Below, piece after piece: positions 1 through 45,839 of a DNA stretch of 45,839 bases. The stretch lies in NCBI GenBank assembly GCA_903833055.1, contig CAILDU010000099.1, positions 1-45,839 of the forward strand, written 5' to 3'. Each line of letters opens with the position of its first letter. Within the stretch, counting starts at the first letter, position 1. Under the pieces are notes generated by a model. The model was not told the DNA's origin and did not search any database. It was given only the letters and a program-made list of their open reading frames with translations. The position numbers and the translations under genes are program-made. Source of the DNA: an uncultured Verrucomicrobia subdivision 3 bacterium (GTDB lineage Bacteria > Verrucomicrobiota > Verrucomicrobiia > Limisphaerales > UBA11358).

Positions 1-1
1 C

Positions 2-202
2 CTGCTGGACGGAACTAACGGCAACCTCACCATTCCCGGCAACCTCACTTTGAACGGACGAACGGCTGTCGTCGCCGCCATCGAAAATCTTAACCGGTTT
101 TTACCGACCAAAGAAACGTTTGAGACGTTACCGATCCAAGGTGAATGGACGGCGCTTTGCAATAAAGTCTCCACGGCGCTGTTTGAAAGGGTGGTGGTAT
201 GA
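2..202 (+). CDS. C-terminal fragment of an unknown protein, first visible gene of the E1/JAB operon
   Basis: The frame is open from the left edge and ends in TGA at 200-202, giving 66 residues of C-terminus. The stop overlaps the ATG of the next gene (ATGA at 199-202), so it belongs to the same translationally coupled operon as the E1-like protein. The visible part has a glycine- and asparagine-rich start (DGTNGNLTIPGNLTLNG) followed by a probably helical tail ending in LFERVVV. I do not recognise the family. By analogy with other bacterial ubiquitin-like operons an E2-like or ubiquitin-like protein could sit here, but nothing in the fragment shows that. The 5' part lies outside the window. 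Confidence 0.6.
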   Translation: MLDGTNGNLTIPGNLTLNGRTAVVAAIENLNRFLPTKETFETLPIQGEWTALCNKVSTALFERVVV

Positions 203-531
203 AGGCGAAAGATTCATTCCAGTTGCTCGTCCAAAACCTCAGAGACTGCCCTACGCTCGAAACCACAATAACACCCAAGCTCGTGAATGAGATTTGGAAC
301 TGCTTTCGGCGGTTAGAACCTGGGCAAGGAGATGAAGTGACGCCGGCCGTGTTATTGGCGCTCATACTTTTTGACGAAGATCTCTTTGCCGAACTGTTGA
401 CGGAAACGCAACTCGACCAACTGCACATCATCGCGGGCCAAGTGATGCAGAACTACGAACTGGCCATTAAACCAAAAAACCAGGTCGGCCAGTTGTTGGC
501 TACGACCATCAAAGAAAGTGAACGTATATGA
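199..531 (+). CDS. Unknown 110-aa helical protein in the E1/JAB operon
   Basis: A 110-residue soluble protein with no signal peptide or membrane segment, predicted by eye to be mostly helical, with leucine-rich acidic stretches in the middle (LLALILFDEDLFAELL). I do not recognise the family. Its ATG overlaps the stop of the preceding gene, and its own stop overlaps the ATG of the E1-like gene (ATGA at 528-531). This strict coupling suggests the three products are made in fixed proportion and act together. It could be a partner or adaptor of the E1-like enzyme, but that is inferred from position only. Confidence 0.75.
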   Translation: MKAKDSFQLLVQNLRDCPTLETTITPKLVNEIWNCFRRLEPGQGDEVTPAVLLALILFDEDLFAELLTETQLDQLHIIAGQVMQNYELAIKPKNQVGQLLATTIKESERI

Positions 532-1190
532 ATTATATCATCGGTTGTGGGGGCGTTGGTTCGGCCATCGTCCCCTCATTCTGTCTGTTACGCGATCCCT
601 CGGAAGTGACCCTCATTGACGGAGATCGATTGGAGAAAAAGAACCTGAACCGCCAACTGTTCGATGCTGCCAACATCGGCCAAAACAAGGCGCAGGCTCT
701 TGGTCAAAAATATGGCTGTCCGTTCGTGCCAGAATGGTATGCGAAGGGGAAAGTCCGTCACTACCGTCACGATTGGCTGTTGTGTTTTGTCGACAATCAC
801 CGGACGCGCTTGGAGGTCTTGGAAGTGTGCGATGAAGTGGGCTGCCAAGCTATCTTCGCTGCTAACGAGATGCACTCGTCTGAAGCGTATTATTATCGAC
901 GGGCATGGCAAGGCACCGACCGTGATCCTCGGGTTTATTACCCGGAGATTGCCACTGACCGTAGCGATGATCCGCGCGTCGCGTCTATCGGGTGCACGGG
1001 AGAAGTGCAGGAGCGGAATCGTCAGCTGGTGTCCGCGAACTTCATGGCCGCAGCGTTAGCCGAACATCTCTACGTGCTCTGGGCGATGAAAGCTCCGCGC
1101 ATGGACAGCGAAACGGTCGAGTTGTTGCCCCACAAGTTCGCCGCAAACTTGAGCCGACTGGAAACGTATCGAGGAGGCCGCCATGAGTGA
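528..1190 (+). CDS. ThiF/MoeB/E1-like adenylyltransferase
   Basis: A 220-aa E1-like protein. Family members adenylate the C-terminus of a ubiquitin-like protein and often pass it to a cysteine. Residues 5-12 form the nucleotide-binding glycine loop (IGCGGVGS). An acidic DGD follows at 31-33, the conserved Asn-Arg of the NRQ motif at 41-43, Lys54 in GQNKA matches the ATP-contacting lysine, and Asp89 lies in CFVDN. Cys156 in SIGCTGE, just before a C-terminal helix, is the likely reactive cysteine. The protein is a single compact domain, similar in size to the ThiF-related proteins of PRTRC-type cassettes. It overlaps both neighbours, by 4 nt upstream and 8 nt downstream. No ubiquitin-like substrate is visible in the window. 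The fold is confident; the exact pathway is not. Confidence 0.9.
   Translation: MNYIIGCGGVGSAIVPSFCLLRDPSEVTLIDGDRLEKKNLNRQLFDAANIGQNKAQALGQKYGCPFVPEWYAKGKVRHYRHDWLLCFVDNHRTRLEVLEVCDEVGCQAIFAANEMHSSEAYYYRRAWQGTDRDPRVYYPEIATDRSDDPRVASIGCTGEVQERNRQLVSANFMAAALAEHLYVLWAMKAPRMDSETVELLPHKFAANLSRLETYRGGRHE
1171..1177 (+). promoter_or_regulatory. Strong Shine-Dalgarno site for the 201-aa gene
   Basis: GAGGAGG lies 5 nt before the ATG at 1183, inside the end of the E1-like gene. It supports the ATG at 1183 as a real start even though it precedes the upstream stop (1188-1190). Several other starts in this window show no obvious Shine-Dalgarno sequence, so this one is notable. Confidence 0.7.
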
Positions 1191-1788
1191 GAATGCAACA
1201 TTGGCACCGGAACGGAAGTGCGCCATCGATCAAGTGTTCGACGCCAGCTTCATCGAGTTGCTGGAACTGGTTCCCACAAACCCATTCGTTCGTGCTTGGG
1301 TTTTGAAGTTCACCGGAAAACTGCCGCCCGAAGATTGCGTGACGTTTAACCTGCTAAAGGATTGGGTCGAGTTCAATTGCGTGAAACGGACCAGACCCAA
1401 ACCTCAAAGCAGCCCACAAGCAGATGACGGTATTGGCATCTTGGTTCACTTCTCTGAAACCGAATATGGCAGGGCAAATTATTCGGTGGATCGGTCAGGC
1501 GAAGACACGTTTCAGATCGGTCAGGAGGAATTGTTGTCACTGGTTCAGGAAGCAATTGATGCGGGTGGTGGTTTAACGGAAGTGGTTGATCAAATCGGAA
1601 CCCGAATTGATGACGATGCTTGGAATGAATGTGAACCCAACATGGATTCTTATGGGGATTACGAATATGACGAGCATGACAGCAACGACTCTGGGAACGG
1701 CGAAATCACCTATTCACGCGAACAAATCCAGTCTCGGGTATTGGCATTTCTGCAAAACCATCACCCCGAACTAGCCCAACAACTCTGA
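1183..1788 (+). CDS. Unknown 201-aa acidic protein between the E1-like and JAB genes
   Basis: A soluble 201-residue protein. Residues 1-70 look like a small helical and strand domain. A Pro/Ser/Gln linker follows, then a possible alpha/beta unit around 85-135 (GILVHFSETEYGRANYSVD, then helical LLSLVQEAIDAGGG). Next comes a very acidic stretch rich in Asp, Glu and Tyr at about 140-172, and a final helix. I do not recognise the family. It overlaps the E1-like gene by 8 nt and is followed after 10 nt by the JAB gene, so it is probably a fixed component of the same system. It might be a modifier, target or adaptor; the sequence does not decide this. Confidence 0.8.
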   Translation: MSENATLAPERKCAIDQVFDASFIELLELVPTNPFVRAWVLKFTGKLPPEDCVTFNLLKDWVEFNCVKRTRPKPQSSPQADDGIGILVHFSETEYGRANYSVDRSGEDTFQIGQEELLSLVQEAIDAGGGLTEVVDQIGTRIDDDAWNECEPNMDSYGDYEYDEHDSNDSGNGEITYSREQIQSRVLAFLQNHHPELAQQL

Positions 1789-1798
1789 AAGGAAAACC

Positions 1799-2344
1799 AT
1801 GAAATTGATTAAATTGAAACAAGAAAAGCTGGTGGAAGAAAAAGCGGTCACTGGTTTAGTTGCTACAAAGATCGAGTATGCGGTAGAAGAAGCGAAGGGG
1901 AAATTGGAATACACTGGACCAAAACTCGATCCTGAACTCTGGCATCAAATCCTGTCGTTCTTTCGGTGGACGTATAAAGAGCATCAAAGCGAATGTCAGG
2001 TCAGGCTCTACGTTAATGTGAAGCTGGGACGTTGGGCTGCTTGGGCATTTCCTCAAGCTGCTAAAACTGGAATGACGGCGAGAGAACTACCGGAACAGGA
2101 ATCGGAGGAAAAGGCTAGGGAACGTTTTGCGGTTTGGGAATCGGAGCCTAGTGATGATTGGCTGTATTTTGGGACTGTGCATCATCATTGTTCCGCCAGC
2201 GCCTTCCAATCCTCGATTTCATTCGCCTGCGTATGCACCGCGCCTGCCAATTGCTCGACACCACCGACCAGAGCGTCAAAGCCATCGCCACGCAACTCGG
2301 TTATGCCGACCCGCTTTATTTTTCAAGGCTGTTTCGCGCGGTGA
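1799..2344 (+). pseudogene. JAB/JAMM metalloprotease, broken inside the active-site motif
   Basis: Residues 1-138 look like a prokaryotic JAB (Mov34/MPN) isopeptidase, the class that removes ubiquitin-like tags. There is a conserved-looking ECQVRLYVN strand with Glu65 as a candidate JAMM glutamate, then FGTVHHHCSASAFQS at about 124-138. This gives the zinc ligands His128 and His130 and Ser138 of the HxHx7SxxD motif. The Asp expected at 141 is missing because the sequence after about nt 2210 is no longer JAB-like. The remaining 43 residues (SISFACVC onward, stop at 2342-2344) are an out-of-frame reading of an AraC-type gene. The product would lack a metal ligand and the C-terminal half of the domain, so it should be inactive. 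A weak AAAGG site precedes the ATG. It ends the operon that contains the E1-like gene. Confidence 0.8.
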
Positions 2345-2388
2345 ACGAGAAATCACCCGTCGACTATCGCAAATTGCATAAAGGATAG
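2209..2388 (+). pseudogene. AraC/XylS-type regulator, C-terminal DNA-binding fragment
   Basis: In the frame that ends at 2388, translation from about 2209 gives the second helix-turn-helix of an AraC-family regulator: IRLRMHRACQLLDTTDQS, then VKAIATQLGYADPLYFSRLF and a C-terminal SPVDYRK. This is the textbook end of the family, about 58 residues. The first helix-turn-helix and the ligand-binding domain are absent. The upstream part of this frame is a shadow of the JAB gene, so the fragment has no start of its own. It is the 3' remnant of a regulator gene joined to the truncated JAB gene. Confidence 0.85.
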
Positions 2389-2575
2389 TTGCCTTGCAGC
2401 TTATATTCGCTGGCAAAAGTTACTTTCAAAAAATGTGAAGCCAATTGCACCACCGATGCCTTCCTATGGTCGTCTGGTCAATTCTGATATGCGCGCCAGA
2501 ATTATTTGTGCGGGGCTTTATATAAAAATTAGACCTACTAAATTTTTTCTGCCGCGCTTCAATTTTTAACCCCAG

Positions 2576-2613
2576 AAAAAAGCAGCGGGGATGTCATGAC
2601 TGACATCCCCGCT
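2576..2613 (-). terminator. Rho-independent terminator of the giant repeat-protein gene
   Basis: A perfect 13-bp inverted repeat (AGCGGGGATGTCA at 2584-2596 and its complement at 2601-2613) with a 4-nt loop. Read on the minus strand it is followed after two bases by a run of six T (2576-2581). It lies 57 nt beyond the stop of the gene ending at 2671. The rest of 2389-2670 shows no gene. Confidence 0.9.
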
Positions 2614-2670
2614 GGTTGATTTCAAATTTCTGATTCGAGGCAAACTTTTGCCTCAATCAAACTGGCGCTA

Positions 2671-5600
2671 TTACGGATAGACCAGTTGGTAGAATTCCGT
2701 GGGCAACGCCGGATCCATTGTGATGTTGGTCGTGTTGACACTCTGCGAACCGGCGACGGTCATCCAGTCGGTCGGATTCGAACTGATGCCCGCTGCGAGA
2801 TTGTTGGTCTGCACAATCAAGCGCCAGCCGGTGTGATCCGCCGGCCACGTCATCGTCAGCACATTGCCGGAAACGCTGGTCGTGATGTTTGTCGGCGTGG
2901 TGTTGACGGTCGCAACTACGGTGATGCTGCCGTTGATTGAATTGCTCCAACCCAATCCACTCGGCAAGGTCGGCAGGTTGGTGACGGCATACGCGCCGCT
3001 GGTAGAACCGCCGATGCTTAATAGCTGGAAGGTATCGCCAGCCGCCAGCACCGTCGCGTCCGAGGTGATGTTGGTGACGGTCAAAGTGCCGCCGTAAGTT
3101 GTGTTGCCGCTCACGACCACTTGATCATTCACTGGCGTGCCGCCGGTTTTGTTGATGCGCAAAGTTGCACCACCTTGCAACGTCAGATTGCCGCTGACGG
3201 TGAGACTGCCAACCGTGGCTCCGGCATCGCCCGCACCGATTTTACCCGCCGGTGCGACCACCACTGAACCAGCGACGCTGCCGATACCGGCGAGTGTGCC
3301 GTTGGTCACCATCGTGGTTCCAGTGAAAGTGTTAGCTCCATCTAAGTAGAGTGTGCCCGTGCCATACTTGGTCAAGCCGCCGCCAGTGCCGCCATCCAGT
3401 AGCGACTGACTAATCACAATACTGTTTGTTCCAGAATCAATTTTGGCACCGCCAACCATGACGGTAGCCGCCGTCAAGTTCGACATAAACGGATTCGCCG
3501 GATTGGTCGCCTGCAACAGACCACCGTTGAGGTAAAGGTTGGCGCTAATACCAGTGGAGGAAGTGACGTTGACGGTCGTCAGCGTGCCGGCGTTCAGATA
3601 GTAAGTGCCGGTGGAACCCGCAAGGCGCGAAATGTTGACGCCGCCCATGGCATTCACCTGACCACCGTTCTGATTGAACGTGCCGGTGCCCGTGCCGCCG
3701 ACGCGGATACCCGCCGCCGCCGTCAAGGTGCCGCCGCTCAAGTTATAGATACCCGAACCCGAAGCCGAAGCGCGTCCACCGATGGCGAACGAGCCGACTG
3801 TTGAACTGGTTTGCGTCACTGTGCCACCGGTCTGATTGACCGTGCCGCTGGCTGTGGAACCAGTGTTGTTCGCCGAAGCGACAAAGAAGTTCGCCATGGT
3901 CAACGATGCGCTGTCCTTCACATTCAGAACACCAATCGCGTTGCCGATGTCACCGATGTTAAAATCAAAGGTCGTAGCCAAAGAGCCCGTGCCATTGAGT
4001 GTGAGCGTGGCGTTGTCATTCGTCGTCTGACCGATGCTGACCCACGTGCCAATGTTATTCGCGGAGCCACCATTCGTAATAATGATTGTGCCCGCATTCG
4101 CAAACAGGTTGCCCGAGAAGGTATTCGCCCCACTCAAGGTAAGCGTGTTAGTGCCGGTCTTGACGAGCGCGAGTGTGCCCGCCGTGTTCTTGATTGAACC
4201 GGAGAAGACGGTGTTGTTCGTATTGAAATTATTGACGGTCAACGTCGGCGTGCCACCAGCGACGGTGTCAATGATACCGGAGCCGGACAAATTGTTCATC
4301 GTGTCGCTGAAGGTGTTCAAATCAATCGTGCCATTGTTCGTCACGTTGCCGTTGCCTGCGCCGCCGGGAATCATATTAGCCGCACCCATCTTGAGCGTGC
4401 CCGCGCTGACGGTGGTGTTGCCGGTGTAAGTGGAAGCGGCGAGGTTCAGCGCGACCGAGCCAGCACCTTGCTTGAGCAAGCTGGTCGTGCCCGCGATATG
4501 ACCGCTGCCGGAGAAGGTGTAGCTCGAGAACGCATTGCTAATCGTCACGTTGGCCGGACTGACGGTTGTATTCAATGTCACCGAGCTGCTGCCGGAATCG
4601 TTGAAGGTCACCGCGTCACCCGGCGTTACCGGTTGCAGGTAAGCTGTGGGTGCTCCGAGAATCGTCCAGTTCGTGCTGGTGGTAATGTCCCACAGGTTCG
4701 GATTAATCGGACTGGTGCCAGTCCACACGATGCCTCCGCCCGTCGAAGTAATCACCGCATAGATAGTTGATGTGCTAACACTGTTGGACACCACGGCGGT
4801 AACTCCGCGCGGCGCGATAATAGTCGAGTTAAAACTACCTGAGCCCGCAATCGCGCCCGTGTAGTGAATCAACGGAACCACGCCGACGCTAAAGCCGCCA
4901 GCGAGCGTGATGGAGCTTGTGCCGTTCAAGGTCAACGTGCCGCAGTTAAGTAACGTGGGCGACGCATTGCCATTCGCCAACGCCAGATTCAACGTCGCGC
5001 CCGTTCCTGACGTGAGGCCGAGCGTGAGATTGCCGACGAGATTCGTAGCCGTGCCGACCTGGGTGAGACTCCATGAAGTGCCGTTGTTAAACGTCACGTT
5101 GCCGCCGATTTGCGAAGCGGTGGTCATCACCAAACTACCCGCATTAATCACCGCCGCGCCGGCGTAAGTGCTTGCACTGTTCAGCGTGAGTGTGCCGCCA
5201 TTATTGGTAATTGATCCGGTGAAGGTATTCACGCCGGACAATGTTAAAGTGCCAGAACCATTCCGAGTCAAGCCGCCGTCCGCCGTGGCACCTAATGTTG
5301 AATCGTGCGTCAACGCCTGACCGATAGTGATGGCAAATCCGCCGTCATCAATCGTTGCGCCGTTGGTCGAGACCAGCGCCGCACTCAAGCCGGTCATGAG
5401 AGTGGTGGTGGCTTTGGCCGCCTTCAACGTGCCGCCGTTGAAGTAGAAATTGCCGGTGCCGCCAGCGCGCGAAATTTGATTCGCCGTCAGCGTGCCGCCA
5501 TTCAAATTGTAAGTGAAGACGCCGGTTGAAGTGGTCGCTTTACCCAGATAAAGAATGCCCGTGCCACTCGCCGTTGTCGTGCCCGCATCACTGTAGAATG

Positions 5601-8600
5601 TGACGGTGCCACCATTCTGAACGAACGTGCCACTCGTGGCGTTATTGTTCGCCCCGAGCGCAATGAAGTTGTTATTCCAAATGTTGATCGCCGACGAACC
5701 GCTTACGTTGACCGTGCCCGAAGCGCCGGCAAAATTGCCAACTTCCATCTGCTGGCTTTCCACATTGAGGATACCGCCACTCATATTGAAAGTGCCCACA
5801 CCGCCGCTGGTGCCGCCGGAACCGACCGTGAACCATTGCAGCGAGTTAATCGTGCCGCCGCTCTGATTGAGAGTGCCGGTGCCGGGCGTAGAATTGTTGG
5901 CCGAGATACCGGCGATGATGACGCGGTTAGCATTCACCACACCATTGGAAACATTGAGCGCGGCGACTTGTCCGCTGTTGGGCGCGATTTCAATGTTATT
6001 GGCTGTATTACCGAATTGACCATTGGCCACGGCCAGCGTGCCGCCCGCAACGGTCGTCAAGGCGTTGTAAGAATTGACGTTGGTCAAGGTCAACGTGCCG
6101 TTGTCCGTCTTGGTCAAAATACCTGTGCCGGAAAGCACGCCACCCAATTGCACCGTCGCGCCCGCAACAACATCAATCGTTGAATTGGCATTGACCGCCA
6201 CCGCGCGCGTGCCCGCCGTGTTGGCGGCGTATTGCATCGTGCCGCTGTTCAACGTCAGCGCGCTGGAGTTGGCCCCGAGGCCATTGTCGTTGGTCACAAT
6301 CAATGTGCCGGCGTTAATGGCCGTGCCACCGGTGTAACTGTTACTCGTGCCGAGGAACAGCGAGCCGGAATTGTTCATCACCAAAGCACCAGCGCCCGCA
6401 ATCGAGCCCGGACCGGTGAAGCTGTAAGGATAGGTGCTATTCACCGTCAGCGTTGACGGATGCAGCGTGGTGGTCAAGTTGACATTGGTGAAACCCGGGA
6501 CCAGTGAGTCATCGAATGTCACGAGATCACCAAAGGTATTACCGGAATATTCGTGATAGTAATTATCGCCACCCACCCAGTTGGGGGACGTGTTGATATC
6601 CCAATTGGTTAAGCTGCCACCAACTCCAAACCCACCATACCAAGTCAAGGACTGCCCGATGAGAGTGACAACGAGGTCAACCGACGGCGGCGTGGCCGTA
6701 GCGTTGTTGCTCAAGTAACCCGAGACGCCCGGCGGCAGAGTTCCGATTTTGAAATCGTTGGTGAAGTTTTGATCCGTCAACGGCGTGCCGCTGTAGGAAA
6801 TCAGCGGGAACTGGCCGAGCACAAATCCAGAGCCGGTCAGGTTGATAAGGTTGGTTCCCGAAGAAACCAAGTTGCCGCTCGCAGTAATGGCGGTGAAGCT
6901 CGGATTGCCGCCCAACGAACCATAAGCGAAGGTCACCGCGCCATTGGTCAGCAACGTCACGTCGGCTGGCGAATAAGGTTGGCCGCTAGTAGCGTCGAGC
7001 GCCAGTGTTCCGTTGCTCACGATCAGGCTGCCCACCGTGCTCAAGGTCTGGTAATTCCAATTTAAAGTTCCACCCAACACCTTCGTTGCGTTGGTATAAG
7101 TGCTACCGTCGCTGCCGTAAGTGTTGCCATTGCCCAAGGTCAAGGTGCCGGAACCCACCTTGGTCAAGCCACCTACTATGTTTGGCACCAGCACCGGCGT
7201 GTCAATGACTGCGCCGCTGCCGCCGCCACCGATGATGGTCACGCCCAAGGTGTCGCCGCTGCCGTAACCCTGACCTGGGCAAGTCACCGTCAGGCTGGTA
7301 ATCACGCCGCCGGAAATGTTGGCCACCGCCGTCGCGCCACTGCCGCTGGCACTGATGTTGGTAATCGTCACAATCGGTGTTTCAAGGTAGCCCGAACCGC
7401 CGTTCAATACAGCAATTGTGGACACGCCGTAGCCAGCGGGCGCTTGCAATGTCTGCGGGATGGTGATGGCGAAGCCGCCGGAGTCAATGACCGCGCCACC
7501 GCCGTAAACAAAGGCCGCGTTCAAGCCGTTGACGAAGGCGTTGGTCGCAACATTCGCCTTGAGGATGCCGCCGTTGAAATTCAACGTGCCGCTGCCCGTG
7601 CCTTTGGCAACGGAATTCACAGTCGTTGTTCCGCCAAGAAGATTTACGGTTCCGTTCGCAGCCGCATTGGCTTTGCCAAGAATCAATCCGCTGCTGGCAA
7701 TGTTTAACGCGGCACTGCCAAACATATTTAACGTGCCGGTGCCAATTTCAGGCACCCACACGCCGTTGCCAGCGCCGGTCACGTTGAACACGGCTGTGCC
7801 GCTCAGATTCATGACGCCAATGGTGGTCGTGGCATTGTATCCCATGGTTACAGACGCACCACCGGTCAGGGTAAAGGTTCCGCCGCTCTGGTTAAAGACA
7901 CCGCCCTTTGACGTGCCACCCACGGCCAAGAATCCACCCACCGTCGTCGCGCCGCCGCCCTGGCTGTAACCACCAAATCCGGTCGGACCAACCGCGAGCT
8001 GACGGTTCACGGCGAGGATGCCTGAACTCATCTGAACATCTCCGATGGCTCCGGCATTGGCACTAACATTTAAACTAGAATTATACGGCTGGCCGCCATT
8101 GAAATTCGCCTGCAGGTTGCCGCCCGCGATATTCAGAATCGCATTGCCTACTGCGCTGCCAAGGGTATCTATGGCGGTGTTGGTAATGCCGCCGGTAAGA
8201 CTCATTGTGCTGGCGTTAATGGTCAATGAAGACGAATTATTGAGCGCGCCAGAAACGGTCACGCTGCCGCCGCTCACGGTCGTTGCGCCGCTATAAGTGT
8301 CGATACCCGAAAGCGTCAATGTGCCATTGCCCGTTTTGGTCAGCGCGCCGGCGCCGACAATCGCCCCGCTGATGATAGCGTTAGACGTGCCGCTCACGGT
8401 GAGCAGATTACCACCGTTGGTAACGGCCTGACTGAAAATCAAATCGCCGGACGCCGCGTTGAACGTCTGCGCCGCCGCCATGGCGATGGGCACATTCATC
8501 GTCTGCGGGTTTGCGGAATTATTCGTCACCCCGCTGCCGGTCAGCGTCAGATAATTGCCACTGGCCGAGCTATTCGTAAAGCTGCTCGCGCCACTGTTGA

Positions 8601-11600
8601 ACGTCACACCCGTGACGGTAAAATTTGTATTCACATTGGGGAACAATCGCGTCGCTCCAGCAAAACTCACGCTGTCGCCTGCGAGCGCCGGACCCGCGCC
8701 GCTGAGCCAGTTGGGATTACTCGTCCAATTGTTATCCGCACCACTGCCATTCCACGTTTGATTGGCGACCGTGACCGTCAACGGAATGGAAACTACCGCA
8801 AAGAAACCATTCGCGTCCGTGACCGTGGCGGTAAAGGTTTTGGCACCAACCGGCGTGGTGGTGCTCACTGTCACCGTGTTGGTGTAGTTCGTGCCCGTCG
8901 CATCCGGGAACAGCGCCAAGGCGGATGAACCACCGACCGCGCTGGTGTCCACGACCGCCGTGCTGATGGCATAAGTTCCCACCGTCACCGCGACGCTGAT
9001 GTTCACGTTTTGATTGCGAGTCACTGGCGTGGTAGCGACACCAACCGCAGCCGGTGCGGTCAGACTTGCATCATAGTGAAGTGAAACTGTATTCGCCGCT
9101 GTCACAATGCGGAAATGTGTCGAGTTGGTCGGCACCACATCCCAGACCGGCGCGAAGGCGACATTGCTCGCGATGATGCCCGCCACGCTGAAGAGCACAT
9201 AGTCCGCTGTTTGATCCAAGCCAACCGATGTGCTTGGCGCCTTGATGTGAATCAAATTAAAATTGTTCGTCAGATTGCCCGCCACGGTGAACTTGTCATT
9301 CACGCCCGCCGCCGTGGTTCCCAAATCAAAATAGACCGCTGCGCCCGGAGTCAACGTCAGATTGTTGGCGAAGGTGCCAGTGCCGTAAGTGCCGTCCGTG
9401 CCTGCGTAAAGTTTTGCGCCGTTCGTCACGGTCACCGAGCCAACGACCGAGCCGCTGGAGAGCAAAGTTTGGCTGCCACTCAAAGTGTAAGTGATGGCCG
9501 AAACATCCATCGCCGCGCCGCTACCGATAGTGATGGTCGGAGAAGTTCCAAATGAACCAACGCCGCTCAATGCCAGCGTGCCAGCACTAATGATGGTGTT
9601 ACCACTGTAAGAATTCGCGCTGGTGAATTTCAAAATGCCGCCGCCCGTTTTGGTCAGGCTGTTGGTATTGCTGATGACGCCGGAAAGCGTGAGCGTATCG
9701 CCCGTGTTCACGCCAAAGCTACCCGCGCTGGCAAGGGTGAAATTGTTGACCACGATGTAGCTGTTGCCGGGATTGTTAATCACCGAGCCGCCGTTCATCG
9801 TCACCAATCCGGTGCCGAAAGCGTTCGCGTTGCCAACGACAATCGTGCCAGCATTGTTGGTTACGCCAGCGGTAAAGTTGTTGGCACCGGAGAGCAACAT
9901 CGTGCCACCACCAGCTTTGGTAATGGTAGTTCCCGCGCCAGTAATGGCCGCCGAAAACAACAGGTCTATGCCACTCGGCGTTGTGCCGCTGGCGACGTTA
10001 AAAGTTTCGTTAACATTGGCATTGCCACTGCGCAAATCCACACGACCGGCGACAACTGAAGTAATCGCGCTGGGCAGTGAGTTAATGCCGCTAGCCCCGT
10101 TGTTGGCGGCAGTGTCCTGCCCCAGCACCCATAAGCTGGCGGCGGCAGCGGCGCTAGTTCCGCCATTGGAGGTTAAAGACCCGCCGGTTAAATTGAAAGT
10201 AGTGTTGAAGGCATGGTCGCCGGCTGGAGATGTGGCACTTAACGTGCCACCATTGACATCCACGATGTTCACTCTAGCGCCTGCGGCATAACCAAACTCA
10301 TTTGTGCCAGCGCACAAAACCGTTGCTCCGGGATTGACAGTAAGCGTTCCACGGATAGTTCCCACCCCGTTGAGCGCGCCGCTGATTGGTGCAAGGCCAT
10401 AAAGTCCCAGCGTGCCTCCATTTACCACCGTGCCGCCAGTGTAAGTGTTGTGATTTTGCAAGTCCACTTGACCAGGGCCATCCTTAATCAAGGTCGTGGG
10501 AACTGACCCATTTATGATGATGGGCCAAATACGGCTGTCGGTAGAACCGGTATTGGGAGTGTGAATATAAAATTCACCTGTCGCCAAACCTGAAGCCAAA
10601 AAGCAAGTGGTTGCTACATTGCCGCTACTGATTGCTTGCAGCCAATAACTGGCACCACGCGAGATAAAACCACCGCTGGCAAGAGTCAGCGTTGTCCCAG
10701 TATCCATGATCAAGTCTTTGCCATCAATCACCAAGGAGTTGATGGTGGTGCTAGCTGTAAGATGCGTGCCGGTGGCATTGTGTTTCCAGTTTTGGGTGGC
10801 CGTGCCGGTGGCCAGAGCTGCGGTTGGTGAAATGTTGTAGGCCGTATAATTGGTGACGTTGCCACTGCCATCAACGGCGGCAAAATCACCCGAGGTCGTA
10901 GAACTAACCGTGTTACTCACAGTCGCCCAGCCACCGAGAATGCCGTTCACGTTGGGGCTGGTCGTAGTGATTGCGCCGCCAGTCGGCCTTGTGAAATCCA
11001 CCGTGCCGCCGACACTTTGGGTAATCGCGCCCAATGCCAGCGTCAGCGCACCCGAAGTCACCTGCGTGCCAATAACTTTTGCAAATCCGGGGTTGACGAT
11101 GGTGTTAGAAAAAGTCTGCGCCGTCGTCGTCGCGCTCTTTTGTTTGACTTGAAACGTGCCCACGCCGCCGAGCACCAGCGTCGAATTGGTGCTAATCAAA
11201 TTGCTGGCCGAAGTCGCGTTAGCGAAATCTTCAATCAGAGAACCATTGTTGACGATGGTCGAACCGCTATAACCGTTGGCGTTGGCGCCATTGAGCGTCA
11301 ACGTGCCCGCGCCCGTTTTGGCGAGCGAGAGTGAGCCAGCCGAGTTCGTGATAACACCACTAAACGTGCTGGTGTTGGCGGTGGTATTATTGACGGTCAA
11401 AATCGGTGCACCGTTTGCCAAAGTAGAATCCACCGTGCCTGCGCCGCTCAAGCCAGCCACAGTTTGCCAGCGACCAACCAAATCCAAAGTGGAACCTGCG
11501 GCAATAGAAACTGCACTCGCAGGCGATACCGTGCCGGAAGCCATGAGCGTCTGCACCTGCGCCTGATTCAAAGTAGTGTTGTAAATCGAAACTTCATCAA

Positions 11601-13494
11601 TCAAACCATTCAACCCAGCCACGCCATCGCCGGTTTCACCGGCCGCACCAATCCAAACTTGACCACCACCAGCAACAGCCGCCCACTGGTCTTGACTCCA
11701 AGCATCCACCACGCCATCCACATAACTGACCTTGGTGTTATTAGTATCGCAAGTCATGACAACAAAATGCCAGTTACCATCATTGATATTCGCTGAGCCA
11801 GCTTCCCAACCGCGTCCGTAGCTAACGCCGCCAGCTTTTGAACCGCGCGTATCAAACGCGCCATTGTTCAAATGGAAAACCGTGTTCGCACCGCCGGTGT
11901 TGTTCCAAGCGCCGTTGCCTTGATACAAATAAGTGCCACCCGCCGTGGAGGTCTTGAGCCACAGCGCCATCGTCCAAGCGGTGCTGCCGCTGAACGGAAC
12001 CACGCCATTCGTCACCATCACATAGCCCGCATTCACCGTTGCCGGAATGCTCAACGCATTGCCGCCGAGGCGACCACCGCTGACAATCGTCGCCGCGCCG
12101 ATGATGCCGCCGTTCATTGCCGCACCACCGCTGCCGTCGTTGTTCACCGTGACCCCGCCACTGATGTTGTCGAACGACATATATAAAAGCGGAGTTGGAA
12201 CGGTGGCCGCACTGACGGACGGAGCAGATTCACTCACCTTGCCCGCGCTGATGGTCGTTGCGCCGTAATAGCTGTTGCCGTTATTGGAAAGTGTCAACGT
12301 GCCCGTGCCCGCCATGGTCAGACTGGCGCTGCCAGCGATGCTGCCCGTGCCGCCAAAGGAATAATTATTGGTGCCGTTGACCGTAATCGCATCCGGCAAT
12401 AACACGCCCGACAAGTTGACATTGGTATTGGCCGTGCCGTTCGTAAAGGTAACTGAGTTACCTGAATTGAAAACGACGGCGGAAGCACCATTGTTCCAAT
12501 TGGAAACCGTGCCGAGCGTCCACAAATTCGCCGAGCCGTCGCCAACCCAAGTGAGCGAACCACCAAACAACATTTGCGTCGCACTCCGCGCTACTTTGCT
12601 GATGCGGACTTCATCAATCGATCCGCTGAAAACTTCACCGGCGGCACCGCGATTTTCATTGCCGATACAAAGCGGGCCAGCTGTCGCACCTGCAGTGGTG
12701 CCGATGGCGACGGCTTGCGACCCAATCAAGTTGTCCTGCGTGACTGACGGATCAACCTTTGTCCAATAGAGTCTCACCGTCGTGCCGTCATACGTCACCG
12801 CCACATGATACCAGTTGTTCGGCTGAAACGCATGAATGCCGGTCGTCGGTATCGGTGCGGTAAAGTCCGTCCCACCGGTGATCGTCTGATAAAACTCCAA
12901 CTGGCCAGAGGCATTGATGCGAAATTGGAACGCCCGAGTTGCCGCCGAAGAGTCGGTGCAGATGATTTCTTGCGTGCCACTGGTGATGGTGGTCGGCGCA
13001 ATCATGGCTTCCAAAGTGAAAGGCGTTTGACTGCCGTTGCCTATGTTGAGCGAACTCATCAGGATGGCGTCAGCACTCACCGAACCGCTGTCGCCCTGAT
13101 AAGAGCCATTGCCGTTGCCGTCGAAAGCCAGCTCATAACCAGTGGTCGCAAAGGTAGCGGCATTACCAAAACCGGGATAGCTAGTTGCACCCAGCACCGT
13201 GGTCACCGGCGGCGGCGTGGCCGTGCCTGCGGTTTCGTTGACGCTGATGAAATTAGTGCCGGCAAAAACCGAACCGGCGGCAATGGCGGCATTGGTGCCT
13301 CCCGCCGCCTCGTTAAGATGGAGCAGAATCAACGTATTGGCATCTACCGTGTAAGGTCCGACGATGCTGGCTTTCGCTGAGGTTGGCGCAAGCAGACACG
13401 CCGACAGCAGCGCCATTCCGGCGACGCCGAGGGGGAAAAACAAGCGTGCCGGACGGCTCTGGATTTGAGGCTGGGTGAGGTTGGAGGTTTTCAT
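2671..13494 (-). CDS. Giant secreted autotransporter-associated beta-strand repeat protein with LamG-like domains
   Basis: A 3607-aa extracellular protein. Residues 1-42 are a signal peptide (basic start, hydrophobic LFFPLGVAGMALLSACLL, cleavage near AKA). Two LamG/concanavalin-like domains follow at about 50-310 and 430-650, each ending in an IDEV segment (SIDEVRISK and LIDEVSIYN). Most of the rest is dozens of degenerate autotransporter-associated repeats of the type GxGTLTLSGxNTYxG...GTL, expected to form a long beta-helix. An Ig-like segment interrupts them at about 1480-1580. The last 75 residues look like a small Ig or Fn3-type domain ending FYQLVYP. No outer-membrane beta-barrel and no PEP-CTERM tail is seen, so the mode of surface attachment is unclear. 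Composition is rich in Thr, Ser, Gly and Asn. A likely role is adhesion or glycan binding; this is inference. Confidence 0.9.
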   Translation of the reverse strand: MKTSNLTQPQIQSRPARLFFPLGVAGMALLSACLLAPTSAKASIVGPYTVDANTLILLHLNEAAGGTNAAIAAGSVFAGTNFISVNETAGTATPPPVTTVLGATSYPGFGNAATFATTGYELAFDGNGNGSYQGDSGSVSADAILMSSLNIGNGSQTPFTLEAMIAPTTITSGTQEIICTDSSAATRAFQFRINASGQLEFYQTITGGTDFTAPIPTTGIHAFQPNNWYHVAVTYDGTTVRLYWTKVDPSVTQDNLIGSQAVAIGTTAGATAGPLCIGNENRGAAGEVFSGSIDEVRISKVARSATQMLFGGSLTWVGDGSANLWTLGTVSNWNNGASAVVFNSGNSVTFTNGTANTNVNLSGVLLPDAITVNGTNNYSFGGTGSIAGSASLTMAGTGTLTLSNNGNSYYGATTISAGKVSESAPSVSAATVPTPLLYMSFDNISGGVTVNNDGSGGAAMNGGIIGAATIVSGGRLGGNALSIPATVNAGYVMVTNGVVPFSGSTAWTMALWLKTSTAGGTYLYQGNGAWNNTGGANTVFHLNNGAFDTRGSKAGGVSYGRGWEAGSANINDGNWHFVVMTCDTNNTKVSYVDGVVDAWSQDQWAAVAGGGQVWIGAAGETGDGVAGLNGLIDEVSIYNTTLNQAQVQTLMASGTVSPASAVSIAAGSTLDLVGRWQTVAGLSGAGTVDSTLANGAPILTVNNTTANTSTFSGVITNSAGSLSLAKTGAGTLTLNGANANGYSGSTIVNNGSLIEDFANATSASNLISTNSTLVLGGVGTFQVKQKSATTTAQTFSNTIVNPGFAKVIGTQVTSGALTLALGAITQSVGGTVDFTRPTGGAITTTSPNVNGILGGWATVSNTVSSTTSGDFAAVDGSGNVTNYTAYNISPTAALATGTATQNWKHNATGTHLTASTTINSLVIDGKDLIMDTGTTLTLASGGFISRGASYWLQAISSGNVATTCFLASGLATGEFYIHTPNTGSTDSRIWPIIINGSVPTTLIKDGPGQVDLQNHNTYTGGTVVNGGTLGLYGLAPISGALNGVGTIRGTLTVNPGATVLCAGTNEFGYAAGARVNIVDVNGGTLSATSPAGDHAFNTTFNLTGGSLTSNGGTSAAAAASLWVLGQDTAANNGASGINSLPSAITSVVAGRVDLRSGNANVNETFNVASGTTPSGIDLLFSAAITGAGTTITKAGGGTMLLSGANNFTAGVTNNAGTIVVGNANAFGTGLVTMNGGSVINNPGNSYIVVNNFTLASAGSFGVNTGDTLTLSGVISNTNSLTKTGGGILKFTSANSYSGNTIISAGTLALSGVGSFGTSPTITIGSGAAMDVSAITYTLSGSQTLLSSGSVVGSVTVTNGAKLYAGTDGTYGTGTFANNLTLTPGAAVYFDLGTTAAGVNDKFTVAGNLTNNFNLIHIKAPSTSVGLDQTADYVLFSVAGIIASNVAFAPVWDVVPTNSTHFRIVTAANTVSLHYDASLTAPAAVGVATTPVTRNQNVNISVAVTVGTYAISTAVVDTSAVGGSSALALFPDATGTNYTNTVTVSTTTPVGAKTFTATVTDANGFFAVVSIPLTVTVANQTWNGSGADNNWTSNPNWLSGAGPALAGDSVSFAGATRLFPNVNTNFTVTGVTFNSGASSFTNSSASGNYLTLTGSGVTNNSANPQTMNVPIAMAAAQTFNAASGDLIFSQAVTNGGNLLTVSGTSNAIISGAIVGAGALTKTGNGTLTLSGIDTYSGATTVSGGSVTVSGALNNSSSLTINASTMSLTGGITNTAIDTLGSAVGNAILNIAGGNLQANFNGGQPYNSSLNVSANAGAIGDVQMSSGILAVNRQLAVGPTGFGGYSQGGGATTVGGFLAVGGTSKGGVFNQSGGTFTLTGGASVTMGYNATTTIGVMNLSGTAVFNVTGAGNGVWVPEIGTGTLNMFGSAALNIASSGLILGKANAAANGTVNLLGGTTTVNSVAKGTGSGTLNFNGGILKANVATNAFVNGLNAAFVYGGGAVIDSGGFAITIPQTLQAPAGYGVSTIAVLNGGSGYLETPIVTITNISASGSGATAVANISGGVITSLTVTCPGQGYGSGDTLGVTIIGGGGSGAVIDTPVLVPNIVGGLTKVGSGTLTLGNGNTYGSDGSTYTNATKVLGGTLNWNYQTLSTVGSLIVSNGTLALDATSGQPYSPADVTLLTNGAVTFAYGSLGGNPSFTAITASGNLVSSGTNLINLTGSGFVLGQFPLISYSGTPLTDQNFTNDFKIGTLPPGVSGYLSNNATATPPSVDLVVTLIGQSLTWYGGFGVGGSLTNWDINTSPNWVGGDNYYHEYSGNTFGDLVTFDDSLVPGFTNVNLTTTLHPSTLTVNSTYPYSFTGPGSIAGAGALVMNNSGSLFLGTSNSYTGGTAINAGTLIVTNDNGLGANSSALTLNSGTMQYAANTAGTRAVAVNANSTIDVVAGATVQLGGVLSGTGILTKTDNGTLTLTNVNSYNALTTVAGGTLAVANGQFGNTANNIEIAPNSGQVAALNVSNGVVNANRVIIAGISANNSTPGTGTLNQSGGTINSLQWFTVGSGGTSGGVGTFNMSGGILNVESQQMEVGNFAGASGTVNVSGSSAINIWNNNFIALGANNNATSGTFVQNGGTVTFYSDAGTTTASGTGILYLGKATTSTGVFTYNLNGGTLTANQISRAGGTGNFYFNGGTLKAAKATTTLMTGLSAALVSTNGATIDDGGFAITIGQALTHDSTLGATADGGLTRNGSGTLTLSGVNTFTGSITNNGGTLTLNSASTYAGAAVINAGSLVMTTASQIGGNVTFNNGTSWSLTQVGTATNLVGNLTLGLTSGTGATLNLALANGNASPTLLNCGTLTLNGTSSITLAGGFSVGVVPLIHYTGAIAGSGSFNSTIIAPRGVTAVVSNSVSTSTIYAVITSTGGGIVWTGTSPINPNLWDITTSTNWTILGAPTAYLQPVTPGDAVTFNDSGSSSVTLNTTVSPANVTISNAFSSYTFSGSGHIAGTTSLLKQGAGSVALNLAASTYTGNTTVSAGTLKMGAANMIPGGAGNGNVTNNGTIDLNTFSDTMNNLSGSGIIDTVAGGTPTLTVNNFNTNNTVFSGSIKNTAGTLALVKTGTNTLTLSGANTFSGNLFANAGTIIITNGGSANNIGTWVSIGQTTNDNATLTLNGTGSLATTFDFNIGDIGNAIGVLNVKDSASLTMANFFVASANNTGSTASGTVNQTGGTVTQTSSTVGSFAIGGRASASGSGIYNLSGGTLTAAAGIRVGGTGTGTFNQNGGQVNAMGGVNISRLAGSTGTYYLNAGTLTTVNVTSSTGISANLYLNGGLLQATNPANPFMSNLTAATVMVGGAKIDSGTNSIVISQSLLDGGTGGGLTKYGTGTLYLDGANTFTGTTMVTNGTLAGIGSVAGSVVVAPAGKIGAGDAGATVGSLTVSGNLTLQGGATLRINKTGGTPVNDQVVVSGNTTYGGTLTVTNITSDATVLAAGDTFQLLSIGGSTSGAYAVTNLPTLPSGLGWSNSINGSITVVATVNTTPTNITTSVSGNVLTMTWPADHTGWRLIVQTNNLAAGISSNPTDWMTVAGSQSVNTTNITMDPALPTEFYQLVYP

Positions 13495-13871
13495 GGTCTT
13501 TACGAATTTGGGGTTGGGGCTACGGGATTGGAAATTAAGTTAAAAGTTTAAATCAAGAGATGAAACTGGGTTCACATTTGACGCCGGTTGGCCGAGACTA
13601 ATAAATCCAGTAAGTGCTTTGGCATAGCGATACCCCGCGGCGTGGCTGTGGGCTTAAAAAACATATTGGTGGCTTCGATTAGTAGTGCGACATCTCACCT
13701 TGGTTTTCCGCCATTTATTTTTGCCGCCATCGAAGCGATTGGCATTTAGCAGGAAAAACCTCGTAGAAAGGCAGAAAAACGGCAGGTTCGTCCGCCGGAA
13801 AATTGATTTTCCGCAGTGTGGTTAATCCTTTTCAGCGCCACCCGCCCGACGGCTTAAAATTGCGGGCGTGA
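13495..13871. other. Intergenic region upstream of the giant gene
   Basis: 377 bases between the start of the repeat-protein gene and the stop of the kinase gene, both on the minus strand. It must hold the promoter of the giant gene and the end of the kinase transcript. I see no clear -35/-10 pair and no good Shine-Dalgarno site before the ATG. A weak 6-bp inverted repeat near 13848-13867 (CGCCCG and CGGGCG) could form a small hairpin just after the kinase gene but lacks a convincing T tract. Confidence 0.5.
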
Positions 13872-16154
13872 TTAAGGATTTTCTATCTTGGCGATGGCTT
13901 CGCGTTCAAGAATCTGGGCCAACACCCAGTCAAACCAGGAACCTTGCGAGCCACCACCCATTTCCAAACCGTCTTTTAATTTATTATCAATCTGGTCACG
14001 GCCTTGGACTAATTCAGCTTGCGCCTGCGCGGGTATGCCAAGCTGATGATAGGCCAAGGCCAGGACGATGTGGATGGTGGCCAGCCGTGGCGGTGCAGAA
14101 TCCTTGCGGTAAGTCAGACAACGGTTACACCAGCCGATGGCACCAGGATAATTGCCCCGCCGGTATTCCATCAAGGCGAGTGACAGACAACGCCACGGCA
14201 TCATCCAACTGTCTTTGGCTTTATTGTCTGAAAAGGAATTTGCCGCCACATTAGCCATCGGCGTCAAGGCGGCCAACAGACTGGCATCGGCAGGCAAAAG
14301 CAGACTGTTCTTGACCGTGCGCTCGGCGATCAGCGGATCAGTTGTGCTGGCAAATTGCTTAATAGATTCTCGGCAAAACCGCTCATATGCAGCATGGTCG
14401 CCTGACTCAATCAAAGCCACCGCACACTTGGTATGATCGAGCGTGGAAATCTCCGAGGTTTCAAACTGGTCCAGACTGGCGAGGATGGAAAAATATTCAG
14501 CGGCGCGTTGCCAGTGACCTTGCAGCGCGGCCCAATCACCCAGCGGCCGGAACACGGCTTCGCCAACCATCGCCGTATCGGAAGTAGGAATTTCACCAAC
14601 CAACCGGTCAGCTTCCTCAAACCGATTTTGCTCCACCAACAAAACCGCCTGCGCGATTTTCCCGCGCGCCTCGGCCTGCTTAACAAGAAATGCCTCGTTC
14701 GCGCGGCCACGTTCGGCCTCATGGAGCAAGTGACGCTCCTTGAAGAAAAGCCAGGTGGATGTGCCAAATCCGGCGATTAACGCCAAACTTACCGCGCCAA
14801 TGGTGACGAAGGTTGCCTGATTCCGACGCACTAATTTTTGCAAACGATAGAGCCGACTCGGCGGCCGCGCCACGACTGGTTCGTTCGTCAGATACCGTTG
14901 GATGTCCATGCCCAGACCGTTCGCGGTTTGGTAGCGTCGGTCGCGATCTTTCTCCAACGCTTTCATGACAATCCAATCCAGATCGCCGCTCAACAACATT
15001 TTTAGTTTGGGCGCTTCGACGCGGCGCTGCACGGCGGTCTGCGTCAAATCTTCAAATTTCAACCCATCAAGTTTTGTGGATGGCCGGTGCGGTTCTTGTT
15101 CGCGCAATGTCCGCCGCATTTCATGCAAACCGGACGACAAAAGTTCCTTCTGATCGAACGGCGGTTTGCCGGTCAGCAGTTCGTAAAGCAACACACCCAA
15201 GCTGTAAATATCGCTGCGCGTGTCAATGTCCAGCGCGCTCATCTCCGCTTGTTCGGGACTCATGTAGGCGGGCGTGCCAATCATTTGTTCGTAAGCGGTG
15301 AACACTGTTTTGTCGGTCAACCGATCGCCGCTGGTCGCTTTCGCGATACCAAAATCAATCACCTTCGGCATGGGCACGCCATCCAGCATCGTCACCAAAA
15401 CATTGGATGGTTTGATGTCGCGATGAATAATTCCTTTTTGATGCGCGTGTTGAATGGCGTGGCAAGTCTGAATGAACAAATCCAACCGGCGATGCGTGTC
15501 CAGCCGGTTCTCGTCGCAGAAAGAAGTGATTTTAATTCCACGCACCAATTCCATCACGAAGTAAGGCCGACCCGTTTCCGTCGCGCCCGCATCCAGCACG
15601 CGCGCGATGTTCGGATGATCCATCATCGCCAACGCCTGTCGCTCCGCTTCAAAACGGGCGATGACGCTTTTTGTGTCCATGCCAAGCTTGATGACTTTCA
15701 CCGCGACGCGCCGACGAACCGGTTCTTCCTGTTCGGCCATGTAAACCACGCCGCAACCACCCTCGCCAATTTTTTGCAGCAATTTATAAGGCCCAATGCG
15801 CGTGCCTATTTCCGCGTCCGCGAAGGACTCATTATGGTTTTGGCCGACGGCCTCGTATTCGCCAGCTAGAAATCCAGCAGCCTCGACGGACGGCGTCAAC
15901 GCCGGCAAACTGTCCATGAAGAAACGCTCCACGTCCTTCTGCGAATTCAACATGGTTTCCACCAGCGCGCGCAAATCTGAATCGCCCGCGCAGGCGCGCT
16001 CCAGCAAGGCGCGGCGCTCACCGGAATCTTTTAATTCCAGTGCGGCGTAAAAAACTTCCTCCGCGCGTTGTGTGCTCGCATCAATCATGGGTGCCTTAAT
16101 AATCAATGCGCTTTTTGAAGTCTCATTCCCGCCAGAAAACTGTTCACGATTCAT
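13872..16154 (-). CDS. Ser/Thr protein kinase, membrane-anchored, with TPR-like C-terminus
   Basis: A Hanks-type kinase, 760 aa from the ATG at 16154. Residues 1-115 are a helical N-terminal region. The kinase domain spans about 123-430: glycine loop IGEGGCGVVY at 129-138, Lys153 in AVKV, HRDIKPSN from 244, DFG at 267-269, and a GTPAYMSPEQ activation-loop end near 293. One membrane segment follows at about 447-470, then an extracytoplasmic region of helical repeats that look TPR-like. An upstream ATG at 16202 is possible, but the start at 16154 makes an ATGA overlap with the stop of the sigma-factor gene (16151-16154), the usual coupled layout. Kinase and sigma factor probably form one signalling unit: the kinase senses outside the cytoplasm and acts on the sigma factor or its targets. 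That link is inference from the operon. Confidence 0.92.
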   Translation of the reverse strand: MNREQFSGGNETSKSALIIKAPMIDASTQRAEEVFYAALELKDSGERRALLERACAGDSDLRALVETMLNSQKDVERFFMDSLPALTPSVEAAGFLAGEYEAVGQNHNESFADAEIGTRIGPYKLLQKIGEGGCGVVYMAEQEEPVRRRVAVKVIKLGMDTKSVIARFEAERQALAMMDHPNIARVLDAGATETGRPYFVMELVRGIKITSFCDENRLDTHRRLDLFIQTCHAIQHAHQKGIIHRDIKPSNVLVTMLDGVPMPKVIDFGIAKATSGDRLTDKTVFTAYEQMIGTPAYMSPEQAEMSALDIDTRSDIYSLGVLLYELLTGKPPFDQKELLSSGLHEMRRTLREQEPHRPSTKLDGLKFEDLTQTAVQRRVEAPKLKMLLSGDLDWIVMKALEKDRDRRYQTANGLGMDIQRYLTNEPVVARPPSRLYRLQKLVRRNQATFVTIGAVSLALIAGFGTSTWLFFKERHLLHEAERGRANEAFLVKQAEARGKIAQAVLLVEQNRFEEADRLVGEIPTSDTAMVGEAVFRPLGDWAALQGHWQRAAEYFSILASLDQFETSEISTLDHTKCAVALIESGDHAAYERFCRESIKQFASTTDPLIAERTVKNSLLLPADASLLAALTPMANVAANSFSDNKAKDSWMMPWRCLSLALMEYRRGNYPGAIGWCNRCLTYRKDSAPPRLATIHIVLALAYHQLGIPAQAQAELVQGRDQIDNKLKDGLEMGGGSQGSWFDWVLAQILEREAIAKIENP

Positions 16155-16708
16155 ACTTGGGTGCGGACTTTGCGGAATAACCATTCCTTCGCGCACACCC
16201 AATGCCGGTCCACCGTGCGCTCGCTGATGGCCAGCATTTCGGCCACCTCTTTGTTCGTCAAGCCGCCAAAATATTTCAGCACCACCACCCGCGCGCGCTC
16301 CGGATGCTCCGCTTCCAATTGCTCCAACGCGTCATTGATCAACAAAACCTTTTCATCCGGCGTCGTGTCCGCCAACTCCATGTCCGCGATGTTTAACCGT
16401 TCCTGCCCGCCGCCATGTTTCAATCGCGATTTGCGCCGCGCGCTTTCAATTAAAATGCGCCGCATCGCCTCCGCCGCCGCGCCAAAAAAATACGCCCGAT
16501 TTTTCCACGTCCGGTCGCCGTCGTTGACCAGCCGCATCCACGCCTCATGCACCAGCGCCGTCGGCTGCAACGTGTGCCCGGCCGATTCCTGCGCCATCCG
16601 CGCCGCCGCCAACCGCCGCAACTCTTCATACACGAGCGGCAGCAACTCGTCCAATGACCGCCCCTCGCCACGGCCAACGGCCTGCAATATAAGGGTCAAA
16701 TCACTCAT
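16151..16708 (-). CDS. ECF-type RNA polymerase sigma factor
   Basis: A 185-aa extracytoplasmic-function sigma factor of the Sig-70_X6 type (TIGR02999-like), common in Planctomycetes and Verrucomicrobia. The N-terminal half has the region-2 pattern (LLPLVYEELRRLAAARMA, then HTLQPTALVHEAWMRLV), and ALEQLEAEHPERARVVVLKYFGGLTNKEVAEML is typical of region 4, with a helix-turn-helix ending SERTVDRHW. It redirects RNA polymerase to a stress or surface regulon. No anti-sigma gene lies next to it; the coupled membrane kinase takes that position. The start ATG is at 16706-16708. Confidence 0.93.
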   Translation of the reverse strand: MSDLTLILQAVGRGEGRSLDELLPLVYEELRRLAAARMAQESAGHTLQPTALVHEAWMRLVNDGDRTWKNRAYFFGAAAEAMRRILIESARRKSRLKHGGGQERLNIADMELADTTPDEKVLLINDALEQLEAEHPERARVVVLKYFGGLTNKEVAEMLAISERTVDRHWVCAKEWLFRKVRTQV

Positions 16709-16838
16709 GGCATTAATCTAACATAAAAAAGTGAAGTGTGATTTTGTAAATTTCCCGCCGCCTTGTCAGTGAAAATACGCAGCGTTTAGCGCACCGTGAA
16801 GCTGTCCAATTGAAGTTTGAAATTCCGTCCGCGCCGCG

Positions 16839-17321
16839 TCAGGTATTTTTTTTGCGGAAAAAATCCTGCGGATTCGTCGCGTTCAATTCCGAAAGGTCGA
16901 GTCCCGCCTGCGGGTCGCGCGCCTGCGCGCGAGTGAGCGATTCCGCGATGCGATTGACGGCGGCGGTCGCATAAAATTTTACCACGCCCACGCCGGTCTG
17001 CTGCAAAAAAATCACCGCGAGCAAACAATGTTCATCCACATTGATGACGAACATGGAAAACTTTTCACCTTGCTGATAAATGCTATTGAAGTTTTTTTCG
17101 TTCACCAATCCGGCAATCGTCTGGTTCGCCATGAATGCGCCGGACGCCAACGCGCCGATGGTCGTCAAATCAAACTGCTGATCGTCGCCCGCGTGCGCGA
17201 TGAGAAATCCACCTTTATCAATGATGAGCGAAGTCGTCGCGTCCGTCTGCGCGTTGAATCCCTTCAACGTCTCGTCGAGCCGCTGAATATCTTCCTCGAT
17301 GAGTTGTGGCAGCGTGGCCAT
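16839..17321 (-). CDS. Roadblock/LC7-domain protein next to the MglA-like GTPase
   Basis: A 160-aa cytoplasmic protein. Residues 1-125 match the roadblock/LC7 fold: an N-terminal helix, then SLIIDKGGFLIAHAG, then a long helix and the strands FSMFVINVDEHCLLAVIFL. In MglB-type partners this fold dimerises and stimulates GTP hydrolysis by the GTPase. The stop lies at 16839, and the ATG (17319-17321) directly abuts the stop of the GTPase gene, so the two are co-transcribed. The last 35 residues are polar and probably disordered. A GAP role for the neighbouring GTPase is a well-founded inference but is not shown by the sequence alone. Confidence 0.85.
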   Translation of the reverse strand: MATLPQLIEEDIQRLDETLKGFNAQTDATTSLIIDKGGFLIAHAGDDQQFDLTTIGALASGAFMANQTIAGLVNEKNFNSIYQQGEKFSMFVINVDEHCLLAVIFLQQTGVGVVKFYATAAVNRIAESLTRAQARDPQAGLDLSELNATNPQDFFRKKNT

Positions 17322-17939
17322 TTAATTGATATGAGGCGGCGTGCCTTGGTTGAGATATTTCTGAAGCAACATCCGCGTAATCATATTCAGCGTTTCAAAA
17401 ACGCCTTCGCATTTGTGCGCGGTCGCTCCGAACGACGGCACTTGCACGTCGCGATTGTTCAGCAAATAATCCAGATACTCCGTCGGCGCAGCGTTCGGCA
17501 AATCGCGCTTATTGTATTGCAAAACATAGGGAATCTCCGCGAGGTTCTGCTTCAGCGAATTCAAATTCTCCACCAGATTCTGAAAACTCTCCACGTTCTC
17601 CGGCATTTTTTCGTATTGCGAATCCGCGACAAAAACAATGCCGTCCACGCCGCGCAAAACGAGTTGCCGCGTCGTGTTGTAAATCACCTGACCGGGCACG
17701 GTGTAAAGTTGGAATTTGGTTTTGAAACCTTTAATCGTCATCGCTTCAATCGGCAAAAAATCAAAAAACAAAGTTCGATCCGAACTCGTCGCGAGCGAAA
17801 CCAGTTTGCCTTTATTGCCCGCCGTCGTCTGAACATGGTCGTGCACTTGCACAAGATTCGTCGTCTTGCCGCCCATCGCCGGGCCGTAATAAACGATTTT
17901 TACCTGCAACTCTTTCGTCGCTTGATTGATGATAGCCAT
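17322..17939 (-). CDS. MglA-like small Ras-family GTPase
   Basis: A 205-aa bacterial small GTPase of the MglA/gliding type. The P-loop GPAMGGKTT is at 19-27, the switch-II region reads YTVPGQ at 79-84 where most Ras proteins have DxxG, and the base-recognition motif NKRD is at 143-146. Replacement of the usual Asp by Thr in the DxxG position is a known MglA-family trait (TxxG). MglA proteins set cell polarity and control motility or pili by cycling between GTP and GDP forms. It lies between a roadblock gene that abuts its stop and, 6 nt upstream, the 535-aa gene, in one minus-strand operon. The role in this organism (polarity, gliding or another process) is not known. Confidence 0.92.
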   Translation of the reverse strand: MAIINQATKELQVKIVYYGPAMGGKTTNLVQVHDHVQTTAGNKGKLVSLATSSDRTLFFDFLPIEAMTIKGFKTKFQLYTVPGQVIYNTTRQLVLRGVDGIVFVADSQYEKMPENVESFQNLVENLNSLKQNLAEIPYVLQYNKRDLPNAAPTEYLDYLLNNRDVQVPSFGATAHKCEGVFETLNMITRMLLQKYLNQGTPPHIN

Positions 17940-17945
17940 AAAAAA

Positions 17946-19553
17946 TTATTGTGCTTGTTTGCGATCCAGTTCGCCCGCGAGCGACGCGAGTTGCGCCGCC
18001 GGCAACGATTCGCCCGCGCGCCCAAACGCCGCCAGATAAACCGAGTTCACGCGAATGATGCGCCACGGAATGTTGCCGACGGTGAAGCTGACATTGTTCA
18101 GCGCGCCCATCCGCAATTCTTTCGCGCTCTGATTCATCCGCTCAAACATTTGCGGAATGAACGCCGCAAGCGTATCCGCGTTAAATTCCGCCGGCACTTC
18201 GCTCGCCACGCGCAAGCCATCCGGCAACGTCACCAATGCGCCAGCGACACCAGCCAATGCAACCGCGCGCGTCACCACATCACGCGGCGGCGCGTGACGA
18301 TGTGTGAAATCCGTCTGCGGAACCGGCGGCGGCGCAAAAACATTTTCTTCCGACTTCGCCGTTGCGCCGACATCGGCACGGACAAAAAAATTCGAGTCGG
18401 CAGATTTTTTTTCAACGGGCGTGCTGGTCGGCGGTTCCGACGCGGCTTGCGGAAAACCAAAAAATAAATCCGGAATTTCCGCCGCGACCGTCGTCTTCAC
18501 CCGCGCGCCCACCAAATTTTTCTGCGCGGCAAAAAACATGGGCGCAATAATTTTCAGCGGCAAATCCAGTTCCAATAAATCATTCAGCGACGGCGACGAG
18601 CTCGGTTTGGCGAGCGTCCGCAATTGTTTCCACGTCATCGTCACGCGTCCGCGTTTCAAGCCCGCTTCCACCAGGCTGCCCGCGAGCGGCACGCTGACAT
18701 TCGCCAATGCGGTATGGGAGATTTCGTTTTTTAATTCCTCAGGCCAATGTTCCGCCAAATCCCAGAGCGAGGCAAAAATTGTCGGCTGCGCGACCGCCGG
18801 ACGCGGCGCGACGGGCGCAGGCGCAGCGGAAATTGTCGGTGCAACCGGCGCGGGCGGAACAGCGCGTTGAAGCGGCGGCGGCGTAAATGGGATTGGTGCG
18901 ACCGGCTTCGGCGACATCACCGGCGAATTCATTCGCAGCGGCGCGGGCGCAAGTGTTGCTGGTTCAGGTTCGGGAATTGGCGCCGGTGCGCGCGCGGGTG
19001 CTTTGAGCGGCTGCGTCGTGAACGCGATGCCCGCGCCGCGTCCGCCGAACGGCCCGTTGACATCTTCGGCCACTTCCACTTTCGGACCGGTGCGCCGCGC
19101 AAGCAACGCCGGATTCAAGCGCGGCAAAATTTCATTCAGCGGCAGGCTGATCATTTTACTGTCGAGCGCGCCGCCGGAATTTGCAAAAAAATCCGGCGCA
19201 AGCTGACGCAATTCGCCAAAGGAAATTTTCACCGCGCCGAACGCCAGTTGTGAAATTACAATTTCCACCGGCAGATTAATCGCCTGACCGGGCGGCGGAA
19301 TCACCATGATTTTTCCGCGCAATTCCATTGGCAATCCGGCAATGATGGGCGCGAGCGGAACGGCAATTTCATTTTCGTTCGGCGGCGTGCCAGTCAACCG
19401 AACGGGCGGCGCCGGCGCAGCGGGCATCGCGGCGACGGGTGCGATGGGCGCAGCGGTCACGACCGGACGCGGCGCGGGTGCGGGCGGCGAATCCATCTTC
19501 CGCAAAATGCCGCGCAACAGACCGGCGAAACCTGATTTGACCATGTTTGACAT
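17946..19553 (-). CDS. Proline-rich 535-aa protein with a duplicated module and a roadblock-like C-terminus
   Basis: A protein with no recognised name. After a short N-terminal helix and a Pro/Ala linker, a module at about 65-162 recurs at about 261-360. Both copies share an LPMELRGKI or WPEELKNEI segment, a VKISFGELRQLAP or VTMTWKQLRTLAK segment, and an ISLPLNEILPRL or LDLPLKIIAPMF segment. A second Pro/Ala-rich linker separates them and a third follows. Residues about 424-530 look like a roadblock/LC7 domain (VAGALVTLPDGLRVASEVP, a long helix, then WRIIRVNSVYLAAFGR). It is the first gene of the MglA operon, 6 nt before the GTPase. It may be a scaffold that links the GTPase to another partner. 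The function is inferred from context; the duplication is visible directly. Confidence 0.8.
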   Translation of the reverse strand: MSNMVKSGFAGLLRGILRKMDSPPAPAPRPVVTAAPIAPVAAMPAAPAPPVRLTGTPPNENEIAVPLAPIIAGLPMELRGKIMVIPPPGQAINLPVEIVISQLAFGAVKISFGELRQLAPDFFANSGGALDSKMISLPLNEILPRLNPALLARRTGPKVEVAEDVNGPFGGRGAGIAFTTQPLKAPARAPAPIPEPEPATLAPAPLRMNSPVMSPKPVAPIPFTPPPLQRAVPPAPVAPTISAAPAPVAPRPAVAQPTIFASLWDLAEHWPEELKNEISHTALANVSVPLAGSLVEAGLKRGRVTMTWKQLRTLAKPSSSPSLNDLLELDLPLKIIAPMFFAAQKNLVGARVKTTVAAEIPDLFFGFPQAASEPPTSTPVEKKSADSNFFVRADVGATAKSEENVFAPPPVPQTDFTHRHAPPRDVVTRAVALAGVAGALVTLPDGLRVASEVPAEFNADTLAAFIPQMFERMNQSAKELRMGALNNVSFTVGNIPWRIIRVNSVYLAAFGRAGESLPAAQLASLAGELDRKQAQ

Positions 19554-19808
19554 GATGTTCGTTTTTTAGAGTTGGCCTGACGCACTGGCCGCAGGCAAGC
19601 AATCTTTAAGCAGAATTCAAGCCACGAGCTTCTAAAATGATTTTTTCTATTTTCTGTCCCACGACGAGACTCGCGGCCATTTTTGCTGTCTCAATTTGCG
19701 TCCAAAAATCATCTCGCTGGACGGAACGGCGATTGCTTATGATTTGGCCGCCGCAGTTTAACGCTTGAATTTCAGCCGCCGTGCGGTTAGCCGTAGCGCG
19801 GGCTAATA
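19554..19808. other. Divergent intergenic region between the two roadblock operons
   Basis: 255 bases that must hold the promoters of both the MglA operon (minus) and the response-regulator operon (plus). On the minus strand an open frame with no usual upstream start runs from beyond 19809 to a stop at 19606-19608 and reads like a protein end (RRSVQRDDFWTQIETAK and MAASLVVGQKIEKIILEA). It may be a gene remnant. I cannot point to clear promoter boxes. Confidence 0.35.
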
Positions 19809-20879
19809 ATGGAAAAACGACATAAAATTTTAATTCTCGACGGCGATGATGACTGGCTGACCTTGAGCCGGGAAATGCTCGCCGCCCTGCCCAGCCGTCC
19901 GGAAATTCTCACCGCCAACAACGGCAAACGCGCGCTGTCATTGCTCGAATCCGAGCCGGTGCGCCTGCTGATTTGCGATTTGAAAATGCCGCGCATTGAC
20001 GGTTTGCAAATTCTTTCCATCGTGCGCCGCCGCTATCCCGAACTCCGCACCGTCGTCTTGAGCGCGCTCGAAGACGAGGAATTTCGCTCGCGCGCCTACG
20101 CGCTCGGCGTGGATTTGTTTTGGATAAAAATGGACATGCAGCGCAACTCAAAATTGTTCATTGAGTGTCTCGAATCCTTGCTTGGCCGCGACGACGAACC
20201 CGGCTTTCGCGGCATCCAAAGCAAAAGTTTGATGGACATTATTCAGATGGAATGTCTGTCGCGCAGTTCATCCGTTTTGCGAATCACGCGCGGACCGCTC
20301 GTAGCGAAATTGTGGATTCAAGACGGCGAATTGATTGACGCCGAAACCGAAGGCGCAAACGGCGAAGCCGCTTTTCGCCGCATTTTGTCTTGGAAATCCG
20401 GCACGTTTGAGAATCTTCCCGCCGAACCAAATCACACGCGCAACATCACCAAGCCCGTCAACGCCTTGCTGCTCGAAAGCGCGCAGGACATGGACGAAGC
20501 TTCCAGCGCGCCCGCCACGCCCGAAGCCGCCGAAGATTTCGCGCATCGCAAAACGGTCTGGAAACTTTCGCTGCTCACGCGCGAGGGCGCGGATTTTGTC
20601 ATCGCCATTCCGCCCGAAGGCATGGGCGAACCCGAAGCGCTCGGCACGCAGATGATCACCTCGCTCGTCAAATGGACGCGCCACGCCGCCGCCATCGCGC
20701 GCCGTCTCGGCGAACGTCTCGAAGCCGGCCCGATTTTGCAGGTGACCGGCCAAAACATGGAACGTCAAGTGCTGGTATTAGAGCGCGAGGAACGGTTGTT
20801 TCTCGTCGGCTGGCCGGTCGAGGCCACCGGAAATTTATTGGAAAAAAGTCGAAAGCTCGTTGCGTCATGGGATTCTTAA
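19809..20879 (+). CDS. Response regulator with DUF4388-like and roadblock-like domains
   Basis: A 356-aa two-component output protein. Residues 1-125 are a receiver domain: acidic pair near Asp11 and Asp13, phospho-acceptor Asp57 in CDLKMPR, a conserved Ser at LSALEDEE, and Lys in FWIKMD. Residues 130-225 fit DUF4388 (PATAN), with LMDIIQMECLSRSS and a GELIDAE turn, as in gliding-related regulators. After a Pro/Ala linker, the last 110 residues have a roadblock-like pattern (WKLSLLTREGADFVIAIPPEG, helix, then strands near QVLVLEREERLFLVGW); this domain call is mine and less sure. There is no DNA-binding domain, so it probably signals through protein contacts. It lies divergent to the MglA operon, which suggests control of the same process. 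Confidence 0.85.
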   Translation: MEKRHKILILDGDDDWLTLSREMLAALPSRPEILTANNGKRALSLLESEPVRLLICDLKMPRIDGLQILSIVRRRYPELRTVVLSALEDEEFRSRAYALGVDLFWIKMDMQRNSKLFIECLESLLGRDDEPGFRGIQSKSLMDIIQMECLSRSSSVLRITRGPLVAKLWIQDGELIDAETEGANGEAAFRRILSWKSGTFENLPAEPNHTRNITKPVNALLLESAQDMDEASSAPATPEAAEDFAHRKTVWKLSLLTREGADFVIAIPPEGMGEPEALGTQMITSLVKWTRHAAAIARRLGERLEAGPILQVTGQNMERQVLVLEREERLFLVGWPVEATGNLLEKSRKLVASWDS

Positions 20880-21184
20880 AAAGATTTTTTCGCGGCCGCG
20901 CAGGCGTGCAGCAGTTGCCCACCGGGACAATCACGGTGGATCGCAACGGCCATATCGTGACCTCAACCGTCTCGTCCGCGTATCCGAAAAATTTCCTGCG
21001 CGACATTGGCCGCGACGTGCTGCAACTGTTCACCGAGGCGCGCACCGCGCAAATGCCGCTCGCCGAAATCAGTCTGCAATTCGGCAGCCTGCACATCACC
21101 GCGCGCGAACTGCGCGGCGGCGCGATTATTTTTCTGTTCCCCCAAACCGCGTTGCTGCCGACGCCAACCCGTTCACGCCCATGA
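20867..21184 (+). CDS. 105-aa protein, possible short roadblock-fold protein
   Basis: An ORF of 105 residues from the ATG at 20867, which overlaps the end of the response-regulator gene by 13 nt. Longer upstream extensions of this frame are only shadows of that gene. The protein has a basic start (MGFLKRFFRGR), then strand ITVDRNGHIVTSTV, a long helix (FLRDIGRDVLQLFTEA), and strands SLHITARELRGGAIIFLF. The strand-strand-helix-strand-strand order resembles a reduced roadblock/LC7 domain, but I cannot confirm this by eye. Its stop overlaps the ATG of the next gene (ATGA at 21181-21184), so these three genes are translationally coupled. Confidence 0.7.
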   Translation: MGFLKRFFRGRAGVQQLPTGTITVDRNGHIVTSTVSSAYPKNFLRDIGRDVLQLFTEARTAQMPLAEISLQFGSLHITARELRGGAIIFLFPQTALLPTPTRSRP

Positions 21185-21573
21185 CTCCCAAAGACATCAA
21201 CCAGCTCGTCACGCAAATCGAGACGCACATCGAATGCTGGAAACAGTTCAACCATTTCATCTCCATCGCGCGCGCGAAAAAATTCGGCGCGGCGGACGAC
21301 AATCATTTTCTCGAAATCAAAAGTATCATTGTGCAGGAATTGGAATTGATTTTTGCGACCATCGAAGTCCAGTCGCCCACGCGCGAAGAAATTCACGGCC
21401 TCATCACCAACGCGCCATCATTGCGCTATTTGAGCGAGATGAGCGAAGGCGCGTTGCGCGGACTTGAAACGCAGTGGCACAAGATTTACATCGGCTGGCA
21501 CGCAATACTGGGACAACTCAAAGTCAAACAACGGTCGGAAGAAGCGAAATCTTTCTGGGGCGCGAATAAATAA
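21181..21573 (+). CDS. Unknown 130-aa helical protein, end of the response-regulator operon
   Basis: A 130-residue soluble protein, mostly helical, starting MTPKDINQLVTQIETHIECW. No signal peptide, membrane segment or known motif is seen. The ATG at 21181 overlaps the preceding stop in ATGA. It is a plausible partner of the response regulator and the 105-aa protein. The uppP gene begins 3 nt after its stop, so uppP may be read from the same transcript. Confidence 0.75.
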   Translation: MTPKDINQLVTQIETHIECWKQFNHFISIARAKKFGAADDNHFLEIKSIIVQELELIFATIEVQSPTREEIHGLITNAPSLRYLSEMSEGALRGLETQWHKIYIGWHAILGQLKVKQRSEEAKSFWGANK

Positions 21574-21576
21574 TTT

Positions 21577-22416
21577 ATGTCCGACTGGCTTATCGTCCTC
21601 ATCTTGGGAATCGTCGAAGGCATCACCGAATTCCTGCCCGTTTCGTCCACCGGCCACCTGCTCATCGCCGAGAGAATCATGACCAACCTCGGCTGGCTTG
21701 CTCCAAATCATTGGCTAGTCCATGCAAGCGACACCAAGGATTTGTTCAACGTCGTCATCCAATGCGGCGCGGTCATTGCCGTCCTGCCGCTCTTTCCGCA
21801 ACGTCTCTACAAATTTGTTTTTGAAATCCGCGAACGCGAAACGCAGGACTATCTGCTGAAAATTCTCGTCGCGTTCGGCATCACCGGCGCGGGCGGACTC
21901 GTCATTGACCACTTCAAAATAAAATTGCCGGAACAACTCGCGCCCGTCGCGTGGGCGCTGCTGCTCGGCGGCATCGTTTTTCTCGTCGTGGAATTTTTTC
22001 TGCGCGGCAAAAAACTGGGAACGCACATCACCTGGTCAATCGTCCTCGCCGTCGGCCTCGGCCAGTTGGTTGCCGCGATTTTCCCCGGCGCGTCGCGTTC
22101 CGGCACGACGATTATGCTGTCGTTATTGCTCGGATTGAGCCGTCCCGCCGCCACGGAATTTTCCTTTCTCGTCGGCATTCCGACGATGCTGGCGGCGGGC
22201 GGATACAAAATCTTCAAGACCATCCATCATCCCGACCCGCTCGCGCCGCATGAAAATTGGAATCTCGTTTTGCTCGCCACCGTCGTCGCGGCGGTCGTCT
22301 CCTTCATCGCCGTGAAATGGCTGCTGCGCTACGTCCAGACGCACACGTTCAACGCCTTCGGCTGGTATCGCATCGCGCTGGCGATTGGAATTTTTATCCT
22401 GATTGCGCGCGGTTGA
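21577..22416 (+). CDS. uppP: Undecaprenyl-diphosphatase (BacA/UppP family)
   Basis: A 279-aa integral membrane enzyme that removes a phosphate from undecaprenyl diphosphate, recycling the lipid carrier for peptidoglycan and surface glycans; overexpression of family members gives bacitracin resistance. Both signature motifs are present: EGITEFLPVSSTGHLLI near residues 13-29, with the catalytic Glu and Ser/Thr, and PGASRSGTTIM near 168-178, with the key Arg. Hydrophobic segments are spread along the length, as usual for the family, and the size is typical. It follows the signalling operon by 3 nt. No clear terminator is seen downstream. Confidence 0.96.
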   Translation: MSDWLIVLILGIVEGITEFLPVSSTGHLLIAERIMTNLGWLAPNHWLVHASDTKDLFNVVIQCGAVIAVLPLFPQRLYKFVFEIRERETQDYLLKILVAFGITGAGGLVIDHFKIKLPEQLAPVAWALLLGGIVFLVVEFFLRGKKLGTHITWSIVLAVGLGQLVAAIFPGASRSGTTIMLSLLLGLSRPAATEFSFLVGIPTMLAAGGYKIFKTIHHPDPLAPHENWNLVLLATVVAAVVSFIAVKWLLRYVQTHTFNAFGWYRIALAIGIFILIARG

Positions 22417-22472
22417 AGATTTTCTGCGCACTACTCCTGCAACTTGGTAGGCTGTGACGACTCAATCATCCG

Positions 22473-22733
22473 CTACATTTTCCCTCCGTTGGAGAAATAA
22501 AGTATGCTGAAAAAAAAGTAACCGGGTATCAGCACTATGTCTGCGACAACAGCGAGTGGAACCAAAGCATAATAACCCGGATTCCCCGATTTGGTCTCAA
22601 CCACGTCGCCCTTGTCATTCTTTGTGTATTGCGGATTCTGGGCGGCATCAATCGTGTTCCGTGTCACGCAACCACTGCCAAAAGCAAGAGTCAATGCCAC
22701 CAGCACAATCGAGATGCCCGCTTTATATCGCAC
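22473..22733 (-). CDS. Small lipoprotein, 86 aa
   Basis: A short exported protein beginning at GTG. Residues 1-22 are a lipoprotein signal (basic start, hydrophobic VLVALTLAFGSGC), with the lipobox ending at Cys22. The mature part is short and polar, then holds a second hydrophobic segment (VPLAVVADIVLIPGYFFFSIL), giving a lipid anchor plus one membrane span. It resembles small YceK-like lipoproteins in layout, but I do not assign the family. The next gene on the same strand is the LysM protein upstream, 36 nt away. Confidence 0.75.
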   Translation of the reverse strand: MRYKAGISIVLVALTLAFGSGCVTRNTIDAAQNPQYTKNDKGDVVETKSGNPGYYALVPLAVVADIVLIPGYFFFSILYFSNGGKM

Positions 22734-22769
22734 GATTCACACAGCCTAACATTCCATTAAGCCGTATTT

Positions 22770-23366
22770 TTATTTCGCATTCGCGTCAGGAATAAAAATC
22801 TTTTTGCCCGCAATCAGCGCGTTCGGGTTCAGCTTCGGGTTCGCCGCGATGATTTGTGCCGTCGTCACTTTCACGCCCTGCGCGCGATACGCCTTGGCGA
22901 TGGCCGAAAGCGTTTCGCCCGATTCCACAACGTGTTCGTAGCCTTTCTGCGGCACCGCTGGCGCAGTGGCAGTATCTCCACCCGCCGCCGTCGTGTCCGG
23001 CGCGGGCCTGGATTTGCGGCTTGGTGCAGCACTGCCGCTCACCTCGCCCAGACTTTTAATCTGCTTCAAAATCAAATCGCGGTCGTCCTGCCGCTTCTTA
23101 TCAATCTCCTGCACTTGCGTCGCGAGCGCTTTCAAATCTTCGCGGCTCGCGCTTTCGGTAGTTGGCGCAGCGTTGATCTTGTCGCTCAGGTCACTGATTT
23201 GTTTTTCCAGCGCCGCCAGTCGTTTGCCCTGCAACTCCTGCGCCGCCTGCATATCCTGAATCTGACCGAACATCTTGTCCAACTGCTGTTGCGTGGCCGC
23301 ATCCTGCGCGCGCGCGAGCGTGACGGTGAAAACTAAAATTAAAATCCAAAATGAAATCTTTCTCAT
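22770..23366 (-). CDS. Secreted LysM peptidoglycan-binding protein with coiled coil
   Basis: A 198-aa exported protein. Residues 1-20 are a signal peptide (MRKISFWILILVFTVTLARA). A long heptad-like coiled coil follows at about 25-110 (QQLDKMFGQIQDMQAAQELQ and onward), then a low-complexity linker. The C-terminal 52 residues form a LysM domain: YEHVVESGETLSAIAKAY, then AQIIAANPKLNPNALIAGKKIFIP. LysM binds N-acetylglucosamine in peptidoglycan, so the protein probably sits in the periplasm bound to the cell wall. It contains no catalytic domain, so a structural or targeting role is likely. Confidence 0.9.
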   Translation of the reverse strand: MRKISFWILILVFTVTLARAQDAATQQQLDKMFGQIQDMQAAQELQGKRLAALEKQISDLSDKINAAPTTESASREDLKALATQVQEIDKKRQDDRDLILKQIKSLGEVSGSAAPSRKSRPAPDTTAAGGDTATAPAVPQKGYEHVVESGETLSAIAKAYRAQGVKVTTAQIIAANPKLNPNALIAGKKIFIPDANAK

Positions 23367-23424
23367 GCGCTGAAAATAAACGTCTCCCTGCCGTCGTCAA
23401 GGTCAACCGCCAGAAGCGCAAACC

Positions 23425-23703
23425 TCAAAGTTCCCGCTGATGTTTCCGTTTCGCGTGCAGAATGCGAAAGACAATCACGCGGTCACCTTCGATACGATAG
23501 AAAACTTTGTAGGGAAAACGGCGCGTGAACAACCGGCGAAAGTCGCGGTAATAAAACGGCCGTCGATCGGGGTCGTTCGCCAGTAAACTCACCGCGTGGC
23601 GAACTTCATCCAGCAATTCATCACCCAACCCCGCGCGTTGAGATTCATACCATGACCGCGCTTCCGCTAAATCCGCTTCCGCATTCGGGCGAATGATGAC
23701 GCG
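23425..23703 (-). CDS. RelE/ParE-family toxin with a disrupted start
   Basis: The frame reads as a complete ParE-type toxin: IIRPNAEADLAEARSWYES at the start, then GLGDELLDEVRHAV, FPYKVFYRIEGDRVIVFRIL and a basic end HAKRKHQREL. Family members block DNA gyrase or cut mRNA at the ribosome. The N-terminal homologous part follows directly after an in-frame TGA (23704-23706) and has no ATG, GTG or TTG. The first standard start in frame is a TTG at 23628, which would delete about 25 conserved residues. A TTG at 23705-23707 is one base out of frame. So the gene either starts at a rare ATT or ATC codon, is frameshifted, or carries a sequence error. It lies directly after its antitoxin, the usual order. 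Confidence 0.7.
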   Translation of the reverse strand, partial: RVIIRPNAEADLAEARSWYESQRAGLGDELLDEVRHAVSLLANDPDRRPFYYRDFRRLFTRRFPYKVFYRIEGDRVIVFRILHAKRKHQREL

Positions 23704-23708
23704 TCAAT

Positions 23709-23939
23709 TCACGCGCGGGATGATTTGCGAAGTCTCGCTTCAACTTCATTCCAACTCGAACCCGCTTCGGGGTTCTGCTGGTATTCCGCCAGTTCGCGGT
23801 CGAGCAGTTTTTTCTCCTCATCCGTCGCGCCGCCGGTGATCAAATCGCGTTCTTCAATCTCGCAAATGCGGTCAAAGATTTCGCGGCGATCTGCCAGTTC
23901 GAGCTTTGGCAATTCCGCCAGAATTTCCATTTTACTCAT
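23709..23939 (-). CDS. Addiction-module antitoxin, TIGR02574-like
   Basis: A 76-aa antitoxin of the unstable addiction-module type (PF09720/TIGR02574-like). The N-terminal MEILAELPKLELADRREIFDRI helix, the acidic middle, and the C-terminal EAGSSWNEVEARLRKS segment that contacts the toxin are visible. It binds and neutralises the ParE-like toxin encoded just downstream. The pair stands alone between the LysM gene and hisD, with no transposase nearby, so it looks like a chromosomal module. Confidence 0.85.
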   Translation of the reverse strand: MSKMEILAELPKLELADRREIFDRICEIEERDLITGGATDEEKKLLDRELAEYQQNPEAGSSWNEVEARLRKSSRA

Positions 23940-24009
23940 GGCTTGAATCTAGGTTTGCCATCGCCGATTTGCAAGTATCGAAAGGCTGAACAAATTCCGT
24001 TTGAAAATT

Positions 24010-25299
24010 TTATTTCCGAATCTCCGCCGATTTCCCATGCGCGTCGAGACCTTCGAGTTCCGCGAATTTTTTTACCGACTTCAGCGCCTTCTTGAGCGAC
24101 GCGCGATTGTATTCCACCACGCTCGTGCGGCGCTGGAATTGATCCACCGTCAACCCGGCAAACGACGCGCCCGCGCCATCCGTCGGCAGCACGTGGCTCG
24201 GCCCGGCGACGTAATCGCCGAGAACCGTCGGCGACCAGTTGCCGAGAAAAATTGCGCCCGCCGTCAGGATTTTTTCAGAAACTTTTTGCGGCTGGCGCGT
24301 CATCACTTCGCAATGTTCCGGCGCGAATTGATTGGTCAGCGCAATCGCGTCGTCCAGATTTTTCACCAAAATCAGCCAGCCGTTATTTTGCAACGCGCGG
24401 GAAATAAATTCTTTCCGCGCGAGCTTCGGCAATTGTTTTTTGATTTCGCTTTCGACCGCGCGCAAAACTTTTTCCGAAGTTGTCACAAGCCAAGTGCGTT
24501 CGTGGCCGGAGCCGTGTTCCGCCTGCGCGAGCAAGTCAGCGGCGGCAAATTTTGGATTCGCCGTGTCGTCGGCGATGACCAGCAAATCGCTCGGACCGGC
24601 GAGTAGATCAATTGCAACGCGCCCGACGAGCAACCGCTTCGCCATGCTGACGTAGGCGTTGCCCGGACCGAATATTTTCTGCACGCGGCGGATTGTCTTC
24701 GTTCCGTAGGCCAACGCCGCAATCGCCTGCGCGCCGCCGACACGATAAATTTCCGTCGCGCCCGCCGCGCGCGCGGCAAAAAGAATCGCCGGATTAATGG
24801 AGCCATCCTTGCCGCACGGCGTGGTCACAACAATTTCTTTGCAGCCCGCAACCTTCGCGAGCGTGATGGTCATCAGTGCCGTCGAAACAAGCGGCGCGGT
24901 TCCACCGGGAATGTAAACACCAACGCGCGTGAACGGATCAAACTTTTCACCCACGCTCGCGCCGTGGGAATTTTTCGCCGACCAATTTTTGCGAAGCGAT
25001 TTTTTGGCGAACGAGGCGATGTTGTTTTCCGCTTCCGCCACCGCCGCGCGCAGCGATTCATCCGCCGCGAGCGAGGCGTTAAAAATCTCCACCTGCGTCA
25101 CCGCGAGTTGTTCAGCAGTGAGTTTTGCGCCATCAAATTTTTCCGTGAAATCCAGCACCGCGTCGTCGCCGCGCACAAACACGTCGTGCAAAATCGCCTT
25201 GGTGCGCGCTTCAATTTCGGCATCGAACAAACTGGAGTCAGCGGCGACGGCGCGCAGCTTGGCGGAAAAATTCTTGTCGGTGTAGCGGACAATCTTCAT
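24010..25299 (-). CDS. hisD: Histidinol dehydrogenase
   Basis: A 429-aa enzyme that oxidises L-histidinol to L-histidine in two NAD-dependent steps, the last of histidine biosynthesis. Typical motifs are present: GVYIPGGTAPL, FGPGNAYVSMAKRLLVG, AIDLLAGPSDLLVIADD, AQAEHGSGHER with the zinc-binding Gln and His, NQFAPEHCE with the catalytic Glu and His, and the C-terminal GPSHVLPTDGAGASFAGL. Full length. It stands apart from other his genes, next to a toxin-antitoxin pair. Confidence 0.97.
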   Translation of the reverse strand: MKIVRYTDKNFSAKLRAVAADSSLFDAEIEARTKAILHDVFVRGDDAVLDFTEKFDGAKLTAEQLAVTQVEIFNASLAADESLRAAVAEAENNIASFAKKSLRKNWSAKNSHGASVGEKFDPFTRVGVYIPGGTAPLVSTALMTITLAKVAGCKEIVVTTPCGKDGSINPAILFAARAAGATEIYRVGGAQAIAALAYGTKTIRRVQKIFGPGNAYVSMAKRLLVGRVAIDLLAGPSDLLVIADDTANPKFAAADLLAQAEHGSGHERTWLVTTSEKVLRAVESEIKKQLPKLARKEFISRALQNNGWLILVKNLDDAIALTNQFAPEHCEVMTRQPQKVSEKILTAGAIFLGNWSPTVLGDYVAGPSHVLPTDGAGASFAGLTVDQFQRRTSVVEYNRASLKKALKSVKKFAELEGLDAHGKSAEIRK

Positions 25300-25388
25300 G
25301 CGTGCAGGCTAAAGTAATTGGGGTGCGAAGTCAAAAATCCGCGCCCATGGAACCATGATTGATTTTCTGCTGATGCCGCAGGCCAAGG

Positions 25389-26279
25389 TCAATTCTTCCG
25401 ACGATTAAAAAAAATTAGAGCGACGCCTGATGTGATAAACAGCGCGTAGCTGGACGGCTCTGAAACACTCACCGTGCTGTTGATCCATGGTAGTGCGGCA
25501 GAAATGCGCCCAAAGCCGCTGGCGTCGCTGTAACTGCCGTTGGGACTGCCATCCAAGTAGCCAACGGTGGAGATAACGCCTTCCAGATAATATTGCGAAC
25601 CTTGTTGGATAAAGACGGCTCCGCCGCTATCACCTGGCGTCACACAACCCTCCAAAGTTAGAGGGAATACGCTTCCAAAACCGCTGGCATTGGTGTCGTG
25701 GGGATTGTCAAAATCGGCGGCATACACCAACAGCGGCAGTCCGAAATCGCCATCAATCATGTTTTGAAATGCACGTTTTTGATTGCCGAGCGCGGTGTTA
25801 AATCCCGTCAATCCTGTTCCCGTAAAACCGTTACCAACAAATGTGCCAACTTGTCCGAATTCGGAGGTTCCCGTGTAGAGCATCGCGGGAGGAATGGCGG
25901 CAATAGGTGAACTTAAATGCACCAGAGCGAAATCATTTCCGCTGTAAACATTACCATTCCAAGCTGGATCGGTAATAATTTTTGTCGAGGTGTAGGAAGA
26001 ACCGTTGATAGTGAAAGTTCCCGAGCTGGCGCCAAGGATTAAATGAGCTGCGGTCAATACCCAGTCCGGCGCAATGAGTGTGCCTGAGCCCGTTAAGCCG
26101 CCAACAAATGTGCCAACTGCGGAAAAGTCGGATAAAGCGCCCAATGCAAGATAATCACTATCTGGTTGGTCATCGCGTATCGTGACGCCATTGACTGGCT
26201 GAAAACTCACAAAGACAAAAAGCCACGCCACTGCCAGCAAACTGCTTTTTGAAACATTCACAAAGACATTGCCCCACAA
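25389..26279 (-). CDS. Secreted trypsin-like serine protease with PEP-CTERM-like anchor
   Basis: A 296-aa extracellular S1-type protease. A signal peptide covers about 1-31 (SSLLAVAWLFVFVSFQPVNG). The catalytic triad is His79 in DWVLTAAHL, Asp116 in GNDFALVHL and Ser218 in TPGDSGGAVF. The C-terminus has SEPSSYAL at 273-280, a hydrophobic stretch and the basic tail NRRKN, the layout of a PEP-CTERM sorting signal (SEP in place of PEP). Such proteins pass through an exosortase and are linked to the outer surface or exopolysaccharide. The gene is divergent from pyrF. The substrate is unknown. Confidence 0.9.
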   Translation of the reverse strand: MWGNVFVNVSKSSLLAVAWLFVFVSFQPVNGVTIRDDQPDSDYLALGALSDFSAVGTFVGGLTGSGTLIAPDWVLTAAHLILGASSGTFTINGSSYTSTKIITDPAWNGNVYSGNDFALVHLSSPIAAIPPAMLYTGTSEFGQVGTFVGNGFTGTGLTGFNTALGNQKRAFQNMIDGDFGLPLLVYAADFDNPHDTNASGFGSVFPLTLEGCVTPGDSGGAVFIQQGSQYYLEGVISTVGYLDGSPNGSYSDASGFGRISAALPWINSTVSVSEPSSYALFITSGVALIFFNRRKN

Positions 26280-26350
26280 CCGCCAGTTTTCGTCAAGATG
26301 AATGGCAATTTGGGATTTTGTCCCGGAGTCGCGATTGATATCCTGTCGCC

Positions 26351-27055
26351 ATGCGTAATCCCATCATCGTGGCGCTCGACGTGCCGTCAGCGGAACAGGC
26401 ATTGAAACTTGCGGAACTCGTTGCGCCTGCCGTCGGCGCATTCAAGATCGGCAAGGAACTTTTTGTTTCCGCTGGACCGGACATCGTGCGCCGCGTGCGC
26501 GCGACCGGCGCGAGCGTGTTTCTCGATTTGAAATTCCACGACATCCCGAACACCGTCGCCAAGGCCGTTGCCGCCGCCACGCGGCTTGATGTGCAGATGC
26601 TGACGATTCACACCAGCGGCGGCAGCGAGATGATGAGCGCGGCGGAAAAATCTGCGCAGGACACAGCGAAATCACTTGGCCGACCCGCGCCGCTCGTGCT
26701 CGGTGTGACCGTGCTGACGAGTTCAAATAACGAAACACTTTCAGAAATCGGCTGCGAACCCAACGTCGGCCATCAAGTCGAACGGCTCGCATCGTTGGCG
26801 GTGAAATCTGGTTTGCGCGGACTCGTCTGTTCGCCGTTGGAAATCGCCGATTTGCGGCTGATTCTTCCGGCGGAGATTCAACTCGTCACGCCCGGCATCC
26901 GCACCGGCGCGGAAAAGGCCGACGACCAGAAACGCACGCTCACGCCGCGCGAAGCGATTCAAGCTGGTGCAAGCTGGCTCGTGATTGGCCGTCCGATTTA
27001 CGCGGCGGAAAATCCACGGCTCGCGGCAGAAAAGATTTTGGAATCACTTTTTTAA
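26351..27055 (+). CDS. pyrF: Orotidine 5'-phosphate decarboxylase
   Basis: A 234-aa enzyme of de novo pyrimidine synthesis that decarboxylates OMP to UMP. The N-terminus IIVALDVPSAEQALKLAE, the active-site motif FLDLKFHDIPNTV (Asp-Lys-x-x-Asp) and the C-terminal TPGIRTG and GASWLVIGRPIYAA phosphate-binding segments are all present. Full length. A 10-nt tandem repeat begins right after its stop codon. Confidence 0.97.
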   Translation: MRNPIIVALDVPSAEQALKLAELVAPAVGAFKIGKELFVSAGPDIVRRVRATGASVFLDLKFHDIPNTVAKAVAAATRLDVQMLTIHTSGGSEMMSAAEKSAQDTAKSLGRPAPLVLGVTVLTSSNNETLSEIGCEPNVGHQVERLASLAVKSGLRGLVCSPLEIADLRLILPAEIQLVTPGIRTGAEKADDQKRTLTPREAIQAGASWLVIGRPIYAAENPRLAAEKILESLF

Positions 27056-27056
27056 C

Positions 27057-27086
27057 CACAGATGAACACAGATAAACACAGATTTA
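27057..27086. repeat. Three tandem 10-nt CACAGATNNA repeats
   Basis: CACAGATGAA, CACAGATAAA and CACAGATTTA lie head to tail between pyrF and the monooxygenase gene, at 27057-27086. The same words recur between uvrC and the DedA gene (39455-39486) and in rearranged form between fabG and fabD (31664-31709). They belong to a dispersed family of word-like repeats in this window. Confidence 0.85.
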
Positions 27087-27090
27087 TTTT

Positions 27091-27390
27091 ATGAGCGCAA
27101 AAAATGTTACCGTCGTCGCCACGTTTCGGGCTCGTCCGGGCAAGGAAACAGAATTGAAGCAGGCTTTGATTGGCCTCGTCGCACCGACGCGCAAGGAAGC
27201 GGGCTGTATCAATTACGATTTACACGCGTCGCCCGAAGACCCGGCAAAATTTCTGTTCCACGAAAATTGGACGAGCAAGGCGCACCTCGACGCGCATCTG
27301 GCCAACGCCCACATTCAGGCATTGCTGCCGCGTGTGGGCGAATTGTGCGTCGCGATGCCAGAAATTAAAATCTGGGAACAAATCGCCTAG
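27091..27390 (+). CDS. Antibiotic biosynthesis monooxygenase-domain protein (YgiN-like)
   Basis: A 99-aa single-domain protein of the dimeric alpha-beta barrel type (ABM/YgiN). VVATFRARPGKETELKQAL, then EAGCINYDLHAS, FLFHENWTSKAHLDAHL and the final strand MPEIKIWEQIA fit the family. Members act on quinones or related aromatic rings without a bound cofactor. Its stop overlaps that of the convergent nucleoside phosphorylase gene in a CTAG at 27387-27390. A metabolic or redox role is likely, but the substrate is unknown. Confidence 0.88.
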   Translation: MSAKNVTVVATFRARPGKETELKQALIGLVAPTRKEAGCINYDLHASPEDPAKFLFHENWTSKAHLDAHLANAHIQALLPRVGELCVAMPEIKIWEQIA

Positions 27391-28697
27391 TGCGAAATGA
27401 TTTCGACGACGAGCGGAATTTTCGCCGGACGCTTCGCGGAAATTTCAAACGCGGTTTTCAGTCGAATAATTGCGGCCTTCGCCTGAACGAAATCAGCGGC
27501 GTGAATCCGGCAAAGCATCCCAGATTTCTCCACGCGCTCGCCGAGCTTGGCAATTTGATCCACACCCACGTCATAATTGATTTGCAAATCTTTCGTGAGC
27601 CGACCGCCGCCGAGGTCGCGGATGACTTCGCCAATGATACGCGCGTCGCATTTGGAAACGCAGCCGGACTTTTCTGATTTTAATTCGACAACAACTTTCG
27701 CCGTGGAATTCTGCGCGAACTTTTTGTTGAACGCTTTCAAGTCTGCACCTTGCGCGACAATCATCTCGTCCCATTTCGCGCGCGGCTCGCCGGAGCGCAA
27801 ACAATCTTCCGCCAGCTTGCGCGCGGCGGCGATTGATTTTGATTTTTTGGTTTGAACCAGCAGATGTGCGGCGGAATCAAGGACGAGTTCTAGCAAATCG
27901 TTTGGCCCTTTTTTTTCAAGGCATTCAACGCTTTCTTTTACTTCCAGCCAGTTGCCGGCGGCGCGGCCGAGCGGCGTGTTCATGTCTGTAAGAATTGCGC
28001 GGGTGTTTGTGCCGCACTGGTTGCCCAGCGCGACCATGGCTTTCGCCAACTTGCGCGCGTCGGCTTTGGTTTGCATGAATGCAGCGCTGCCGAATTTCAC
28101 GTCGAGGATGAGCGCATTAAGATTTTCCGCCAATTTTTTGGAAAGGATTGATGCGACAATTAAAGGAATGCTCGGCACGGTTCCGCTCGCGTCGCGCAGG
28201 GCGTAAATTTTTTTGTCGGCGGGAACCATTTTGTCCGTCTGGCCGCAGATGACACAGCCGACTTTTTGAACTTGCGCGATGATTTGCGCGGTGGGCAGAA
28301 GCGTTTTGAAGCCAGGGATGGAATCGAGTTTGTCGAGTGTGCCGCCGGTGATGCCGAGGCCGCGACCGGAAATCATCGGCACGCGGAAGCCGAGGCACGC
28401 GAGCAGCGGCGCGAGCGGGAGGGAAACTTTGTCGCCGATGCCGCCGGTGGAATGTTTGTCCACAAGCGGGCGTTTGTCCTTGGGAAATTTCAGCACGTCG
28501 CCGGAATCGCGCATGGCGAGCGTGAGCGCGGTGGTCTCGGCGGTGTTCAGTCCGCGAAAATAAATGGCCATGAGCAGCGCGGCCATCTGGTAATCGGGAA
28601 TTTTCCCGGCGGTGAACTCGCGGATGAATTCTTGAATCTGTTCCGGCGCGAGAATTTTTCCTTCGCGCTTTGATTCAATCAGAGACAAAAAGTTCAC
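27387..28697 (-). CDS. Thymidine/pyrimidine-nucleoside phosphorylase
   Basis: A 436-aa enzyme that cleaves pyrimidine nucleosides with phosphate to give the free base and pentose-1-phosphate, for salvage. Signature motifs: KHSTGGIGDKVSLPLAPLLA near residue 80, SGRGLGITGGTLDKLDSIPG near 110, and the ADKKIYALRDASGTVPS segment. It could be thymidine phosphorylase (deoA) or the broader pyrimidine-nucleoside enzyme (pdp); I leave the symbol empty. The start is GTG (28695-28697). The stop overlaps that of the convergent gene by 4 nt. A heptamer repeat begins directly upstream. Confidence 0.95.
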   Translation of the reverse strand: MNFLSLIESKREGKILAPEQIQEFIREFTAGKIPDYQMAALLMAIYFRGLNTAETTALTLAMRDSGDVLKFPKDKRPLVDKHSTGGIGDKVSLPLAPLLACLGFRVPMISGRGLGITGGTLDKLDSIPGFKTLLPTAQIIAQVQKVGCVICGQTDKMVPADKKIYALRDASGTVPSIPLIVASILSKKLAENLNALILDVKFGSAAFMQTKADARKLAKAMVALGNQCGTNTRAILTDMNTPLGRAAGNWLEVKESVECLEKKGPNDLLELVLDSAAHLLVQTKKSKSIAAARKLAEDCLRSGEPRAKWDEMIVAQGADLKAFNKKFAQNSTAKVVVELKSEKSGCVSKCDARIIGEVIRDLGGGRLTKDLQINYDVGVDQIAKLGERVEKSGMLCRIHAADFVQAKAAIIRLKTAFEISAKRPAKIPLVVEIISH

Positions 28698-28698
28698 G

Positions 28699-28726
28699 GT
28701 TTAGAGTTCAGCGTTCAGGGTTGTTG
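28699..28726. repeat. Heptamer repeat block A (GTTCAGG type)
   Basis: Four 7-nt units GTTTAGA, GTTCAGC, GTTCAGG and GTTGTTG. The stop codon of the four-helix-bundle gene (TGA on the minus strand, 28715-28717) lies within the third unit. The same unit type recurs at 29135-29162 on the other side of that gene. Confidence 0.8.
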
Positions 28727-29128
28727 CGCTTCGTTGCCGGTTTTAAATTTTCGACCACGCAATTCGGATTGCTGCAAATATTTCATGAAGCCGCTGATGA
28801 GTAGAACGATGCTGTGGGCAAGCTGGTAAAGTTCGTCAAACTCTTTTTGGTCAATGTAACCGGCATCCAAAGCTGGATAGAGTTGCGACTTTAATTCCGA
28901 GGCCGAGCCTTTTGCGATTGCCAAAAACTGAATAAATTCGCGGTTGCCGCCACGTTCAAAACCTTCGGCAATGTTTGAAGTGATTGAAATGGCCGCACGT
29001 TTGATTTGGTCTTTCAGTGTGAAATCGCGCGCAAACTTTTCCTTCAAAGTGATTTGGTAAATCCGCCGCGTCAGCTCGCGGCTTTTCTGCCACGCTTCAA
29101 TTTCCTCAAATCGTTGGATACTCGCCAT
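28715..29128 (-). CDS. Four-helix-bundle protein (TIGR02436-like)
   Basis: A 137-aa protein of the S23/four-helix-bundle family also found in intervening sequences of 23S rRNA genes in some bacteria. The motifs FEEIEAWQKSRELTRRIY, FTLKDQIKRAAISITSNIAEGF and the helical C-terminal half fit well. The function is unknown; family members form pentameric rings. The gene is bracketed by GTTCAGG heptamer blocks in the same orientation, and it interrupts the fab-to-phosphorylase gene row, so it may have arrived as a unit. The last residues (GNEAQQP) are partly encoded by the repeat. Confidence 0.92.
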   Translation of the reverse strand: MASIQRFEEIEAWQKSRELTRRIYQITLKEKFARDFTLKDQIKRAAISITSNIAEGFERGGNREFIQFLAIAKGSASELKSQLYPALDAGYIDQKEFDELYQLAHSIVLLISGFMKYLQQSELRGRKFKTGNEAQQP

Positions 29129-29134
29129 TTTTTA

Positions 29135-29197
29135 GTTCAGGGTTCGCGGTTCAGCGTTCAGGGTTAAAAACTCTGAACCCTGAACTCTAAACTCTGA
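29135..29197. repeat. Heptamer repeat block B, two opposed arrays
   Basis: Four units of GTTCAGG type (29135-29162) are followed by about four ACTCTGA/ACCCTGA units (29170-29197). The second array is the first read in the other direction (CTGAACC is a rotation of CCTGAAC), so the block can fold into a long imperfect hairpin. It fills the space between fabF and the four-helix-bundle gene and may act as a terminator as well. Confidence 0.85.
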
Positions 29198-29202
29198 ACA
29201 AA

Positions 29203-30459
29203 TTAAGAAAATTTCTTCGCCGCAATCGTCGAGTTGTGGCCGCCAAAACCGAAGGAGTTGTTCACGATGGCGTTCACGGACATTTCGCGCGCGGTGTTCG
29301 GGACGTAATCCAAATCGCACTCGGGGTCGGGATTTTGCAGATTGATGGTCGGCGGGACGATGCTGTTTTTGATGGCCAGCGCGCACGCGGCCATTTCCAC
29401 CGCGCCCGCCGCGCCAAGCATGTGGCCGGTCGCGCCTTTGGTGGAACTGACGGCAAGTTTTTTTGCGTGTTCACCAAAAACAGATTTGATCGCCTGCGTT
29501 TCCGCAATGTCGCCGACGGGCGTGGAAGTGCCGTGGGCATTGATGTAAGTCACATCTTCGAGATTCAGGCCGCCGGTGCGGAGCGCCATTTTCATGCAGC
29601 GCGCCGCGCCTTCGCCGCCGGGTGACGGCGATGTAAGATGATGCGCGTCGGCGGTGTTGCCGTAACCGGACATTTCGCAATAAATTTTCGCGCCACGCTT
29701 TTTCGCGTGTTCCAATTCTTCCAAAACTAAAACGCCCGCGCCTTCGCCCATGACGAAGCCGTCGCGGTCTTTGTCGAACGGACGCGATGCGTGTTTGGGA
29801 TCGTCGTTGCGCGTGCTCATGGCGCGCATGGCGCAAAAGCCGCCGATGCCGATGGGAATAACCGCCGCTTCGGAACCGCCGGCAAACATCACGGACGCGT
29901 CACCGGCCTTGATGGTGCGCCACGCTTCGCCGATGGCGTGATTCGCCGTCGCGCACGCGGAGCAGGTCGCGAAGTTCGGTCCGCGCAAATTGAAATACAT
30001 CGAGATAAGGCCGGACGCCATATTGCCGATGAGCATCGGAATCGTAAACGGCGACATGCGTCCCGGTCCGCGTTCGAGCAAAATTTTATGCTGCTCGCTC
30101 GTCGTGGCGAGTCCGCCAATGCCGGAGCCGAGGAACACGCCGATTTCGTCGAGATTTTCTTTTTCCAGTTCGAGGCCGGAATCTTTCAGCGCGCTCCAAC
30201 CGGCGTAAATGCCGAATTGTGAGTAGCGATCCGTGCGACGAATTTCCTTGGGCGACGGAAACGCGGGCGTCGGGTCAAAGTTTTTCACCTCGCCCGCGAT
30301 TTGCGTAGCAAAGGCCGACGTATCGAACGCCGTAATTTTATCAATGCCGCACTGGCTGGTAATTAAATTTTGCCAGAAGGTATTGAGGTCGTGACCGAGC
30401 GGCGTGACGACGCCCAAGCCGGTGACAACGACGCGACGGTCGGAATAGTTGTTTGGCAT
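29203..30459 (-). CDS. fabF: 3-oxoacyl-[acyl-carrier-protein] synthase II
   Basis: A 418-aa condensing enzyme of type II fatty acid synthesis that extends acyl-ACP with malonyl-ACP. The catalytic triad is Cys169 in CSACATANHAIG, His in NAHGTSTPVGD and His in GATGHMLGAAG; the end NSFGFGGHNS is typical. Full length, starting MPNNYSDRRVVVTGLG. It follows acpP in the cluster fabD-fabG-acpP-fabF. A double hairpin lies between acpP and fabF. Confidence 0.97.
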   Translation of the reverse strand: MPNNYSDRRVVVTGLGVVTPLGHDLNTFWQNLITSQCGIDKITAFDTSAFATQIAGEVKNFDPTPAFPSPKEIRRTDRYSQFGIYAGWSALKDSGLELEKENLDEIGVFLGSGIGGLATTSEQHKILLERGPGRMSPFTIPMLIGNMASGLISMYFNLRGPNFATCSACATANHAIGEAWRTIKAGDASVMFAGGSEAAVIPIGIGGFCAMRAMSTRNDDPKHASRPFDKDRDGFVMGEGAGVLVLEELEHAKKRGAKIYCEMSGYGNTADAHHLTSPSPGGEGAARCMKMALRTGGLNLEDVTYINAHGTSTPVGDIAETQAIKSVFGEHAKKLAVSSTKGATGHMLGAAGAVEMAACALAIKNSIVPPTINLQNPDPECDLDYVPNTAREMSVNAIVNNSFGFGGHNSTIAAKKFS

Positions 30460-30470
30460 GACAAAATCAA

Positions 30471-30510
30471 ACGGGGCAGTTCGAGCTGTGTCCAGCTTAA
30501 ACTGCCCCGT
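30471..30510 (-). terminator. Nested hairpin between acpP and fabF, likely attenuator
   Basis: A perfect 11-bp inverted repeat (ACGGGGCAGTT at 30471-30481, complement at 30500-30510) encloses a second 5-bp stem (AGCTG at 30484-30488, CAGCT at 30493-30497, loop of 4). On the minus strand it follows the acpP stop by 14 nt and is followed by a T-rich TTTGATTTTG. Partial termination or mRNA stabilisation here would let acpP be made in excess over fabF; that role is inferred. Confidence 0.75.
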
Positions 30511-30524
30511 CGTTGGAGTTCAAA

Positions 30525-30767
30525 TTACTTTTGGGCTTCTTCGACGTATTTGATCACGTCGCCGACGCTTTGAAGTTTCTCGGCCTGTTCATCCGGCACT
30601 TCGATGCCGAATTCCTCTTCGAGCGCCATGACCAGCTCAACGGTGTCGAGCGAATCCGCGCCGAGGTCTTCGATAAATTTGGCCGCCGGAACGACTTGAT
30701 CGGCTTTGACGCCGAGCTGTTCCACGATGATGTCTTTTACACGCTGTTCGATAGGTTTGTCTGACAT
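30525..30767 (-). CDS. acpP: Acyl carrier protein
   Basis: An 80-aa acidic protein that carries growing acyl chains on 4'-phosphopantetheine. The attachment serine is Ser39 in [19 protein letters not shown]. Its length and helical layout are standard. An AGGAT site lies 5 nt before the ATG. It sits between fabG and fabF, with a nested hairpin right after its stop. Confidence 0.98.
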
Positions 30768-30893
30768 AATTATCCTGTTTTTCTAGCTTAAAATTGCCCT
30801 GCGCGTCAAGCCTTGAATCCAAATTTTCCTGACCGCAATTTCATTCAAAATCGTAATCCCATTGCAAACACTAATTGAAATTACAATTTCAAA

Positions 30894-31637
30894 TCACATC
30901 ACCATCCCGCCGTCCACCGTCAAAACTTGACCTGTGACGTAACTCGCCGACGCGCTCGCGAGAAACAGCGCCGCATTCGCGATGTCGTCCGCCGCGCCGA
31001 ATTTGCCCATCGGAACCTGTTTCAAAATGTTCGCCTTCAATTCCGCATTTAATTCCGCCGTCATGTCCGTCTCGATGAAACCCGGCGCGATGCAATTCGC
31101 CGTGACGCCGCGCCCCGCCAACTCGCGCGCGACTGATTGCGTGAACCCGATCAACCCCGCCTTGCTCGCCGCATAATTGCACTGCCCGCCGTTGCCAATC
31201 AGTCCGATGACCGACGAAATGTTGATGATGCGACCCGAACGCTGCTTCGCGAACGCGCGCGAAAATGCTTTCGTAAAAAGAAATGCGCCCTTGAGATTCG
31301 TGTTCAAAACCGTGTCCCAATCCGCATCGCTCATCCGCATCAGCAAACCGTCGCGCGTCACGCCCGCGTTGTTCACGAGAATGTCCACCTTGCCGCAATC
31401 CGCCAAAATTTTCTCGGCGGCGGCGCTCACGGACGCAGAATCAGAAACGTCCACGGCGAACGCCCACGCTTTTTTCCCGAGCGCGCGGATTTCCGCCGCG
31501 ACCTTCTCGGAATTTTCCTGCGTGCGCGAAACGACGACGACATCCGCACCTTCATTGGCGAATTTCAACGCAATGGCGCGACCGATTCCACGACCCGCGC
31601 CAGTAACAACGGCAATTTGATTAGTGAGTTGGCTCAT
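30894..31637 (-). CDS. fabG: 3-oxoacyl-[acyl-carrier-protein] reductase
   Basis: A 247-aa short-chain dehydrogenase that reduces beta-ketoacyl-ACP with NADPH. Glycine motif TGAGRGIG, NNAG in ILVNNAGVTRDG, catalytic Ser in NISSVIG, and Tyr and Lys in YAASKAG are present, with the family ending GQVLTVDGGMVM. The start is placed at 31637 (MSQLTNQIAVVTG); an upstream ATG at 31676 would add 13 residues that read into the intergenic repeat region. Confidence 0.97.
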   Translation of the reverse strand: MSQLTNQIAVVTGAGRGIGRAIALKFANEGADVVVVSRTQENSEKVAAEIRALGKKAWAFAVDVSDSASVSAAAEKILADCGKVDILVNNAGVTRDGLLMRMSDADWDTVLNTNLKGAFLFTKAFSRAFAKQRSGRIINISSVIGLIGNGGQCNYAASKAGLIGFTQSVARELAGRGVTANCIAPGFIETDMTAELNAELKANILKQVPMGKFGAADDIANAALFLASASASYVTGQVLTVDGGMVM

Positions 31638-31663
31638 AGTTTTGAAATTGTAGACATGGATTG

Positions 31664-31709
31664 CACAGATTTCCACGGATTTAATCTGTGCTAATCCGTG
31701 AAATCCGTG
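31664..31709. repeat. CACAGATT/CACGGATT inverted repeat between fabG and fabD
   Basis: CACAGATT (31664-31671) and CACGGATTT (31674-31682) are followed by AATCTGTG (31683-31690), AATCCGTG (31693-31700) and AAATCCGTG (31701-31709). The arms pair in alternative ways, so several stem-loops are possible. The words are the same as in the 27057 and 39455 repeats. The block ends right at the fabD stop. Confidence 0.8.
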
Positions 31710-32633
31710 TCAAAGCGCTTTGACCGCGGCTTCCAAGCTCGCCGCGTCCGCGACGTTCAGCATCGTCGCCGTTTTATCAATGCGCTTCATAAATCCGCTC
31801 AAGGCCGTGCCCGGCCCAAGTTCGATGAACCGCGTAAAACCCTGCGCCAGCAACGCGCGCATCGAATTTTCCCACAAAACGGACGCGCAAACTTGCTCAA
31901 CCAATTTCGCAGAAATTTCCACTGCGCTGCCGTGCGCCTGCGCCGTGACATTGGAAATCACCGGCACGATGGGCGAAACCAGATTCACCTTCGCCAGTTC
32001 CGCGCCGAGCTTCGGCTGCGCGCTCGCCATAAGCGGCGAGTGATATGCACCCGCCACCGTGAGCGGCAGCGCGCGCTTCGCGCCCTTGGCCTTAGCAAGC
32101 TCACAGGCTTTCACGATTTTTTCCGCCTCGCCGGAAATCACCAACTGGCCGGGACAATTCAGATTCGCCAGCCCCACGCCGGCTTCCGCACAAACCTCGC
32201 GCGTCAGATTTTCGTCCAAACCAATAATTGCCGCCATGCCACCTTTGGTCGCCTCGCACGCTTCCTGCATAAAGCGTCCGCGTTGGCGCACGACGCGCAG
32301 GCCGTCCTCAAAACTCATCGCGCCCGCCGCCGTCAGCGCCGTAAATTCGCCGAGCGACAAACCCGCCGTCGCGTCAAACTTCAGATTCGGCACCTGTTCC
32401 TTGAGCAATTGAAACGCAACCCAGCTCACGAGAAAGATTCCCGGCTGCGCGTTTTCCGTTTTCGTCAAATCAGCTTCCGGCCCTTCAAAACAAACTTTTG
32501 CCAAGTCATAGCCCAGCGCAGCATTGGCGCGGTCAAACCAAGTTTTCGCGTTCGGAAATTTTTCGGCCAAATCTTTGCCCATGCCGACGACTTGCGCGCC
32601 TTGACCAGCGAATAACAATGCGGTTTTGCTCAT
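31710..32633 (-). CDS. fabD: Malonyl-CoA:ACP transacylase
   Basis: A 307-aa enzyme from the ATG at 32633 that loads malonyl groups onto ACP. It shows LLFAGQGAQVVGMG at the N-terminus, the nucleophile Ser in GLSLGEFTAL, and His in GAYHSPLM. Nine more residues are possible from an ATG at 32660. It is the first gene of the fab cluster here; fabH and plsX, which often precede it, are not present, and a Dabb gene on the other strand lies upstream. Confidence 0.96.
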   Translation of the reverse strand: MSKTALLFAGQGAQVVGMGKDLAEKFPNAKTWFDRANAALGYDLAKVCFEGPEADLTKTENAQPGIFLVSWVAFQLLKEQVPNLKFDATAGLSLGEFTALTAAGAMSFEDGLRVVRQRGRFMQEACEATKGGMAAIIGLDENLTREVCAEAGVGLANLNCPGQLVISGEAEKIVKACELAKAKGAKRALPLTVAGAYHSPLMASAQPKLGAELAKVNLVSPIVPVISNVTAQAHGSAVEISAKLVEQVCASVLWENSMRALLAQGFTRFIELGPGTALSGFMKRIDKTATMLNVADAASLEAAVKAL

Positions 32634-32725
32634 AGAATGGTTGAGTTTAGCCGGAATCATCCGCCGATAGAAAGTTTGAAAATTTTTCTTCGCGCACCGC
32701 CAGCTTTGTTGTTCAATAAACCATC

Positions 32726-33025
32726 ATGTTTTCACACGTTGTCATTTTCTGGACGGATCCGGCGAAACCCGAAGCGGCGGATGCCGTCATCGCTGGCGGC
32801 GAAAAATTTCTAAAAAATATCCCTAGCCTGACGCATTTTCACATCGGTAAAATGGTTGGCAGCACGCGGCCCGTCGTTGACCAAACTTACCAAGTCGCGC
32901 TCAACACCATCTTCACCAACAAGCAGGCGCAGGACGATTATCAAGTCCATCCGCAACACTTGGAGTTCATCGCGCACTGCGTAAAACCCTTCGTGAAAAA
33001 AGTCGTCGTTTACGATTTTGAGTAA
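32726..33025 (+). CDS. Dabb (stress-responsive A/B barrel) domain protein
   Basis: A 99-aa protein of the dimeric alpha-beta barrel Dabb family. FSHVVIFWTDPAKPEAADAV at the start, LTHFHIGKM in the middle, and a C-terminal YQVHPQHLEFI followed by the strand VKKVVVYDFE match the family. Its function is not established; members are often stress-linked or small-molecule binding. It is transcribed divergently from fabD and convergently with the Xer gene. Confidence 0.88.
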   Translation: MFSHVVIFWTDPAKPEAADAVIAGGEKFLKNIPSLTHFHIGKMVGSTRPVVDQTYQVALNTIFTNKQAQDDYQVHPQHLEFIAHCVKPFVKKVVVYDFE

Positions 33026-33034
33026 CGGAAAATA

Positions 33035-33105
33035 AACCGCGAAATACGCAAACCACGCGAAAAATCTTTCCGGCAGCAGTTTTTTCTTTGGCGTATTTCG
33101 CGGTT
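33035..33105. terminator. 15-bp perfect inverted repeat between two convergent genes
   Basis: AACCGCGAAATACGC at 33035-33049 and its exact complement at 33091-33105, with a 41-nt loop. It lies between the stop of the Dabb gene (33025) and the stop of the Xer gene (33113), so it may end transcription from both sides. The long loop is unusual for a simple terminator, and the arms are again word-like, so it may be a repeat element that has this use. Confidence 0.6.
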
Positions 33106-33112
33106 AAGAAAT

Positions 33113-34033
33113 TTACGCTCGCGGATGAAACTTCCGGTGAATCTCCCGCAGCCGATTTCCCGTGACGTGCGTATAAATCTCCGTCGTGCCGATGCTCGTG
33201 TGGCCGAGCAACTCCTGAATCACGCGCAAATCCGCACCATGCTCCAGCAGATGCGTCGCAAAGCTGTGCCGCAACATGTGCGGCGTCATGTTGCGTTCCA
33301 CTCCGGCGCGACGGACGCGATTCTTGATATGCAGCCACAACGTCACTGCCGCGAACGGCGTCCCGCGCTGCGTGAGAAAAACATTTGCCGGTGATTTCGG
33401 CGTGACGAGCTTGGGGCGGCCAACTTCGATGAAACGGTTTAATGCCGCCACCGCCGTTTTGCCCACCGGCACGACGCGCTCTTTGTTTCCTTTGCCGACA
33501 ACATTGATGAATCCAGCATCCAGATGAAGCTGCTCCAGCCGCAGATTTTTCAATTCGCTCAAACGCAAACCGGAAGCGTAGGCCAACTCCAAAATTGCCT
33601 GGTCGCACAAGCCTTCCGGTGTTTCGGGGTTTTCCGGCGCGAGCAGTTTTTTAATTTCATCGTTCGACAATGCTTTCGGCAGTCGTTTCCACCGGCGCGG
33701 CAGCGAAAGATTTTCCGCGATGTTCGCAGGTAAAAGTTTTTCATTCTCGGCAAATTTGTAAAAGGCCCGCAGTGCCGCGATTTCCAGATAAACACTTTCG
33801 CCGCTCAAGCGCTTGGTGGATTCCTTCGGCTCGTCGGCGAGCGGGCGCGCGCGCTCGTGCGCGAGAAACGACATCAAATGTTTCAGTTCAACCGATTTCC
33901 ACTCCGTGAGATTTTGTTTTGCCGCCCAATCGGTGAATTTGCCGAGCAGCGCGGCGTAAGTTTTCGCCGTGTTGTCCGACTGCCCGCGCTCGTGGCGCAG
34001 GTATTGCAGAAAATCTTCGACGAGCGTTTGCAT
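33113..34033 (-). CDS. Tyrosine recombinase XerC/XerD-like
   Basis: A 306-aa site-specific recombinase, probably the chromosome-dimer resolvase type. The N-terminal SAM-like core-binding domain is at about 1-90 and the catalytic domain at about 105-300. Catalytic residues seen are Arg in ASGLRLSEL, Lys in GNKERVVPVG, His-x-x-Arg in HMLRHSFATHLL, His in LGHTSIGTTEIY, and Tyr in EIYTHV. A start at the ATG 34033 is used; a TTG two codons upstream is less likely. I cannot tell XerC from XerD. No attachment site or integrated element is seen beside it, so it looks like a housekeeping copy. Confidence 0.92.
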   Translation of the reverse strand: MQTLVEDFLQYLRHERGQSDNTAKTYAALLGKFTDWAAKQNLTEWKSVELKHLMSFLAHERARPLADEPKESTKRLSGESVYLEIAALRAFYKFAENEKLLPANIAENLSLPRRWKRLPKALSNDEIKKLLAPENPETPEGLCDQAILELAYASGLRLSELKNLRLEQLHLDAGFINVVGKGNKERVVPVGKTAVAALNRFIEVGRPKLVTPKSPANVFLTQRGTPFAAVTLWLHIKNRVRRAGVERNMTPHMLRHSFATHLLEHGADLRVIQELLGHTSIGTTEIYTHVTGNRLREIHRKFHPRA

Positions 34034-34152
34034 TATCAAGTTTGCAGCGAAAGATTTGTCGCCGGAAACCTGCCATTCGGCAAGTAGATTGCGCGTATGA
34101 AAATTAATCAGCTTGAAGACCGTGGCAAAATGACAGATAAATCGTTATCCAG

Positions 34153-34857
34153 ATGAAAGTGCAATCGCACAACAAATACAAACTTTGGGCAATGACGCTG
34201 GTTGAATTACTATTGGTCATCTTTGTAATTGCTGTTCTCGCTGCACTGTTACTTCCAGTGAATCCACATGACGGTCGTGGATCAAATAGAATAAGAGCCA
34301 GAGTTGAGATGGCTGGTTTAGCAACTGCCGTCGAAGATTACGAAGCTGATTACAACCGATTGCCATTGGGCGATTATGTAACCAATAAAAGCATTACCTG
34401 CGGAATTAGTTCAGCCGAAATTCAAGGGTTCAGGAAAATTGACGGAACAGAGTTGGTGGCAACAAACTCAAACTTGATTCTCATTCTGATGGACATTGAT
34501 TCCGGCATAAACGCCGGACATAAATTCAATCCGAAACATATCAAATATCTCAACGCCAAGTTATCCGGAGACACAAATTCATCCGGCGTAGGTGTTGACT
34601 ATCAATATCGAGATCCGTGGGGAAATCCGTTTATCATCTCGCTTGCCGCCGACCAAAGCAGCTTTGTTCGGGATGCCTTTTATGCTTGTCCAGATTTGTT
34701 CGTAAGCCACACGCCCACGCCTTTGATAAATACTGATGGCATTTTTGAATGGCATGGCAAAGTGATGGTTTGGTCTCGTGGTTTGGACGGCAAAACAAGC
34801 ATGACCGCTCCAGCCAATAGCGGAGTCAACAAAGACAACGTGGTCAGTTGGGAATAA
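34153..34857 (+). CDS. Type II secretion/type IV pilin-like pseudopilin
   Basis: A 234-aa protein with a class III signal: MTLVELLLVIFVIAVLAALLLP follows a short basic leader (KYKLWA). The residue before the cleavage site is Ala where Gly is usual; Glu at +5 is present. After the hydrophobic helix comes VEMAGLATAVEDYEADYNRLP, typical of GspG-like pseudopilins, and a soluble domain with DPWGNPFIIS. It would be processed by a prepilin peptidase and inserted in a pseudopilus or pilus. It stands alone between xer and purC, and its stop codon directly abuts that of purC. Confidence 0.85.
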   Translation: MKVQSHNKYKLWAMTLVELLLVIFVIAVLAALLLPVNPHDGRGSNRIRARVEMAGLATAVEDYEADYNRLPLGDYVTNKSITCGISSAEIQGFRKIDGTELVATNSNLILILMDIDSGINAGHKFNPKHIKYLNAKLSGDTNSSGVGVDYQYRDPWGNPFIISLAADQSSFVRDAFYACPDLFVSHTPTPLINTDGIFEWHGKVMVWSRGLDGKTSMTAPANSGVNKDNVVSWE

Positions 34858-35745
34858 TCAAAGTTTCTTCCCCGTCAACTTTTCATACGCCTCCAAATAC
34901 TTCGCGCTGGTTTTGGCGACGACGTCGTCCGGCAGTTTCGGGCCGGGCGGGGTTTTGTCCCACGCCAGCGTTTCGAGATAGTCGCGGACGAATTGCTTGT
35001 CGAAACTCGGCTGGCCGCGGCCCGGCGCGTATTGGTCGGCCGGCCAGAAGCGCGAAGAATCGGGCGTCAACACTTCATCAATCAAAATCAATTTACCCTC
35101 GAACAGGCCGAACTCGAATTTCGTGTCGGCGATGATGATGCCGCGCTGGCGGGCGTAATCGCGTCCGGCCTTATAAATTTTCAGGCTCAAGTCGCGCGCC
35201 TGCGTGGCGAGGTCGGTGCCCACGATCTTGCACGCCTGCTCGAAGTTAATATTTTCATCGTGGCCTTCTTCCGCCTTTGTTGACGGCGTGAAAATCGGTT
35301 CCGGCAATTCAGAAGAATCCACGAGTCCGGCTGGCAGTTTGATGCCACAAACTGTTTGCGACTTTTTATATTCCTTCAACCCACTGCCGGAAAGATAGCC
35401 GCGCACGATGCACTCGATGGCGAGCGGCTTCGCTTTTTTCACGATCATCGAGCGGCGCGCCAGTTGCGCGGCAAACGGTTGGAGATTTTTCGGCAACGGA
35501 TCATTCGCGCCCGCGAGCAAATGATTCGGCACGAGCGACGCAAATTTCTCGAACCAGAAATGCGAAACCTGCGTGAGCACTTCGCCCTTGCGAGGGATGC
35601 CGTTGGGCATGATGACGTCGAAGGCGGAAATGCGATCGCTGGCGACGAGCAGGAAACTGTCGCCGAGGTCAAAGACTTCACGGACTTTGCCGGAGCGGAC
35701 TTTGGTGATGCCGGGGAGATCGAGTTGTAAAATAGTTTCGTTCAT
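34858..35745 (-). CDS. purC: SAICAR synthetase (phosphoribosylaminoimidazolesuccinocarboxamide synthase)
   Basis: A 295-aa enzyme of purine synthesis that joins CAIR and aspartate using ATP. It shows GKVREVFDLGDSFLLVASDRISAFD near the start, VRGYLSGSGLKEY, PEPIFTPSTKAEEGHDENI, and DTKFEFGLFEGKLILIDEV. The length matches the longer SAICAR synthetases of eukaryotic type. It is divergent from the glycosyltransferase gene. Confidence 0.97.
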   Translation of the reverse strand: MNETILQLDLPGITKVRSGKVREVFDLGDSFLLVASDRISAFDVIMPNGIPRKGEVLTQVSHFWFEKFASLVPNHLLAGANDPLPKNLQPFAAQLARRSMIVKKAKPLAIECIVRGYLSGSGLKEYKKSQTVCGIKLPAGLVDSSELPEPIFTPSTKAEEGHDENINFEQACKIVGTDLATQARDLSLKIYKAGRDYARQRGIIIADTKFEFGLFEGKLILIDEVLTPDSSRFWPADQYAPGRGQPSFDKQFVRDYLETLAWDKTPPGPKLPDDVVAKTSAKYLEAYEKLTGKKL

Positions 35746-35845
35746 GCCGGAAAAAATAAAGTTCCCGCGCGCAACCCGCCAGCCAATTTTAATTTCACCT
35801 CGACAGTTTTCGCCGCGCTTGGCAAGTTCCGCGAACCGAAAAATC

Positions 35846-37480
35846 GTGGCGACTAACTCTACTCAACCCGCAACTTCCGCCTCTCGCGCGCGGGAAATTT
35901 CCATCCTTCTCGGCGTGTGGCTCGCGCTCGCGGTCGCCCTACTCTGGCTCGGCGGCACGACGGCCACCAAACTGGGCTTCAATTATGACGAGGCGATTTT
36001 TGCCGGGCTGGCAAAAGATTTTACGACCGGTGAAGTCCACGGCTATCACATGCCCGGCTCCGGCACGGTCAATCTTTGGAACCGGCCTTTTCCGGTGTGG
36101 AACCAGCCGTATCTCGGCTCGGTGAAAAGCTGGCAACTGATTCCACTGTTCACTTTTTTTGAGCCAAGTGCATTCATCGCGCGAATGTCAAACCTCTCGT
36201 GGACATTGGTCGGACTGCTGTTTTTCATGCTGTGGGTGCGGAAACTTTTTGGACTCGCCGAAGCCGTTGCGGGCGCGCTGCTCATCGCCACCGATCCGGC
36301 GTTTTTTTATTCGAGCCTGCTGGATTGGGGCGCGTTCGTGCCGAGTTTCGTCTGCCGCTGCGCAGGATTTTTCTTTGTGTTGCTTGCGTGGCGCAGCCAA
36401 AAATGTCGTTACGCATTTCTCGCTGGTGTAGCGCTTGGTTTTGGATTTTTCAACAAGGTGGATTTCGTCGTCGTGCTGTTCGCTGCGACAACTGCCACCG
36501 TAATCGCCTACGCAAAACCCGCGCTAAATTTTCTCCGCGCGCAACCGAAGTTGGTGGCGCTGGCCGCGCTGGGTTTCGTCGTCGGAGCCGGGCCGATGAT
36601 GGTGATGTCGCTGCAAATGTTTTTCTTCGCCGCCGCCCACAATGCGCCGGTGAATCCCGGCGAATTTTCCGAAAAGCTTCACACGCTGACGGCGATGTAT
36701 GACGGCTCGTATTTCTTCCGAATGCTGGCCGCCGGCGGTTTGTTTGACAAAATGCAACTGCTCGCGCCGCCGGTCTGGACGCCACTGGGACTTGTGCTGG
36801 CGATTGCGATTTTTATTTTGCTCTGGCAAATCGTCCGCGCGCCCGCGGGCGATGCACGGCGCGTGCAAATTTTTCTGCTAACCGCGCTAACACTCGCGAC
36901 ACTCGGTGTATTCCTACTGCCGCGCGCCATCCGCATTTATCACGCGATTTTGGCAATGCCATTCGCACATTTAATCATCGCAGTCGTCGTCGTTGGCGCG
37001 TGGCGAAAATTTTCCGAAGCTGGAAATAAAAAATCTTTCGCGCGCGGAGCCGTGGTTTTTATTTTTGCCGCGCTACTCGCAACGCAAATTTTTGCCCTCG
37101 CCAAAACCGAACAACTCATTTTCAAAACGCACGGACGCGGCTGGTGGAGCGACGCGCAGGATAAATTTGCCGCGACGGTAAAAGACCGCGCCGACCTCAC
37201 ACTCGTCAGCTTGGATTGGGGATTTCACGAATCACTGCTGTTCCTGACCGACAAGCCGATGCTCATAGAACCGTTCTGGAAATTGACTGGAACTGATCCT
37301 GCACTCCTGCCACAAAATACCAATTACGTTTTCCTCGTCCATCCGCCGGAATACAGCCTCTCGCCGTTTGGCGCGACGTATCTGGATTTTGCCCGACAGA
37401 ATCCGCGCGCAAAGATTTCGGACTGGCGCGACCGAGAAGGAAAGATTGTTTTCTACACCGTGCAATTCACCGCGCCGTGA
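35846..37480 (+). CDS. Integral membrane glycosyltransferase-like protein (GT-C/PMT type)
   Basis: A 544-aa polytopic membrane protein starting at GTG 35846. Reading further upstream would run back through the purC region on the other strand, so this start is preferred over ATG 35744. The first membrane segment (ISILLGVWLALAVALLWLGG) is followed by GFNYDEAIFAGLAK, the Asp-Glu pair typical of GT-C enzymes that use lipid-linked sugars. At least eight more hydrophobic segments follow, then a soluble C-terminal domain. It probably moves a sugar from a polyprenyl carrier to an extracytoplasmic acceptor. The substrate is unknown. Confidence 0.8.
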   Translation: MATNSTQPATSASRAREISILLGVWLALAVALLWLGGTTATKLGFNYDEAIFAGLAKDFTTGEVHGYHMPGSGTVNLWNRPFPVWNQPYLGSVKSWQLIPLFTFFEPSAFIARMSNLSWTLVGLLFFMLWVRKLFGLAEAVAGALLIATDPAFFYSSLLDWGAFVPSFVCRCAGFFFVLLAWRSQKCRYAFLAGVALGFGFFNKVDFVVVLFAATTATVIAYAKPALNFLRAQPKLVALAALGFVVGAGPMMVMSLQMFFFAAAHNAPVNPGEFSEKLHTLTAMYDGSYFFRMLAAGGLFDKMQLLAPPVWTPLGLVLAIAIFILLWQIVRAPAGDARRVQIFLLTALTLATLGVFLLPRAIRIYHAILAMPFAHLIIAVVVVGAWRKFSEAGNKKSFARGAVVFIFAALLATQIFALAKTEQLIFKTHGRGWWSDAQDKFAATVKDRADLTLVSLDWGFHESLLFLTDKPMLIEPFWKLTGTDPALLPQNTNYVFLVHPPEYSLSPFGATYLDFARQNPRAKISDWRDREGKIVFYTVQFTAP

Positions 37481-37486
37481 CGCACT

Positions 37487-37891
37487 TCACGCTACCGGAC
37501 GCTCCACCAATTTCACCAGCAGCGGGATGCTCGCCTGCGATTGATCGTCCACGCGCACATCCACGGAATACAAACCGGCTTCGGCAAATTTCAACTGCTG
37601 GATGTTGATGATAAAATTGCGCGTGAGAAAATGCGCCTCGTCCGGCAACGTCACCGGCACGGGCAATTCGATGGCCTGCATGATGGAACGCCCGTCGGCA
37701 TTGATGAAATTGAGCGAGAGCTTGCGCGTGCCCTCGTCGCCGGGCATGAACGTCGCGCGCAACGCGACGGAACATTGCGGATGCACGGCGGGCATCTGCG
37801 GCGCGTAAATCGTGTCGAACGCGCCGAGCAAATTTAATTTGCCGTTGTCGTCCGTCGCCGCGTCACAGAGAACTGCCACTTGAATGTTCAT
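37487..37891 (-). CDS. DUF6941-like protein
   Basis: A 134-aa soluble beta-rich protein. The start MNIQVAVLCDAATDDNGKLN and then LLGAFDTIYAPQMPA fit the DUF6941 family, which has no known role. It lies 6 nt from the convergent stop of the glycosyltransferase gene and 39 nt before uvrC on the same strand. Confidence 0.8.
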   Translation of the reverse strand: MNIQVAVLCDAATDDNGKLNLLGAFDTIYAPQMPAVHPQCSVALRATFMPGDEGTRKLSLNFINADGRSIMQAIELPVPVTLPDEAHFLTRNFIINIQQLKFAEAGLYSVDVRVDDQSQASIPLLVKLVERPVA

Positions 37892-37930
37892 GGGGAAATT
37901 AAGACACGAATTTGATGCGTTGACACGAAT

Positions 37931-39406
37931 TTATTTTCGCGCCGCCAGAAAATTTTTCAATTCTTCCGCCGCCTTGCCACCGAAACCGGAAACTTCGGCG
38001 AGCTGTTCAATCGTCGCCATTTTCAACCGCTGCACGGAACCGAATTTTTTCAGCAACGCCTTTTTGCGCGTTTCGCCGATGCCAGGAAAATCGTCGAGCA
38101 CACTCTCGGAAATTTTCTTGAGCCGCAACTGCGCGTTGTAGCTGTTCGCCACGCGATGACATTCATCACGGATGCGTTGTAATAATTTCACCACCGGATG
38201 ATCCAAGCCCAAGCGCAACGGCAAACTTTTCTCCGGCAGATAAATTTCCTCAAACTCTTTCGCCAGACCAATGACGGGAATTTTTTCGAGGCCAAGTTTT
38301 TTTAATTCCGCACACGCCATGCCGAGCTGACCTTTGCCGCCATCAATCAAAATCAAATCCGGCATCGGCTTGGCCTCACGTTTGAGCCGCGAATAACGGC
38401 GATGCACGACTTCCGCCATGCTCGCAAAATCATCTTGTCCGGTGACAGTTTTGATTTTGAAGCGGCGATAATTTGCGCGGTCAGGCCGCCCATTTTTGAA
38501 ACTCACAAGCGACGCTACGGCGAACGTGCCGCTAATATTGGAAATATCAAAACCTTCAATCCGCATCGGCGGCGCAGACAAACCGAGAATTTTTGCGAGT
38601 TCAACCAAATCACTTTCGGGATTGATAGACAGCGGTAAGTTGTAAGGCACACGCGCAAATTTTTCCGTTTTCTTCCAGGTATCGTTCAGGTCGCGGATGA
38701 GATCGCGCAGTTGCGCGGCCTTTTCAAAATCGTGCGCGGCGGCGGCGCGTTTCATTTCCGCTTCAAGCTGCGGCTGCATTTCGCGCGCCTGACCTTCGAG
38801 AAAATTACACGCAGCTTTGACCTGCTCCAAGTATTGCTCGCGCGTGACGTTGCCGACGCACGGCGCGGTGCAATTTTTCAGGTGCGCGTAGAGGCAATGT
38901 TTATAATCCGCCTCGCCCGGCGTAAAGACACGACAGCCGCGCAGATTAAATTGTTTCCGCGCGAGCGCGACGGTGTTGCGCAACGCGAGGGAATTCACGA
39001 ACGGTCCGAAGTAGCGCGCGCCGTCATCTTTTTTCAGCCGCGTGAAAGTGAAGTTTGGAATCGGGTCGTTGAGATTCACCTTCAACATCAAAAACCGTTT
39101 GTCGTCGCGCAGCATGATGTTGAAACGCGGTTTGAATTCCTTGACGAGTTTGCTTTCGAGGAGCAATGCTTCGGGTTCGCTACGGACGATGTGGATGTCG
39201 AAATCGTGAATGGCCTCGACGAGTGCGTTGAATTTCAAGTCCCAACCATTGCGCCGCGAGGATTGAAAATACTGGCTCACGCGCTTTCGCAAATCCAAAG
39301 CCTTGCCGACGTAGATAACCGTGCCAAAACGATCCTTGTGCAGATACACGCCGGGCTTGTGCGGCACGGCGCTTAATTTTTTGCGGATGTGTTCTGACAC
39401 GGCCAT
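37931..39406 (-). CDS. uvrC: Excinuclease ABC subunit C, short form
   Basis: A 491-aa nucleotide excision repair nuclease that makes both cuts around a lesion with UvrB. Domains in order: GIY-YIG (KPGVYLHKDRFGTVIYVGKA, residues 17-36, with Arg and Glu further on), cysteine-rich CLYAHLKNCTAPC near 170, UVR/UvrB-binding helix MKRAAAAHDFEKAAQLRDLI near 217, RNase H-like 3' nuclease (RIEGFDISN, DLILIDGGKGQ), and tandem helix-hairpin-helix (DDFPGIGETRKKALLKKFGS). It is about 100 residues shorter than the E. coli protein because the region between UVR and RNase H domains is compact; all catalytic parts are visible. Confidence 0.95.
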   Translation of the reverse strand: MAVSEHIRKKLSAVPHKPGVYLHKDRFGTVIYVGKALDLRKRVSQYFQSSRRNGWDLKFNALVEAIHDFDIHIVRSEPEALLLESKLVKEFKPRFNIMLRDDKRFLMLKVNLNDPIPNFTFTRLKKDDGARYFGPFVNSLALRNTVALARKQFNLRGCRVFTPGEADYKHCLYAHLKNCTAPCVGNVTREQYLEQVKAACNFLEGQAREMQPQLEAEMKRAAAAHDFEKAAQLRDLIRDLNDTWKKTEKFARVPYNLPLSINPESDLVELAKILGLSAPPMRIEGFDISNISGTFAVASLVSFKNGRPDRANYRRFKIKTVTGQDDFASMAEVVHRRYSRLKREAKPMPDLILIDGGKGQLGMACAELKKLGLEKIPVIGLAKEFEEIYLPEKSLPLRLGLDHPVVKLLQRIRDECHRVANSYNAQLRLKKISESVLDDFPGIGETRKKALLKKFGSVQRLKMATIEQLAEVSGFGGKAAEELKNFLAARK

Positions 39407-39419
39407 TGCCGGAAAGTTT

Positions 39420-39486
39420 CACGCAAAGACGCGGAGACGCAAAGTTTTTTTAGCCACAGATGAAACACGGATTAAACACAGATGGC
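39420..39486. repeat. ACGCAAAGACGC and CACAGATGAA word repeats between uvrC and dedA
   Basis: ACGCAAAG, ACGCGGAG and ACGCAAAG are 8-nt near-repeats at 39421-39444. They are followed by CACAGATGAA, CACGGATTAA and CACAGATGGC (39455-39486, 11-nt spacing), the same words as after pyrF. The block fills the gap between the two genes. Confidence 0.75.
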
Positions 39487-39516
39487 CGGAAAAATAAAAA
39501 TCTTCGCAAATAAAAT

Positions 39517-40170
39517 TTATTCTGGCTTCTGACTTCTGACTTCTGGCTTCGCACTTTTCATGTGCCGGTGGACGAAGAAATAATACAGTCCGCCCAGCAC
39601 TAGCATCGCGCCCGCAAGCCAAATGGTGAGACGATGATATTCGCCTTTCATCAATTGGTCGTCCTGCCCGGCCTTGATGCCGATATAGCACAACACTGAA
39701 CACCAAATCGCCGAGCCGAGCAGCGTGAAGATGGAAAATTTCAGATAGCTCATCCGCACGATCCCCGCCGGGATGCCGATGAGATGCCGCACGACCGGCA
39801 GCAAGCGCGAAATGAAAATTCCCATTGCGCCGTAATGCGCCGCCCAGCGTTCTGCGCCCGCCACTTTTTCGGCGGAGATAAAAAAGTATTTTCCAAAGTG
39901 CAGCACGAGCGGGCGACCCGCGAGCCGCGACGCCCAATACATCACCGTTGCGCCGAGCCACGAACCGATGGTTCCCGCCAGCACGATGCCCCACAGCGTC
40001 AGCGGAATTTGTCCCGTGTGCGCCCAATGCGCGGCGGGCGGGATGACGATTTCGCTCGGCAGCGGGAACAGCGAACTTTCCACCGCCATCATCAACGCGA
40101 CGGCGGGATAGCCGCCCGTTTGCAACGCGTGATTATACCAATCGCTCAAGCTCTGGATGATTTGATGCAT
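39517..40170 (-). CDS. DedA family membrane protein
   Basis: A 217-aa polytopic inner membrane protein of the DedA/SNARE-associated family, thought to move lipids such as undecaprenyl phosphate or phosphatidylethanolamine between leaflets. Typical segments: ALMMAVESSLFPLPSEIVIPPA near 26-47, GTIGSWLGATVMYWASR, and RLLPVVRHLIGIPAGIVRM with conserved Arg and the GIPAG motif. Four to five hydrophobic segments are seen. The last residues (KPEVRSQKPE) are the translation of a heptamer repeat, so the C-terminus is repeat-made. Confidence 0.9.
   Translation of the reverse strand: MHQIIQSLSDWYNHALQTGGYPAVALMMAVESSLFPLPSEIVIPPAAHWAHTGQIPLTLWGIVLAGTIGSWLGATVMYWASRLAGRPLVLHFGKYFFISAEKVAGAERWAAHYGAMGIFISRLLPVVRHLIGIPAGIVRMSYLKFSIFTLLGSAIWCSVLCYIGIKAGQDDQLMKGEYHRLTIWLAGAMLVLGGLYYFFVHRHMKSAKPEVRSQKPE
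39520..39554. repeat. Heptamer repeat block C (TTCTGAC type) inside the dedA 3' end
   Basis: Units TTCTGGC, TTCTGAC, TTCTGAC, TTCTGGC and TTCGCAC at 39520-39554, period 7. On the minus strand this encodes the final residues of the DedA protein, and the stop codon (39517-39519) follows immediately. It extends the same repeat type as 42495-42528. Confidence 0.85.
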
Positions 40171-40208
40171 GAAGCCGTGGTTTATAGCGGAAAATTAAAA
40201 CGGCGCAA

Positions 40209-41726
40209 TCACTTTGGCGGCTGCGCGTAATAATTTTTAATTTCTTTCGGCGTCGCGGACTGCGGCCAAACCCAATCGAGCGCGTGGTCGTTTTGCCAAT
40301 AATGATTTGAACTCTTGACGTATTTTTCCAGCGACGGATCGCCGCCATCGTCCACGCCGTTTGCGCCGACGGAATAAAGCAAAAATGTTCCATCCGCATT
40401 TCGCCGATAGCGCAACGGCTGGCCGTCCATGCAATCAATCGGAGCTGACGGCAGAAATTCCGGCGTTAATTCTTCGAGCGTGATTGGAAATTGCTGATGA
40501 CGGAGTTCGTAGCGTTTAAGCGCAATTGCGGTGATGACCACGTTTTGCGCGATTTCGATTCGTTCGGCTTTCCGAAGCGAGGCGTATAAAGCATTGGCAG
40601 ATTGGGCGGAATAATTACGCAGGTCTTGCGAGTAATACTGACCCGGATTTAGTGTGGCAAAAGCAAATGATTGAACCGACTGAAACGATTTGTTGGTTTC
40701 AACCATGCGCGTTGCGTCAACCACAACTTGAAACGCCTGCAAGCCTCGCACTTCATCCTGATATGACCAAAACCATCGCCACCGAAGCTCGTCCCACTTT
40801 CGCAAAAACAGTGAGCGCCGAATTTGTGATGGAAACATATCTTCAGTTTTCTTAATAGGTGCATCGGGCGCATAAAAATCTCCCCAAAGCTCATCAAACT
40901 TTTCTGAAGATTTTCGGGTTTGTGCGAATTGCTGCAAACGCCCGAATCGTTCAAACAGCATCGCATGCTCAAGCGTTTTGGAAAATTCCAGTGATTGCCA
41001 GTTTTGTTGCAATTGCGCCAAGTCTTCCTTGGAAACATTGGTGGCCTGCAAAACCTCCCAGCTTACAGCCACGCTCATTTGAGCGATGGCGATGCGGACA
41101 AGTTCGGAAATTAGAATCCGGTCATTTGACTCCCCATTCACCATTGCGAGCATCACGGAAATATTTTTGACGGCAGCAGCCGGGTCGCCGCGATGCAAAT
41201 CATCCATCGCCGCCGCCGATAATTTTTGCGCGGAACGCTTCAGCGTAGAAAGGTGAAGCATTTTAATTTTGTCAAAACCATCTTTGTAATCGAGGTTGAA
41301 ATCCAACGTCGTGCCATTGGTGATTTGTGAAAGCAGTTTCAACGCTTCACTGTCTTCGGCCAGCGCCGACTCGATTTCTTCCCAGTAATTTGTCATGCGC
41401 CCGTCGCGGATTTCCGGCTGCGCCCAGCCGACCATTGCTTTTCCCGGCGCAATCATGCGCATGGTCGGTGGCGGATTGATGACGAGCGCATTCCAGTTCG
41501 TGCTGAAAAGCGCGGCGGCCTTCAGAAAAATAGGCGAGCCATTTTGTTCCGGCGACACGGACGGCGGAATCACCTGCGCCAAATCCATTGGCTCGCCTTT
41601 GGCTTTCAGTTCGGCAATGTAAGATTCAACCGCAAAGCGCAGTTGATAGTGGTGGATGACCGGGATGAGAATTGCCACACCAAAAATTATTCCAACAACG
41701 ACTAGAATTTTTCGGCGGCGATTCAT
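40209..41726 (-). CDS. Unknown 505-aa protein with one N-terminal membrane segment
   Basis: A protein I do not recognise. Residues 6-26 are a hydrophobic anchor (KILVVVGIIFGVAILIPVI) after a basic start (MNRRR), so the rest probably faces the periplasm or is secreted. The large remainder is mainly helical, with repeated leucine- and alanine-rich helices (about 150-260) and a C-terminal region reading LKRYELRHQQFPITLEELTPEF and then the polar YRRNADGTFLLYSVGANGVDDGGDPS, a segment reminiscent of pseudopilin-like tails of Planctomycetes and Verrucomicrobia. No enzyme motif is seen. It is followed by the dedA gene on the same strand, 38 nt away. Confidence 0.75.
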   Translation of the reverse strand: MNRRRKILVVVGIIFGVAILIPVIHHYQLRFAVESYIAELKAKGEPMDLAQVIPPSVSPEQNGSPIFLKAAALFSTNWNALVINPPPTMRMIAPGKAMVGWAQPEIRDGRMTNYWEEIESALAEDSEALKLLSQITNGTTLDFNLDYKDGFDKIKMLHLSTLKRSAQKLSAAAMDDLHRGDPAAAVKNISVMLAMVNGESNDRILISELVRIAIAQMSVAVSWEVLQATNVSKEDLAQLQQNWQSLEFSKTLEHAMLFERFGRLQQFAQTRKSSEKFDELWGDFYAPDAPIKKTEDMFPSQIRRSLFLRKWDELRWRWFWSYQDEVRGLQAFQVVVDATRMVETNKSFQSVQSFAFATLNPGQYYSQDLRNYSAQSANALYASLRKAERIEIAQNVVITAIALKRYELRHQQFPITLEELTPEFLPSAPIDCMDGQPLRYRRNADGTFLLYSVGANGVDDGGDPSLEKYVKSSNHYWQNDHALDWVWPQSATPKEIKNYYAQPPK

Positions 41727-41732
41727 TTGATT

Positions 41733-42653
41733 TCACGCCTGCAAAAAGAAATTTCTTTGCTTCGCGCTGATGGGCATTTCGAGTTTTTCCATCACCTTCA
41801 AAAAATCTTCCCACACCTTGCGCTTCTCGCTCAACGACTGGTTCCGCAGCAGATACGCCGGATGATACGTCGGCATGAGCGGAATGCCGCGATACATCTG
41901 CCAGTTGCCGCGCAGCTTGGTGATGCCGAGTGTCTTGCCGAGCAGTCCGTCCACCGCCGTCGCGCCAAGCGCCACGATGGCCTTGGGCTTGATCAAATCA
42001 ATCTGCTCCTGCAAATACGGAATACACGTCGCGCGCTCTTCGGGCGTGGGCGGCCGGTTGCCAGCGGACTGGCCGGGCGTGTCCGGGCGGCATTTCAAAA
42101 TGTTTGCGATGTAAACATCCGCGCGCGTCAGGCCGGTAGCCAAAAGAATTTTCGTGAGCAATTGTCCCGCGCGCCCGATGAACGGCTCGCCGATTTCATC
42201 TTCATCCGCGCCCGGCGCTTCGCCGACGAACATCAGTTGCGCGTCAATGTTGCCAACGCCAAAAACAACCGTCGTGCGCGACGCCGCGAGGTGCGGACAT
42301 TTCACGCACGTCAGCGCACGTTCGCGCAAGGCCGTGAACGCAGCGGCTTTTGCGGGCGACGAACTGGTGATTTCAATTTGAGGAATTGAAACGACAACTT
42401 TGGGCGCGGCAACTGGAGCGGGTGCGGTGGTTTTCTTTGGCGGCACGGAAATAGTTGGTTCAATTTTGACAGACGGGGCTGTAGAAAATTTTTCATTCTG
42501 AATTCTGAATTCTGAATTCTGAATTCTCACCGGCGGCAACGCGAGCGCGCGCAGCGTTTCCGGCGCGACGGCGACATGGCGCACGCCGCGCGATTTCAGA
42601 CCTTCGAGGTGTTGAATCGTCGCGTCGAGCAATTGCCGGTAGTCATCTGACAT
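41733..42653 (-). CDS. Uracil-DNA glycosylase, family 4/5 type, with N-terminal repeat linker
   Basis: A 306-aa repair enzyme that removes uracil from DNA. The catalytic domain is at about 115-300: CVKCPHL, GEAPGADEDEIGEPFIGRAG, ILKCRPD, ERATCIPYL, TYHPAYLLR. Four cysteines (CxxC, C, C) fit a 4Fe-4S cluster of the thermophile-type uracil-DNA glycosylases. About 110 residues of Pro/Ala/Val-rich linker precede the domain. The linker includes RIQNSEFRIQNEKF, which is the translation of a tandem heptamer repeat (42495-42528). The 7-nt period is not a multiple of three, so a one-unit change would shift the frame before the catalytic domain. Confidence 0.93.
   Translation of the reverse strand: MSDDYRQLLDATIQHLEGLKSRGVRHVAVAPETLRALALPPVRIQNSEFRIQNEKFSTAPSVKIEPTISVPPKKTTAPAPVAAPKVVVSIPQIEITSSSPAKAAAFTALRERALTCVKCPHLAASRTTVVFGVGNIDAQLMFVGEAPGADEDEIGEPFIGRAGQLLTKILLATGLTRADVYIANILKCRPDTPGQSAGNRPPTPEERATCIPYLQEQIDLIKPKAIVALGATAVDGLLGKTLGITKLRGNWQMYRGIPLMPTYHPAYLLRNQSLSEKRKVWEDFLKVMEKLEMPISAKQRNFFLQA
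42495..42528. repeat. Heptamer repeat block D (ATTCTGA x4) inside the uracil-DNA glycosylase gene
   Basis: Four perfect ATTCTGA units (42495-42522) plus a partial fifth ATTCTC. It lies in the linker of the uracil-DNA glycosylase, upstream in the protein of the catalytic domain. Perfect units suggest recent expansion or slippage potential. Confidence 0.95.
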
Positions 42654-42756
42654 AAAAACATCCTAGCGACTGCGCGGCGTAGCGGCAATCGGCATCCACA
42701 GTTTGGGTGACTTGTTTTGCCGTCACTTTTGCGGGAAGCTGTGCGTCTAAACCCGC

Positions 42757-45129
42757 ATGAAAATTCATCGTCATATTTTTTCCGCCGCGCTCATTCTGCT
42801 GCCGTTCATCGCGTCCGCGCGCGTGACAGAAAATTTTGATGCCAACTGGAATTTTCTCCAAGCCGACACGGCCGGCGCAGAAATAAATAATTTTGACGAC
42901 TCGACGTGGCAAAAAATTTCTGTGCCGCACGACTGGAGCATCGCCGGCCCGTTTGCGGAAACGAACAAAACCGGCGGCGCGGGCGCATTTTTACCAAGCG
43001 GCATCGGCTGGTATCGCAAACACTTTTCGCTGCCGGAATCGGATTCAGGCAAATCCATTTCCATTGAGTTTGACGGCGTGATGCAAAATTCCGACGTTTG
43101 GATCAACGGTTTTCATCTCGGCCATCGTCCGAATGGCTACGTCAGTTTCAATTACGAACTCACCGGCCATCTAAATTTTGGCGGCGACAATGTTCTCGCC
43201 GTGCGCGCCGACACTTCCGCGCAACCGGCCTCGCGCTGGTATTCCGGCGCGGGCATTTATCGTCACGTCCGCCTCGTCACGACTGAATCAGTTCACCTTC
43301 CTGAAAACGGTGTTTTTATTTTCACGCCACAAGTTTCAGAAACAAACGCGACGGTGAAAATTGAAGCTACCGTTACAAACTATTTTGACGGAACCCGCAG
43401 CGTGATCCTAATGCCGGAGCAGAAAATCTCGCTCGAAATTTCCTTGCTGGATGCCAATGGACAAATTGTTGGGGCCGCGAAAACAATTCCTCAAAGCATC
43501 TTGCTTGGCGGCGGCGCGCACTTTTCACAGGACATTTCGGTGACAAACCCGCAGCTTTGGAGTTTGGATTCTCCGAATCTTTATCGCGCCGTCAGCAAAA
43601 TCATTTTCGGCGAAAAAGTATTGGACGTTCAGACAAACACCTTCGGTATCCGCGACGCGCATTTTGAAGCCGAGACCGGTTTCTGGCTGAACGGAAAAAA
43701 TTTCAAAATCTACGGCGTTTGCCTGCACGCCGACGGCGGCGCATTTGGCGCGGCGGTTCCGCTTTCAATTTGGGAATCGCGTTTGACCACTTTGAAAGCG
43801 CTCGGCGTGAACGCCATTCGCACCGCGCACAATCCGCCCGCACCAGAATTTTTGGATTTGTGCGACCGTTTAGGATTTCTCGTGATGGACGAATTTTTCG
43901 ATTGCTGGACGGTGGCGAAAAATCCTTACGACTATCATCTCTATTTTGATGATTGGTCAAAGACGGATGAACGCGACGCGATTCTGCGCGACCGCAATCA
44001 TCCGAGCGTGATTATTTATTCTGTCGGCAACGAAATTCACGACACGCCGCAGGCAGAAAAGGCGAAACGCATTTTGAAAGGCTTGGTGGAAGTCGCGCAC
44101 ACCGCCGATCCGACGCGGCCAGTGACACAGGCACTTTTCCGTCCGAACGTCAGCCACGATTACGACGATGGCCTCGCGGATTTGCTTGATGTCGTTGGTC
44201 AAAATTATCGCGAGAAAGAAATTCTCGCCGCGCATGAGCAGAAACCGTCGCGCAAAATTCTCGGCACGGAAAATACACACGTCCGTGAGCAATGGGTGGC
44301 GATGCGCGACAATCCGCCTTACGCCGGACAATTTCTGTGGACGGGTATTGATTATCTCGGCGAGTCGAAACGCTGGCCGACCATCGGCCACGGTTCCGGT
44401 TTGCTCGACCGCACGGGCGCGATCCGCCCGCTCGCGCGCGAGCGCCAGAGCTGGTGGAGCGATGCACCGATGGTCGCCATCACGCGCCGCGTGGCCGCGA
44501 CAGAATTGATGCCGACGGATCCCGGCTACGGCGGCGAGGAACGACACACGCAGGTTTTATTTTCCGATTGGACGCCGCGCGATTTATCACCGCATGACGA
44601 GAATGTGGAAATTTATTCCAACTGCAAAGAAGTGGAATTATTTCTGAACGGCCAGTCGCTCGGCGTGAAAACCCTCAATGCTGACGCGCGCCCGCGCAAT
44701 TGGCTGGTTCCATTCGCGCCGGGAATTTTGAAAGCAGTCGCGCGCAACGATGGGAAAATTGTCGCCACGGACGAATTGCGCACGGCGGGTAAACCGGCGA
44801 AAATTATTTTGTCCATCGAAACCAAAACGCTCGCGCCCGGCTTCGACAACGTAGCAATTGTCCGCGCGAAAATTGCGGACGCAAACGGCGTTGAAATTCC
44901 GCGCGCCAAAGATTTGATTTCGTTCAAAGTCAGCGGTCCCGGCGTCATCGCCGCCGTGGACAATGGCGACAACACAAGCCACGAACTTTTCCAAACCGAC
45001 AAACGCAGCGCGTTTCAAGGCGAGTGCGTCGCCTTCGTGAAAGCTACGACAGCGACCGGCGAAATCACGGTGACGGCTACGGCGGCAGGATTGACCGCCG
45101 GTTCGCTCGCCATCAAAACTGCCCAATGA
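42757..45129 (+). CDS. GH2-family glycoside hydrolase, beta-galactosidase-like, exported
   Basis: A 790-aa secreted or periplasmic enzyme with an N-terminal signal peptide (MKIHRHIFSAALILLPFIASA). Domains in order: GH2 sugar-binding beta-sandwich at about 25-190 (GIGWYRKHFSLPES, WINGFHLGHRPNGY), an Ig-like GH2 domain at 190-310, the TIM barrel at about 315-580 (NAIRTAHNPPAPEFLDLCDRLG), a DUF4982-like domain, then a C-terminal Ig-like domain. Acid/base Glu426 lies in SVGNEIHD and nucleophile Glu505 in LGTENTHVREQW. The product could be a beta-galactosidase or a related hydrolase; the substrate is not set by the sequence. It overlaps the next gene (GH115) by 4 nt, so it probably acts with it on decorated xylan or a related hemicellulose. 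Confidence 0.92.
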   Translation: MKIHRHIFSAALILLPFIASARVTENFDANWNFLQADTAGAEINNFDDSTWQKISVPHDWSIAGPFAETNKTGGAGAFLPSGIGWYRKHFSLPESDSGKSISIEFDGVMQNSDVWINGFHLGHRPNGYVSFNYELTGHLNFGGDNVLAVRADTSAQPASRWYSGAGIYRHVRLVTTESVHLPENGVFIFTPQVSETNATVKIEATVTNYFDGTRSVILMPEQKISLEISLLDANGQIVGAAKTIPQSILLGGGAHFSQDISVTNPQLWSLDSPNLYRAVSKIIFGEKVLDVQTNTFGIRDAHFEAETGFWLNGKNFKIYGVCLHADGGAFGAAVPLSIWESRLTTLKALGVNAIRTAHNPPAPEFLDLCDRLGFLVMDEFFDCWTVAKNPYDYHLYFDDWSKTDERDAILRDRNHPSVIIYSVGNEIHDTPQAEKAKRILKGLVEVAHTADPTRPVTQALFRPNVSHDYDDGLADLLDVVGQNYREKEILAAHEQKPSRKILGTENTHVREQWVAMRDNPPYAGQFLWTGIDYLGESKRWPTIGHGSGLLDRTGAIRPLARERQSWWSDAPMVAITRRVAATELMPTDPGYGGEERHTQVLFSDWTPRDLSPHDENVEIYSNCKEVELFLNGQSLGVKTLNADARPRNWLVPFAPGILKAVARNDGKIVATDELRTAGKPAKIILSIETKTLAPGFDNVAIVRAKIADANGVEIPRAKDLISFKVSGPGVIAAVDNGDNTSHELFQTDKRSAFQGECVAFVKATTATGEITVTATAAGLTAGSLAIKTAQ

Positions 45130-45839
45130 AATTGATCCGTTGCCTGACTTGCGCCATCGCCCTGCCCTTCGCGGCGGGCGCGACGGATTTGGCCGTGACG
45201 CATTCGCCGATGGCGGATGATTTTATTTTGGCGAGCAACGGAATTGCGGGGGCAATTTTTATCGAGTCCAGCGATGACCCGGCGGTGCGGCGCGCGGCGG
45301 GCGATTTGGCGGAAGATTTTGCGCGCGTGACGGGTGCCAAACCGGAGATTGAAAACGATTTTCCTAATACAGAAAAAATCAGCATTCTCGCTGGCACGAT
45401 TGGTAAAAGTGAAATCATTGACCGGCTGGTGGCGGAAGGAAAACTGGCGACCAATGGCGTCAGCGGCGCGTGGGAAAGTTATGTTTTACAGGTCATAAAT
45501 AATCCGGCGCCGGGCGTGGCGCGCGCGCTCGTCATCGCGGGCAGCGACCGGCGCGGGACGATTTACGGCATCTATCAACTGTCGGAAATGATTGGCGTCT
45601 CGCCGTGGTATTGGTGGGCGGATGTGCCGGTAAAAAAAAATAATCTGCTCGTGCTGCACGGCGATTTTTTGAAACAACTTCCGCCCGCCGTAAAATATCG
45701 CGGCATTTTTCTGAATGACGAAGATTGGGGCTTGCGTCCGTGGGCGTCCAAAACATTTGCGCCGGAAGACGGCAACATCGGCCCGAAAACTTACGCGAAG
45801 ATTTTTGAATTGTTACTGCGGCTTCACGCGAATTATCTC
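45126..45839 (+). CDS. GH115-family alpha-glucuronidase, partial, running off the right edge
   Basis: An open frame from the ATG at 45126 to the window end (238 residues visible). Residues 1-20 are a signal peptide. The rest matches the N-terminal part of GH115, which removes 4-O-methyl-glucuronic acid from xylan: SSDDPAVRRAAGDLAEDFARVTG, then LVIAGSDRRGTIYGIYQLSEMIGVSPWYWWADVPV, then YRGIFLNDEDWGLRPW. The active-site domain begins at the end of the visible part. The ATG overlaps the stop of the GH2 gene in an ATGA, so the two are coupled. The 3' part lies outside the window. Confidence 0.92.
   Translation, partial: MKLIRCLTCAIALPFAAGATDLAVTHSPMADDFILASNGIAGAIFIESSDDPAVRRAAGDLAEDFARVTGAKPEIENDFPNTEKISILAGTIGKSEIIDRLVAEGKLATNGVSGAWESYVLQVINNPAPGVARALVIAGSDRRGTIYGIYQLSEMIGVSPWYWWADVPVKKNNLLVLHGDFLKQLPPAVKYRGIFLNDEDWGLRPWASKTFAPEDGNIGPKTYAKIFELLLRLHANYL

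Follow-up and report, generated by a model that had tools for sequence, protein, structure and literature searches.

A broken fragment of a probable ubiquitin-like conjugation operon on a Verrucomicrobia contig, and its relatives on bacterial and viral contigs

The left end of the window, by which we mean the whole stretch of 45,839 nucleotides that was analysed (all of contig C99, from an assembly of 2.75 Mb in 209 contigs that is 86% complete and 4.3% contaminated), probably carries a piece of about 2.1 kb of a dedicated ubiquitin-like conjugation operon (rough probability 0.7). With both of its ends broken off, this copy cannot function in its present form. Relatives elsewhere keep E2 and ubiquitin-like modifier (Ubl) genes in a conserved order, which supports the original prediction of a ubiquitin-like conjugation and removal system. 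Many of them lie on viral contigs, and this fits the suggestion, made from the letters of the window alone, of a poorly described variant that may be carried on a mobile island. Our best reading is that the operon is a largely phage-borne variant with an Ala-ended modifier.

The fragment and its two joins

Five plus-strand ORFs at the left end of the window overlap or lie 10 nt apart. The ORFs and the parts into which they resolve are:

1..93: left join; non-operon DNA that recurs letter for letter inside a 1009-aa ORF of contig C89 from this assembly
2..202, +: ORF 1
94..202, +: 3' end of an E2-like gene, the last ~35 residues; the catalytic Cys is missing and would be upstream
199..531, +: ORF 2, helical partner, 110 aa; its start overlaps the E2 stop (ATGA)
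528..1190, +: ORF 3, ThiF-type E1, 220 aa; the candidate catalytic Cys156 is codon 993-995
1183..1788, +: ORF 4, acidic partner, 201 aa
1799..2344, +: ORF 5, 181 aa
1799..2211, +: 5' part of a JAB/JAMM gene, ~137 codons with the N-terminal domain and HxHx7S; the Asp is missing
2212..2215: right join; JAB-side matches end at 2211-2212 and AraC-side matches start at 2216
2216..2388, +: 3' end of an AraC-family regulator gene, non-operon, covering some 57 C-terminal residues of a 295-aa protein

These ORFs had been read as a five-gene operon; they do overlap or nearly touch, and the helical, E1 and acidic genes are whole, but the first ORF and the JAB gene are partial. What had been called an unknown C-terminus is a chimeric ORF, in which nt 1-93 belong with C89 and about 94-202 are the E2 end. 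The predicted JAB/JAMM protease is a JAB by its fuller relatives, but it is cut after about 137 codons and joined to the AraC end. The breaks at both ends, the possible mis-assembly, the truncated JAB and the mostly Gly-less end of the modifier had not been foreseen.

At the left join, nt 1-93 match an internal stretch of the C89 ORF at 100% identity; past this stretch, C89 continues differently. At the right join, the DNA alignment of the JAB region to L011, L012 and L014 ends at nt 2208-2211, between the HxHx7S and the Asp of the JAMM motif, and the sequence past the join is the AraC-type 3' end in another frame (HTH_18, 49.1 bits). AraC genes matching from 2216 are whole (295 aa) in the same-genus loci L045, L046 and L047. 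Neither the remaining part of the JAB gene nor the front of the orthologous AraC gene was found elsewhere in the window's own assembly, and a Prok-JAB search of this genome gave only one weak match elsewhere.

We consider it somewhat more likely that the fragment is an assembly chimera that does not come from this genome, in which case the locus would say nothing about the organism. Both joins fall within genes, no element ends were seen at them, and C89 continues differently beyond the identical 93 nt. Moreover, bacterial contigs with genes of this clade number 11 (the window, L011, L012, L013, L014, L015, L016, L042, L044, L056 and L057), and six of these (L011, L014, L015, L016, L044 and L056) stop within operon genes, which suggests a region that is difficult to assemble. 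Against a chimera, related operon DNA occurs in other genomes of the genus (three in one search, and five besides the window in another, in which the acidic gene was present, whole or partial, in 6 of 49 genus genomes), and L057 has an operon fragment that apparently sits inside a contig. A genuine remnant is therefore a possible, if somewhat less probable, origin.

Whatever its origin, the fragment reads as genuine coding DNA, with dN/dS of 0.02-0.09 against L011, a Geobacteraceae MAG whose ThiF is 95% identical to that of the window (helical 0.092 over 61 comparable codons, ThiF 0.075, acidic 0.076, JAB 0.024; dS is often saturated against L012 and L042).

Relatives in bacterial genomes and on viral contigs

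Six loci came from a single scan of genome_contigs; L042, L044, L056 and L057 are from same-genus genomes, and the same-genus genome G400 holds a contig identical to L012. The fuller bacterial order is Ubl - E2 - helical - E1 - acidic - JAB. In L042 it is embedded in a longer series: a 151-aa protein, a PD-(D/E)XK nuclease, a protein of ~112 aa, Ubl, E2, helical, ThiF, acidic, JAB, a RadC-like protein and DUF6573. The nuclease of L016 (PDDEXK_1, 94.8 bits) has an 80% identical counterpart in L042. It had been proposed to look for an E2 and a Ubl in loci with a complete upstream part, and both are present in L012, L013, L042 and the viral contigs.

An E2-profile search of 384 class genomes matched G405 and the window only, and a ThiF search over the phylum was positive in 9 of 387, window included; the phylum ThiF loci L018-L021 come with operon genes, and L022-L025 are four further matches. 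Plasmid and phage collections yielded distant ThiF alone (11 and 3 records, respectively, below 60% identity), and Rfam gave no matches on four sister loci. The bacterial copies in the host genus appear to be horizontally acquired, partly decayed relatives.

The first scan of the viral collection, made with a single ThiF query, gave no matches. Scans with E2 and ThiF alignments returned the viral loci L072-L079, each with Ubl, E2, ThiF and JAB in order, and a Ubl HMM search was run over L072-L285 (209 viral loci and 5 of the window's own genome). Counting identical ones once, there are 43 distinct viral Ubls and operons (many distant ones are near-copies). The order Ubl-E2-ThiF-JAB is found in 42 of them, the exception being L182, where the E2 was undetected, and the JAMM motif HxHx7SxxD in all 43. 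Viral members score low against Pfam: 14.9 bits, 16.7 bits or nothing for three E2s (cut-off 25), 12.5 bits or nothing for two JABs, and 13.8 bits with ThiS or nothing for two Ubls, the JAB and Ubl scores also being below cut-off.

In one scan, 19 viral contigs had a ThiF of at least 46% identity, and for 15 of them the length falls within 51-60 kb. Genes for RecT, exonuclease and helicase lie near the operon in L076, L077 and L078. Of two contigs examined, L156 carries a large terminase (3.2e-7) and L155 a 54% homologue of it. Virion genes were seen on two contigs; a search with terminase PF03237 gave weak matches in 2 of 8 and none over the cut-off. We use the label phage because of the IMG/VR classing and these neighboring genes. 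The mostly viral distribution is partly a matter of sampling: five scans covered the viral collection and one covered genome_contigs.

Enzymes, modifier and partners, and their likeness to type 6d

The ORF at 528-1190 was the only one of the five with a meaningful library match (ThiF, Pfam 51.6 bits against a cut-off of 28.1). It bears out the predicted ThiF-fold E1 with a candidate reactive Cys156: this residue is invariant among the 14 ThiF sequences of alignment A18, and all 43 viral ThiF proteins have Cys at the matching alignment position. The viral Cys residues were located by aligning the proteins with the window ThiF or the L016 E2; a motif search alone had missed the ThiF Cys in many viral rows and the E2 motif in three. 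The E1 is a single ThiF stretch of 220 aa without a rhodanese domain. The ThiF tree (71/99 on the bacterial side; 2 changes for the viral group) does not show whether bacterial copies fall within the viral ones.

The E2 remnant in the window shares 52% identity over 44 residues with the L016 E2 and 77% over 35 codons with L012, and the first ~30 residues of the ORF at 2-202 lack the motif SKWNxDLMRT, which is invariant in alignment A7 save one position. The E2 Cys is conserved in 42 of 42 viral sequences and in 12 of 12 in alignment A15. An invariant His downstream of the E2 Cys153 was found neither in A15 nor after the Cys in three sister-clade E2s. Against Prok-E2_D (cut-off 25), the L042 E2 scores 20.2 bits and the sister-clade L020 E2 31.5 bits; library searches gave no meaningful family for the L015 and L016 E2s, and a PDB sequence search with the E2 profile gave three weak unrelated matches only.

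Conjugated ubiquitin-fold modifiers are generally taken to end in glycine. Here Ala occupies the expected Gly position in 43 of 49 Ubls (all six bacterial and 37 of 43 viral), and Gly stands there in 5 of 5 sister-clade Ubls. The six viral Ubls without Ala73 have Asn (two), Gln (two), Glu or Gly (one each), and the E1 and E2 Cys residues are kept. A ubiquitin fold is predicted for the one Ubl modelled. The Ubl of L078 is long-tailed, and L233 has a tandem Ubl. Aligning the Ubls of the two clades with hhalign gave a probability of 4.5%; this weak score speaks against a close relation of the two Ubl groups, even though their C-terminal frames line up. The L016 Ubl found no meaningful family in a library search, a PDB sequence search with the Ubl profile found nothing, and a sister-clade Ubl reached 20.9 bits with ThiS (cut-off 22.5). 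Among the titles and abstract openings listed in searches of the open-licence literature, none concerned a Ubl/E1/E2/JAB operon that is phage-borne or Ala-ended, which is weak evidence of absence.

The JAB part in the window is 97% identical to residues 1-139 of the L011 JAB. It has no match among Pfam, NCBIfam and PADLOC families, and it is called JAB because its fuller relatives are JABs: against Prok-JAB, L011 scores 16.3 bits (below the cut-off) and L020 28.5 bits (above it), and the JAB of L042 is whole. R69 and W79 are invariant in 13 JABs. The 110-aa protein, for which helical is a label from the original prediction, has no library family match; it shares 30-55% identity with the same slot in L012, L013, L015, L016 and L042 and 84% with a partial L011 copy, and its alignment of seven rows has five invariant columns, none charged. 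The acidic protein shares 43-95% identity with six bacterial relatives. By tblastn, a homologue of the acidic protein is found in seven of the eight viral loci L072-L079 (absent in L072), and a homologue of the helical protein in none of the eight.

These parts resemble type 6d. The available part of the description of operon type 6d by Iyer, Burroughs and Aravind in 2006 (PMC1779556) gives a Ubl, a JAB with an extra N-terminal domain, an E1-like protein without rhodanese, an E2 and a helical protein, with the JAB gene immediately next to the E1. It further gives a strictly conserved Arg and Trp in the JAB N-terminal domain, an E2 with a conserved Cys in which the classical E2 His is absent and a His downstream of the Cys is absolutely conserved, a highly conserved C-terminal Gly of the Ubl, and conserved charged residues in the alpha-helical partner. 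Judged against that part, the operon is alike in its separate Ubl, E2, E1 and JAB genes with another small partner protein, in its E1 without rhodanese and its JAB in the same operon, in the extra N-terminal part of the JAB with an invariant Arg and Trp (R69 and W79 are probably the two residues of the type 6d paper), and in the conserved E2 Cys of the relatives, which the window fragment lacks. It differs in the acidic gene between E1 and JAB (window and L042), the want of an invariant His downstream of the E2 Cys, the mostly Ala-ended Ubl (the sister clade has the Gly in 5 of 5) and the many copies on viral contigs. We do not file it as 6d because the terminal Gly, the downstream E2 His and the E1-JAB adjacency all fail; our best reading is that it stands near type 6d and works like it, with the sister clade linking both.

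Possible mechanism and role

The conserved gene order, the E1 and E2 Cys residues and the JAMM motif, as read from sequence, together with the ubiquitin fold predicted in one Ubl model, outline how the system may work. The Ubl would be made as a precursor with a variable tail, which the JAB would cut off after the conserved Lys72-Ala73. The E1 would then adenylate the exposed terminal Ala and hold the Ubl on Cys156 as a thioester, from which it would move to Cys153 of the E2 and on to lysines of target proteins; the JAB may also be able to remove the attached Ubl. The acidic and helical proteins could, at a guess, be adaptors or target selectors. CBASS already provides a case in which Ala takes the place of Gly in reactions of this sort: the available part of a CBASS study (PMC10097602) reports that 1,583 cGAS C-termini keep Gly or Ala and that a Gly-to-Ala cGAS mutant still conjugates, less well.

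The presence of many relatives on viral contigs, in some cases next to genes for recombination and replication, leads us to favour a role in infection. Most likely, proteins of the host or the phage are modified in the course of take-over or counter-defence, and we rank this ahead of defence with modest confidence. Tentatively, and at odds a little short of even, it may be a widespread phage ubiquitin system in which the activated end of a true ubiquitin-fold modifier has switched from Gly to Ala, giving a Lys-Ala end that is trimmed by the JAB and a tag that Gly-specific peptidases of the host leave in place, the bacterial copies having been captured.

A host defence akin to Bil or CBASS, in which the tag goes onto phage proteins or the operon readies a defence, the viral copies being temperate-phage cargo against competing phages, is less likely but is the strongest rival for the role. 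With the window E1, the E1-E2 models of PADLOC score at most about 30 bits. AbiEii and DUF6088 near the operon in L042, HipA near it in L014, CRISPR-like arrays on the contigs of the sister-clade loci L019 and L021, and Cas1 on that of L021, point to defence islands. The 43 distinct operons on viral contigs, some among RecT, exonuclease and helicase genes, speak against this role, a constant effector gene was not recognised, and the single compact domain of the E1 is unlike BilD or Cap2. According to the available part of the BilABCD source (PMC11354881), that system likewise has a Ubl, E2, E1 and JAB, with a peptidase that trims the precursor, but BilD combines a Cys domain with two adenylation domains, and BilA, a di-Ubl, has a reactive Gly; with one ThiF stretch of 220 aa in its E1, the operon was not assigned to Bil. 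CBASS Cap2/Cap3, in the available part of PMC10097602, also has E1/E2 activities, a peptidase and a Gly- or Ala-ended conjugated protein, but Cap2 fuses E1 and E2 and the substrate cGAS lacks a beta-grasp fold. CBASS with Cap2 was rejected, the E1 and E2 being separate genes here and no cGAS-like gene being recognised by eye in L042.

We regard a divergent PRTRC-type plasmid cassette with a maintenance role as improbable. Ubl, E2, JAB and ThiF genes in a mobile setting are shared with PRTRC (L027, Methylomonas plasmid pUP202), and E1 and JAB have PRTRC_ThiF (36.1 bits) and PRTRC_A (19.9 bits), respectively, among their curated neighbors, but these scores are far under the cut-offs of 144.75 (TIGR03736) and 101.8 (TIGR03735). 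The gene order in L027 (ParB, hypothetical, C, hypothetical, B, A, ThiF) is unlike that of the operon, the partners differ, and PRTRC_C of L027 ends in Gly.

Least probable of all is a ThiS/MoaD-like sulfur carrier, thiocarboxylated by ThiF and serving the synthesis of a cofactor or metabolite, to which the ThiF fold and the 20.9 bits of a sister-clade Ubl with ThiS would point, since E2 and JAB are constant partners, ThiF/MoeB equivalog and subfamily scores are far under cut-off (41.1 of 159, 35.5 of 275.25 and 19.1 of 266 bits), and biosynthetic genes (the thiamin, molybdopterin or tRNA-thiolation genes that would have spoken against the original prediction) were not recognised by eye near L012, L013 and L042.

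A natural clade of Ala-ended Ubls beside their own E1, E2 and JAB offers a ready test of what these enzymes read. With dozens of operons on viral contigs, the question becomes whether phages tag proteins during infection. If the phage ubiquitin system proposed above is real, phages would own a private tag, used in taking over the host or in disarming it.

Broken copies and assembly of the window

A partial copy of the operon was found in L057, a contig from the host genus. The ~120-aa gene on this contig is also present near the operon of the bacterial relative L012, and the acidic gene is reduced to 48 residues. The L057 copy is decayed or mis-joined.

L057:11607-12178, operon fragment: ~120-aa gene, then 48 residues of the acidic gene
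Window 2671-13494 (-), 3607-aa ORF, repeat-rich and secreted-looking by eye

Long ORFs that look like the 3607-aa ORF of the window sit both at the left join (contig C89 of the same assembly) and beside the L057 fragment, and may speak for mis-assembly.

Viral operons and their modifiers

Two viral operons (L232 and L233) encode a tandem pair of Ubl (ubiquitin-like modifier) domains with Lys-Ala ending each unit, an arrangement resembling a small polyubiquitin. Five other viral Ubls (L176, L229, L228, L210 and L174) have, in place of the terminal Lys-Ala, a Lys followed by Gln, Asn or Glu and then 0-2 further residues; the E1 Cys and the E2 Cys are retained at these loci despite the non-Ala ends. 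The E1/JAB pair of Bacillus phage vB_BauM_KLEB27-3 is also phage-borne, but is of another kind than the present operon.

L029:4458-6708, Bacillus phage vB_BauM_KLEB27-3: ThiF gene adjoining a gene annotated as PRTRC_A domain-containing

Genomic neighborhood and reverse transcriptases

Two sister-clade contigs carry CRISPR-like arrays together with the operon, and L021 contains Cas1 (340.8 bits). In L042, a relative with the whole operon, the genes downstream of JAB are RadC-like and DUF6573 genes, followed by AbiEii and DUF6088 genes on the opposite strand.

L019:2911-4282, CRISPR-like array, 21 copies, 66-69 nt spacing
L021:4106-6108, CRISPR-like array, 31 copies, 66-69 nt spacing
L042:10305-13445, region 3' of JAB with genes for a RadC-like JAB-fold protein, a DUF6573 protein, AbiEii and DUF6088

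Directly 5' of the sister-clade E2 is a reverse transcriptase (RT) gene, found in all four loci with DNA at that place; the three RTs scanned matched the PADLOC retron model RT_XIII with 234-265 bits. No RT was found in the 20 island/viral loci searched.

RT-E2 region, sister clade: L019:11394-13376; L020:3528-5667; L021:10672-12663; L069:1068-2906

The RT-to-E2 gap (366-634 nt) looks structured: in L019, the one locus given the shuffle test, z = -6.67 and 0/100 shuffles were equally low. Part of this DNA is duplicated in L020 (two copies), and an Rfam search of four sister-clade loci gave 0 matches. We know of no earlier case of a retron joined to a ubiquitin-like operon, and among the 20 papers listed by a limited literature search for retrons there was no such pairing; if the candidate retron is truly coupled to the operon, the pairing would, as far as we know, be new.
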